Assembly (NCBI GenBank): GCA_022702545.1
Contig: JAHRBC010000002.1
Location: forward strand, 5,394,001-5,458,000
Direction of reading: 5' to 3'
DNA length: 64,000 nt
From: Phycomyces nitens
Lineage: Eukaryota; Mucoromycota; Mucoromycetes; Mucorales; Phycomycetaceae
The position numbers and the translations under genes are program-made. Position 1 is the first letter of the stretch; each line of letters starts with the position of its first letter. Below are positions 1 to 64,000 of the stretch, piece after piece. The notes beneath the pieces are model-generated. The model worked only from the letters and a program-made list of their open reading frames with translations, did no database searches and was not told the DNA's origin.

Positions 1-115
1 TTTTTTATTTTATTTTGAGATGGGATTCTATTTAGATGTAGGCAATAAACCATGTAATTGCAGTGTCTATTTGTGGTGGGATTCATAAACCCATATTCTA
101 TGATTTTCATATGGC

Positions 116-159
<44 letters not shown>

Positions 160-524
160 TTTCCAAAGGTGTAAAAAAAAAAAGGAGTATATATATATTC
201 ATTTATTTTAAAGTGTTTCTGTCTCTCTCTCTCTCGTACTCCTAACATCTCCAATGTGATTTTTAGAAACAATAAATACAATACCTTGGTCTGAAACCAT
301 ATTGTTCTCTATTGTGTTTCTTAATTGGCATTGATAATAAGAGAGTGTCTTGCCACTTTGGTCTTTTTTTATTTTATAAATAAATAATTCAAAAATACCC
401 ACCTATTTTACTTTGTATTTCTTAATATGTATATATGTATATATATCCATCTATTTATTGCAACCAAATTCCAATAATAATAATACAACAACAAAATCTA
501 TTAAAAGTATGCTACAGATAATAG

Positions 525-568
<44 letters not shown>

Positions 569-1050
569 CTATTGAGAATATGGGTTTCTGAATATAAATA
601 TATAAATATATATATTTATATCTTCCTGTTCTTGTCCGACCTACACCCACACATATATTTTGTGCACAAAAAAAGGCAGTCTGGACAAAAAGGTCAACCC
701 AACCCAACCCATATCAGAACCTTTTAATTTTCCATCTCCCTAAGCCAATATTCATTTTCATTCTTTTTTGTCATATTTGCCATGCCATCCTGATCCTTTA
801 TTGGTGAGTGTAGATTGGAGCCTAAAAGGCTTGGAATAGAGTAGATGGGCGACCAAGTTCCATAAATGGAAATAATGGTGCCTGCAATTGACTTACTGAT
901 CTTCAAAACAGAACGTCAAATTTAACCTTGGATATATATATAAATATAAATATATTTATATTTATATAAATATATATTTTTATAAGGCCGACTGTTATTT
1001 CTATTTTTATCTATATATATTTTTATATATTTTATCTATAAAATCACTTT
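1..1050. repeat. AT-rich intergenic DNA with microsatellites
   Basis: No supportable gene. Visible simple repeats are an (ATT)n run near 117-153, a (TA)n run near 527-557, and AT palindromic tracts around 930-1000. Open frames here translate to Tyr/Ile runs that simply reflect the repeats. Confidence 0.7.
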
Positions 1051-1052
1051 AG

Positions 1053-1060
1053 TATAAATA
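1053..1060 (+). promoter_or_regulatory. TATA box of the small gene at 1131
   Basis: TATAAATA lies about 71 bp before the ATG at 1131. It is followed by a short (TCTGT)n run around 1065-1082 in the likely 5' leader. The spacing suits a TATA-driven transcript with a short leader. Confidence 0.5.
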
Positions 1061-1130
1061 CCTTTCTGTTCTGTTCTGTTCTTTATAACCAGTCGAAACC
1101 AATACGCTCCCAATAATAATCACTCTAAAG

Positions 1131-1601
1131 ATGACCCACAAACGCCAATTGTCTACACACGATACCATTCAAAAGAAACAACGGTCAAATAAATCAGTCC
1201 GGTTCATTGATCAACCAGCGATATTTTATACCTATTCAGCAACTGATTACAACCGAGGATCTGAATCACACGTACTATACAAACTTAACCCTCGTCTTCT
1301 TCCTCAACTATCGGTCGATATCCCAACCTACACTCCCAATGACCAAAGCCCTAGTCCAGATAGCCTGGCCAGTCCAGAGACACCAAGCGACTCCCTTCCC
1401 ACCAATTGCGAACTATTACCCCATAGAAACTCCAAAAAGGACCGTCCAAGGCTCTCAATCAACACAGCCATGTGTGCAGGTCCCTTATTTTTCACTCGAT
1501 TATCAACCCACCCATCACAAAGAACCATCTGCGCAACCAATACTCCAGACGACGAGGACGACACAAGTTTCCTTGTGCCCATGTCAGCCACAGTCCTTTA
1601 A
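1131..1601 (+). CDS. Small Ser/Pro-rich protein with a KSVRF motif, unknown function
   Basis: Single-exon frame of 156 aa with a true ATG, a TATA box 71 bp upstream and a TAA stop. The N-terminus is basic. Residues 21-25 are KSVRF, which fits the RVxF docking motif of protein phosphatase 1 ([K/R]-x-V-x-F). It is followed directly by an aromatic stretch (IFYTYSATDYNR) that resembles a short motif I associate with small fungal regulatory proteins. The rest is Ser/Pro/Thr-rich and probably disordered, with an acidic DDEDD patch near residue 143. No enzyme domain is visible. PP1 binding is inferred from the motif only. The main support for a gene is ATG plus TATA plus a coding-like composition. 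Confidence 0.6.
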   Translation: MTHKRQLSTHDTIQKKQRSNKSVRFIDQPAIFYTYSATDYNRGSESHVLYKLNPRLLPQLSVDIPTYTPNDQSPSPDSLASPETPSDSLPTNCELLPHRNSKKDRPRLSINTAMCAGPLFFTRLSTHPSQRTICATNTPDDEDDTSFLVPMSATVL

Positions 1602-3180
1602 AAAAAATATACACTTTGTATATATATATTTAACAAATTCCCATTAATACTGCATCTAACAGACCTCTTAATATCCTTGTTGTTGTCTACCCTCACATCC
1701 TGTACATTTCCCTTAATAAATTCCAGATTAATTATTCTACAACTCTAAATATCTTGATGACAATGTAACACGAATACATATATGTATATCTGTACATGTG
1801 TGTGCATTATATAAAGCGATTCTTCTTGTCTTTGAGGTATATATTTATATATGTTTATATATATTCAATATAAATATATATATTCATACAATTATTAATA
1901 TCCAATTCGATCCAATCGTCAAGTTTTTTTGTCTCTTTTTTAGAATTACAAGACAATGTTTAAAATTTCATTTTTATTCTTGTTATCCCTTGTCTTTCAA
2001 ACCTGGTTTGAATAGACGGCGCGTAACTTGATAAGATTACGGCTCACGCTTATTGGGAATACCCTTTGAGTCTATTTTCGAAAAGAATATATATATATAT
2101 TAAAATGTCCAAGTACCAGGTGGTTTATTTAAGAACAATTGGTAAGCAATGTCTTGTATACAGATATACAGAACTTTACATAAAGGGTTTTGATTACAGT
2201 ACGCATTGTATTATTGAAAACATATCTTTTCAAATTTGCGTTCATTTCGTTTATTATCATGTCCAAGCTGGCCGTTCAATAGTTTCATCTCTCTGCGCAA
2301 AACACGCAAATCTTGTTTAACAAATATCCTCGAGGGTCCCTTGTGTCTGTGTGTAACTGTCGTTTCAGTGTCTCTGTATCTTTACATTGCATTGTATTGT
2401 ATTGTATTGTATACAGTACAATGTGCTACATTATATCACTCATAAATGGTTGACACTTTTTACTCCTGCCTTAAAAGCACCAACAATCATTCCTCCGACT
2501 TCAATTGGGACCCTCCTTTTTGCTTGGGAATATTGCCAGAAATGTTTACTAAAGACATGGATAAAATCGAATTAAAAATAAAGGTTGTAGAAAAGAAAGC
2601 AAACAGAGGTGTACGTATTTTATTTTTAAAAAAAAACTTTGGATTTCAAAGTTGTGCCATCCCGGAATCGACCCCACTGTATTCGACAGAGATTGGCTTT
2701 ATATTTATAAACACAAATTTAACAACGTATACATTATCAAGTAACCTGGTGAGGCATATTGCAATCCACCATTATCACTTTACTTTACTTGAATTGGTTA
2801 AATATTCATCAAAGTGATTCAAATTTTCACTCACAAAAATCTTCAAGAAATAGTAGATGTTGGAATAAGCGGAATTTGTAAAGTGTATATAAAAAGAAAT
2901 ATGACTATTTGCACCACACATATACAATGGATTTCAAGGATTTGAGAAAGTATTGATTAATAGGATCTTAATAAAATGTTTATGTTTTAGCTTATATAAA
3001 TGTAAATTTTGTATAGGGTATTAACATAGACGTAATATATCGTATTGTGCTCATTTTGTTATAAAAATTATATTGGATATGTTTGTCAAAAAAAAAAAGT
3101 CTAAAAAATCTACAAAATACAAAGAATTGAACCTGCTGAATCAAGTTCAAATTATGCAATAGAAATACTTTCTGACATGC
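1602..3180. other. Intergenic, no confident gene
   Basis: Only short frames are present and none has recognisable domains. A run of about four ATTGT units sits near 2389-2410. A frame at 2446-2817 (123 aa) has no family resemblance and no clear promoter, so I do not call it. Confidence 0.5.
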
Positions 3181-3422
3181 TGTGGTATACACACCAGAGC
3201 CGAGTAAAATACAGAATCCACAACCAATATCGGGTTACTCTTTTCTAATGACCCTGGAAAATTAACATCCCAGGAGCAGTTACACACTAGGATCACGTAC
3301 AATTAACACTACAACAGTGATAGCTGACCATTAGACAATATAGATTAAAAGTAAAAGGAAACTAGAATAATAACTATATAAACCACCATAATATTCTTTC
3401 ATTAATAAATAACACTCTCACA
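3181..3422 (+). repeat. Solo-LTR-like copy 1 (TGTGGTATAC...CTCTCACA family)
   Basis: About 242 bp beginning TGTGGTATACACACC and ending ACTCTCACA. It aligns over its full length with 37698-37939 and with the copies at 43802-44025, 45154-45378 (minus) and 48712-48932. The TG...CA ends and the lack of coding sequence suggest a solo LTR. An internal TATATAAACCACC block is conserved. No clear 5-bp target duplication is seen, so a MITE-like origin stays possible. Confidence 0.6.
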
Positions 3423-4118
3423 GTATCGACAAGTTCCCAGCCCCTATTTACCACGCCAAGTAAATGATTTACACATAGACTCATACTACCACTGATAATA
3501 ATTGTTAAATGCTAATCAATGAACTATCATTGATTTTCAACTGCAATCTAATGAGATGAAATGGACTAAAATCAGAATAAACAGTAGGTATTTTATTGTA
3601 ATCTTTACAATTGTTGGTCAAGTTGCCACAGTGTACTATATAACAATATATCTTACGGAGGGTCTCTCTTGGTTTCAAAGCAACAAGCTTCTACTCACAG
3701 GAATAACCACGAGAAGGTGGAGACCATATATTCCCACCCCCCAGACCTCAGAATTGTAATTCTACCAAGTTCTTGCCAAAGTACAGCATCGCAGCAGCTT
3801 TGTCTTCGGGCTATGTCACTGCTCAGTCTTCCAGCACTGTCAAGGGTCGGTCTTCAGCTATCCTCAATGTTAGTCCTTTAGCGCCGTTCAATGCGAGTCT
3901 TCTTTCTTTGTCCAATCCAAGTCATCTGCATCATTCAGTCCAAAGTCTTTTTGCCTTGCTTTATCTTTGCTTGCTCGCTTTGCCCAATTTCAATTTCTTT
4001 GTTCATTTGGTACTTGTCTTTTTACTTTGTTCAGGTTCATTGTCAAATTTTAACGGATTCCGTACATTCAATTTTTTTTAAATGGTCGATAATTTGGAAA
4101 CCAAGCCTCACAAGCGCC
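3423..4118. other. Intergenic, no confident gene
   Basis: Frames at 3669-4081 overlap in several phases and show no domain. From about 3850 the plus strand is pyrimidine-rich. I see nothing I can support here. Confidence 0.4.
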
Positions 4119-4400
4119 CTAGAGGAAAGAACATCTACTCATATGCTTGCAACTCACCTTAGGACTATCTGTCCTACAGGCATAAGGTACGCCTTCCCTG
4201 ATTCTTACCATATAGCAACATATGACTTTGTATATTTCCTTCTTAAGGGCCCGTTTTATTGGGCTATTCCAAAAGATGAAAATATACTAAAGGCATACGA
4301 TGCTATATAGGATACAGCAAAAGAAATACCTTATGCCTGTAGGACAGATAGCCCTAAGGGGAGTTGTAAACACATGAGTTGGTGTTCTTTCCTGGAGGAC
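4119..4400. repeat. Hairpin/MITE-like inverted repeat
   Basis: The left arm, about 4119-4190, matches the reverse complement of about 4329-4400 with a few mismatches. The inner ends are both the 17-mer GTCCTACAGGCATAAGG or its complement. About 140 bp lies between the arms. No coding capacity is visible. It could be a foldback MITE or a degenerate duplication. Confidence 0.6.
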
Positions 4401-4699
4401 TCCTGTGGACCATCGTCTTTCATTATGTCATCTTTAACATTTTGGACATCTAGAGAAAGATAATACATATATTAGTACATCTTCTTCATCATAAATCACA
4501 AGAGATCAATAGGTACTTACAGTTCAAATTGTATAAAGGATGCTACCACCACTTTAACCACCGAAGGCGTCTTTCGAGAGATCTTTTCCTTCTTGCGGAG
4601 GGCGCCTTTTTTTAGCACTCCTTTTTTTTTGATCGTTTGAAATTTCATTTCAATTCTTCTTTGAATTAAACGCATAATCGGATTTGTAAGGAACGGCAT

Positions 4700-5560
4700 T
4701 GATCTTGTCATCAAACTCGGGAAGTAAACTTGGAATCAAACTTGGAAATCCAACTTTGGTACTGAACTCGACTTTGGACTTGGCCTTGAACTCGGAAATC
4801 CAACTCGACATTGAACTTTGCCTCCAGACTAGACACTGAACTGTGCTTTGGAATGCACTAAAATTGCTATATACCTTACCTTGAGCCATACATTGGAATT
4901 TACAGCAAACATAGCACTGGACTTTGCGTTAAACTTTGCATTGTACTTGATGTTGAACTTGGCAGGCATACAATTATTTGGATCAGTCACCTGTAATCAT
5001 ATTGATGGTGAGTATTCATACTTTTTTCGAGCCAGCGTTTTGACTTTACCTTGACTGTGGGACTCTACCCATAATTTGGATCCCACTCTTTGGAATCGGC
5101 TTGAAAATGGGACTCTGCCCATGATTTGGATCCCACTCTTTGGTATCGGCTCGGCAGTGGGTCTATACCCTTCCTTGATTTCAGTCATCTATAATAATCT
5201 TGACAGTGAGTATTAATGATTTTTCAGATCCGTCGTTTTAACTTTACCTTGACTGTGGGACTCTGACCATGGTTTGGATTCCACTTTTTGGAATCTTCTT
5301 GACGGCAGGTCTTTTTCCTTGCCTGATCAGTCTTCTGTAATCGTAATGAAAATTAGTATTCATTATTGGTTAGAGCCATCGTTTAATATTACCTTGACTG
5401 TGGGACTCTGCCCATGGTTTGGATTCCACCCTTTGGAATCGGATTTGCAGTGGGTCTATACCCTTGATTTCAGTCATCTATAATAATTTTGACAATGAGT
5501 ATTTATGATTGGTTAGAGTCAGCGTTTTTACGTTACCTTGACTGAGAATATTTATCATGG
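4700..5560. repeat. Degenerate tandem minisatellite region
   Basis: From about 4700 to 4960 the sequence is built of short variants of ACTTTGxxTTGAACT. From about 5040 to 5560 a longer unit recurs three to four times, marked by GACTGTGGGACTCTGCCCATG, then GGATTCCACTCTTTGGAATCGG and GTGGGTCTATACCC, each followed by a TTTCAGTCATCTATAATAAT segment. Unit lengths are uneven. No gene is called. Confidence 0.6.
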
Positions 5561-8260
5561 GTTGAGATTGGCTTGCATTTCGGGGATCTCTTGTTGATCC
5601 CTGTTCATACACCGGCTGAGGTATGAACATATTGTATTCTTTGTTTTGTTGCCATGGATGATAGGATTTGACAGCCGGCTTTTTTTTCTTGATGTAAACG
5701 GGACAGACGGTACACGGGGCAATACAATCCACATAGCCACCACTTCCACCAGCAGGACCAGCAAAACTACCAGCAAAGGGAAAAGGGAACCGCCAACAGA
5801 AACCATGTGCCACTCGAGCGATGTGTCCACCACAACGGGTTGGACAATCAACGGCAGACGGATGACCAGACTTGGTTGACCCAAGGCCCTATACAGGCAC
5901 AAAGGCACTGTAAGTTTTTGGGCGAGAGAAGTACGGCTAGCGCACTCAATGGTCTGCCGTTAGCAAGAACCATTCTTCACTCTCACTGGTACCCTCCAAA
6001 TGGTGTCCTCTTGTAGTACATAGGCCGGGATAAGGAAACTAAAAAACCATTTATATAGTTAGTATCCAAAATGTCATAAAATACAGTATAATGGAACAAG
6101 TACTTATCTTAAGGGCTCTCCTTGATGCTGTCACAATCTTATGGATTTGAGGACAATACCATCTGGTGCCGTATCGCTGCTTGGGTTCACACTGTTCTGT
6201 TGGGAGCTCCCTCATAGATTGCTGGTAGCCTATAAAGTCCTGCCAATGTCAGTGGTGTTTGTATGGATTGTATTACCCCTGATCGTCTTGATGTTCCGTA
6301 TTGGATTTCTTGGTGAATCGGATGCTTCGCACTTGGCTTTGATTCTTGTCGAAGTCCAGGTATGCCTTTGCCACAGCCCAGCGAAATGGCGAGACTCTGG
6401 GCTGCTTTTTGTCATTTCCATTTCTGTGATCTTGTGGTTGTTGTTTCTTGTTGTTGTACCAGGACTGGATTTGTTGCTTGATCTTGGGATTCTTGATCTG
6501 ACTTCGACTTGATTTTGGCTTGAAGATCTTGAAAAATGACAAAGACATACCTGGACAGACTAGCAATGGAGTGGCAGCTCTACGTGACTTGAATGTTTCG
6601 TTTTGGCTTTTGTTTTTGCTGATTGTTTTGATTTGGTTTGTACTGCTGCTTTGTATTGTTGCTTTGTATCTTGGTTTTGTACCATTGACTTGTACCATTG
6701 GTTTTTACCGTTGATTTGTACTGTTGACTTGTATTGTTGTATCGTTGGATTGTAGAGGTTTACATGGCGTGCTTGATTGTTGCTGCTGCCATCTCCATTG
6801 CCAGAATCTTGCGGGATGGATAAAGGTATGAACAATATCCATTTGGGACCAGTCTTGATTCGGTGTTTTGCTGGACTGGTCCCATGACAGTTGCTTCTCC
6901 TTGACAGTTGCAAATACACACACCTTATTCTGGTCAGGGAATGTCTTCAGGTGTGTATATATTTTTTGCAACTGCTATACGCAATCTGCTCTCGATGACA
7001 GTCGCAAGTGTATCCTGTTTGATCCGGCTCGTCGAATTTGAGGCGACAAGCCAGATCAGCTTGAATATACCCAAAAGAGGTATGCTTGAATTCAAGCGGC
7101 AGGTGTGGAAAACACTCTTGAAAGTCAATGACTTGTGCTTACTACTACCGATGAACAATACATATTGTGAATGTGTACTTGTTCTTGCTTGCCTCCATGG
7201 ACAGCCTACTCGTGCGTTGGCTAATCACAATCCCAGTTTTTTTTTGCCATCTCAGAGGACTGTGTGTTGCCCAGGCATGCAGTTGTGCATTTCTTGTACC
7301 CAGACAACTATTTGGCTGTACACTTTCGGCTGTTTGGCCATACAATCTGCTGAGAACAGGTCTTCGCCTTTTATATCTCACGCGAAACCTTTCATCAGAC
7401 ACCTTCAAGACTTGTGGGTCCTATGCGCAGACCGGATTTTTGAACCAAATTGAGTTCAAACGAGTCAATCCACAGACTCACAAAAGTCCACGCAAGAGAG
7501 ACCAAACCCGACCAAAGGCTCGCAAGAGCCAGTCAGGAAACCAAATCCATCCAGTTCAGATACGTATGACCGGCGGATGTCAGAGGGACTGACATCCATG
7601 CTCCTTGATTCTATCGTACGCTGGTACTGTGGGAGGATATACCCGAGGACCTCGACAACACAGACTCCCGCGGCCAGGAGAACCAAACCAGAGACCCAAA
7701 GAGTCTAAACCAGAAAACCAGAAAACCGAGTGGCTCGTACTATGGATAGAATTGTAGACCCAAGACCGTGACCAAGACCATGGGTGGGTGAAACTCGTCA
7801 AAGACCCTACGAACATGGGCAACTATAGATGACCATAGTTAGTAAAAAGTCAATGGGCAACAATGAATCAAATATAAAGAACAATCCTTACCTTTGAGAG
7901 AATCCAATCATCGTTACCACAACTTTCGGATATATCAAGACGATGCATATAGGCGAGTGTGGGGGACCACAACTCAAACCAGCACCTCCTAATACACCGA
8001 CGTAGACAACTCCACGTCTACCTTCCCTTTACTATCCAAATTATGCCAAGGATTCAGAAACATGCAAACATGTAGGCACGGTATCAATTTCCATTGAAAC
8101 AGATAGACTGGCCAGTTTGAATCGTCATTATCCAAGATAAGGACTCGGTCCCAAACAAGCAGGCGGAACATGGTGTCAATCTCTGAGAGACAGATAAACC
8201 AAACCTTTGAATCTGCGAGCAATTGGAACCGAACGTAAAGAGGGTTCCTCTGACGTCCAA
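5561..8260. other. Low-complexity / repeat-derived region without a confident gene
   Basis: Many overlapping frames exist on both strands. Minus-strand frames around 5600-5860 encode a Cys/Gly-rich stretch (DCIAPCTVCPV), and 6270-6700 is built of degenerate TTGTACTG / CTTTGTATTG repeats giving Gln/Asn/Lys-rich minus-strand frames. A plus frame at 6908-7453 (181 aa) has no domain. The DNA between 7640 and 7780 repeats ACCAGAAAACC-like words. It could hold fragments of an old transposon or a decayed gene, but nothing is recognisable. Confidence 0.35.
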
Positions 8261-10291
8261 TCAGAAGGCCTCTTCAGAATCGGGATTCTGAAGGAAGCTC
8301 ATCAAGGAACGTCGAAGAGGAACCTGGCTGTTCTTGAATGCCTCAACTTCGGCGGGAACCTCAATTGGAACCTCGGCATCGTCGGAAGAACCAGCCAGCC
8401 GCGCCTCGTCGTCAGGAACTACAACGGGCCTTGATGCATTGTCCGGCTTGGGGGGCACACCGAACAATCCTGGGAGCTTCGGGACGTTGTATGACCCAAA
8501 CTCACACTTCTGAGCCATGCCAGCGCCAAAGACAAAGGCAGAAGCAGAAGGCTTGTTCGAGCCATCCTTCGAACCCTGGGCGTCACCAGCGCCAAAAACG
8601 AATACCGGTCGCGGAGCCTTGACGGTTTGTTCTTGGCTGGGGGAAGGCTTGGCATCCTCAGACTTCTGTCCTCGGACCTCCTTCTCTTCCCCCTTTGCAT
8701 CACCTACAGCTTGTTGCGGGACACAAGCCTGGGTTTCGTTCGTACCGAGCTTTTCACCTGTAGGAGAGGAGCACTCCATCGCAGGAACAGTGAGCTCGTT
8801 GCTGTCGGTAACGGGACAATCAGTGAAATCAAAGTAATTGTCCCAGTTATCTTCTTTGGTCTCTTGGCGACCATCAAACCCTTTTTCGATACCTGGGGTC
8901 GCCTCAACAGTGGCTTCTGCCACAACAGCACTGTTTGGTTCATCGTCCATGACACCGGCAGTGGAGGCACCAGCGTCAATACCAGAAAACTCGGGGCTAT
9001 CAACTTTGATTGGCTCTGTTCCCAAGCTTCTGTTCATCTCCAATCCCAGAAATTTGACTGTGGGACTCGCATCAATCAACTCCAAAGGAGCGTCAATCTG
9101 GGGCACGAAGCCCTGAATCGCCTCTTGTCCAAAGACAAAAGGGTTTCCAACTAGTCCGGAATACTGAAGACCCATTTCCGTATCCTGAATAGGGCCCTGG
9201 ATAGCATCCTGCCCAAGGACAAAAGGTTCTCCAATATTTCCCCCATCATAGAAAGGAATGACATCAACAGCGATTCCTTCCATGCCAATTTCGGTCTCAA
9301 AGAATGGACCGTCGCTTACATCATCAATTGACAATGACTCCAGACGAGACACCAGGTCGGCAATCTCGTCCTCGGTCACCTCCCATCCGGAAGCTGGAAG
9401 GCCTGCAACCAATGACGAACAAGGCAGGCTCTCGACAAAAGACCCATCATCAGAAGAATCAGAGTCATGAGACTCCTCATCCTCAACAGATGAGCCCCTG
9501 TAGTCTCGGTACACATCAGGTACTATGCCGGCCTCATTGGGTACATCGTGTCGGTCATCTCCTTTGGCAGCGGTGGACACCACTTTAGAAGAGTCGTTGA
9601 CAAACTCGGCAGGGGTTCCTTGCTTCCAAGTCTCCCCTGAGAACAGCTCATCTGATTCGTCGACCATGTAGGTCTTCTTCAGCCAATTGTTCTTAAAAGG
9701 TCTTGCGACCTCCCCTTCCCAATCAAAGGCTACAGTCCCTGGACGGTCAAAGGAGGCGAAGCGAGCGGCCTCGCCCAAAGAAGTGTCACGATGAGCTGGA
9801 ATGCCCACCGATCGCTTATGCTTGGGACCTGTGAACATTCTCAACGTGCCCCTGTTGAGTTCGTTTGGAAGCTGTTCCCGAACTTCTTCCATGGTAGTTG
9901 GAAGGTGAATTCCAACACTTCCAGAATCGATAGCCTCAAGAATGAGGCGCTCGAAAGGCGTAAGAGCCGGGATACGTCTCTTGGGCTCGTCCACCGAGAC
10001 ACCTGAGAGTTCTCCCTCTGAACGTGCACTCAGAGAGTCCGGCACAAGGCCAGCGGTTTTCTCCCCCACCACACCACAGATCCATTCTACTGAGTCCTGG
10101 TCGTCGTCGAATAGCACTGGAGAGTAGGTAATTCCCATGTCGTCTGCGGAAAGACGACAGAGAGCAGAGAGGACTGTGTCAAAGACACATGCGAGCGGAG
10201 AAGCGATTGCAGCTACAAGAGGTAGCGCGAGGAGGAAGCGGTAAGCAAGACGGATTGTCTGCAAGGCGGTAGAGTAAGCGTTATGGGTCAT
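8261..10291 (-). CDS. Large repeat-encoded protein of unknown function (676 aa)
   Basis: Continuous minus-strand frame starting at the ATG at 10291 (MTHNAYSTALQ...). An upstream in-frame extension uses only a TTG and is not adopted. Residues about 15-45 are hydrophobic (membrane segment or signal anchor). A conserved-looking block ALTPFERLILEAID follows at about 110. The C-terminal two-thirds is acidic and probably disordered, with two near-repeats EPFVLGQDAIQG / NPFVFGQEAIQG and two FVFGAG motifs. I do not recognise the family. A second, inverted copy begins at 63306 and has the same N-terminus, so this is a repeated element or a recently duplicated gene. The two coding copies appear only about 1% different where they overlap. 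Confidence 0.6.
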   Translation of the reverse strand: MTHNAYSTALQTIRLAYRFLLALPLVAAIASPLACVFDTVLSALCRLSADDMGITYSPVLFDDDQDSVEWICGVVGEKTAGLVPDSLSARSEGELSGVSVDEPKRRIPALTPFERLILEAIDSGSVGIHLPTTMEEVREQLPNELNRGTLRMFTGPKHKRSVGIPAHRDTSLGEAARFASFDRPGTVAFDWEGEVARPFKNNWLKKTYMVDESDELFSGETWKQGTPAEFVNDSSKVVSTAAKGDDRHDVPNEAGIVPDVYRDYRGSSVEDEESHDSDSSDDGSFVESLPCSSLVAGLPASGWEVTEDEIADLVSRLESLSIDDVSDGPFFETEIGMEGIAVDVIPFYDGGNIGEPFVLGQDAIQGPIQDTEMGLQYSGLVGNPFVFGQEAIQGFVPQIDAPLELIDASPTVKFLGLEMNRSLGTEPIKVDSPEFSGIDAGASTAGVMDDEPNSAVVAEATVEATPGIEKGFDGRQETKEDNWDNYFDFTDCPVTDSNELTVPAMECSSPTGEKLGTNETQACVPQQAVGDAKGEEKEVRGQKSEDAKPSPSQEQTVKAPRPVFVFGAGDAQGSKDGSNKPSASAFVFGAGMAQKCEFGSYNVPKLPGLFGVPPKPDNASRPVVVPDDEARLAGSSDDAEVPIEVPAEVEAFKNSQVPLRRSLMSFLQNPDSEEAF

Positions 10292-10476
10292 TTTTGGGAT
10301 AAAAGACGATAATAAGCTGTGCAAAGAGGAAAAAAGGAAGGACGCCAAAAGGTCGCGTTCTTATAAGAATTTTTTTGATTGACTGTCAAACTGATCGATA
10401 AGACGCCAACGTCTGTGTGAGAAAAAATATGATAACCATCGCTTTTTACTACTTTCGACCATGTTGATGCAGGCAT
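10288..10476 (-). other. Short upstream frame with stop overlapping the main start (ATGA)
   Basis: A 62-codon frame starting MPASTWSKVV ends in TGA that shares bases with the ATG of the 676-aa frame (ATGA). The inverted copy at 63121-63309 keeps both the frame and the overlap. However, a TATA-like palindrome TTCTTATAAGAA at 10358-10369 lies inside it and could be the promoter of the main frame, in which case the short frame would not be on the mRNA. Confidence 0.3.
10358..10369 (-). promoter_or_regulatory. TATA-like palindrome upstream of the repeat ORF
   Basis: TTCTTATAAGAA lies about 70 bp before the ATG at 10291 and is conserved at 63238-63249 in the inverted copy. It contains TTATAAG and could position transcription with a leader of a few tens of bases. 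Confidence 0.4.
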
Positions 10477-12309
10477 GATAGAAATACGCACTCTTATTGG
10501 CCGGAAGTGGAGATTCGTATGATAATGAGCTATAGTGAGTGGGAATATCTGCTTTTTGTTAACGGACCAGGTAAAATTAGTATGGAAACAGTGTTTTACA
10601 TGTAAAGAAGTAAATAAGTAAAGAGTTTGTCTTGATCGGTGTAGCAGTAACCTTGGAGAGTACAAGTTCAAGAATGGCGATCTTTTTAAATCTTGCGTTA
10701 CTCCAAGGTGGTCCGTGCAGTTACAAAAAAAAATAGCTAATAAATTGTTACCTCTTGCCCAGTTTGAAAGGCATAAAGAACAAAATAAGAGCGACAAGAC
10801 ATACTTGGAATTGATTGCAATAGAGGGTATAAAATTGTTTTTACACTAGAGATTTATTCCAATGAGGCTTTGTCAGTTGATGTCAAAGTATTCTGATATA
10901 GAATTGAATGGCGGTCATCAGAAGCATGGGCTAATAATAAAAGCAGACAAGAAGTATTTATTATACAATGACAAGAAAACAAATCACCAAGAATAAACCT
11001 TTTTTTCTTTCATCACCCATCTTTTGTTATTCAATACAGAGTCTTTACTTACAACCTAATCACTCTTTTTAAGAAATTAAAGAACCAGTGTCCTACTTGC
11101 TAGCCATGAGTGATCCGAGTTTGAGTGTGGGTTATTATTTGACTCTCTCATGATAATAATGCTCTATTAGCATTTTTTATACATGAGTATCTTTTGAAAG
11201 ATAAGTAAATGTATACCAAAACATTTGGAATAATATTGTACGAAACAACCAAACCCAGTACTACAGATGTTACAAGCCTTCATTTGAATATGAGATTTAA
11301 ATATTTTGAAAGATATTCATCCCATCAAGCAAACTTGGTGGCTGCGTGTGTCTTATCTTTAGATATTCAACTATTAGCGATGTAATCCCAAATTTTTCCA
11401 GATCTCATACACCTATATCTAACCCAAAATTAACCTGTACATAGAAGAAGATTCGGCTGTGTTGGGTCAGAGCTATAACCAGTTATAGCATCGACGATCA
11501 GAATAGGATAGTATTGTCGGATTAGTCTAGATACATGGTGAATGCCATTTGTTCTATCTTTAAGTCGCAAGTTTTGCAAAGGACATTAATAGAAATATAA
11601 ATTTACAGCTGAAAAGTATAGAAAGGGCTTTGCAATGGAATGAGTCTGCCGGTCTAGGTCCTTTGCCATTTATTAAAGATTATGTTGACCAAGACACTTA
11701 TATCAGCTATTATTCCAACGTCTTTAATCTTTGACATCGAAAATTAAAAGAGTATCATGGTATTTGGTACATAGTTCAAGAAAATAGAGCTGGCTGCAAT
11801 ATTTACCTATACACATTATTATGGAAGAGTCGTTGATAGATTCAGCGATATGACTACTCTCCGTCCAAACGTCCCAATATCAACCCTATAAAGTATTTTT
11901 TCCATGTTTTAAATCTAATGTCCAAGGGAAAAAATCAATATATTTGTAATATTGACAACTACAATGCCAATACATTTCAGAAATAAAAACCACTATACCC
12001 AAAAGTATTGGATACTCTTGCCCCAAGTTTACCGACCAGAGTTATGAATGTAATAAAATCTCGTGATGAGTAAGGAAGATATTAGTACCTTTATTTTTTA
12101 GTTTTTAATTATAATATATATAGGAAATACCTCTTGGATTCCGTACAATTTATAAAATGCTGAAATAAAAACTTCTCTCTCTCAATCAATAAATTACTTG
12201 AAAAATATGTGAGCCCCAGAATCGCAAAGCAGCACTTGAGATCTTTTAATAACAAAAGAGCAACAGCTGTATTGGGGTGTTTTCTACATCTATAAAGTTT
12301 ATCTTTCTC

Positions 12310-13232
12310 TTTAACAGATTGCAATTGCAGTTGAAAAGCTTGGGTCAATTGTACAAACGATTGTTGGACATATTAAACAACACTAATGTCCATTACCTAG
12401 AAAGCCACCCGGAAAACCCAAAAAAGTGGATGAGAAGACAACCAGATACCTTGAGAGAATTATAAGGGAGGATCCATTCACCACTTATAAACTGCTCAAA
12501 TTAAAAATTCCTGTCACGGATGTTAATGTATGCAGAAATAGCATCGACACTTATGTCAAGCAACATAACTTTAAATCTTGTGTTCCAGCACACAAGTCTC
12601 GCCTAACAAAAAAAAACACGAGCAAGTCAGACTTTACTGGGCCAAGAAAAAGGTGAATTAGTTTAAAGACCAATGTAATAGTGTGGTGTGATCAGATTGA
12701 TCATTGTTTTGCTCGAGTGGAAACGGTGCTGCCAGACGTGCGTTTTGAGACGTTAGGAAAAGGTACAAAGAAAGAAATACAATATCGACATTGAAACGAG
12801 ACATTGGTGGAGTTATGGTTTAGGGCTGCTTTTGGGGTCAATTATTTCCCCCTGTTAAAAATCATAGCCACTGCCAAAGCTAATCAAGATTTATACATCA
12901 ATATACTGGCAGAATACTTCCAACCATGGTTTACAAAGGCCACCAAGAATGAGGAAAAAGTCTTCACCTTCCACAGAGATGGTTCAACTTGCCATACTGG
13001 TGGGTATGCTCGGTGGTGAAAGGAGATACACCAGATCAGGGGATTTAAGTACTGGCCAGCTCAAAGTCCTGATTTGAACCCAGTCGAGCAGATCTGGGAT
13101 ATTCTCGTGTTGCTAATTGAGAAGAAAAGGGACACTATTAACGGTTTGACTAATCTGGAGGTGGTCCTACAAAAAGAATTGATGCCTAACGGTGTGCCAA
13201 GTTTGGGGATTTTAACGACATTAAAATTATAA
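12310..13232 (+). pseudogene. Broken Tc1/mariner-type transposase
   Basis: Translating across stops and shifts on the plus strand gives Tc1 hallmarks in the right order. There is an N-terminal helix-turn-helix and GRPkk-like region (PGKPKKVDEKTTRYLERIIREDP, about 12405-12480). A VVWCDQIDHCFARVE segment fits the first Asp. FHRDGSTCHTG (about 12970-13005) fits the second Asp, and WPAQSPDLNPVEQIWD (about 13050-13100) carries the acidic third position. In-frame stops occur around 12654, 12794 and 13017, so it cannot make a full transposase. I could not identify terminal inverted repeats by eye. Confidence 0.75.
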
Positions 13233-13299
13233 GTCAGATACACTGGCTGATATCTACAAAGATCCTGGTGCCTGTGTACCTTTTCTGTTATCTACCAAT

Positions 13300-14719
13300 G
13301 CCGACTTGGAACAAGAGTTCGACCGCTCTCCTAAGAATGGTCGGAAGCCAAGGTTACTTTTCGTACTACCAAGACCATCCATAAGATGGAGATATATCAC
13401 TTTGAATGTCAATGCCCTGCCATGCTTCACACGAACTTCTTTGCCCCGGGGTTATAGCAAGCAACTGGAGCCCTTTCCCAAAGTTTTTGATATCAAGAAG
13501 CTTCGTTGTAAAACGCAAGTATCTCTTCATAATAGCTACTTCTAACTTTTCTGTAATGTATTTAGCACTTGCTTAATACGGAATAGACACAGCGATATTT
13601 TATTTGGAAATCTCCTCCGTACTGATGGTTTCTCATTCGACTTTCTCTTTTACAAAAGACGTCAAATTGGTTATGGATCTTCTAACCAAAGTCTCGCTTT
13701 GAAGCTTGAAAACCTTACCATGTCTGAAATTGATGAAATGTATACACCAATTTCTATTGATCCGGGAAGAAAATCAGTATTTACTGCCACCGTTGGTTCC
13801 AACCCTCAAACACAAAAATGCACTAGAGATAAATATCAACACATGACAGGTGCTACAAACTTTGCAGTAAAATTGGGGAAAAAAAGGAAAATAGAGTCTG
13901 GCATAGGATCGATAGAGAGCAATCTGCCGACAAAAAAAACGTCGAGTATTACAAAGTTTAAAGAATACATCAAGAGTATTCTTACACACCTAGACGTGGT
14001 GTTCAGATTTTACAATAAAAATACCGCCAAAGATATATTTAACTTCTATAAAGGTTCCCAAAGGGTTCCAGAACAGCTAGTAAGCATCTTGACGCATGGC
14101 ACTGCACAATACAACAGATCAAGACGGGACAAGAAGACCAGGAGACAAAGAAGAGGAAGAAATAAAGGCAGCCAGCAACCACTGAAAAAAAAACAAGTTA
14201 GCAACCAATCTTTTTTCAATTGATTTTAATATATCTTGAAAGGTCGAAGAAATGGAAGTCCCTTCCTTTTAGTCAGGACAAAAAAAGGTTCAATTGGTTG
14301 TGTTTGCTGGTATGTTCAACAAGGATATCGTGAAGCTCAAGGAACTCTGGAGTGACGTTGTGGGGCGATTTTACAGAACATTGAAGAAACGTGAGGCTGA
14401 AACCGAGTTGACTGTTGTAACAATCGATGAATTCAAAACATCGAAAACATGCAACCTATGTTTTGGTGATCTGAATATCATTAAAGCCCCCGATTTCAAA
14501 GGTTACAGCGTTCTCAATTGTGTGCAATGTGGTAAGCTATGGCAACGCAAAGTTAATGCTGCTCTTAACATGATGACGATCCCAAGACACATTTGGATAG
14601 GCCAAGGAAGACCAGAAGTTTTCAAACCAAAGAAAAAGGATCAAGAAAACAGTTGTCCTCAACATTGGTCCTCAACTAAAACAGGTATCGCCGTAACAAA
14701 AACGGTTTCCCTTTCTTAA
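13300..14719 (+). pseudogene. Broken Fanzor-type (eukaryotic TnpB-like) nuclease gene
   Basis: Fragments in order: PSIRWRYITLNVNALP (about 13375-13425), TDGFSFDFLFYKR (about 13620-13660), the RuvC-I block PISIDPGRKSVFTA (about 13750), then after a frame change LVVFAGMFNKD, TIDEFKTSKTCNLC...NCVQC (zinc ribbon, about 14420-14530) and LWQRKVNAALNMM (RuvC-III, about 14540-14575), ending IWIGQGRPEVF. This order and wording match the TnpB/Fanzor family as found in Mucoromycota. A stop at 13543 and a frame change between 14223 and 14294 break it. The usual R-D-x-N-A-A is R-K-V-N-A-A here, so the third catalytic Asp is lost. It directly follows the Tc1 relic, consistent with the known association of Fanzors with eukaryotic transposons. 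Confidence 0.75.
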
Positions 14720-14798
14720 AGAATCAAGATAATTACAAGTAAATACATCTAAACATCAATCTCTATTCTCAAATCTAATTTCTTTTTCAGCGATCTTA

Positions 14799-14846
14799 AG
14801 GGCACGACGTTTTCAGATGGGGCACGACGTTTCTGTTTTACCGGAC
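14799..14846 (+). repeat. MULE left terminal inverted repeat
   Basis: Begins AGGGCACGACGTTTTCAG, then a second GGGGCACGACGTTT, and ends TTTTACCGGAC. It matches the reverse complement of the right end, except that the right end holds three copies of the GGGCACGACGTTT motif instead of two. Confidence 0.8.
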
Positions 14847-15041
14847 TTTCTGAAAGTGACTTGTGGTCCGGCATCTAGTGCCTTTTCCCAGTTTACGGAA
14901 TAAAATGTTGTGTCCTGAAAAAGATATTTAAAGACTTTAAATAAAACTTTCTCTTCTTTTGTATACTCATCTCGTAAGAACTAATCATCTATTGTCTCCA
15001 TTAGTCATTTCACCGGAGATTACAACAAGATCACTTTTCTC

Positions 15042-17275
15042 ATGACCAACTTGAAATTACAAATACTTTATAGAACTCGCTTCATTATGAACCCTACCAA
15101 TAAAGAAACTATTTTTATTGACGGAAAGGAATACTATCCTGTTCAGCAAGCCCTCCCAACCCCACCTGCTAATGGCTACCATGACATGACCATGGCAATT
15201 GGAAAGATGCAAGAGTATGCCCTTGCTAATAACTTTAGCCTGACAATCAAAGACCGTAAACCAACTCGAGTTTACTTGAAATGTTCCAAGGGTGGACAGT
15301 ATAAGAACACCCGCAAAATCAAAGACGAAGACAGAGTAAGAATTCCATCGAGTGGAATGACTGGCTGCCCTTATCTCTTGAAGGTTTCCTACAAGAAGGG
15401 CATCAAAGGATATCTTCCTTTGAAAGCCACTCATGATATTGAGGCATATCACAATCATCCTCTTGATGATGAGTGTCTGGAATCGACACTGAAAGGCAGA
15501 TTGTCGAAGGTGACTGTGGACGATGCCAGAGATATTCTGAAGCTTATTGGAGCAAAAACAACTTCTCGTGAGATCCAAAAAGCAATTAACGATGACACCA
15601 CCCCTGGCCATAAGTTGTACATAAGTGACATTGACAACATGAAGGCTGCATTTGCTCGGGTTTCTGCTCCCGTTGTTGAGAATGCTGGAACAAAACTTGT
15701 GAATGCCATGGAAGCAAAGGGATATCAAGTTCGCTACGATGTGAGCAAGAACGGGTCCCTCGAGAGGATTATGTTTGCCCATCCAAAGATGCTGGAGAGA
15801 GCCCGTCGTTTCTCTGAGGTAATGGTTGTAGACGCAACTTACTCCACCAACAATCTCGGGATGCCGCTCATTTGTGTGGAAGGAATCCATAGTCTTGGAG
15901 GGGAGACCCTTAAATCTTTTCCTATTGCTTTTGCCTGGGTTTCGAATGAACAACAGGCTTCATATCTCTGGTTCCTCGAACAGGTCAAATCGCTTGTTTT
16001 TGAAGGCAACAAGTCAGCCACTCTGTTTGTAACAGATAAATGTGCTGCATTGATGAACTCTCTTGACATCGTGTTTCCGGAGAACATCAAGCTGTTATGC
16101 TACTGGCACATGCTGAACAGTGTTGAGAAGGCAGTCTCTGGGAGGTTCGGGTCTGTAAAGACCAAGGAAATGCTAATGGAGCATGTCAGCAGCATGATCC
16201 ATAGTACAACAAAAGAGGATTTTGACCTGGCGCATAAAAAGTTTGACAACATTTCTGCTGGCGTGGATATTGAAGATGGGAAAGACAGTGTTCCAGTGTC
16301 GGTATACTTTACCAACAGGTGGATCAAATGCCGTGAGAAGTGGGCGGGCTATCTGACATCTCAGTATATGCACTTTGGATGTACCACTACCCAACGAGTG
16401 GAAAGTGGCCATCAGGCTTTAAAGAAAGGCATATCCTCAATCTCTTCTCTTGAGTTGGCTTTTGAGAACATAGCCAAATATGTTGAGCGGTTGGAAATGG
16501 ATTTCCGGGCCACCAAAATAAGAGAAACCAACAGGATTGATGCTCTTGTTGGAAGAAACCGATTGCTGACCCAACTATTCATGAAAGTGAACAAGCGAGC
16601 CTTACTTGTGATCGATCAAGAAGTTCGCTTGCAGGAGAATAATGATGGAGATTGCCAATGCAAGGCAAAGATCCAGTATGGTCTACCCTGTCGACATACA
16701 TTGCCTGTTGGAAGAGATCTGCAAATCTCTGATATTCCAGAGAGATGGATTATAAATCCAGGTATGCTATATACCTCTTCCAATGGAATCAAGGCGACTA
16801 CTCCGGCTTTTGAAGAGGCAGAGCCATGGATGAAAGAAGTAATTCAACTGGAGAACCTTTTTCGTTCGTGCGAAGGTGGCCAACAAGTCCATGAGCTTTT
16901 GGAGAAGATCAGGTCTGTTGTGGCTGGCTACCACAATAAACAAAGCCACCCTCCTATCGAGCTCCAGGCCCCAGAAGACGTCAAGTTCCCCGGAAGGCGC
17001 AAGGGTAGCAGTCGCCCAAAGTACTTGCCAAAGGACTTTGGTCGCGCAATTTGGAGAAAGACCAGCATTTTGTCAGGACGGGTAAGATAGATACACACGC
17101 ATATATATATATCGAAATAAGAGATTATACTAACAGTTTTCTAAAATTATAGGCTGGCCTTAAGGCCATGATTAAGCTGGAGGCAAGGAAGAGGGCTCAT
17201 AAGAACGCAAAAGTTGCAAATGTGAAGAAAACACAAAAAAATATTAAAAAATTAAACAAGAGCCTCTCGACCCAG
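15042..17275 (+). CDS. MULE transposase (FAR1-like / DDE / SWIM)
   Basis: Exon 1 is 15042-17081 and exon 2 17153-17275. The intron 17082-17152 has a good ACTAAC branch site. The product to this point is 721 aa. The N-terminal 60-150 is a FAR1/WRKY-GCM1-like zinc domain (YLKCSKGG ... GCPYLLKV ... HNHPL). The DDE core shows MVVDATYSTNN (Asp 1), LFVTDKCAAL (Asp 2), the CYWH motif LLCYWHMLNSVEKAV, and TTQRVESGHQALK (Glu). The SWIM zinc finger is CQCKAKIQYGLPCRH near residue 550. These are the standard parts of Mutator-superfamily transposases. The next exon appears to be the OTU region, but it is one base out of frame, so the last part may be decayed. ATG 15087 is an alternative start. Confidence 0.8.
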
Positions 17276-17341
17276 GTAAGAATTGTTTTTCAAGGATAAT
17301 TTACTGCCAAAAACAATACTGATTAATAGCCATATATTTAG

Positions 17342-18122
17342 TCGATGCTCCATTCAAAAAAGGGTTCAAGAGACCTGCCACGGCCCAAGATGAGTATGAG
17401 TACGACTGTCGTACATCTGTTGGCAAAAGGGCCAAGTATGAACCAACCTTTCCTGTCTCGAAAGAGATATCAAATGATGTCAAGGGTGGGTTCAACCCAA
17501 TTCCTGACGGATGGTGTGGATTTCGTGTGCTGGCACACTTGATCTACAAGGATCAAAACAAGTTCCCACTTGTAAAAAGGGACATGCTTGCTGCACTTCC
17601 TCAGCACAGCGTGCTTTATGCCAGTACCTTTGGCACGGATGTCAAACAATTGGAGGAAATCGTGAAACACGGCTCCAATCTTGACAGCAACAACAACAAC
17701 GATACAACAATCCCAGGATGCACAAATGCCAGTATGTGGTTTAGCACACCCGACTGTGCTCAGTTAGCTGCCGACACATACCAAAGACCAGTCTGCGTCT
17801 ATTCAGACAACCAATCAATTCCTTCCGCCTCTTTCCTGCCTTTTGGCATTCCAAAAACAACAAACAAAGCATCCAACCTCTGATCTTGAATCATGTTAAC
17901 AATAATCACTGGACAACTGTCAGCCTATCTAGAAACACCTCTAGAAAATGGCCGACCATATCATCACTGTTCTTTCTTGGATGCCAACGGAATAACATTC
18001 CGGATAACTTTGATAGTCATTGGAACAAACTAAAAGAGTTCAACAAGCATGATCGCAGAAATGCCATGCTTTCTCTTTCCTCGCATCCAGATGAAATTGT
18101 CGATCTCACCAACATTAATTAA
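17342..18122 (+). pseudogene. OTU-type cysteine protease region of the MULE, frameshifted
   Basis: It follows an apparent intron 17276-17341. The frame starting DAPFKKGFKRP leads to NPIPDGWCGFRVLAH (catalytic Asp/Cys block of OTU proteases, about 17500-17545) and continues to 17883. After a one-base shift it resumes as PLILNHVNNNHWTTVSL, the catalytic His block (about 17870-17925), then runs to a stop at 18122. Two frame breaks (entry at the splice junction and near 17850-17880) suggest an inactive copy, or I have missed an unusual splice. OTU or ULP1 peptidases carried by MULEs are known in plants and fungi; their role in transposition is unsettled. Confidence 0.65.
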
Positions 18123-19554
18123 CTTTTCTATATTTATCTCTTTTATTTTTTGTATTTCTTTTACTCTTCACTTCTATTATTATTATCATACTTATCATTC
18201 ACTTTATTAGCTAGACTTCTCTTAAATATATCCATTATATCAATTTGTTTCTTTGTATTAATCCAAGTCTATCACTCCAAGTTAAGTGATTCTCTGTACT
18301 GCTTTTTCATGAATACTATTCGTGGGAATTTGTTTACCCTGATAATTACAAACACAATCAACAAATCACAGCTCATAAATTAAGATTTATGTTACACTGA
18401 TCGATCAAAATCTCTTTGAGATATGCGATACCTTGAGTATTCAAGTGATTAATCAATCATTTCAACAGATATAGCAATGTAATTTTAAGTAAAGGTAGCG
18501 ATAAGATAGTAAAATGTACAAAGTAATTTTCATTTGATTCTAATCACTCAATTATGAGAAAATGATTTTAATATGTGAAAATTTTGGATTTTTTCAATGA
18601 AAAAATAATATGTATTTGGTTGTAGAATCACTTTTTCTCATTCATTTTTTATCAAACTTTTGCAGTATCTATATATTACTTATATATTTTTGAATTTCTA
18701 ATTTGTTTGACAATTTTTAGATATTTTTTTATTTTTGATATTTTTGATGAAATATCTCTTGAACATATTGCAATGAAATACAAGAAAGACATTTTAAAAC
18801 AAGAATCAAAATAAAAAATAAAAAATAAAAACAGGTATGTTATATAAAAAATATATCTATAACCGTGTAAACTTTTATAGACCTGCAAGCCATCAATGGC
18901 ATCCTGTTCATCATCAAAGTTTTCAGAAAATGTCTAGTTTGCATGGATTATTTTATTTTATACATAAATCGCAGAAAATGATAAATATATGATTCCAAGT
19001 TCAGGTTAAGCCACAAAATGCTTACTCATCAACCCATAAATGTATTTCATTTGTCTACGGAATTTGAACACATCACAATATTCGCAAATATTAGATTTTC
19101 TTCAGACAAAGTATTTGATTCTTTCACTTGATAGTTACAGTGAGAATATATAGTATAAAAAAGTATAATGTACCAAATTATTATAATATAATATAATAAT
19201 TCTTTTAAATACTCTAAATGTAAATGTGAAGCGCAATACATATTTATTTTTGATTATCAAATTCATTGAAAATATTTGCGAAACTAATTGATACTTTTTT
19301 GTTGTTTTTCATGGTTTACTGTGACACCACATATTTTTTGATGCTACACAACATATCTCATTAGACTTTGCCTTTCATAAATACTATGAAAAAGATTCAT
19401 ATTTAAGAATAAAGCAGCTATTATAATATTTGAATAGGTTTTAAAAAGATATACACTATCTTAAAATTTATTTTTAATAAAAATAACGAGTAAGATCATT
19501 TTGTTATTGGGCACGACATTTTGAATTTTTTAACTCAGATAACTCTGAATGGGA
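18123..19554. other. AT-rich non-coding tail inside the MULE
   Basis: Very AT-rich with no recognisable frame. It lies between the OTU region and the tandem array. One stray GGGCACGACATTTTG motif appears at about 19508, like the array unit. Confidence 0.5.
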
Positions 19555-19832
19555 GCAGACGTTTCTCGGGACACGACATTTTAAGCGGGCACGACGTTTC
19601 TCGGGACACGACGTTCTAAGCGGGCACGACGTTTCTTGGGACACGACATTTTAAGCGGGCACGACGTTTCTTAGGACACGACATTTTAAGCGGGCACGAC
19701 GTTTCTCGGGACACGACGTTCTAAGCGGGCACGACGTTTCTCAGGACACGACATTTTAAGCGGGCACGACGTTTCTTAGGACACGACATTTTAAGCGGGC
19801 ACGACGTTTCTTAGGACACGACGTTTCTTGAA
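19555..19832. repeat. 35-bp tandem array near the MULE right end
   Basis: About eight head-to-tail units of 35 bp. Each consists of GGGCACGACGTTTCTCGG followed by GACACGACATTTTAAGC with minor variants. Each unit thus carries two copies of the GGGCACGAC core of the terminal repeats. The array sits about 230 bp inside the right terminus. Subterminal arrays of this kind are often transposase-binding sites. It is not a CRISPR array, because the units abut without unique spacers. Confidence 0.85.
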
Positions 19833-20062
19833 AGGATATACAATCTTTAGATATCATGGTGTTTGGATGTTTTTATAAAGTTTGTTACCACAATATACAC
19901 TCAATGGCACAAATATACATTGAGAATACAAACTAAAGTTAATATTTCACCTCCATTATGAATTAGAATCCTTTTTAACGCATGTCATTTATAGAAGAAA
20001 TATTGCAGTGTTAGGGACCAGATATATTTGTTAGACACCGGACAGCAAGTCACAATTAAAAT

Positions 20063-20130
20063 GTCCGGTAAAATCAAAACGTCGTGCCCGCTCAAAAACG
20101 TCGTGCCCCATCTGAAAACGTCGTGCCCCT
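20063..20130 (-). repeat. MULE right terminal inverted repeat
   Basis: Begins (on plus) GTCCGGTAAAATCAAAACG and ends CGTCGTGCCCCT. Its reverse complement matches 14799-14846 but includes an extra GAGCGGGCACGACGTTTT motif, i.e. three core motifs. Confidence 0.8.
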
Positions 20131-20410
20131 AAGTTTAGCGTTTCTTTTTATCTCATTGTCATTTTTACTTTGTCCAAAAAAGGTAAACAAATTGTCTAAA
20201 AATTAATTTTGATTCGTCTAGAAAAAAAAAACCGAGATCGTCTCAATCTCTAGTAGAAATATTGTAATTACCTCCAGGTCCTCCAATAAGCATCCAAATT
20301 AACCCTTCCCCTTTCTCCATTGTGGGACTGTTTACTTCATTGTTCCAAAAAAAAAAGATACTTCTTTTTTCTGCCCACCTCCTTTTATATCATTACCCAG
20401 AGAAGCCCCT
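20131..20410. other. Short promoter region of the PPR gene
   Basis: 280 bp between the MULE edge and the PPR start, with pyrimidine-rich tracts and a TTTATATCATTACCC stretch about 25 bp before the ATG. The MULE therefore sits immediately upstream of a conserved gene and may have displaced its original promoter DNA. Confidence 0.4.
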
Positions 20411-21875
20411 ATGCAGTCCCAACTGTCAAAACTTTCTATTGGCAGTATTCGGTCATCCTCCCAACGATTCTCCCTTGACCTTTCAAAAAATGCCCAGCTG
20501 AATCAACTGCGGATTCAATCTGGATCTCCTCAAAGATCATTTGTAACACTCAAGTATCGCCCTGAACCCACCAATCACCCTTCTCAAGAAGTTAAAGAGC
20601 CAGCTCAAACCTACAGGCCAAAATATGTACATGTTGACGAAGACAAGCTGATTGGACCCAACAAGAGACTGTTTACAATGCCGGCAGATCCTTATGTTGC
20701 CTCTAGCAGAATCAACCAGATCCTCGAAACTTACTCCCTCAGGGAGGCAGAAGAATTTGTCGGACGTTTGCCATTACGCCTTCAGTCAACTGCCATTTGG
20801 AATCAATTGATAGCAGAGTGCGGACTAAAAAAGAAGGCCAATATGGGAATGTCATTGTTTACAAAAGTAAGTTCTGAATATATACATAAAAAAAAGACTC
20901 TTCTTTGAATATTTAGGCTTACCGCTGTTGTGATAGATGCGTAAAAGAGGATTTAAGCCTAATGAGCGTACATTTACACTCTTAATAACATGTTTCAGTG
21001 AATCTAGTTCACCTATAGCAGGAGAGCGGGCAAAACAGATCTTGGAAACAATGAAGATATATAATTTCAAGCCAAATGTCATTCATATGAATGCCTTGAT
21101 GAAAGTATACTCCAATTTTGGTCAGCCCAAGGAACTTTTCCAGACTCTCGAGAATATGAAGGATAATAATATACAGCCCGATAATGTCAGTTATACCATT
21201 GCTATGAAGAATTGCCACCTATTGCCCGACGGAGAAGCGGTACGGACAGTCCAAAGGCTGTGGAAGGAGATTGAAGATCGGACAGAGTTTACTAGTGATC
21301 AATATGTAAAAGATGAACCAAAAGTCCAATCGCAAGAGGAAAGTAACCGCCCAGTTTCATCACTGTCCCTCAAGGCAGCCAAGGTCGCAAATGACCGATC
21401 ATATAGAGTGGATAAGATGCGTTTGTCACAGACACAACCGATTGCACGCTTCACGCCCGATGACTCCTTGATCGCAGTCTTTTTGCTTGCTCTCTCACGT
21501 AATGCTATGGACAGTTCGGATCTGTGGTTCGGAATACGTGCAATTGAGAAGCTGTATGGACTTCGACCAAGTCAAGTAACACGAATGATGGAAGATCAAA
21601 ATATGGACACAAAAACCCAACCCCACTACCATCTAAATGTCACTTCCAAAAGTTTGTTTGGAATTATGCGCTTCTGTGGTGGGTTGGGCCAATACAAGCT
21701 AGGCGAAGCATATTGTCTTTTGGCCCTCAAGGAGTTCCCAGATCTGCACTTTGATGCCGAATGTGGGTATGTCTACGAATGGTTACAAAAGGAAGCCAGA
21801 AAGAAGGTTGCCAACGACTCAAAGAGATGGAAAACACAAAAAGACCCCAAGGACAAATATACTAGAAAAGTCTAA
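20411..21875 (+). CDS. Mitochondrial pentatricopeptide-repeat (PPR) protein
   Basis: Exon 1 is 20411-20866 and exon 2 20937-21875; the intron is 20867-20936. The acceptor TGATAG at 20936 joins SLFTK to MRKRGFKPNERTFTLLI in frame, whereas the earlier TTTAG would not. The product is 464 aa. The N-terminus is rich in Ser, Arg, Leu and Gln with no acidic residues, like a mitochondrial presequence. At least two canonical PPR units are visible: MRKRGFKPNERTFTLLITCF (about 153-187) and MKIYNFKPNVIHMNALMKVY, followed by MKDNNIQPDNVSYTIAMKNC. The C-terminal half has looser helical repeats. The family binds organellar RNA. The exact target, and an orthologue among the yeast PPR proteins, I cannot assign. 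Confidence 0.8.
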
Positions 21876-21936
21876 ATAAAATTGCACAATTAGATAATAA
21901 ATTCACCTCTTTAACAACATTTATACACTTCTTTTC

Positions 21937-21970
21937 TGGTCCGGCATTTATCACGTGATAATTCGGACCA
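21937..21970. promoter_or_regulatory. 34-bp palindrome with a CACGTG core
   Basis: Outer arms TGGTCCG / CGGACCA enclose the perfect 14-bp palindrome TTATCACGTGATAA. It lies about 60 bp after the PPR stop and about 120 bp before the eL8 start. CACGTG is a bHLH (Cbf1-like) site, and ATCACGTGAT is a common ribosomal/housekeeping promoter element in fungi. It is probably part of the eL8 promoter. A transposon footprint is the alternative, since GTGGTCCGGCAT also occurs at about 14865 inside the MULE. Confidence 0.5.
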
Positions 21971-22088
21971 GTTTGCCGGCCCTCTTTGCAGAGCGGCGAT
22001 CCGTTTCAAACAAGGTCTGGCATAGTCCAAATGATGGATCCGCCTCTTTTTCGTACATCTCCAACCAGAGGTTTGAAATCTATTGAAA

Positions 22089-22943
22089 ATGGTGCGTCCA
22101 TCCACATGATTTTACGATACAGCATATTCATCCATCCATAAATAGGCCCCTGCCAAGAAGTCCACCGGAAAGAAGGTCGCTCCCGCCCCTTACCCCGTCA
22201 AGGGAAAGACTGCCTCCAAGGCTCCCGTCAACCCTCTCATTGAGAAGCGTCCCAAGAACTTTGGTATCGGTCAAGACATCCAGCCCAAGCGCGATGTCTC
22301 CCGCTTCGTCAAGTGGCCCGCATACGTCCGTCTCCAGCGTCAGAAGAAGATCATCTACCAGCGTCTCAAGGTCCCTCCTGCTTTGAACCAGTTCACTCAG
22401 GTTTTGGACAAGAACACTGCTACCCAACTCTTCAAGTTGGCTAACAAGTACAGACCCGAGACCAAGGCCGAGAAGAAGGATCGTCTCCGTGCTGCTGCCG
22501 CTGCCAAGGCTGAGAAGAAGGAGGTTGCCAAGACTGACAAGCCCGTCGTTGTCAAGTACGGTATCAACCACATCGTTGCCTTGATTGAGGCCAAGAAGGC
22601 CCAGCTCGTCGTCATTGCCGACGATGTTGACCCCATTGAGCTCGTCCTCTACTTGCCCGCCTTGTGCCGCAAGATGGGTATCCCTTACTGCATTGTCAAG
22701 GGTAAGGCTCGTCTCGGTACTGTCGTCCACAAGAAGACCGCCACCGCTCTTGCCTTCACTGACCTCAAGGAGGCTGACAAGGCTGAGTTCGCTAACCTCA
22801 TCTCTGCCGTCAAGACCAACTTTGGTGACAAGTGGGAGGAGCACAGACGTGTCTGGGGTGGAGGAATCAACGGCCCCAAGTCCCAGGCCAAGATGGCCAA
22901 GCGTGCTGCTTTGGCTGCCAAGGAAATTGCTGCCCGCCAGTAA
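22089..22943 (+). CDS. RPL8: 60S ribosomal protein eL8 (L8/L7a)
   Basis: Exon 1 is just the ATG codon (22089-22091), followed by the intron 22092-22145 (GTGCGT...AATAG) and exon 2, 22146-22943. The product is 266 aa, the same length as human RPL7A. Sequence marks include the basic N-terminus [17 protein letters not shown], the eL8 block [29 protein letters not shown], and the L7Ae RNA-binding core [30 protein letters not shown]...[20 protein letters not shown] (about 130-190). Codon use is strongly biased to C-ending codons, as expected for very high expression and unlike neighbouring genes. A cytosolic large-subunit protein. Confidence 0.97.
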
Positions 22944-24809
22944 TTTTAAGACTCGTCTGCATAATATCAACAATAAAGATGACATTCTCTGGTCTATTCA
23001 CACGAAAAGGCTCCGTGAAAGTAATATGGAACATATGATGTGTGGACTAATATCGAGAGAAACCCTGATCGTTGCGATTGAAATCAATTGAGTATTGGGT
23101 GGTTGTCTTCATTTTAGAGTATGGCATACATCTGGGGAAGATGTATGAAATAGGAAGCAGATAGGCAGCCTGGCTTCTCCTTATTATGTGCACCGTACTT
23201 AAAGGAGGAATATCTGTGCGTTATAGCTTGATCAAAAGTTGTTTTATTCTAAATGATGAATCGACGCCTCAAGAATACACATTGTGGTCTGCACGAGAAA
23301 TCATGAGCAAGGAATTGGCTGGTATTTTGGACTGCAGAAAAAGATAAAGAGTGCTTTGAAAGGTAAAGAATAGGATTATGATGTGGATTTTGATTAAGAT
23401 TTAGGAGTACAAGGATAAAAGGCAAAAAAAAAGTTGGTCTGGTGAATGTGCTTGGACACAAACAGTATGGCTGCATAAACCCAAATATCAATATTAAGCT
23501 TTGAATTCTGGATAATCTCTACAGAATCTGGCTCATTGGCATCGAATATCATATAAATGGCCAAGTGTAAAGGTGGCCATTTGGTGTCTCTCTTTTTTTT
23601 TTGGACAAAGAGATGGTTAATATATTGTTTGTGGTTTGATTAAATGCTATATTTGAGTACAGGATCCACTCGCAAAGACAAACTCAATTTACAAAATGCC
23701 AACATTTAAAAAAGGCTGAATCCGATATTTAAATGATGAGATTTAGCATCTACAATAGCCACATTAGGGGATCTATTCCATGCTAATTCTTCTATTCCTA
23801 GCACTTGCAAATGGTCCATTCTACTTGAAAACAAGGGCAAAACAGTGAATAGGATTTTAACTTGCTTAACAGAATGACCCCGTATTAAAAATAAAATAAA
23901 AAAAGGGCTTTACTGCTTGGATCATTTTTGAAATTGAAGATATGATACGATTTCATAATTCATACTTGACGTCGAATTGGCCATTCTTTTAACTTGTTTT
24001 GTTGTTTTTGCATGCTTCATTTCCAAGACTAAAACCAACTTTAACAGCTAAATGACCTTTTAATATATTCACTTGCTAGAGGTTAGAATGAAATCAACAA
24101 GAATATTCTTCTAACCATTCAATATAATCACATTCGCCTTGATCCTATACTCCTTTTTACAACGATAGAGATTGTTTCTAACAATAATACTAGAAACTAC
24201 CATTGTTGCTTCTGATAGCATTTGCATTCACAATTAACCGTGCCACAAGGGTAGTACACATTATATGATATATAAGTCGTCTGAGGAAGTTTATCGGAAG
24301 ATGACCAAAATTATAGACACATGTAAACAAACTCTTACCAGACAATCATTTAAACTCTTGGTGATTTGGCCCCTTTACAAAAGTACCACACCCGTCATTA
24401 ACATTTTGACCCCTTGCCAAAGATCCTTTCATGCTTCAGCAGGATAACGACATTGGCTGCACTGCCCTTGCGAATCCAACCGAGCTAAAGACGTTTACAA
24501 TCGCGCGCACAAGAACCCACACGAACCTAATGATCCTAACCTACCCCTCCGCCTTTTCTCCTTGGATAATAAGCCCAACAAGATTGTGAAAGGAGACCCC
24601 TTTTGAAAACGTTCCTTATTGACGGATTTGTTCTCCGAAAAGAAAATAACTATCAAAAGGGTAATGGAGAGGCGTGTTCCTTTTGTAGTATTGTGCGACA
24701 TCAAGATCTACCATTGTTCACTATATCACACGCGCTCGTGGCTGTCTTGTTCTGGCCTGGGCTTCTATTTCCTTTTCTCTTCTTTTCACCCTTTCCCCTT
24801 TTTGAAATA
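22944..24809. other. Intergenic, no gene seen
   Basis: 1.9 kb between eL8 and the RasGAP gene. Both strands carry only short frames without domains. The last 250 bp before 24810 is pyrimidine-rich and is the likely RasGAP promoter/leader. Confidence 0.6.
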
Positions 24810-27615
24810 ATGGCTGGCCACACCCATGTTCTGAACGATAGACACAGCCGTGTGATTCCATCCGATTATCTCGCCAACAGTACAATCGTCAGTCGAGCAA
24901 TGGCAGCAGCAGCAGCAAACAACCATCACAACACTCATGCCATTCGACGAGGCCGCCAGTCACATCGCTATGATGTCTCGGTCTTCTACTCAATGGCAGC
25001 CGAACAGGATATTGAAATCGAGGATGACCTTGCCTTGGGTAATCCCAATCCTAGTAGATAATCACATCTCATTCCCTTATTTTAGCTCAAAGAACCCTTC
25101 GAGACTTCAAGTCCAATATATCCGCTCAGTCGAAAAAGAATTTCATGCTCGAAAGAGACGTCCGTTTCCTTGATTCCCGGATCGCCCTACTTATCCAAAA
25201 CAGAATGGCCCTTGACGAAGTAAGCCACCTTATGCTGAGCGGCCTTGTTCTTACTCTCCCGGATAGCAAACCGAGGTAGTGTCTCATCTTGAGGACCATG
25301 ACGACGATACAGAAGGCCATTATCCAGACGACAGAAAGATGCAACAATATGGCAGTCTCTTTTTCCTCCTCCAATGCGAACCTCGCCACATGGCAACCCT
25401 CTGTCGGCTAGTCAGGCTGTCAGAGATCGATACTCTGCTCCAGACCGTCATGTTTACACTCTATGGAAACCAGTACGAGAGTAGAGAAGAGCATCTCCTA
25501 TTAACCATGTTTCAGGTATGTCTCTGTCAATTGAATGTTTTTCCTAACACTTTTTGGACAGAATGTATTGGCTGCCCAATTCGAAACCACTTCAGAGTTT
25601 GCCTCTCTCTTGAGAGCCAATACACCTGTTTCGAGGATGATGACCACATATACGCGTCGTGGACCTGGTCAGTCCTATCTAAAACTTGTTCTGTCGGACA
25701 GAATCAATCGCCTGATCGAACAGGTCGATTTGAACCTGCAGATAAACCCACTCAAGGTAAGCATATCGCAAATAAGATTAGACATTGTATAGTAAGGTAC
25801 TGGACATTGACAGCCATATGTGTTGCAACCTTGCAGGTCTATGAAGAGCTGATCTTGGCAGTCGAGCAAGGCAGAGAGGAAGATGAAGGTCTCGAACGGG
25901 GCATATCCGCAGAAAGTGCTGCAGCCCATCCTAGAGTCGAAGCCACCATCAAGCCCAGACTTGCCTTGTTGATGGAGACCGCAGAGTCCTTTCTGGATAC
26001 CATTCTAGGGTCCCTTGACAAGGTCCCGTATGGTATCCGTTGGATATGCAAACAGATCCGCTCTCTCACTCGTCGCAAGTATCCAGATGCTTCAGATTCT
26101 GCAATCGCTTCTCTTATTGGAGGCTTCTTCTTTTTGCGTTTCATTAACCCGGCCATCGTCACCCCTCAGGCCTATATGCTCGTCGACAATCTACCAAAGA
26201 ACCACCCAAGAACTGTACTCACCCTTATTGCAAAACTACTCCAGAACCTGGCAAATAAGCCAGCCTATGCCAAAGAAAGTTATATGATTCCAACCAACTC
26301 CTTTGTTGAAAAGAATAAGCAGCGAATCAACAGATTCCTCAACGATCTGTGTGAAGTGGGAGACTTTTATGAGAGTCTGGAAATGGACCAGTACATGACC
26401 CTGTCCAAGAAAGATATCATTATCAATATCACACCTAATGAGATCTATAATACCCTTGCACTATTGCAACAGCATATCGACATCCTTGCCCCCAAGCCAA
26501 TAGATCATCTTAGAGTCTTGGTTAGCGAGCTGGGAACAGCGCTTCCACAGGTGGCACGCCAGCACAACAAACCAATCGAGTTACCTCTGTTTAGTCGTTG
26601 GGAGATCCCAATCCAGGGCAAGTAGTTTTCCATTGATATCATCCTACCGTATTGACGTGTGCGTGTGTGTGTGTGTTTGGTAATTAGATTTGACTATGGC
26701 TCTAATGTCAGAAAACAATATTACCCAGAGTGATATTACGTACATGGAAACCAAGGCCATATTTGTCCAGATTATTCGTTCTCTGCCTTATCTATCACGG
26801 CCTCCTCTTCAACTCGAACAGATCCTAGAGACCGCCAACACCACAAAGGATCCTCTCCTTACCCGCAAGGGACTCAAAGTGACCGAAATGCTGGATGAGT
26901 TGGAGCGAATGGGCGTCATTCATCGTCAAGATGGCTACAAACTCCTTGTAGAAGAGATCACCCAAGAGCTGGCTCATCTAGGCGATCTCAAGGACAAGGT
27001 GATGGAAGAGATGGGCAGTCTTGAAGGCGTATACAAGACCATTCTGGACCACAATAATTATCTCAAAATCCAGCTGGAAAGCTACCGTGCCTATCTCCAG
27101 AATGTCCGTATGCTTAGTATCGGCAACACCAAGGAGGCTGTTCACCATGGACATGCACCGGCATTAGCAGAAAAGCAAGTCGGTCTGGGCGTGGCCCTGA
27201 CAACAGGCAAGACTGCCAAAAAGACAGTCAAGTCCCAACACCTTCAGGGACCCTTTAAGTTTTCTCATCAGCAACTAGAACGCGAAGGTGTGATTGCAGA
27301 GACAGAGGTAGCTGAGCACAGACGATGCAATATATACCTGTCAGTCCTGTCTCCACTTCCAGGCACCTTTATTATCTCTCTGCATTACAAAGGTAGAGAA
27401 AGACCAGTATTGGAAATCGACTTGAAATTAGACGACCTGCTGGAAAGAGTAAGTATATTACTGTGGATATATACATGTATTTAAAGATGTATCATTTTTG
27501 TGTTATACTTTAGCAACAAGACAATGTGCAACTATTGGATTTGGAATACATGAAATTGCATGTCACAAAGACATTACAACTATTGACAAAAACATTCATG
27601 ACAAAGAATAAGTAG
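24810..27615 (+). CDS. Ras GTPase-activating protein, gap1/sar1-IQGAP type
   Basis: Seven exons, all in frame: 24810-25038, 25086-25219, 25267-25515, 25562-25756, 25837-26617, 26688-27448, 27514-27615. The product is 816 aa. The RasGAP domain spans about 110-460, with [15 protein letters not shown] carrying the probable arginine finger (Arg 222) and [13 protein letters not shown] at about 368-380. The RasGAP C-terminal domain ends with [19 protein letters not shown]. No calponin-homology or IQ motifs are seen, so it resembles S. pombe gap1/sar1 rather than full IQGAPs, and the retained arginine suggests real GAP activity. The fifth intron (26618-26687) uses a GC donor (CAGG|GCAAGT) and contains a GT run; without it the frame would stop at 26625. 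Confidence 0.9.
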
Positions 27616-29247
27616 GTCTTTAGCATACTGCCAATCTTTATATTAATCATTCCCAACTCTTTAGGACTGGTTTCTTTTCCTAAATGAATATTCTGAATAT
27701 TTGCATGCATTATTTACCTCTTTACAAATCATCTTTTTATTTATATTTATATATATACACCAAAACTGGTACAAAAAAATACATTTCCACAAACATATAC
27801 ATACATACACATATACATACACATATACTTTAATTTGACCATCTCTTTATATCAAAATGATATCTTTCTTCTTCTTCTTCTTCTTCTTCTTTTTTCACTT
27901 AATAAAGGGCGCCTTTTGATAGGGATCACTAATCAAGATGAGATTGGTTGATATTGCCAATAAAACCCCTAGTAGATTACTATGTCTATATATAAATCTG
28001 CCTTTTAAAGATGATGTAAATAGTCGTCAATTATAAAGGCATTAGACATGCTATCGGGTATTTGAATGAGAAATATATCCCTAATGATGGACAACAATAT
28101 ATAGCCCGTAATTTAGGCGTTGTTAAACATATATTAAAAAAAATGGCAAATTGAGAAAATTCCATTAAACACCTTTTGTCAATACAAGGGGTATAAACTA
28201 TTTTCTTTTTCTGTTTTGCACCCTGTTTTTTATTATTATTATTATTGTGGATTCTAGGCATTTGTTACAAAGAATATTTAATTATCTGTTGTCATGGAAT
28301 CGCAAGGGTTTCTGTGTTTTGTTTGGTCCAAATATCTTTTTGTTCGCCAATCAATCCTTTTTGAATATAATTGGATTATTTTAACGAAAATTTATTGGAG
28401 GAAGACTGTATTGTGAAAATAGAGTACAGCACTGCAAATCATCTCTTCGGACCCAAAGATAACTGTCACATTTCTCCGGACATGAGAGCAAACTGCGGCC
28501 CAAGATACAAATATCAGTGGCGCACAAGAATGTCCCTGTTATTTTCCCTCTTCTTCCTCTTCTTCTTTACTTTTTATTTTTTTACTTTACTTTAAAAATA
28601 TTGGTTTTTGGCCACTTATATTTGTGCCCCAATATAAGATCAAAAAAGAAAGAAAGATATTAATTCCAGTAAAGAAGAGAGCTGGAAAATATATATCAGA
28701 TATTTATTGATTATCGAAATATAATCCCAAACTCCTTATTTCTTTATCTACTCTTATTCTTACACAGCACCAAGAACAACAGCAACTACAGCAATAGCAG
28801 CGCCAACAGAAATAACAGCAAATCATACATATCGATAATCGCTTACTAGAGAAATAGCTCTGTCACTCTGTCAAAAAGCACAAATATATAAAGACAAGTA
28901 GACTCGTCTTGATAGAAAAATAGCGACTTGCACAAGCAAGAGAAACAGACCAATACAAAAGTAATTCTCTTTTACCAGGTTCGTATACGACTAGTGTTTT
29001 AGCGACAGGGAATCCAGAGGACCTAGACATGAATTTTGTATTTATTCTCAATTACAATTATATACAAACACACACACACATACATATTATATATATATAC
29101 AAATATAAATTGGCATATTGATATATTTTTGTTTTGTTCTTGGCCACTATTTAATTGATCAGAAAAGCTGTCCTGTTTATATAATATTATATAAATACTC
29201 TCAACCCACACAAAAAGAGCTTTAAAGATTGAGAAAAAAGAATCTCA
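27616..29247. other. Intergenic with microsatellites
   Basis: A (CTT)n run near 27867-27892 and an ATT run near 28230. A 74-codon frame at 28371-28595 has no domain and ends in a Phe/Leu run. No confident gene. Confidence 0.5.
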
Positions 29248-31030
29248 ATGTCAGTAAAAGAGGTGAATAAGTTTTTTATTATTATTATTATTTTTATTGG
29301 TTTGATTTGATCTGTTTTTTTTTTGAAACGCTATATACAATTTATGGTTATAGGATGTTTGTGCTATTTGTGATGGAGCAAGATCCAGTCGAAAGGATCA
29401 AATCATATATTGCGACGGTGATGGTAAAGCACAACCAAGATGCCTGGGATTTAAAGTATCTTAACGTTGTCGTTGTTGTTGTTTTTTATAGGCTGTGATA
29501 TACCTGTACACCAGAGTATGGTTGTCTATTACAATCACCTTTGAGATATTAATTGGACCTTGGATGTAACTAGGCTGTTATGGTGTTGAAGTCATTCCAG
29601 AAGGAGATTGGTTCTGTCAGAGATGTGAAGATGATGTGCCCGTTGACGATACCGTGAGTTCATTGTTGTGCATGTTAGATCGTGTCTGATGCATTGTTTA
29701 GAATATCATCTGTTGTTCTTTTCCAGAAGGTGCCTTGAAACGAACTGTTTTCAAAAACAGCTATATGCATGTAGTCTGTGCCATGTGGAACAAAGACATC
29801 TCTCATAATATCGAGCCTTACAAATTTACCTTGCCAAAGGTCACTCATGTAAATATCATATGGTTATCTCTAGAAATATTTCTTATTGTTTTCCTTTTTG
29901 TTACCCCTAAAGAAATGCATCATTTGCAAAGAGAGTGATGGTATCTGTGCAAAATGCGAAGAAAGTGGATGTGAAAAGTAAGACGAATATCATTATTCTT
30001 TGTTTTTGTTTTTGCTTTTGTTTTTTTTTGCTCACTCTATATCCCTAGGTACTTTCATATCACTTGTGCTATCAAAAGTGGAATTATACACCTCAATGGC
30101 ATCTTACAACAGAAGCCATCTGCATTTTGCAAAGACCATCGCAAGATACTGGTCATTGAAGATTCTTCAGATGATGACGATAATGCGATGCAAGATTTTA
30201 TCAATAAAAACAAGGCATCAATTAGGCTCGAAGAATTCCAAAATAAATCATCTCAGCGTCGACCTCAAGAAGACTCATTCGATTCTGTGAACAACAAACG
30301 GCTGCGAATCATGGGGGAATTAGGAAAGAATAACCACTCTGAAGTATCAGGCGAATCCAGTGAAAGCAGACGCCATATTCAAGAAGATTCAGAAATTCCA
30401 TTGTTCGAACCCTCATCTGCCTTGACTCCAGTTAATAAATTCCAAGTAAAGCATCCATTGGGACCCGGAAAACACAAGCTCAATTCTGGGCCGTCATTAA
30501 AAACAAACATCCCACCACAAATGACAGTAGTAATATCAAAGCCCAAACAACCAAAAGACAAGCACCGAGAAGTCAAGCCAAATAGGATTATGGGTGCTCC
30601 AACAGAACCTGGAGTGCTTGGCTTGTCGAGTGAACCTCTAAAGAAGGAGCCCTTGTCCTCTTTACCTGATCGCAAGTCAGCTTCTCCAAAAGCGCAATTT
30701 CAACACGCACAATCAACAGAACATCCATTGGAAAATCCATTGGAAACCCATCATACTAAGCAACACACACCTGAAGAGTATCAAAGAGCCGTGTCTCAAC
30801 TCAAGAAAGCTCGTCAAGAAGTTTTTAGGCTACGTAAATTCAAAAAGACTACAGCAGAAGTGTTTTCTAAGCTAAATGGTCCTCCAGCCAGAGGAATCCT
30901 ACCTACCGAAGATTCAATTGAACGATATGTAGCTGAACTAAGCGCGATTTTGGAACGTACAGGACCTATTACCGACTATGAACGGGCAAAGCTCCAACAC
31001 CATGTGGACATAATGCTGACAAAGCCTTAG
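29248..31030 (+). CDS. AF10-like PHD-zinc-knuckle-ePHD chromatin protein
   Basis: Seven exons in frame: 29248-29262, 29354-29423, 29492-29515, 29574-29653, 29702-29848, 29913-29977, 30049-31030. The product is 460 aa. The PHD finger is at 7-54 (VCAICDG ... IYCDGDGC ... VHQSCYG ... WFCQRCE). A zinc knuckle follows (IICCSFPEGALKRT), then an extended PHD (MHVVCAMW ... KCIICKESDGICAKCEESGCEKYFHITCA ... FCKDH) to about 165. The CDGxGC-x5-HQxCYG spacing resembles AF10/AF17 (MLLT10/6), which read unmodified H3K27. Next come an acidic DSSDDDD patch, a low-complexity middle, and a C-terminal coiled coil (EYQRAVSQLKKARQEVFRLRKF). Other PZP families (JADE, BRPF, Nto1) are alternatives; no EPc or bromodomain is present. 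Confidence 0.8.
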
Positions 31031-31270
31031 AGATTGTATTTACAATATATCCACTTTATTTATAATTCTCTTTTACATATATCAAAATACCTTTAATTTC
31101 ATAACCTGTGACAGATGAGTGAGTATTCCAATCTTATAGACAAAATCAATATTAACAGGACTCGATGGTTTGTATCCAATGCATATCATTTTTATACAGA
31201 ACCTCTGTAGATTTAATTGAAACACACAAAGATGTATAATCATACAAAGTTATACTTTGGCTAATGCTTT
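31031..31270. other. Convergent intergenic gap
   Basis: 240 bp between the stops of the AF10-like gene (plus) and the shugoshin-like gene (minus). AT-rich, serving both 3' ends. Confidence 0.5.
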
Positions 31271-31858
31271 TCATTTTTCATTCCCAAATGTAAAAGGGTC
31301 TCCTTTACGAAGCTTGGATTTTACACTAGGCATTGTGTAGCACTTTCTTAAGCGAGATCGTTTGCTTCGACCGATTTCTGGAGTACAAATTTCAATGGTT
31401 TCGGGTTTGTCATCAAGTACAAAATATTTATCTTCTTGTTCTTGAACAGGTATATCTAGAGGGGTTTGGGTATCATTCTTTTCATTATTATTTTGCTGAT
31501 TTGCTTGACACTGACAGGGATTATCATTCAATCTTGTCTCTGCCATTGTTGATCTGTAATGAATTAAACTTTTTCGAAGAGAAATGTTCTCATGGCGCAA
31601 ATCCCGTAATTCTTTTGTGAGGTTTTGTATTTTGAGAGCATACGAAATATTGGATTGAACGAGTTCGTGGTTCTGTTGAAGATGGCGTTGCTTAAAGGTA
31701 TTTAATTCCTTGTACATCTTGTCCAACCTCAATACAAGTAAAGTCAATGCTCATCGGTTGTGTATACTAGATGCAGACAATCTAAATAGACTGCCGATTG
31801 AAGTTTTGTAGGCTTTGTCTGTTACAAACCTTTTGTACATTAGGCTGTCTTGATTCAT
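31271..31858 (-). CDS. Shugoshin-like protein (161 aa)
   Basis: Exon 1 is 31858-31830 and exon 2 31727-31271; the intron is 31829-31728 with a GAG acceptor. The ATG at 31858 gives MNQDSLMYKRLDKMYKE. The alternative in-frame start in exon 2 is only a TTG. Residues about 8-65 form a strong coiled coil (ELVQSNISYALKIQNLTKEL). The C-terminus has the basic shugoshin motif GRSKRSRLRK...MPSVKSKLRKG at 129-152. In shugoshins the coiled coil binds PP2A and the basic motif targets phospho-H2A at centromeres, protecting cohesin. The protein is short for the family (yeast Sgo1 is much longer), with a compressed linker. Confidence rests on the two end motifs together. Confidence 0.7.
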
Positions 31859-32087
31859 TGTGATTATTGATTACTATAGAAACCCAAGTGTCCAATTGTT
31901 ATGCAAATACACATATTTAATTGCCGCCATATTTACAAGTCATATATCGAGTGGCTGAGTGGAGGTTTTACAATTTGCCCTTTTTTTTTTTAAAGAATTG
32001 GCAAAAAAGACTTGCTTTTTTCCCCCTCTTTTTATAGCCTCCAAACTCCTCCTCTTCATTCTTCCTTTTTCCTTTTTCTGTTAATCG
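31859..32087. promoter_or_regulatory. Bidirectional promoter, shugoshin-like / RLP24
   Basis: 229 bp separates the two divergent start codons, so both promoters must share it. No canonical TATA is obvious. Pyrimidine tracts precede the RLP24 start. Confidence 0.5.
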
Positions 32088-32707
32088 ATGCATATTGAAC
32101 GTTGTTACTTCTGCTCCGGGCCTTGTTACCCTGGCCATGGCACTATGTTTGTCCGTAACGACAGCAAGGTAATCTTGAAAGAAAAGCACAGGAATCCTTT
32201 CAATCGGATCTTCCAAGATCATAAATAAATTAAACTCATCGCAATCGATCTAGACATTCAGATTCTGCCGTTCAAAGTGCCACAAGAACTTCAAGATGAA
32301 GCGTAACCCCCGTAAGGTCCGCTGGACAAAGGCCTTCCGTAAGGCTAGCGGCAAGGAGATGGTTATCGTAAGTTTCTATAGCTACAAGTATACATGAATC
32401 TAAATTTATTGTTTAAATGCAGGACTCTACCTTTGAGTTTGAGAAGCGTCGCAATGTACCTGTCCGTTATGATCGTAACTTGATGGCCACCACCATCAAG
32501 GCAATGAAGCGTGTGCAGGAGATCCGTGTTAAGCGCGAACGTGCATTCTACAAGACCCGTATGGCTGACAACAAGGAGAAGGACAGAGCAGAGGATGTCC
32601 GTGTTGTGCAGCAGAACATTGAGTTGGCACCTTTGGAGGCCAAGAAGCGTATTCAGGCTATGAAGCTCAGCCAGAAGAATACCGAGAAGATGGATATGGA
32701 CGAGTAA
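32088..32707 (+). CDS. RLP24: Ribosome biogenesis protein RLP24 (eL24-like)
   Basis: Three exons: 32088-32168, 32254-32367, 32423-32707; 159 aa. It starts [27 protein letters not shown], joins to [36 protein letters not shown], then [19 protein letters not shown] and a long basic helical tail ending MDMDE. The paired Cys residues form the L24-type zinc finger, and [11 protein letters not shown] is diagnostic for RLP24/RSL24D1 rather than eL24. It is the placeholder for eL24 in pre-60S particles, removed by the Drg1 ATPase in the cytoplasm. Both introns lie early in the gene. Confidence 0.95.
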
Positions 32708-34837
32708 AAGAATCTTCTTAAAAGGATTCCACAAACACACAACTACACAACTACACACAACTTTCCCGAAGAAACCAACTTACCGATAGCATTAAAAAAA
32801 GAAAGAAAAAGTACCATACACAAAAAGAGAGGAGAGACTTGTGCTTTTTTTCACATGTTTGCATTTGTATATATATAAAAAAAGGCTTTAATTATTCTTT
32901 ATCTTCTTGGCAATCAAAGAAGTGTGTGCGTGTGCGTGTGTGTGTTGCATTGTAGTTTCTTAAAAACGGCCTTGATCTTGGACCTGAAGTGGGGAATTGA
33001 ATTTTTTTTTCGTTTGTTACTGCCGTGTTGTTGTGACTGTATACTTGATATTTTGATCCCTTTTGAAAATATTTGCGTACTGGGTATTTTGGACTACATG
33101 GACGGTGTTTGATTTAAAGGCAGAGAAATATTGAAACTATAGTTTTTTTTAAAAAAGTGGTTCTCTTTACTGGCTTTACTGGATATTTCCAACGGCATAT
33201 GTGCATCATTAGAGGCAAGACATTTAATTGGTCAATGGTTTGTTGCCCAGCAAAAAGTATAGACCAATATTTCTTTGATATATTTGCTTTTCTGCTGCTA
33301 AAAAGAAAGCTTGCTCCAAAGAGATATTAGCAGAAGCAGCAAAACCCATTGCTAATCTCCACAAGAACACTTTAAATTTGTCCCAGAAAGATGTAAGCTG
33401 AAAATAATAAAGTCAAGTTCTGCCATGAAATCAGCTTTTTTTTTGTCTTACTTTTGATTGCATTTAATCTAAATGGACTTTGGAGGGACACATCTCTTGG
33501 TTTGTTTTTATGTCTGGCAAATGTACCTCATTCTGGAGAATTTAGGAATATTTCAAAGCATAACATGGTTTTATTTCTATATTTTAGAGTGTGGAGATGC
33601 TTATTGAAATCTGCCGGGTATGACTGGAAGCGTTTTTTTTCTCTATTTAATATGTTTTATCAAATAAGAATAAGATTTCAGGACTCGGTCTACATGTGCA
33701 AGCTGTCTTTGTCATATGAATATGTTGGTGTCCTCTGATTGGAATAACACTAGCGTTACTCCTGGTGATTTTATGAAAAACATATTGACACAAAATAAAA
33801 TAAATTGTTACTGTTGTTTGATTTGTTCTTTACACACCACCATTCAAAAGACGGTATTTTTATTTTTTTGAAACAAACCAAGACATTTTGATTATCTATT
33901 TTGGTCCAATCTAGCTTAATTCTCTTTAGATTTGAAGGCAGTAAAACCAAGCCCAATGAACAAATAAATCAGACCAGGAGAGATGGACCAGGTAGATAAA
34001 TGCAACATTACTAGAGTGTTAATAAAGTTCAAGGTGATCTATAAGCTTTTGAACCAAAATCAAACAATTGTTAGACTTAACATTGTCCCAAAGCCAAATT
34101 TGAGTTATTTGATTTTTTAAACTTTAAGCTTATAATCCTGGACCTTTTTAATGTCTATTGAAACTTTCTTTATTTTGTATGCTTAAAATGCTCCAAAAAT
34201 AATAGAATTAAGCAACAAAGAAACATTGTGCATGCTCATGTTAAATTCCACTCGTAGCTCTGGGTCTGGGTTACAGAGTCAATAATTGTCATACAAAGAT
34301 TATTATACAAAAATGACTATTACTTTGGACAGTCTACAGTCAAAGATGTGTTGGTACTTTATATTCTATTCTCCTTTTATCCCATTCCCCCCATGAATAT
34401 AAACTTCTCCCTTTAATATCCATGATATTTAAGGAGATGGTTCTGTCAATCAAAGACAATAAATGTCACTCAATAGTTATAATGCTCAAATTTATTGATT
34501 ATCAAGTAAAAGTATTTAAACAAATAACGATAAATCACAACTCTATATTTTATAGTAAATATTCAAATGACATGAAAATATTGGATAAAAAAATTTTAAA
34601 CAAATAAATAAAGGTCGGGTCTTGCATCTCCAAATAGGTATACTCAGATAAACAGACCAATCTATGGATCAAATTCAAAGGTAATCTGGTTGGTTAAGAT
34701 CAGACATGTTCCAAGATGGCTTTGAATAAGTTTTTTTTTGTTTTATTATATCTTTATAAACAGCACATTTGTTTCTCTTTCTCTCTCATACTTTTTTCTT
34801 TTTAAAAAAAACATTTGCTTGTTTTTGCTATTTAACA
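32708..34837. other. Intergenic, no gene seen
   Basis: 2.1 kb, AT-rich. Frames such as 33454-33738 have no domain. A GT/GTGC run lies near 32920-32945. Directly before FAD2 the DNA is T/C-rich (34770-34830), a likely leader. Confidence 0.55.
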
Positions 34838-36133
34838 ATGGCAACCAAGAGAAATATTATCCAGGACACAAAGCCAGTCGATCTTGATCTCGATGAGGCC
34901 GTTGCTAGAGGTTGGGAATTGCCGGATATCAACCTCAAGGAAATCAGAGACTCTATCCCTGCCCACTGTTTCCGCCGAGATACCTTCCGTTCATTTACCT
35001 ATGTGCTCCATGACTTTGTCCTTATTGCAATTATTGGTTATGGTGCTAGCTGGATCGACACCTTGTCATCAACACCCCTCCGTTATCTCTTGTGGAATAT
35101 TTACTGGATCGCCCAAGGTATTGTCGCAACCGGTGTATGGATGCTTGGCCATGAGTGTGGCCATCAGGCATTCAGTCCTTCAAAGGTATGTCTAAACCCT
35201 CGAGAGAGAAAAAAAGAACAAATATTCACAAGCAATTGGATTAGACTATCAATGATACCGTTGGTATGATCCTTCACTGTGGCTTGCTCGTTCCCTACTT
35301 TTCCTGGAAATTCTCGCACTCTAGACACCACAAGTCTACTGGACATTTGACAAGAGATACCGTAAGTACACATTCATTGTCTATGGACATTCTCCAAAAA
35401 ATGAATTTAATCTAACATTATTTATTAGGCATTTGTTCCTAGAACCCGAAGCTCCTATGGATTGCCCCCTCTTAATGAAGATCCTGAGATGGACGGTCCC
35501 CACAGTGTATTCGAGGAAACTCCTATCGTATTATTGTTTAACGTGTTCAAGTTCCTGTTCTTTGGATGGCCATACCATCTCCTGACCAACGCTGCTGCTC
35601 AAGAGGGAAGCGGTTGGATGTCTCACTTTAACCCCAATTGCGAGATCTTTGAGGACAGCCAGAGAGGAGAGGTTGTTCAATCGATCATTGGTGTGTTTTC
35701 GGTCATTGGTGGATTGTTCTATGCCTCTAGTATCTACGGATCCCTTGCCGTCATCAAGTTCTACGTTATCCCTTATTTCTACGTCCACGCTTGGCTCATC
35801 CTCATCACCTTCCTCCAACACACTCACTACGATCTCCCCCATTACACTGCCAAGACCTGGAATTTCCAGAGAGGTGCTTCTCTCACCGTTGATCGTTCGT
35901 TTGGAACTCTCTTGAACCATTTCCACCATCACATTTGCGATACCCACGTTGCCCACCATTTCTTCTCCAACATGCCTCATTACCATGCTGAGGAGGCCAC
36001 TGTCCATATCAAAAAGTCCCTTGGAAAGCATTATCACTATGATGCGACTCCCATTGCTGTTGCTTTGTTCAGCACATGGAAGACATGTCGTTTTGTTGAA
36101 GACACTGGTGATGTTCGTTTCTACAAAAGCTAA
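34838..36133 (+). CDS. FAD2: Delta-12 (omega-6) fatty acid desaturase FAD2
   Basis: Exons 34838-35185, 35245-35361, 35429-36133; 389 aa starting [10 protein letters not shown]. An upstream TTG-started extension is not used. It converts oleoyl to linoleoyl chains in the ER membrane, the step feeding gamma-linolenic acid synthesis in Mucoromycota. The three histidine boxes that bind the di-iron site are present: HECGH at 105-109, HSRHH at 141-145 and HVAHH at 328-332. Hydrophobic pairs flank them, and the cytosolic [19 protein letters not shown] block is typical of delta-12 enzymes. The length fits Mucor/Rhizopus FAD2 proteins. No ER-retrieval lysine signal is seen at the C-terminus (DVRFYKS). 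Confidence 0.95.
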
Positions 36134-37697
36134 ATTCTCTTTTTTTTATAAAAAAAAAAGAGAAATAATATTCTTCCCCATTTTTATTACCATGTAATCT
36201 TTCCCTCCCCATTCATATTTCAATCTCATTAAATGGCATCTTCAGTAATATCTACATACAATCTTTTTCATATGGGTAGATCTAAAAAGGATTCGTAAGA
36301 ACACTTTGGTGACTCCGAGAAGATTGACAACTCCGTTTTAAGTTTGAAGTTTTGTATGTACAACATTAATACTAAAGAAAGAAAGAAAGAAAGTTTATTT
36401 GATCAAACAAAGATTACACTCAAACCCGTGAACTCTGGTAACCATCTTTTTTCAAATGTCAAGAGATGGCAGATCTCGACTAAAGGAAAGCAACTAGATC
36501 AATACACCATTTTCTCATTTGATTTGTCTTGCAGATATTGCTCTGTGTGACCTTGCCAGGCTGGTTTTTATAATAAAAAGATTAGCCACAACTCAGTTAT
36601 TTCTACATATTTTGTTTATCAATTTGGAGCTTTTAGTATTCTTGTTATTCTTGACAAGCAGGCTATCGAGAAATGGTGTATCGGCTATAGAATATATAAT
36701 CATATAGATCTTTGATTTCAATTTTTATTTTTATCTACAAAGCCTTTCTTTTTTGAATTCTCATGATGGTTATGTTACATCTTTATAGTATTTGGGCACC
36801 AGTTTTGTGAATAAAAACCAAAGCAAAACTTTCAAAAAGGTCGATCATTCCGTCTTTTAGCATTGTAAATGTCTTGTAATCATGTCTTTGGTATTGCCCT
36901 AACGAGTATCTGGTAACTCATACCAATGCTACACAATTTAGAGGAAAATAAACTAATTTTTTTTAGACTACCTTGATGCTCCTCAAAAATCACAAGTGGA
37001 TATCGAAAATGATTTTTGGGTAAATATCTTGATCTCAAAAGATCGGGTTTCAATAAATCAGTAGTAGTGCATGCAACCAGAATATATAATTCGTAGGCCG
37101 TACTATAGGAAGTCTACTGTCGTTTTCCAGGATACCCTTTTCTTTTTATATAATCGCTAATATATCTTGAAATAAACAATGCAGTGGAATATTGATGTCG
37201 CAAGACCTGTAAAATGAATGCTACTTACTCTTGGACACTTTTTGCCTGCTGAGGCTATTTGTCCAGGAGAGCTACCTATACGTTGTAATATATTTTTGTC
37301 TTTTATTGGACATTTGCCGATGATGTATATCTTGAAATTAAAATATATAGGTTTTCTTTCTAATACTTTTTTCTTTAAAAAAAAAAGTACTATATTATAT
37401 GGTACTTGGGAACCTTTTCTAAAAAAAAAAAGCGTGCTAATAGATCAGATTGTATGAATATGAAAACGAACCAAGTACAAAATTAATAGAGTTTAATAGA
37501 TACAATTTTTTTTGGTAGTATAACAATGATAGTGTGTAAGAATTACTAATTGACTATTGAAAGTAGTTGCCCAATGTTAAAAAACAAATCTCAAGCCATA
37601 TTTCCAAGTAGTACGGGTCTATGTCTTGAAATACTGATATGATTATCATGTATATAGGGTCGACATTGATATATCCTTGATAAAAGCCTTTGATAAA
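36134..37697. other. Intergenic with simple repeats
   Basis: No gene seen. An (AAAG)n run lies at about 36374-36392 and A/T homopolymers near 37375-37430. The region ends at a solo-LTR-like copy. Confidence 0.5.
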
Positions 37698-37939
37698 TGT
37701 GGTATACACACCAAGGTTGAGTAAAATACAAACTCCACAACCGATATCTGGTTCCTCTTTGCTACTGACCATGGCAAGTTTACATCCCAAGGGCAGTTGC
37801 ACACCAAGCACACGTACACTTTACACTGCTACAGTAATAACCAACCATTACACAATAGAGATTAATAGAACAAGAAAACTAGAATTATAACTATATAAAC
37901 CACCATAATATTATTTCTTCAATAAACAACACTCTCACA
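37698..37939 (+). repeat. Solo-LTR-like copy 2
   Basis: Starts TGTGGTATACACACC and ends CACTCTCACA. The same length and order of blocks as 3181-3422, with perhaps 15-20% difference by eye. Confidence 0.6.
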
Positions 37940-38347
37940 GTATTCTTATTTCCCTAAAAGATACTAATAAACCAATATACCTCAGGTGGAAAGTGCCTAG
38001 CAGACACTGTCGGTGCGACGGATCTTAAAAATGAGGAAAGAGTATAGAATCATAGCAAAAAAAAACTAAAGACAATTAGTGTAGAACTAATAACGCCAGT
38101 AGAAAGTGAAAAGATTTAGTGGATCTTTGTAAATGATAAAACAATGATGTAAAACATAGGATAGAAACAATATAAAAGCAAGACAAATAACTTGAAATAA
38201 AGGACATCAATCAACGACAGTTCTGAAATCCAATTTACTGCTTTCTACCCCCAAAACCCTTATAATCACATTTTCCTCGAATACCTGGTTAGTTCTAATT
38301 GAATCCCCTCCCATGTAACAAAAAGACTAGCCAGGCATTCACAGCAC
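37940..38347. other. Intergenic between repeats
   Basis: No coding signal. Short words such as GGATCTTAAAAATGAGG recur loosely near the centre of the large palindrome. Confidence 0.35.
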
Positions 38348-38958
38348 TATAGACATTATTACCATAAAAGGCAGGCAAAGAGTTGCACGTATTTCTTAAT
38401 TTTCTATATACTGGTAATACTGGTGTACGACTCGGCGGGTTAGCGCGTTGGATTTCAATAGTACAGGTCGGGTGTTCGAATCCCGGTCATGGAAATTGAA
38501 AAAATGAAGACGGGTGTTCCGACTGGGTAGGACACTGGGGCAGTACCTGAGACTTTGGCCAAGTCTCAGCTTGGACTTCAGTAGCCGCGGGGATTCCAAT
38601 CTACCAAGCTTAGCTTGGTAGAGTACTGTTGCATTTTATTTTATTTTTTGTCGTTTTGGATCTGGATTGTTCTTCCAATGCTATAATACACCCAATATCG
38701 GCCAAACCCACTGGGAATCGTAAACGAGGATAGAATGATAGATTATTTTTCATTCAATGAAATGTTGTCCTCTTTTATATCTTTTCTAAACCTACTCAGC
38801 CATCATAAATGTCTGACACTTTGGTGGCCTCAAAGATTCCAGTCTACTAAGAAGGAGAGCTTAGTAGAGTACTGTTATTTTTTATTTTTTATTTTTCAAA
38901 TTTATTTATTAGGGGGTTTCATTGATTTTATTTTCCAGGTTTTATTTATTGGCAATCA
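38348..38958 (+). repeat. Repeat unit containing a tRNA-derived SINE-like element, copy 1
   Basis: The 610 bp unit is repeated at 42939-43556 and, inverted, near 45620-46240. Inside, about 38425-38650 looks like a SINE. It has an A-box-like GGTTAGCGCGTTGG near 38439-38452 and a B-box-like GTGTTCGAATCC near 38472-38483. After that comes an unrelated body, a hairpin CTACCAAGCTTAGCTTGGTAG and a T-rich TTTTATTTTATTTTTT tail. A second tail of the same design (TCTACTAAG...CTTAGTAGAGTACTGTT) occurs at about 38846-38880, suggesting a dimeric or nested element. Confidence 0.55.
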
Positions 38959-39859
38959 AACCAACTCAGCCTGTGTGAGAGGCACTTCTGTGTCTGGGGT
39001 ATAACTGTCTTTTCAGGTCAGGACGGTAATTTTTTTACCAAAACTGAGTAGGGATTTCAGCCCTGAGTCTGGTACATGGCCGTTGTGATATCTGGCCGAT
39101 TTCTTGCTGTCCGGAAATCAATATTGTAACAGTGTATAAAGTCATACTTTATTCAAGCCTCCAATCTCTCGTGGTCGGTTAATGGAACCAGTTACTGCGA
39201 AGATATGCTTGTCAGGGTTTTGGCTGAACGTCTTTAGGCCATTATCTTGCGCTGGAAACAATGTTCAATTCTCGCCCGTTGCCCCCCTGGGCTACAAGAC
39301 TATATTGATCGTTCTTGGTTGTACTACTCTAGTAGTTATGCCCAAAAGCACTTTGATAATGTTAATCCAGAGAATGTAAAATCGCGTTTAGATGAAACGA
39401 AAGAGGCGGGGTCTCGTAACTGAATATAGCCTTTGTTGCTTAAAACAGTGAGGAATAGCCCTAGTCTTTTGAATTTTGTTGTTCTTTTGAACATCCCGTC
39501 TCGGTCTATAGTTGGCTTTTGGTTGACTTGACAGGTGGTTTTCCGGCCTTGGTTGGAAGACCGTGAGTTCGAATCACACAGAGACTTTTAGATAGTTTTA
39601 TTTTCTAAATATTCCTTTCTTTATTTGATTTAATATTTTTATACGCTTAATAAAAAAATAATATTCTTACTATATCATATGAAACATAAAGCTACGGTTA
39701 TAATGATCATGATTAGATTTACAAAAGACAGATTTCTATAGCAACGAGTTGCTATCCAAACTCTTGTAGATATCATATCAATACTACATCCTTATTCTCA
39801 TTGGAATCCAACTATGTCTCACCAGATTAACATGAACCCCCTTTATAAGTGAAAGCAAC
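38959..39859. other. Intergenic, with a weak tRNA-like segment
   Basis: Around 39500-39590 a GTCTCGG...CAGAGAC pairing plus GAGTTCGAATCAC looks like a decayed tRNA or SINE head. The D- and anticodon arms do not fold convincingly. No protein gene. Confidence 0.3.
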
Positions 39860-40190
39860 TTTCAGATTACCAGAAAGGTTTGATTATTGGAGGTGCTCAT
39901 GACATTTCACATTCTGTTATCTCAAGCGAAACTAGTATACCCAAAGCAACTGTCCAAAGAACCATACAGATATACAAGACATGCACTGTATTTGCCAAAA
40001 AGCGAAAGGACATTCAAAGATCCTTAATGAGCGCAATTTACGTCAGCTTAAGAATAAAGTGAAAAATAATCGTAGGACTACGCTCGGAAACCTGTCAAAC
40101 ACCATGAGAGACTCAATGGCCAATTATATCTCCAAGGCTATCCATTTTCCGTACCACTCGTAGAATGTGAATGTCGTCTTGTCGTACTGT
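39860..40190 (+). pseudogene. Fragment of a Tc1/mariner transposase (HTH region)
   Basis: Frames read KGLIIGGAHDISHSVISSETSIPKATVQRTIQIYKT followed, in another phase, by LNERNLRQLKNKVKNNRRTTLGNLSNT. This is the order of the Tc1 N-terminal helix-turn-helix pair (ip-x-sTV). The catalytic domain is missing. It is not the same copy as at 12310-13232. Confidence 0.55.
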
Positions 40191-40359
40191 ATTTAATCTC
40201 CCGCTATTTAAAGGGCATAAAAATAAGGGTCTAGCATTTGCACATCACACCAAAAAAAACCAACAAGCGATGGGGTCATATCTGGAGTGATAAACATAGA
40301 TTTAAGCTTTTTTCCCAAGTGAGATATACGGGTTTCTTAGTATCCAAGGTAACAGTGTG

Positions 40360-40460
40360 AATTGTATGTGGGCCTGACTTGTAATTGTGCCTGAAACATA
40401 AACTTGCCACGGTCATTAGTAAATTATACCTATATATTGGCTCTGGTATGTCTATTACAA
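40360..40460 (-). repeat. Truncated LTR-like fragment at the outer left edge of the palindrome
   Basis: On the minus strand this reads CTTGTAATAGACATACCAGAGCC... then ...CCGTGGCAAGTTTATGTTTCAGGCACAATTACA, resembling the LTR family's 5' half. The matching outer edge on the right is the LTR-like segment at 48712-48932. Confidence 0.4.
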
Positions 40461-41159
40461 GCCGTAATCTTATGAATAAACATCTCTGTGAAATGACTAT
40501 AAGCATTTGATGCACTATGAACTTACATGTAGTCTAATTGATAAAACTGGTAATATACATATACGAGTGTGTATCTATGGCTCTCACTCGTTTGGATTTT
40601 TATTCAAACCTTACATTAGTTGTTGTTTCTGTAAAATGTGCCAGTTAAAAAGACTGACTGATACTAAAGCTTTGGGTTCTATAAAGTTGCACTCTTCAAG
40701 TGTTGATACCTCTCATATTCCCTTTAAGTAATATGACATACAATAAATGCCAATTTTAATCCATAAAAAAATGCTTGTAATGGGATTTATATAATATTTA
40801 TTTGCCAATTTAGCAGTATAAAATTCCACTATACACAAATAAGAGTATCAATCTTGGCAGCTACCAAAGACATAGGATCAATAAGAATCATTCTGCACCA
40901 AAAAAAAAAAAGGTGACGTGAACCAGTTGGTATAGGAGACAGGCCATCTTCGATTTTCAATAGGGGGCAACTATAGATCAAGGATCATGATCATGGATTT
41001 TGGCTGTGGTTTTGGAGATCAGGATTTTGGGTGTATTTTCCGATAGATGCCAACCATCAGATTTGATGGCTCCTTGTCTTGGGCCTAAAAATGGCAATAA
41101 AGTGAAGAAGAAGCATGAAACCCTTGATTCAACCCAAATGCACGGGCCTTTCTGGATAG

Positions 41160-41168
41160 TATATAAAG
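41160..41168 (+). promoter_or_regulatory. TATA box of the small Ser-rich gene (left copy)
   Basis: TATATAAAG 68 bp before the ATG at 41236. The leader contains a short CATCTTCA tandem. The mirrored copy is at 48009-48017. Confidence 0.5.
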
Positions 41169-41235
41169 ACTCGACATTTTTGCACTTTCCTTTAATATTA
41201 CACATCTTCACATCTTCACATCTTCACACTCTACA

Positions 41236-41589
41236 ATGCAAATCTTCTCTATCCAAAAGCGCATCCTCTCAAAGTGCCAGCGCCGCCAATCCCAAAAGAC
41301 CTCCAACACAACAACCAAATCCCGTTCTTCATTCACATCTTCAATGGGCCAATGCATCAAAAGTCTCACTTCAGTCAAGAAAGCCTTTAGCTGCAGCAAA
41401 GTACAAAACACAGTCCCACCTTCTTTGATCTCATCTTCATCGACGATTTCCAATGACTCCTATCTTTCAGACTTTTCTGATGACGAGCACTTTCAAGCAT
41501 CTGAGAAATCCATGGCTCTCGATGCACTTATCTTTGATCACCCCTCGGTCACTGTCTGCATTCGCCCAGCTGCCTATCGCTCATCATAA
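41236..41589 (+). CDS. Small Ser-rich protein, unknown function (left palindrome copy)
   Basis: 117 aa, ATG start, TAA stop, no intron needed. The N-terminus is basic (MQIFSIQKRILSKCQRRQSQK). A Ser/Thr-rich middle follows, then an acidic SDFSDDEHF patch and a hydrophobic C-terminal part (ALIFDHPSVTVCIRPAAYRSS). No known domain. A TATA box precedes it. The protein is identical in the mirrored copy at 47596-47949, while neighbouring non-coding DNA shows a few changes, but the arms are too similar overall to infer selection. It could be a small regulatory protein. Confidence 0.55.
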   Translation: MQIFSIQKRILSKCQRRQSQKTSNTTTKSRSSFTSSMGQCIKSLTSVKKAFSCSKVQNTVPPSLISSSSTISNDSYLSDFSDDEHFQASEKSMALDALIFDHPSVTVCIRPAAYRSS

Positions 41590-42938
41590 GCCAATTTGAT
41601 ATCTGTATATATATCCTGTAAAAATTGTAAAATAGACAACCCCCAAAAAAAGTATCCTCTCTATACATTAGACATCATCAAAATATCAAATCATGATAAT
41701 AATCTCCTTGAAATAAATCATTTCTAAAAAAAAAAGAGAACCACAAGCATTTTTTGCAGTGGTTCCTTTTTTGTTTCCAATACCAACAAATACATTGCTT
41801 TCAGTTATGGTGATTAAAACATGTCTTTTCTTTTCACAATTGATAAACCTATATGACCGACTATTATATCTGCAAGTCAACAACCACCTTACAAATAGAT
41901 TATGTACAAAAGATATGTTTATTCACCCTTTTAACTATATCTCAGAATATCGTTGAAATAGATTATTGAAAGTATATTTAAGCAGCCAATATAGATTATA
42001 TAACTTATGAATTATTCAAAGCTTTTCTTTTATTCACTATTGGTATTTACTAGTAAAGAGTTGCAGGTAAAGTTAAAGTCAGTAAAGGATGGAAATGCAG
42101 TGAACATATTTACAGATATTTAACTGGTGTAAATTACTCTCGGTCTAGGTTTTAATGGGTAAAATACGGTGATCAGAACACCCAGTATCATTTTGAAAGA
42201 TTTCATTGACGTTAGGCCAAAGCTAATGTATTGAAACCAGCAAATATATTTATTCAGTGGTAATTTAGAGTGTCTAGTGAGTTTCTTCCTCTTGTACATC
42301 TCTTTTACGAAAAAAAGCCTTGCACGCCTGATAGATAAAATTATGATTCTGTCTCCAATTTTCATGAGGATTTCATCCATACGTTGGGATATATATTCCA
42401 AGTATAATATATATCCAACATGCTGTCAGGTACAAATCCAGGTTTATATTATCTTGTTATCTTTTTGCTCACTTTCAATATCATCTTTTTTTTTATATAA
42501 TTTTGCCCTTGGTTTGAATGAACAGAATCAACAAAGCTGATACTAGATTCAAGATTGCAAATGGTTTTTATAGAGAAAACAAGAGTGACAAATGGTCGCA
42601 AGGGTATTGTTTCCTTTCTTTTTGTACATTAGCCAATGCAAGAAATATTTTAGTATTCTTTTTTTTATTGGTGACAGCCCAAGGTTTGTTGCGCGTCTGT
42701 TGATGGCAGGATGTTGATCAAATAGAGTGTGTATAAAAAAGTAATCCCAATTGGAATCTACTAAACTATGACCAAAGACTGTTTTTTTTTTGAAATACAT
42801 AAAATGCAGTAGAGGTAGCAGCAGAAAAAGAAAAGAGCGGATTGGATTAGTATGAGACTTGGTGATTAGCTACAGATGTAAAGAACCTATTATCTTGAGT
42901 GGGCGGCTCAATATTTTAATAGAAAGTGCAGGGCAGAC
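41590..42938. other. Palindrome arm, non-coding
   Basis: No confident gene. Frames such as 42120-42401 (minus) are preserved in the mirror copy only because the arms are nearly identical. Confidence 0.4.
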
Positions 42939-43556
42939 ACTATAGACATTATTACCATAAAAGGCAGGCAAAGAGTTGCACGTATTTCTTAATTTTCTAT
43001 ATACTGGTAATACTGGTGTACTACTCGGCGGGTTAGCGCGTTGGATTTCAATAGTACAGGTCGGGTGTTCGAATCCCGGTCATGGAAATTGAAAAATGAA
43101 GACGGGTGTTCCGACTGGGTAGGACACTGGGGCAGTACCTGAGACTTTGGCCAAGTCTCAGCTTGGACTTCAGTAGCCGCGGGGATTCCAATCTACCAAG
43201 CTTAGCTTGGTAGAGTACTGTTGCATTTTATTTTATTTTTTGTCGTTTTGGATCTGGATTGTTCTTCCAATGCTATAATACACCCAATATCGGCCAAACC
43301 CACTGGGAATCGTAAACGAGGATAGAATGATAGATTATTTTTCATTCAATGAAATGTTGTCCTCTTTTATATCTTTTCTAAACCTACTCAGCCATCATAA
43401 ATGTCTGACACTTTGGTGGCCTCAAAGATTCCAGTCTACTAAGAAGGAGAGCTTAGTAGACTACTACTATTTTTTAATTTTTTATTTTATTTTTCAAATT
43501 TATTTATTAGGGGGTTTCATTGATTTTATTTTCCAAGTTTTTTTTTAATTAGCAAT
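42939..43556 (+). repeat. SINE-like repeat unit, copy 2 (left arm)
   Basis: Direct copy of 38348-38958. A-box near 43032, B-box near 43065-43076, hairpin near 43193-43214, T-rich tail 43223-43242. It differs from copy 1 by small changes such as CTACTCGG for CGACTCGG. Confidence 0.55.
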
Positions 43557-43801
43557 CAATATTTTGAAAATATGGTATTGAACCCCCTTTTTTAATCTTT
43601 TTTTTTAGTATCCTACCCAAAGAGTATTTGTATGGTGCTCATAATGTCAAATAGCTGTTTTGAAAAGACTAGTGGTACCTTTTTTGCAAAACCAGTCGGT
43701 GGTCTTTGTAAACCCATTCATAGTGAGGTATTCGGATATGTTAGTATCTTATGAGAAATGATAGTATTATGAGAACTGTTTATCGATAAAAGAATACTAT
43801 G

Positions 43802-44025
43802 TGTGGTATACACACCGCTGCCGAGTGAAGAGAGGCTCTATAACCGATATCTGGGTACTCTTTGGTATTGACCATATCAAATTAATATTCCAGGAACACG
43901 TACACTGCATACTACTACAGCTATAACCAGCAATAATACAATAGAGATTAGAGTATGAGGTAATTAGGGTAGTAACTATATAAGCCGCCATAATACTCTT
44001 TCTTTAATAATTTAACAAAACTCTA
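43802..44025 (+). repeat. LTR-like copy 3, at the inner edge of the left arm
   Basis: Starts TGTGGTATACACACC. The first ~115 bp is identical to the inverted copy at 45378-45154, after which the two differ markedly (from about 43917). The palindrome boundary therefore falls inside this LTR. Confidence 0.6.
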
Positions 44026-45153
44026 TATTCTTGTTGTGTTTCAATTTTAATATTTTTCAATTTTAATTTCTATTATAATAATTTTCAAAAATTGCAAAAA
44101 ATGCACTGATTTGAAGTAAACCCCAAACCCCCGCGACCTCTCGATTAAGATCCGTCGCAGCTAAATGCCGAGCTTCAGTCGCGCACTTCCCGTTTCTGAC
44201 CAAATGCGTGTGTGCAATTAGTTATAGCCATAGACGCTCACATGCGGCATCCACCCCAACATACGGTGCTCACTTAAATTAATATTAGGGATTTTAGTTA
44301 TAAATAGAAAATAGCTGAGTTTTGCTTGACTTGTGGTATTTAAACTATTTTACTCTGAGAAGCAAAAAAAACTTTGTAACCCGCTCCATTCTTTTTGTCA
44401 TCTTTTCTTTATTCTTGTCTTGCAAGTACCAAAAAAGGTATTTTAAGAAGTACCGAAAAAATCCCACTTGGGTTGACTAGTAAAAGACTCGTTTTTGCGC
44501 AAGAATATGCATAGAGCCACTCTATAACCTGAGAATTATTATAAAGTTGAAACAGCTAAATCCACCCCTTATTCAAAAATACCATTTTATAGTGGTCAGT
44601 TTATTGAGCATATTTTTTTTCTACCAAGTCCATATATGGATGCTGGTTAAACATGCCTTAATCGTCTTTAAAAGGTCTACACCTCCTGCCCATATACATC
44701 ACTAGAGCATAACAGAGCTTCCGCCAAGCTGCATTCTTGGTTTTGTATAATCTGCTTTATACTTTTCAACTTGGTGCTAAACTCTCATGGTTCTATCTTT
44801 ACGAAAAAAATTATGACTCTTGACTCATCACTTTACATGGCACAATCCCATTTTGATGAGCAAATGGTAATCGCTTCATCTTATGTGCTTTTTATAACCG
44901 TAGCTTGTATAACGCTCAGCAAGAAAACATGTCGACTCCACGAATAGTCCTCCGAAGTGTAGACTGGGAGGTTGAATGACCCCTTGTGTTGGACACAAAG
45001 GTTGTAAGATCTCCAAGTATCGCAGTACGATTCTTTTTTATTCTATTGACAAAATATGCAGTTGACATGCTCATTTGTAAGCTTGGAAATTCTGTTTCAT
45101 TTCCCAGGAAATGGGCTTCTAGTATCTTTCTATCTTTTGGTTAGTTTGTATGC
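44026..45153. other. Unique centre of the palindrome
   Basis: About 1.1 kb between the two inverted LTR-like copies. No gene is seen. It holds a GC-richer stretch around 44130-44260 (CCCCCGCGACCTCTCG). Confidence 0.4.
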
Positions 45154-45378
45154 TGTGAGAGTGTCTTATTTAATAAAGAAATAAATATTAGGTGGTTTAT
45201 ATACTTATTATTCCAGTCCCCTTATACTTTAGTATCCATTGTATAATGGCTGGTTATAACTGTAGTGTTATGCAGTGTACGTGTTCCTGGAATATTAATT
45301 TGATATGGTCAATACCAAAGAGTACCCAGATATCGGTTATAGAGCCTCTCTTCACTCGGCAGCGGTGTGTATACCACA
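45154..45378 (-). repeat. LTR-like copy 4, at the inner edge of the right arm
   Basis: Minus-strand copy starting TGTGGTATACACACCGC and ending GACACTCTCACA at 45154. The 5' part is identical to copy 3; the 3' part instead resembles the copies at 3181 and 37698. Confidence 0.6.
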
Positions 45379-48300
45379 CATAGTATTCTTTTATCGATAA
45401 ACAGTTCTCATAATACTATCATTTCTCATAAGATACTAACATATCCGAATACCTCACTATGAATGGGTTTACAAAGACCACCGACTGGTTTTGCAAAAAA
45501 GGTACCACTAGTCTTTTCAAAACAGCTATTTGACATTATGAGCACCATACAAATACTCTTTGGATAGGATACTAAAAAAAAAAGATAAAAAAGGGGGTTC
45601 AATACCATATTTTCAAAATATTGATTGCTAATTAAAAAAACTTGGAAAATAAAATCAATGAAACCCCTAATAAATAAATTTGAAAAATAAAATAAAAAAT
45701 TAAAAAATAGTAGTAGTCTACTAAGCTCTCCTTCTTAGTAGACTGGAATCTTTGAGGCCACCAAAGTGTCAGACATTTATGATGGCTGAGTAGGTTTAGA
45801 AAAGATATAAAAGAGGACAACATTTCATTGAATGAAAAATAATCTATCATTCTATCCTCGTTTACGATTCCCAGTGGGTTTGGCCGATATTGGGTGTATT
45901 ATAGCATTGGAAGAACAACCCAAATCCAAAACGACAAATAAAAATAAAAATTAAAAAAATGCAACAGTACTCTACCAAGCTAAGCTTGGTAGATTGGAAT
46001 CCCCGCGGCTACTGAAGTCCAAGCTGAGACTTGGCCAAAGTCTCAGGTACTGCCCCAGTGTCCTACCCAGTCGGAACACCCGTCTTCATTTTTTCAATTT
46101 CCATGACCGGGATTCGAACACCCGACCTGTACTATTGAAATCCAACGCGCTAACCCGCCGAGTAGTACACCAGTATTACCAGTATATAGAAAATTAAGAA
46201 ATACGTGCAACTCTTTGCCTGCCTTTTATGGTAATAATGTCTATAGTGTCTGCCCTGCACTTTCTATTAAAATATTGAGCCGCCCACTCAAGATAATAGG
46301 TTCTTTACATCTGTAGCTAATCACCAAGTCTCATACTAATCCAATCCGCTCTTTTCTTTTTCTGCTGCTACCTCTACTGCATTTTATGTATTTCAAAAAA
46401 AAAACAGTCTTTGGTCATAGTTTAGTAGATTCCAATTGGGATTACTTTTTTATACACACTCTATTTGATCAACATCCTGCCATCAACAGACGCGCAACAA
46501 ACCTTGGGCTGTCACCAATAAAAAAAAGAATACTAAAATATTTTTTGCATTGGCTAATGTACAAAAAGAAAGGAAACAATACCCTTGCGACCATTTGTCA
46601 CTCTTGTTTTCTCTATAAAAACCATTTGCAATCTTGAATCTAGTATCAGCTTTGTTGATTCTGTTCATTCAAACCAAGGGCAAAATTATATAAAAAAAGA
46701 TGATATTGAAAGTGAGCAAAAAGATAACAAGATAATATAAACCTGGATTTGTACCTGACAGCATGTTGGATATATATTATACTTGGAATATATATCCCAA
46801 CGTATGGATGAAATCCTCATGAAAATTGGAGACAGAATCATAATTTTATCTATCAGGCGTGCAAGGCTTTTTTTCGTAAAAGAGATGTACAAGAGGAAGA
46901 AACTCACTAGACACTCTAAATTACCACTGAATAAATATATTTGCTGGTTTCAATACATTAGCTTTGGCCTAACGTCAATGAAATCTTTCAAAATGATACT
47001 GGGTGTTCTGATCACCGTATTTTACCCATTAAAACCTAGACCGAGAGTAATTTACACCAGTTAAATATCTGTAAATATGTTCACTGCATTTCCATCCTTT
47101 ACTGACTTTAACTTTACCTGCAACTCTTTACTAGTAAATACCAATAGTGAATAAAAGAAAAGCTTTGAATAATTCATAAGTTATATAATCTATATTGGCT
47201 GCTTAAATATACTTTCAATAATCTATTTCAACGATATTCTGAGATATAGTTAAAAGGGTGAATAAACATATCTTTTGTACATAATCTATTTGTAAGGTGG
47301 TTGTTGACTTGCAGATATAATAGTCGGTCATATAGGTTTATCAATTGTGAAAAGAAAAGACATGTTTTAATCACCATAACTGAAAGCAATGTATTTGTTG
47401 GTATTGGAAACAAAAAAGGAACCACTGCAAAAAATGCTTGTGGTTCTCTTTTTTTTTTTAGAAATGATTTATTTCAAGGAGATTATTATCATGATTTGAT
47501 ATTTTGATGATGTCTAATGTATAGAGAGGATACTTTTTTTGGGGGTTGTCTATTTTACAATTTTTACAGGATATATATACAGATATCAAATTGGCTTATG
47601 ATGAGCGATAGGCAGCTGGGCGAATGCAGACAGTGACCGAGGGGTGATCAAAGATAAGTGCATCGAGAGCCATGGATTTCTCAGATGCTTGAAAGTGCTC
47701 GTCATCAGAAAAGTCTGAAAGATAGGAGTCATTGGAAATCGTCGATGAAGATGAGATCAAAGAAGGTGGGACTGTGTTTTGTACTTTGCTGCAGCTAAAG
47801 GCTTTCTTGACTGAAGTGAGACTTTTGATGCATTGGCCCATTGAAGATGTGAATGAAGAACGGGATTTGGTTGTTGTGTTGGAGGTCTTTTGGGATTGGC
47901 GGCGCTGGCACTTTGAGAGGATGCGCTTTTGGATAGAGAAGATTTGCATTGTAGAGTGTGAAGATGTGAAGATGTGTAATATTAAAGGAAAGTGCAAAAA
48001 TGTCGAGTCTTTATATACTATCCAGAAAGGCCCGTGCTTTTGGGTTGAATCAAGGGTTTCATGCTTCTTCTTCACTTTATTGCCATTTTTAGGCCCAAGA
48101 CAAGGGGCCATCAAATCTGATGGTTGGCATCTATCGGAAAATACACCCAAAATCCTGATCTCCAAAACCACAGCCAAAATCCATGATCATGATCCTTGAT
48201 CTATAGTTGCCCCCTATCGAAAATCGAATATGGTTTGTCTCCTATACCAACTGGTTCACGTCACCTTTTTTTTTTGGTGCAGAATGATTCTTATTGATCC

Positions 48301-48715
48301 TATGTCTTTGGTAGCTGCCAAGATTGATACTCTTATTTGTGTATAGTGGAATTTTATACTGCTAAATTGGCAAATAAATATTATATAAATCCCATTACAA
48401 GCATTTTTTTATGGATTAAAATTGGCATTTATTGTATGTCATATTACTTAAAGGGAATATGAGAGGTATCAACACTTGAAGAGTGCAACTTTATAGAACC
48501 CAAAGCTTTAGTATCAGTCAGTCTTTTTAACTGGCACATTTTACAGAAACAACAACTAATGTAAGGTTTGAATAAAAATCCAAACGAGTGAGAGCCATAG
48601 ATACACACTCGTATATGTATATTACCAGTTTTATCAATTAGACTACATGTAAGTTCATAGTGCATCAAATGCTTATAGTCATTTCACAGAGATGTTTATT
48701 CATAAGATTTTGGCT
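45262..48715. repeat. Right arm of the large inverted duplication
   Basis: Reverse complement of 40460-43917. It includes a SINE-like unit in minus orientation (about 45620-46240, tail near 45930-45960) whose AT tail differs in length from the left copy, and a gene copy at 47596-47949. Confidence 0.85.
47596..47949 (-). CDS. Small Ser-rich protein, unknown function (right palindrome copy)
   Basis: 117 aa, identical in sequence to the product of 41236-41589. The ATG is at 47949, with TATATAAAG mirrored at 48009-48017. This copy lacks one CATCTTCA-type unit in its leader. The two genes point toward each other across the palindrome centre. Confidence 0.55.
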   Translation of the reverse strand: MQIFSIQKRILSKCQRRQSQKTSNTTTKSRSSFTSSMGQCIKSLTSVKKAFSCSKVQNTVPPSLISSSSTISNDSYLSDFSDDEHFQASEKSMALDALIFDHPSVTVCIRPAAYRSS

Positions 48716-48932
48716 TGTAATAGACATACCAGAACCAATATCCGGTTATCATTCTGCTCATGGCCACGACAAGTTTATATCTCAGGAACAGTTACAAATC
48801 AGTGACGCACAAACTTTATACTATCGCCGTAGTAGCCAAGTATTTCACAATAGAGACTAAATTACAGTAAAACTAAAGTAACAAGTCTATAAACTACAAT
48901 AATATTCTTTATTTAGTAAATGTCACTCTCAC
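48712..48932 (+). repeat. LTR-like copy 5, at the outer right edge
   Basis: Reads TTGTAATAGACATACCAGAACCAATAT... and ends GTCACTCTCACA, following the family's block order with an internal deletion near the 5' end. Homology between the two palindrome arms stops inside it. Confidence 0.5.
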
Positions 48933-51900
48933 ACTATCAAAACTTCTCCAGCCCACATTTACTTCTCATGAAATCCTAAATGTAGAAATCCCGTAGCTCA
49001 AATTTAATTCAAACTGTCAAATCGAGTAACATTGTGTATTAATTCATGTATACTAGGTTTACATCGTACCATTAAAGGTGTTATCGAGGCTGTTAACTTG
49101 AACACAAGCATACAAACTAATATTTGAACCGAATACCGAGTTAAAAGCAGATCGACCGCGGTATATCCACAAGTACAGAAATAGATATGAACATTGATGC
49201 CAAAAGCATTTTTCAAGTTTATAATAGAAACAGTGTAATATTGATTAAAAGAGTATTTTAAGTTTTGATATATTGCAAGCCTGCATTGAAGTGAATTCTT
49301 TTAATAGATATCAAAATAAACGGCCCTTTTTTCAGAATTAGAGTGCATTTATATGTATTTATTTTTGGATTCAATTACTCTAATATTCATTCAAGCTGTG
49401 GTAGGTATAATCTCAAATAAACGACATCTGCTTTCATTACCATATAATACTAGAATAAAGCATAGGTATAACTGGCATCAAGTCTATATATATATATTAT
49501 AGAATCAAGACTATAATGGTATATTCTGTTAACATGCTTGTTATTTGTAAAGGGGTTGGGGTTCTATACACTATTTATTTTCTTTACCAAACACCTTTGC
49601 CGAAATGTTTAAACCCTCGCTGAACTTTTAATGATCTTATTTTAGTATTATTGATGTACACGATCAACTGTGGATCATAGTAAATAGTTATCTTAACCCC
49701 ACCTATGATAAGTGTATTATCCAAAACGCTTTATTTGTAAGTGTGGCAATATATACATTGGATAGAACGAGATTACTATCAGCATACTCCATGGAATGAT
49801 AACTAAAATGCCAAGCAATTATACAAAATAGAAGAATGATCTTTATTCGATCCAATGATTCACTTTTAATATCTCTTTCTTTTCCTTTAATAAACCATAG
49901 ATTTTGCTCTTGAAAATTTCCGCATTTTCCTTGGTCCGAATGACATTTGTATTATCTGTAGTGGCTTCACTGAACAGCTCGATAGTATTGGGCATACTTT
50001 TTATAGTTTATGTAAAGTTACTCTTAAATATTCGCAACTACAAAAGCGAAGCCTGAATTATCTTTTCCAGCCATAATGATATCTCTATTAAAAAGTTCCA
50101 AATGTTGAAAAACAATCTTGGTAGTATCTCTAGAAAATGTCAATCTGTTGTTTCCGGAGAAACTTATTACGCTAAAGGTTCTTATACCAAGCAAAAAAAA
50201 AAGACTATTGAATGCAAGGAAAAACTTTTGGAAACAATAGTAATTCCTACAAAAACAATGGTAATCCCAAGAATGACAATCCTAGCGTGCGATCGGCTAG
50301 TGGAAGTAGCAGTATGAACAATGGGGATAGTTGTCCTTCTTTTCTTCTTTTCGCAAGGTTCATAGATACAATAGGTTTAAATCAAAAGAGGACAAATATT
50401 ATCTCATGAAAAATCCTTGGATTATGAAAACAAGGATGCTTCTTTTGATATTGGTAACCAAGCTTACGGGTTTGTTGTATGTCTATATACCAATTAACAC
50501 TAAAAGTGAATTATGAGTAAAGACTATAAACTTGAAATATTTACAATATTTTGATGCTTGGTATTATTGCGTGGGTGAATATTTATGAGATGGTATGGAT
50601 ATAGCTCAAAAATAGTTGTTTTTTCTTCTAATGGTCTGAATGTATTTACTAGATAGTCTAATTAGACTCTTTTATACCATGTTTCAAATAAAACATGACT
50701 TTATGATGAAAGAGCCTTTGAGATAAACATATAAAATTGGTGTAAATACATTGCCCACTACTATATTATTGCATGACACCTGTCAAAAAATGTAAAATAA
50801 ATTGATATGATGGATATAAAAGATGTCTGCTGTATTTATTTACGACTAAACCATGGCCTGTTCCAAAGAACGGAAGGGATATCTGCCATTAAACATTATT
50901 TATAAGCTTATTTTCTAAAACGAGGGAGATCACATCACTATGCGGCTCATTTTTTAAAAATAAATAAATTATCCAAGGAAAAATCGTCCTGTCATGTCTC
51001 ACAAAGAGCTTATCTAGATAACTGCTTTATGTCTAAAAGACTGTACTCACAATATTGGCCTTGACATTTATAGAGTCTAGGATATTCTGGTACTCGATTC
51101 TCGCCCGAAAAAAAAACCTTCTATGGACCTATACCTTGAGTTTGATTGGCTGGTGTCATTGTATACGTGTCTTGAGCCATAGGGACGTGTAGCTGAAAGG
51201 CTATCGATATGGATATAAATCTGAGTTATTTGGACACGTACAAAAGAACAAGATTTGAATACAGCGTATTCTGGTGTCACCCTTTCCCTCAAAGTGTATT
51301 CACCACTAAATAATTGGCTTTGTCGATGGCTACAGTTTATTTCAGTATTACAAACTAAGGCTTGGTGGTTTAGCTGCTATCAGACTAAGCCTATAAAAAT
51401 AAGGCAATAATCTAAATAGGCATCAACCCCTGTCAAGAGCCACAATAATGATAAGAATCATACTATCAATATGTAAAAAAAAATGGATCATAAACAAAGG
51501 CAATACATATTTTGCTTCAAGCCAACATAAAAACTATTAAACGGGCCGGAAGACGGTCGCAATATTAATTTTCTTGCACAATAAACTATAGAAACTAAGC
51601 CTCGATTTTCAATTGAGAAATATGTGTGCGTACTCGAGCTGTAGTATATTACAGTGAGACTTGTCAGTGTGTTACAGAATATCATATCTTTCCGACCTGG
51701 TCTGTTCGAGACGAACGTTTATGAGGCGTACAGCTCTCTCTTTGTGTGTGTGTGTTTTAAAAATAAATAAGCTTTTATAACCAGCGTGGGACGATAATGG
51801 CCTATACAATACATATATGCTCAAGCATCGATTTCGAGATTTAGGATTTTGCATGGTAAAATATTGAATTTGCAGTGATTGTTATTCAAAGTATTGAGAG

Positions 51901-52525
51901 ACAAACTTGAGAATAGCAAAACTACTTTTTTTTTCATAAAGACACCCGAAAGTATTGGCTTTTCGATAGAATACAATATCTGGTAAGGAGTCCATCACTT
52001 CAACTTTTGACAAGATATATAGGTGCCTGGTGCTTATAAACACATGAGCCAACCACAATTAATAGCTCCAAATATCAAGACCTATTTAACATTTGCTAGT
52101 CAGTGGTGCCTCTGAGCCGATTATCACAAAAAGTAAAAGTATTGCCGTGCTTTTTACTGTCCAACAGCCTTTAAGTATAGAATACTACCTGTTTGCTAAT
52201 ACAAAGATATCCAACAATTTTTTTTGCAAGTACTGACTGTAGATAAACACAGGGTCCTGATACCAATCAAATACATGACATATACACCAAAGTCTGTTGT
52301 ACTCTTATTAATCGTATACACATGTAGATAGCAGATTGTGGAGCTGGTCTAGTGCCAACTAGGGCTATCTATTTAAGCAAGAGTTACACTCTACTAACCC
52401 TTGATTTGTAATGTCTTTATGTTTTATACAAGAGGCTTTTTTCTGTTGCCTTGTATTTATGACCTTTTGTATCTGAGCCCATTGGTCGCTTATACATACG
52501 CTTATTGTTGAATATTAATCAACAG
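48933..52525. other. Intergenic, AT-rich, no confident gene
   Basis: 3.6 kb without a supportable gene. Overlapping plus frames around 50080-50500 (Asn/Ser-rich, then DYENKDASFDIGNQAYG-like in another phase) might be remnants of a decayed coding region. A TATATATATAT run is near 49485. Confidence 0.4.
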
Positions 52526-52666
52526 ACGACTGATTTACGGTTGGAATTTGATAGATTGGTAGAAATTGGGATTGTAGACCGGGTCAAAAAGATTAAAGAA
52601 GAAGATGGACCCAAGATGTTAAATATTGGCAGCTATTCTCTTTGCAAAGGCTTTGAGATCAGATAG
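52526..52666 (+). pseudogene. Orphan terminal exon (46 codons), unknown family
   Basis: After a good acceptor (TTAATCAACAG) the frame TTDLRLEFDRLVEIGIVDRVKK...LCKGFEIR runs to a TAG. Composition and the helical, winged-helix-like flavour look like real protein, but no matching upstream exon could be found by eye. It may be the last exon of a destroyed gene or of a gene I failed to trace. Confidence 0.35.
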
Positions 52667-52855
52667 TCGGACAGACCCAATGGTCCAATTGACTTGGATT
52701 TCTGCCTTTCATATCAAACGCTTTGTATCTAAAAAGACCCTCGTGAAACCATATCCCGGCCCTGTATCAAAATAGAAAATGGCCGTCTGGGTTATAGGCG
52801 ACTGGGGGTTTTGACTTGCTAAAATGTTACACGACCACAAACTACGACCACACAC

Positions 52856-52862
52856 TATAAAG
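52856..52862 (+). promoter_or_regulatory. TATA box of the C9-methyltransferase gene
   Basis: TATAAAG about 90 bp before a probable 5'-UTR intron (52946-53075, donor AAAG|GTATGG, acceptor ACATAG) that ends exactly at the ATG. Confidence 0.5.
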
Positions 52863-53075
52863 AGAATATATTCTCGTCAGCCTCTGTTCTTGCTCACTTC
52901 TCTCTTTCTTCCTTTTTGTTTCTTAAAGAAGAAGATCTAGCAAAGGTATGGTTCTGTAAAGTCATGGCAAGGATCCCATATTCTCAAACATGGCGATCTT
53001 TGCTCTACCTCACGCGTCTTATTGTTCAGCCAACGCGTCCAGTCAACAAGTACTGACAGCCAATCCAAAACATAG

Positions 53076-54642
53076 ATGGGAACCACTGAGACACAAGGCT
53101 ACAAGCCTACTACGTGGGCAGCGATCAAGAATGCCACTCTCCCAGCAGAAGGTGCAGGAAACCAGACCTTTGATAACCGTGTCTTGTTCGGTGCCTGGGT
53201 TGGTGTTCCAGCCCTCTTGAGCTATATCCTTGGCTTCTCTATCTTTGGCTTTGTTTTCCTCGCCATCCTCTTGGCCCTTCCTATCCTCGCTTCTACCATC
53301 TACCTCTTCTCCCGATTTGCCCCCCGTTACCGTAACCGTATTGCTCTCCCCGGAAAGCCCATTGAGACCTACATCACCATCCACGACCCTGAATTGAAGG
53401 CACAATACTTTGGCCGCAACAAGATCCCCATGGAGACTTTCTTCGAGGCTTACTTTGAAGGTAAGATCGACTTCAACGGTGATGCCCTTGAGATTATGGA
53501 ACTCCGTCACGACTGGGCCGCCTTCCAGTTCACCCTTGGTCAGTTCAAATTCTTCCTTCTCCAGTGGCTCCCCGAGACCTTCTGGCACTCGCGCGATCAG
53601 GATGAGACCCAGGTTCGCGAACACTACGACCGCGGCAATGACTTTTACGAGGGTTTCCTCGGTCCTCTGATGGTCTACACCTCTGGCATTATCTCTGATC
53701 CTACTAAGCGCGAGTCTCTTGAGCAGATGCAGGAGAACAAGATGCACTTGATTTGCAACAAGATTCAGTTGAAGGAAGGCGAGAAGCATCTCGATATTGG
53801 ATGTGGCTGGGGAACCTTGACTGCCTTTGCTTCCAAGAACTACAACAGTCAGTCTACCGGTGTCACCTTGGCCCGTAACCAGGTTGAGTTTGGTAACAAG
53901 CGCATTGAAGACTGGGGTGTCAAGGACAAGGCTCGTCTCCTCTGCATGGATTACCGTGATATTCCCGCCAACGATACTTACAACAAGATTACCTGCGTTG
54001 AGATGGCTGAGCACGTCGGTATCCGTCGTTTCCCTCAGTTCCTCCAAGAAGTCCGTGATTTGCTCGATGATGATGGTTTGTTCTACATGCAGGTTGCTGG
54101 TTTGAGAGCTACCTGGCAATACGAGGACTTTATCTGGTTAGTGTCTTGGTTTATAGTTTTATTGTCCGTGCGTCTATGGGCTTGTACTAATAGTCTTTCG
54201 CGTAATAGGGGTCTCTTTATGGCTAAATACATCTTCCCTGGTGCCGATGCTTCTACTCCTTTGTACTGGTACCTCCGCCAGTTGGAAATGGCTGGTTTCG
54301 AGATCCAAAACGTTGATACTGTCGGTGTCCACTACTCATCTACCCTCGAGAAGTGGTACCTCAACTGGGAACAGAACAAGGATGCCCTCCGTGGCAAGTA
54401 CGGTGACAAGATGTAAGTACATACCCATACTCTTGCAATATTGAATAGAATATTAATTATTATTGACATTTATTAGCTGCCGTATCTGGGAACTCTTCCT
54501 CTCTTGGTCTACCATCATCTCTCGCCAGGGCAGTGCCACTTGCTTCCAGATTGTTGCCAACAAGAACAGAAACTCCTTTGACCGTGCAGCTCTGATCAAC
54601 AACCGCACCAACCCTTCTGCCTGGACCTCCCAGCGCGGTTAA
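53076..54642 (+). CDS. Sphingolipid C9-methyltransferase (CFA-synthase-like)
   Basis: Exons 53076-54136, 54209-54412, 54477-54642; 476 aa. It methylates C9 of the sphingoid base of fungal glucosylceramides using SAM. The N-terminus has two membrane segments (about 38-78), and the enzyme is ER-bound. The SAM-binding motif I is LDIGCGWGTLTAF at 229-241. The REHYDRGNDFYEGFLG block and GVTLARNQVEF are typical of the cyclopropane-synthase superfamily, and the N-terminal membrane anchor marks the fungal sphingolipid branch. A C-terminal SAWTSQRG tail ends the protein. The first coding intron is 72 nt, a multiple of three and free of stops, so its retention would insert 24 mostly hydrophobic residues after Trp 354. 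Codons are C-rich, suggesting high expression. Confidence 0.9.
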
Positions 54643-56007
54643 ATATTTAATCAAGAAATGGGCTCAGTTATATTGATACCCGCACAAAAGAAACCTTTAA
54701 CAAAAACCAGCACTAGCTAATCCCTATTGTTTCGTACAAATATTTGCACTATTTTCTTTTTCTTTTTAAAAAAAACTTTGATGTTAATACATACTTTGCG
54801 TTTATAGATGCAATTTTACCTAGTAAATCATCTAAAGAGCTTGGAAACAGAAGAGAGAGAGGGTGGGGGTAGACAGGTCTTTTTATGTGTACATTTGATA
54901 ACAAGACGCTCTTTTGGCATTGTAACTGGTCATTAACAGCACAACTAAAAAATATTCTCAGATGTATCTTGCCAGTCTTTGGGTTGTATACCCACATGAA
55001 ACGAAGGTTGTGTAATGTGTTCCCATTCACAACAAGGCAAAGATACCAATCTTCTTGTTCAACAAAAAGACTGTTCCTCTGTACATGGCACTTTTTTTTT
55101 ATTACTTGCGGAAATGTGCACAAGGAATATTTGTGAGACTCTAGACGTTGGCTGTACAGCAACTAACAAGACACCATTGTATGACTACAGGGAATCGGCT
55201 ATTAGCGCCAAGAAGGCCAACACCGATTGAACTTCCGTAGTCAAGGGATTGTAAATTTGACTAAATTGAAAAAAAAGGGAGAAAATTGCTGGCAACATTG
55301 AAAAGAGGTGTTTTGTATGTAATCGACAATCGTTGGAGTCTTGGGGCTGGTATGCTGAGGATCTATTGAGGGGACTGTGGTGTAATGGGCCAATGGTTCG
55401 ATAGAATTTAATTGAGGGAGGGCAATATGCACAGGGATGATCACTATGTTCTGGCCAATATTCCTAAAATCCATGTTTCAAAATCAGTATTTGTTGCCAT
55501 TATAAAACAGAATGCAATATATTTGTAGAATCAACAGATAATTATATGTTTATATTTATATTTATATTGGCCGATTGTTTCCAAGCACTGAAAAGTAGCC
55601 TACAATTAGCTACAGGCATTCAATTAAAATATATTGATAGTGTTGTCGTCCCATTTTTAGATCAATTAGGATACATCTATAAAGACTTTTCAAGTTTTGG
55701 TAAACAAATAACATAAAAGGCTCAATGATAATAATAATAATAATTATAAGATTCTAAATGACCTTTGACGACCCAGCTAAAAATAGCAAACGCTTGATAT
55801 AAAGATAAAATAAAATTATATATGTGCTAATTAGCCACCATTCAAACAAGGTGATTTTCTTTTGCTATTTTGCTTTGATTGTGGGATTATATTGGCACTA
55901 TGCGGTCCACATGGCAACGTCACCCCAGGCGGGGATTGGAGATCAAATAAGCCCAAAATAGCTCTTTCACGAGAAATTCATCTTTTTTATTCTCTTCTTA
56001 CTTTATC
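54643..56007. other. Intergenic, no gene seen
   Basis: 1.36 kb, AT-rich; only short frames. A GCGGTCCACATGGCAACGTCACC stretch precedes the SH3 gene near 55900. Confidence 0.5.
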
Positions 56008-57151
56008 ATGACTGAACGAGATATTGGGCTGGCCAACTACATCCTCCAGTCGATTCATAAAGACCTCACCTTCCTCAGAGACCAGCATTATGTGTCTGCA
56101 CAGACCTACGAATCTGTAGTGGCCCAACTTCCACAGCATGTAGACCACAAACAGTCCTCTCCTTTGTCCACTCCGGCTTTTGTCAAACCTCCTCTTCCCA
56201 CCCGAAAGTCCACCACCAACCTCAACCGTGAGCCAGCAGCCCCTCCCCGCGAACAGCTCTTTCCCAAGCTGCCCGTCCGCCGTTCTGGTGACGACAGACA
56301 GCCATCACCACAGCCTCAGCATACTCCTCTGCCGCCTGTCCAGGCTGCTCAACCTACTCAACCTGCCCAGGCTCCCCAGCCTGCTCAACCTGCAGGTCTG
56401 GGCATTCACCCGCCAGTCTCGGCACCTCTTCCTCACCAAGCACTCGGCAGAGCAGTCCAGAGCTTTGTGACTCCTGTTGTAGAGACTCCTCCGCCTGCCT
56501 ATACAAGTGATCCTGGAGTGCTTGCTACTGCAGAAGCATTGTACGACTATAGCGGTGATGATCCTAGCACGGACCTGTCCTTCCGACAAGGCCAGATCAT
56601 TCAGGTTACAGAATATGGTATGATTGATAGACTCTTGATGGAACCGTACTCATCCTGATTATAGTTAATGATGATTGGTGGCGAGGCTCACTCAATGGAA
56701 AATCGGGTATCTTCCCTCAAAATCATGTCAAGAAAAGACCGTAAGGAAAACGTGCTAATAAAAGTACATGTGCTGAGTTTGACTTGTGACATCCCACTCT
56801 AGTAATACTCCCCCCACCAAGGCCAAGCGAATTGTCCCTCCACCAGCTACAAAGGCACCCATCCCACTGCCTACATCAAATGTTCCCTACCACTATCCTC
56901 CACCACCCACTGCCATTTACCACAACCCACCACCTGCCACTGCAATGTCCACAGCATATCCTGCGCCTGTTGCAGCCATGTCTTCAGCATATCCTGTGCC
57001 TGCTACAGTCCAACAGCAGCAGCCTCAAGCCCCAGAGGAAGAAAACAAGGTGTCCAACATGGCCAAGAAGTTTGGTGGACATGTAGCCACTGCTGCTACT
57101 TGGGGATTTGGTGCAACTCTTGGAGCAGAGGCTGCTCATGCAATCTTTTAA
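56008..57151 (+). CDS. LSB1/PIN3-like SH3-domain protein
   Basis: Exons 56008-56617, 56665-56740, 56803-57151; 344 aa. The N-terminal MTERDIGLANYILQSIHKDLTFL helix and the C-terminal end KKFGGHVATAATWGFGATLGAEAAHAIF match the design of yeast Lsb1 and Lsb2/Pin3, whose C-termini read similarly. The SH3 domain is at about 173-226 (ALYDYSGDDPSTDLSFRQGQIIQV ... NDDWWRGSLNGKSGIFPQNHV). Pro/Gln-rich linkers flank it (PQPAQP and PPPPTAIYHNPPP). In yeast these proteins bind Las17/WASP and tune actin patches; the same role here is inferred. The SH3 domain is split by the first intron. Confidence 0.85.
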
Positions 57152-57433
57152 AAAAAAAAAGCATATACATATACTCACACACACACAGAGAGAGAAGCTC
57201 CTTTTCCTTTCTACATACATTTATAAATTCACTGCAATAAATCACATTTTTCCAACCAAACTATATTCAGATCAAGCGGAGCAAGTGACTGCTCAGAACA
57301 TTCGATCATGATTGGATAATTGAGTCTAGGGTGTATTCAATTCTATTTTTTTTAAAAAAAATAATTGATTTTATTCGCTACAATTTATGCTGACGGGTGT
57401 GGGAGAAGTTTTGTTTGCTCTTTCTCTTGCATC
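57152..57433. other. Short intergenic gap with an AC/AG microsatellite
   Basis: Holds CACACACACACAGAGAGAG near 57177-57195 and a T/A run near 57344-57362. The promoter of the 4E-BP gene must lie here. Confidence 0.45.
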
Positions 57434-58085
57434 ATGTCGACTGCCATCCCCGTCAACATTCGCTCCAACAGCCTCAATGCTCCTTTGCATTCAGACTACT
57501 CTACCACTCCTCATGGAACAATCTACAGCTCCACTCCAGGAGGTAAGATGTTCACTTCACTCCTGGCTACTTGTGTACAAGTATATATATACACACACAC
57601 CAAAAAAAAAGATAAATAGCGATAGACAGAGAGATACAGACAGAGATCAAACTCTGGTCTTTTTTGTTTTCACTCCGAGAGAATTGGGACTGGAGTGCTT
57701 AGTCTGGGTGGACTGACTGAAAGAGTCGACTGATTAGGCACTCGTGTGATCTATGATCGCACTACCCTCCTCGCTCTGTCTAGCAGCCAGCTTGCCCAGA
57801 CACCTCCTACCGGCATGGCCTATGTCGCAGGCGTGACACGTTCCAGCCATGCCGAGATTCCCACTGCTCATGGTACTCGCAAGACCACCGAGCAGAAGAA
57901 GGTCGAGGAAGAGAAGAAAAAGACCTGTAAGTATGAGCTTAACATTTGTGAATTCAAGTATTCAAAATATATACATATACATATATACATATATATATAC
58001 ATGTATGCATAATCAATTATTAGATAACCCATTTGCTGTTCTCAACAACGATGGCGATGATGATATGTTTGACATGGAAGAGTAA
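57434..58085 (+). CDS. Metazoan-type eIF4E-binding protein (4E-BP)
   Basis: Exons 57434-57542, 57738-57926, 58024-58085; 119 aa (human 4E-BP1 is 118). It binds eIF4E and blocks eIF4G, repressing cap-dependent translation under TOR control. Visible marks, in order: DYSTTPHGTIYSSTPGGTR at 21-39 with Thr-Pro sites T25 and T34, spaced nine apart like human T37/T46. The canonical eIF4E motif YDRTTLL (Y-x4-L-phi) is at 42-48, exactly eight residues after T34 as in human. QTPP follows with T58, 16 after the motif Tyr, like human T70. A second-contact-like GVTRSS loop comes next, and a C-terminal FDMEE at 115-119 matches the TOS motif FEMDI. The human S65-Pro site is Ser-Gln here. A basic Lys/Glu helix precedes the end. 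Yeast Caf20/Eap1 share only the Y-x4-L-phi motif. Confidence 0.92.
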
Positions 58086-59829
58086 GAAGAAAAAGGCGAA
58101 TCTTTATCTGAACAAGTCAACTGTCTAGAGAAAGAGAGAAAGAGTGGAAAATATCAGTCTAGGAGATCTATTATCGGTCAAATAGAAAGAACAAACAGCA
58201 ATTTGTATTGGTGGAATGATTGGATTATCAATTGAGTGTTTAGTTGAGGGAGAGTTGAGATTTAGAAACCTATCTTGCCAGAAAGAGGGTATCGGTGAAC
58301 TAGCCTGTATTGAATGCAGCAAGAATGCGTGCTCATATTGTGGAATTTATAGGCTAAAAAGTAGATTAGTTTCCAAGGGTCATTTTCTAAATCATTTGCA
58401 CAAATATAATGTGTATATATATATATTAAGGAGAAATACATATTGATTACATACACTTTTGATCTTAATAAAAACAAAATTATATTTGTCACCATGGAAA
58501 CCACGACTTTTACAGTCAATACATGCGCACAGCCAAGGATAATTCGGAGAATGTTGACTGGCCTGTAAGACAGAACAGAGAATCTGATGCACAAGTTGAA
58601 TGAGCAATATCAAGAGTAATGTATTCCGGAGAGTTTCCAAGGAAAATTATCCATTTGACTTTAGATTTCAAGATGGTTTACATAAAGTACTAGGTGTAAA
58701 AAGACATTGTATTAGATAAAAGAAATATCTACTCACTTAATTATAACACTAGCATGTATGTAATTACTACAACCATTAACAAGAATGTTATTGATTTATT
58801 ACATTGGGTTAGTTAATAGATGTGTGTTTATTATATCCTAAATTAGACTTGGGAATATTTGACCCGAGCCTACAAAATATCCACAATACCCTCTTTAGCT
58901 AATTGCGTATATATTTACAATATTTATAGCAAAGAAAAAGTAATGACCTCGATCTTAATAGCCAACAACTTGATCTGGAGTATAAAAACCGAATTGAGAA
59001 GAGTAAAAGATTATAAAAACACAGTTAATTCACAGATAATAGCTAGGTAGTTTATGTCTAGGATCAACAAAGCCAATGTGGATAAGAAATATGTTTTGAT
59101 GTGAAATTAAACATGGATTCTGACTTGCACGAATAGTAGGTTTTACATGACAAAATGCATGTCATTGCAAGTCCATTTATCTAGTCAACTTGACCTTTAG
59201 GCTATAGAAATAATTTGCATTAACCAAGACACCCGCACTTTTATGATCCTTGAGACTTATTACCCAGTCCAAAAGCCCATTTAATATATTTTCTAGAATA
59301 TTACAAGCTTTTAATTATTTTCCGTTGTGCAGTTTCCAGCGCATTTCAATTGAATATTCTGTCAGTTGGTCGAGTATTCATCATGTTGAATTGTGAACAT
59401 TGAAATAAAGGTACACTCGGTAACTATATTTCTAAAACTTGCCTTGAGGAACACGGCAATCAAACAATCTTTTTTTTTTTAAAAAAAACACGACTCATCC
59501 TTTCTTGCCAAGCTAATACGCAAGTTCAGGAGTTTAAAGCAAACATCTATTTTGAGACATATGAGCCAAAGATGGTTATTAAAAATTTTCTCTTTTTTTA
59601 GAGATATGCATACAATTTTGGTGTACCTTGATGGTTGTGATGGTGACTGTAAAAGCCAAAATTTATAGTTTTGATTGGATCAATGTTCGACTGGGTGGTA
59701 ACCCAAAGGGTGTGCTTTTTGAAGCACATTTAGAAAACAAGATCAAGGCACTATATAAATACATAGAGATGGTCAAGTTTGATATTAATCGTACACCTCT
59801 TTGAGTTTCTCTAATAATTACATCTTTCA
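58086..59829. other. Intergenic, no gene seen
   Basis: 1.7 kb. Frames such as 58216-58446 have no domain. AT microsatellites occur near 58410-58430, and a T/A homopolymer pair at about 59470-59490. Confidence 0.5.
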
Positions 59830-61184
59830 ATGGCGTGTCTGTCAAAACCTGTATATTATCTCTTCTCGATTGCTGCAATGGCAACTCTGTCATATGCCCA
59901 AGACGGTAAGACCTTTGATAAATGTCCACCAAAAGAAAAGTCTCATTTAAATCGTATTCCAGTTGACGCTGATACCGTTGCTGACGCGTGTGATTCTGGT
60001 GACCCTGAAGATTACAATCTTCCATTGAGAATTGGGTCTATTTTTATCATCTTGGGAACAAGTGCTCTTGGTAAGTAATTGAAACCAGGGTCCATTAAGA
60101 ACATCAACTTATTTTCGATATTTTTGCTTATAGGTGTTTTTGGTCCAATTGCTTTGCACAGAGTTAGTGCTAATGGCAAGAATAGTCCTAGCGACTGGAT
60201 CTTAACCATTGGAAAGTTTTGTAAGTTTTGTTATTCATTATGCTTTAGGCCGCTATTCTCATTTGTTATTTTAATTATATAATATTAGTTGGCACAGGAG
60301 TAATTCTTGCTACTGCATTTGTTCATATGTTGCCCGATGCTTTCGAAAACTTTGGAAGTGATTGTCTCAGTAGTGGTTGGCTGTCTTACGGCGCATTTGC
60401 CGGTATATTTTGTATGATCGCATCATTTGGCCTCCAGTTACTTGAGCTCTGCGCAATCTCGCACCTAAACAGAATCAACAAGAGAAAGGCTTTGTCAGCA
60501 CAAGAAGATGCTGCAGCACAGATTGGTGATACTTCTCCGAAAAATCTGGAATCTGATTGTTCAATAATCAGTGGGACTCATGGTGAGCAATTTCAGAATG
60601 GGGGCCATGTTCATTCGGCTGGATTTTTGGAACAAGACAACTCGTACGGCCACATTGGTACATTTATCTTGGAGCTTGGTATTGTGATGCATTCAGTTAT
60701 CATTGGCATCACTCTTGCAACAACTAGTCGTGATGAGTTTGTTACCCTTTTGATCGCTTTGGTTTTCCACCAGGTAGAAATTCAATTGCAACACAAACGA
60801 ACCTTTTTTTTTTAACTTTATATTCTATAGTTCTTTGAGGGTCTTGCTTTGGGTACTCGAATCAACGAATTGAGATACAAGAGCCTACTGAAGCCTATTA
60901 TTATGGGATGTCTTTACATATTAATGACCCCAATTGGTATCTCAATTGGTGTTGGTATTCATGCCTCCTTTAACCCTAATTCATACTCCAGTATTCTCGC
61001 TCAGGCTATACTAGACTCTCTCTCTGCTGGTATCTTGCTCTACAACGCATATGTATCTTTGATGAGTCTTGAGATCAGCCACAACACCAATTTCCATGAA
61101 CAGAGTTTGACTCGCAAGACAGTCTGCTTTTTATCCATGTATGTTGGTGCTGGCCTCATGTCCCTTATTGGCGAATGGGCTTAA
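59830..61184 (+). CDS. ZIP-family zinc transporter
   Basis: Exons 59830-60070, 60134-60220, 60289-60773, 60831-61184; 388 aa. A cleavable signal peptide (LFSIAAMATLSYAQD) is followed by a short acidic/Cys lumenal part and about eight membrane segments. TM4 has HSVIIGITLATT (from 244) and TM5 FHQFFEGLALGTR (269-281), the His/Glu-rich metal-binding pair that defines ZIP proteins. A variable His-containing loop (GTHGEQFQNGGHVHSAG) precedes TM4. It is related to yeast Zrt1/Zrt2 and imports Zn2+ into the cytosol; plasma membrane versus internal membrane cannot be decided here. The third intron sits exactly between FHQ and FFEG. Confidence 0.92.
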
Positions 61185-61600
61185 GCAAGAAAAACAAATA
61201 TTCCCACCCATGCAAATATCCTTGTACTTTTATGACTATTATTATTATTATTTACATGTATTGACCACTTGTGAACTGCTTTCCTATTTCAACCTTTTTA
61301 TCATTATCATATTATATGTACCTTGACCTGGGATGGCTGTGCTAATATCCAGTTTTTTATATTATGAATTATTATTATTTTTACAAACTCATATGAATGT
61401 CTATTAAGCACGAGATACTTGGTATATGCCTTTTTATTGTAATAAACAGAAAACAACATGTCCAATTTTTTTTTTAAAAAAACCTCACACGTTTTATTTG
61501 CAAGTCGATATTTCAACAGCTTATATTCCAAGATTTCGATAGATTGACATGTGCAGCACAAGTTTGAAAGGCATTAAAATAGTGCCATGAGATTTCCAAG
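61185..61600. other. Intergenic 3' region of the ZIP gene
   Basis: AT-rich, ATT repeats near 61231-61250, and T/A homopolymers near 61466-61483. No gene. Confidence 0.5.
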
Positions 61601-64000
61601 GGTATATTAGCTCTTATTTCTGAAATATACATGTATTGTAGTTGTCAATATTACTAATATATTGATTTTTCCCTTGGAAATTAGATTTAAAACACGGAAA
61701 AAATACTTTATAGGGTTGATATTGGGACGCTGGGATGGAGAGTAGTCATATCGCTCAATCTATCAACGACTCTTCCATCATAATGTGTATAGGTAAATAT
61801 TGCAGCCAACTCTATTTTCTTGAACTATGTACCAAATGACATGATACTCTTTTAATTTTTGATGTCAAAGATTAAAGACGTTGGAATAATAGCTGATATA
61901 AACGTCTTGGTCAACATAACCTTTAATAAATGGCAAAGGACCTAGACCAGCAGACCCATTCCATTGCAGAGCCCTTTCTATACTTTTCGGCTGTAAATTT
62001 ATATTTCTATTAATGTCTTTTGCAAAATTTGCGACTTAAAGATAGAACAGGATAGCATTCACCATGTATCTAGACTCATCCGACAATACTACCCTACTCT
62101 GATCGTCGATGCTATAATTGGTTATAGCTCTAACCCAACACAGCCGACTCTTCTTCTATGTACAGGTTAATTTTGGATTAGATATAGGTGTATGAGATCA
62201 GGAAAAATTTGGGATTACATCGCTAATAGCTGAATATCTAAAGATAAGGCACACGCAGCCACCAACTTTGCTTGATGGGATGAATATCTTTCAAAATATT
62301 TAAATCTCACATTCAAATGAAGGCTTGTAACATCTGTAGTACTGGGTTTGGTTGTTTCGTACAATATTACTCCAAACGTTTTGGCATACAGTTACTTATC
62401 TTTCAAAAGATAATCATGTATAAAAAATGCTAATAGAGCATGATTATCATGAGAGAGTCAAATAATAACCCACACTAAAACTCGGATAACTCATGGCTAG
62501 CGAATAGGGCTCTGGTTCTTTAATTTCTTAAAAAGAGTGATTAGGTTGTAAGTAAAGACTCTGTATTGAATAACAAAAGATGGGTGATGAAAGAAAAAAA
62601 GGTTTATTCTTGGTGATTTGTTTTCTTGTTATTGTATAATAAATACTTGTCTACTTTTATTACTAGCCTATGCTTTTGATGACCGCCATTCAATTCTATA
62701 TCAGAATACTTTGACATCAACTGACAAAGCCTTATTGGAATAAATCTCTAGTGTAAAAACAATTTTGTACCCTCTATTGCAATCAATTCCAAGTATGTCC
62801 TGTTGCTCTCATTTTGTTCTTTATGCCTTTCAAACTGGGCAAGAGGTAATAATTTATTAGCTATTTTTTTTTGTAACTGCACAGACCACCTTGGAGTAAC
62901 GCAAGATTTAAAAAGATCGCCATTCTTGAACTTGTACTCTCCAAGGTTACTGCTACACCGATCAAGACAAACTCTTTACTTCTTTACTTCTTTACATGTA
63001 AAACACTGTTTCCATACTAATTTTACCTGGTCCGTTAACAAAAAGCAGATATTCCCACTCACTATAGCTCATTATCATACGAATCTCCACTTCCGGCCAA
63101 TAAGAGTGCGTATTTCTATCATGCCTGCATCAACATGGTCGAAAGTAGTAAAAAGCGATGGTTATCATATTTTTTCTCACACAGGCGTTGGGGTCTTATC
63201 GATCAGTTTGACAGTCAATCAAAAAAATTCTTATAAGAACGCGACCTTTTGGCGTCCTTCCTTTTTTCCTCTTTGCACAGCTTATTATCGTCTTTTATCC
63301 CAAAAATGACCCATAACGCTTACTCTACCGCCTTGCAGACAATCCGTCTTGCTTACCGCTTCCTCCTCGCGCTACCTCTTGTAGCTGCAATCGCTTCTCC
63401 GCTCGCATGTGTCTTTGACACAGTCCTCTCTGCTCTCTGTCGTCTTTCCGCAGACGACATGGGAATTACCTACTCTCCAGTGCTATTCGACGACGACCAG
63501 GACTCAGTCGAATGGATCTGTGGTGTGGTGGGGGAGAAAACCGCTGGCCTTGTGCCGGACTCTCTGAGTGCACGTTCAGAGGGAGAACTCTCAGGTATCT
63601 CGGTGGACGAGCCCAAGAGACGTATCCCGGCTCTTACGCCTTTCGAGCGCCTCATTCTTGAGGCTATCGATTCTGGAAGTGTTGGAATTCACCTTCCAAC
63701 TACCATGGAAGAAGTTCGGGAACAGCTTCCAAACGAACTCAACAGGGGCACGTTGAGAATGTTCACAGGTCCCAAGCACAAGCAATCGGTGGGCATTCCA
63801 GCTCATCGTGATACTTCTTTGGGCGAGGCTGCTCGCTTCGCCTCCTTTGACCGTCCAGGGACTGTAGCCTTTGATTGGGAAGGGGAGGTCGCAAGACCTT
63901 TTAAGAACAATTGGCTGAAGAAGACCTACATGGTCGACGAATCAGATGAGCTGTTCTCAGGGGAGACTTGGAAGCAAGGAACCCCTGCCGAGTTTGTCAA
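61600..64000 (+). repeat. Right, inverted copy of the large ORF-bearing repeat (truncated by the window)
   Basis: Reverse complement of about 9600-12000. The non-coding 1.7 kb differs by substitutions and indels, while the coding part is more similar. It inserts between the ZIP gene and whatever lies beyond the window. Confidence 0.75.
63306..64000 (+). CDS. Large repeat-encoded protein, second copy (partial, runs off window)
   Basis: ATG at 63306, open to the window end (231 codons). Same start as the 676-aa frame at 10291: hydrophobic N-terminal segment, LSADDMGITYSPVLFDDDQDS, ALTPFERLILEAID and PGTVAFDWEGEVARPF. Replacements are few (e.g. Val to Ile in ELSGISVDE, Arg to Gln in KHKQSVG). 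The family is unrecognised. The ATGA overlap with a 62-codon upstream frame (63121-63309) is preserved. Confidence 0.6.
   Translation, partial: MTHNAYSTALQTIRLAYRFLLALPLVAAIASPLACVFDTVLSALCRLSADDMGITYSPVLFDDDQDSVEWICGVVGEKTAGLVPDSLSARSEGELSGISVDEPKRRIPALTPFERLILEAIDSGSVGIHLPTTMEEVREQLPNELNRGTLRMFTGPKHKQSVGIPAHRDTSLGEAARFASFDRPGTVAFDWEGEVARPFKNNWLKKTYMVDESDELFSGETWKQGTPAEFV

Follow-up and report, generated by a model that had tools for sequence, protein, structure and literature searches.

Sequence evidence for an animal-type 4E-BP, possibly under TORC1 control, in the mucoralean fungus Phycomyces nitens

The question raised by a short three-exon gene of the fungus Phycomyces nitens (Mucoromycota; Mucorales) is whether a growth switch, the TOR-controlled 4E-BP, may be older than animals. 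In animals, 4E-BPs restrain protein synthesis as long as the growth kinase TOR has not released them. The gene lies in a window of 64,000 nucleotides (assembly GCA_022702545.1, contig JAHRBC010000002.1, positions 5,394,001 to 5,458,000 of the forward strand), and a first-pass annotation of this stretch had proposed that it encodes a fungal 4E-BP with the full animal-type motif set; a true TOR-4E-BP axis here would, in its view, predate animals and have been lost in Dikarya. 4E-BPs are expected to be disordered proteins. In the following the order and spacing of short motifs are considered together with family profiles, gene structure and phylogenetic distribution.

The predicted splicing of the three exons at GT-AG introns (Table 1) yields a product of 119 aa that closes with FDMEE followed by the stop, in agreement with the first reading of the locus; of the four acceptor combinations compared, it is the only one free of internal stops, and the NCBI protein model of Phycomyces blakesleeanus is identical to it. 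The intron boundaries are found again in relatives: P0007, a Mucorales sequence with intron read-through, breaks at STPGG/GTRVIYDR, which is the boundary of intron 1, and P0013, P0016, P0024, P0033, P0044 and P0065 continue beyond the second donor with KKKTCK, which is also the reading of the window at that point. Because the NCBI model is identical and the boundaries are shared, a gene-model artefact appears unlikely. Among the animal sequences fetched there was no read-through that would allow the intron positions to be compared with human. A six-frame search of the 48.98-Mb genome (11 contigs) locates the family profile PF05456 at a single locus, as two exon matches, and the same search found it in none of 14 control genomes.

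Table 1. Features of the predicted 4E-BP gene and its product; positions refer to the window.
Feature	Position	Strand	Remarks
Exon 1	57434..57542	+	N-terminal segment with STAIP, YSTTPHGT and STPGG; spliced frame equals NCBI protein
Intron 1	57543..57737	+	GT-AG, phase 1, 195 bases; read-through sequence P0007 has the same boundary
Exon 2	57738..57926	+	Putative eIF4E-binding helix, TPP site and VAGVT; the K/E-rich module begins here; PF05456 exon match
Intron 2	57927..58023	+	GT-AG, phase 1, 97 bases; KKKTCK read-through in six Mucorales sequences
Exon 3	58024..58085	+	NPF motif, acidic stretch, TOS-like FDMEE and stop
Codon T25	57506..57508	+	Equivalent of human T37, within TPHGT
Codon T34	57533..57535	+	Equivalent of human T46, within TPGGT
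YDRTTLL	57752..57772	+	Putative canonical eIF4E-binding motif; Y42, D43, R44, T46, L47 and L48 invariant in a 13-row alignment
Codon T58	57800..57802	+	Equivalent of human T70, within QTPP
VAGVT	57824..57838	+	Equivalent of human IPGVT, putative second eIF4E-binding motif; role as given in passages of PMC7305185 and PMC8558276
Mucorales-only module	57878..58046	+	Residues 84-107 (RKTTEQKKVEEEKKKTYNPFAVLN); split by intron 2
FDMEE	58068..58082	+	TOS-like C-terminus

Judged by its sequence, the product genuinely belongs, as a fungal member, to the 4E-BP family of animals. The search with Pfam eIF_4EBP (PF05456) that had been proposed as a check returned a significant match (E 8.4e-25, 87.4 bits against a cut-off of 24), in which residues 2-117 cover profile positions 11-115; the best relative in the PDB is human 4E-BP1 (E 8e-15), and NCBIfam, a database built for bacteria and archaea, yielded no family for the product. 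Residues 34-82 of human 4E-BP1 align without gaps to residues 22-70 of the product, over 49 residues and with an offset of 12. At the 25 core positions compared, Y34, T37, P38, G40, T41, T46-T50, Y54-R56, L59, S65, T70, P71, G80, V81 and T82 are identical, and the differences, from human to Phycomyces, are G39 to H, M60 to L, P66 to Q, K69 to Q and P79 to A. The spacings T25-T34 (9), T34-Y42 (8) and Y42-T58 (16) are the same as in human T37-T46-Y54-T70, so the values of the first-pass annotation hold in the gap-free alignment, although they stop at T58 and the distance to the TOS-like end falls outside them; in 200,000 shuffles of the protein the spaced core never occurred by chance.

In particular, the core contains a putative eIF4E-binding motif of the YxxxxL-hydrophobic type (Y42, L47, L48), a candidate for the second eIF4E motif in the form of AGVT at human positions 79-82, in which V81 is identical and P79 is an alanine, and the T70-P site as T58-P59. 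The turns at T37 and T46 are both present, as TPHGT and TPGGT, and retain the glycine at i+3, while at i+2 the first turn has a histidine in place of glycine. In the passages of PMC7305185 that concern these turns, the i+3 glycine of TPGGT is the defining feature of the phospho-hairpin and a valine at i+2 of both turns (G39V/G48V) undoes the phospho-folded state.

The proposed "full animal-type motif set" is overstated, because this species has neither S65-P nor the arginine of RAIP; what stands are the T37/T46 turns, YDRTTLL, QTPP and a TOS-like end, the last with an acidic final residue. Human S65-P, a regulatory site of the animal members that the Pfam score does not require, corresponds to S53-Q54, and the N-terminal RAIP is TAIP. 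With metazoan 4E-BP1/2/3 and Drosophila Thor the protein shares the order and spacing of the core, the TPxGT turns, YxRxxL-hydrophobic, TPP, GVT and a TOS-like motif at the C-terminus; in addition to the two missing elements it differs from them in the histidine at G39, in the acidic fifth TOS residue and in a K/E-rich NPF module added before the tail. FDMEE agrees with the pattern F-X-hydrophobic-acid-hydrophobic except at this fifth residue. PRAS40 differs from the Phycomyces protein in that it is not known to bind eIF4E and carries its TOS motif internally. Its TOS variant, FVMDE, nevertheless ends in an acidic residue as FDMEE does (passages of PMC6325617), and the consensus itself is given as F-X-hydrophobic-(E/D)-hydrophobic in those of PMC11348030.

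The distribution of these elements was followed in 145 fetched proteins. A search with the single sequence yielded 13 of 17 candidates and a Mucorales profile 65 of 7,991 candidates scored; for a wider profile the figure was 1,695 of 6,438, and the listing covers the best 120 of these. Organism names are those given by the sources and the grouping into orders is our own; the shortened names Syncepha, Thamnoce and Piptocep were read as Syncephalis, Thamnocephalis and Piptocephalis, and Ben, Mortiere and Linneman as Mortierellomycotina. The motif tally covers 94 of the 145 sequences, 60 from named fungi and 34 from named animals. The other 51 comprise 11 Mucorales-like sequences (fragments, read-throughs or nameless), two labelled Anthurium, 12 nameless ones first grouped as fungal-like, among which P0052, P0057 and P0058 look animal-like, 24 nameless animal-like ones and two from EukProt.

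Among the matches listed, the eIF_4EBP family is represented in six groups of early-diverging fungi, and most of these sequences have a TOS-like end. Such an end is seen in 52 of the 60 named fungal sequences, which carry T37-P in 56 cases, T46-P in 57, T70-P in 58 and YxxxxL-hydrophobic in 59; in the 34 named animal sequences the TOS-like end is found in 31 and S65-P in 33. The 4E-BPs of Entomortierella, Basidiobolus, Conidiobolus, Gigaspora and others belong to the same Pfam family and have the same core, and differ from that of Phycomyces in keeping S65-P (46/46 other named fungal sequences versus 0/14 named Mucorales), often [RK]xIP (39/46 versus 0/14, and 28/34 in named animals) and mostly an FDMDME or FDMEME end. 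Eight of the 60 fungal sequences are without a TOS-like end, namely P0011, P0012 and P0045 of the Absidia clade and P0008, P0025, P0034, P0081 and P0088, which look like incomplete or misread models, P0034 and P0081 being marked as partial. No names from Dikarya, chytrids, Mucor or Rhizopus are present among the matches listed, which come from a limited pool of candidates (for the wider profile the best 120 of 1,695) and in which P0017, P0030 and P0055 have no readable organism. The missing names of Mucor and Rhizopus, when other Mucorales are plentiful, may reflect a loss in the best-studied genera.

The genome also encodes the putative partners of such a protein. Raptor_N (PF14538) gives one match (E 1.7e-67), and a 641-residue piece matches human Raptor with E 5.5e-256; the FRB domain of TOR likewise gives one match (E 9.9e-46). 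Plant-type RAPTOR and yeast Kog1 match the Phycomyces Raptor as well, and therefore this protein permits TOS docking and does not prove it. The residues that line the TOS pocket of Raptor were not found in the TOS/Raptor literature searched; R305 and Y475, two residues of this pocket, both look conserved in the Raptor alignment. As to a second TOS substrate, S6K, none of nine loci of the AGC-kinase C-terminal family has a TOS-like pattern, although the N-termini may fall outside these loci. For eIF4E there are 13 exon matches, which we grouped into five loci; a protein assembled from exons has the dorsal motifs HPL and TVEDFW, as have the exons of a second locus. The contacts of eIF4E, according to passages of PMC1260017, are H37, P38, V69, W73, L131, E132 and L135; by eye, all are retained except E132, the equivalent of which is a histidine. 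I63 and I79, residues of the lateral pocket in the corresponding part of PMC8558276, look retained in Phycomyces as well.

Taken together, these data lead us to favour, with good confidence, the reading that the gene encodes a true animal-type 4E-BP, which would be released from eIF4E by TORC1 and most likely goes back to an ancestor shared by animals and fungi. In its unphosphorylated form the protein would grip eIF4E through YDRTTLL and VAGVT and exclude eIF4G; nutrients would activate TORC1, whose Raptor subunit would dock the FDMEE tail; T25 and T34 would then be phosphorylated and the TPxGT hairpins fold over the helix, so that translation is released. The repressor mechanism is likely and the control by TORC1 plausible. 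Against this reading speak the absence of S65-P and the change of RAIP to TAIP, the last residue of FDMEE, off consensus though matched by that of PRAS40, the histidine at i+2 of the first turn, a position where valine is disruptive, the histidine in place of E132 in eIF4E and a Raptor that is not discriminating.

The strongest competitor, which we regard as rather unlikely, also sees in the protein a true repressor of eIF4E, but one in which a different proline-directed kinase acts on the TP sites, FDMEE being simply an acidic end and TORC1 control being absent from Mucorales. TP sites suit many kinases, and the loss of S65-P and of the RAIP arginine in Mucorales, together with the acidic fifth TOS residue, fits this possibility; on the other hand, TOS positions 1, 3 and 4 (F, hydrophobic, acid) are retained in 10 of the 14 named Mucorales sequences, and shuffling the protein 200,000 times produced a C-terminal F-x-hydrophobic-acid in 220 cases. 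Three of the four named Mucorales sequences without a TOS-like tail are those of Absidia repens, Absidia glauca and Chlamydoabsidia padenii (P0011, P0012, P0045), which form one starred clade and also lack the T37 and T46 sites: in all three the equivalents of T37 and T46 and the tail are lost, the tails stopping before the TOS-like motif, and in two of three T70 is lost, while YDRTTLLAL is kept in all. Such a joint loss, with the helix retained, is expected if the tail and the sites serve one kinase, and gives indirect support to a TORC1 input; an eIF4E helix that persists without the tail can be equally claimed for the other kinase. The loss concerns one clade and gene models, in which an alternative splice site could hide T46 but not T37, a substitution. 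Moreover, in P0014 (Cunninghamella echinulata) the T37 equivalent is an alanine (YSTAP), yet T46 and the TOS-like tail are retained, which counts for the other kinase and against TORC1. P0011, P0012 and P0045 are possible constitutive 4E-BPs.

The same comparison draws attention to the module at residues 84-107, which is K/E-rich and closes with TYNPFAVLN. Its NPF pattern is found in 13 of the 14 named Mucorales sequences versus none of the 46 other named fungal ones. NPF resembles the ligands of EH domains and the N-terminus of Stm1; a search of the genome with PF09598, relevant to a Stm1-like reading, gave no match, as was the case for the controls. Relative to Halteromyces, the Absidia clade keeps 11-15 of 38-39 positions in the N-terminal segment, 27-30/34 in the eIF4E core, 22-24/24 in the NPF module and 3/11 in the tail, the corresponding values for P0014 being 26/38, 28/34, 21/24 and 8/11. 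The module is thus the best-kept part of the protein in the Absidia clade, surviving the loss of the TP sites and of the TOS-like tail, and therefore it probably has a binding partner.

A further possibility, to which we give somewhat less credit than to another kinase, is that the protein binds a different eIF4E paralogue and acts on particular mRNAs instead of being a general TORC1-controlled switch. The 13 exon matches in five loci leave room for it, Mucoromycota have 1-7 eIF4E paralogues (in a passage of PMC11791286) and in yeast particular sets of mRNAs are enriched by Caf20 and Eap1 (in a passage of PMC8242001); against it, two loci encode HPL/TVEDFW proteins and the protein has a binding motif of general type. 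The animal-type protein released by TORC1 remains the preferred reading.

The tree was built from the conserved core of 76 sequences hand-picked from the 145, with 74 columns, few for so many sequences, and a midpoint root only. A branch at 98/86 separates 51 fungal sequences from 25 on the animal side (23 from animals and the EukProt sequences P0055 and P0100), and no fungal sequence falls inside the animal group. Mucorales, Glomeromycotina, Mortierellomycotina and Entomophthorales each form one side of a starred branch, and Basidiobolus is set apart in this way at 95/76; Zoopagales do not form a single group, because the long-branched P0092 (name shortened to Piptocep) adjoins the animal side at 87/78. 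The tree fits vertical descent from a common ancestor, with no clear sign of transfer from animals. Horizontal transfer from animals or contamination, for which one could invoke the high similarity of the core to animals, the position of P0092 and the existence of mislabelled records, evident since two family sequences bear the plant name Anthurium, is judged highly improbable from the tree and the contig context, as the gene has two introns and sits within an 8.9-Mb contig, starred branches set off four fungal groups and the animal group is free of the fungal sequences of the tree. The two sequences in question (P0038, P0084), labelled Anthurium amnicola, resemble those of arbuscular mycorrhizal fungi, a probable contamination of the record. 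P0055 has an exact RAIP and an FEMD end, branches beside animals and may be a non-animal relative of them.

The best reading of the distribution is a pre-animal origin. Of the TOR-4E-BP axis considered in the first-pass annotation, it is the family that finds support, from its membership, its presence in six groups and the split between fungi and animals in the tree. On balance, and by a modest preference, we propose that the whole TORC1-Raptor-TOS-4E-BP switch was already present when animals and fungi last had an ancestor in common, that it disappeared in Dikarya or before them, with unrelated eIF4E binders such as Caf20 as replacements, and that it is being dismantled stepwise in Mucorales, S65-P going first and then, in Absidia, the TP turns and the TOS tail together, which would leave a constitutive eIF4E binder, with the NPF module as an addition. 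Should the function of these genes be the one that their sequence indicates, the classical link from TOR to translation is older than animals and poorly represented by yeast; Phycomyces, Mortierellomycotina or Basidiobolus would then be organisms for a direct test.

Caf20/p20 and Eap1 of Saccharomyces resemble the Phycomyces protein in the short YxxxxL-hydrophobic eIF4E motif and in competition with eIF4G, predicted for the latter; beyond this they show no clear homology to the 4E-BPs of Metazoa (PMC8242001 and PMC7139794, passages); the Caf20 motif lies at residues 4-13 (PMC8242001, same passages), that of Phycomyces at 42-48, inside the PF05456 match. The extreme N-terminal motif of Caf20 and the lack of other 4E-BP homology that marks Caf20/Eap1 were not found in the Phycomyces protein. 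In the part of PMC7139794 (2020) concerned, p20 and metazoan 4E-BPs are a case of evolutionary convergence. PMC2997006 (2010) annotates Tor pathways, Phycomyces included, and in the text available names 4E-BP only twice, in the reference list; a term search of the main text of PMC8401276 (2021, arbuscular mycorrhizal fungi) and PMC11836306 (2025, TORC1 outside Dikarya) returned neither 4E-BP nor eIF4E, and in the portion available of PMC11791286 (2024, fungal eIF4Es) the only mention of 4E-BP is in a reference title. Among the best-ranked literature matches on fungal 4E-BPs/TOR, TOS and eIF4E contacts, mostly the main texts of non-subscription articles, there was no report of a fungal eIF_4EBP member. 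Databases already carry the family name, so novelty does not lie in the record itself, but the literature found seems not to discuss what it means.

The window contains other recognizable features, all on the forward strand. A 701-aa open frame at 14985-17087 has a MULE transposase domain (PF10551, E 7e-19); RasGAP and RasGAP_C lie in two adjacent open frames at 25267-27481, probably one IQGAP-like gene with an intron; and a methyltransferase similar to cyclopropane-fatty-acid synthase is encoded at 53076-54413 (PF02353, E 1.8e-55). An SH3 protein with a proline-rich tail at 55951-57151, probably one spliced gene, is directly upstream of the 4E-BP gene, its last frame ending 282 bases before the 4E-BP start.
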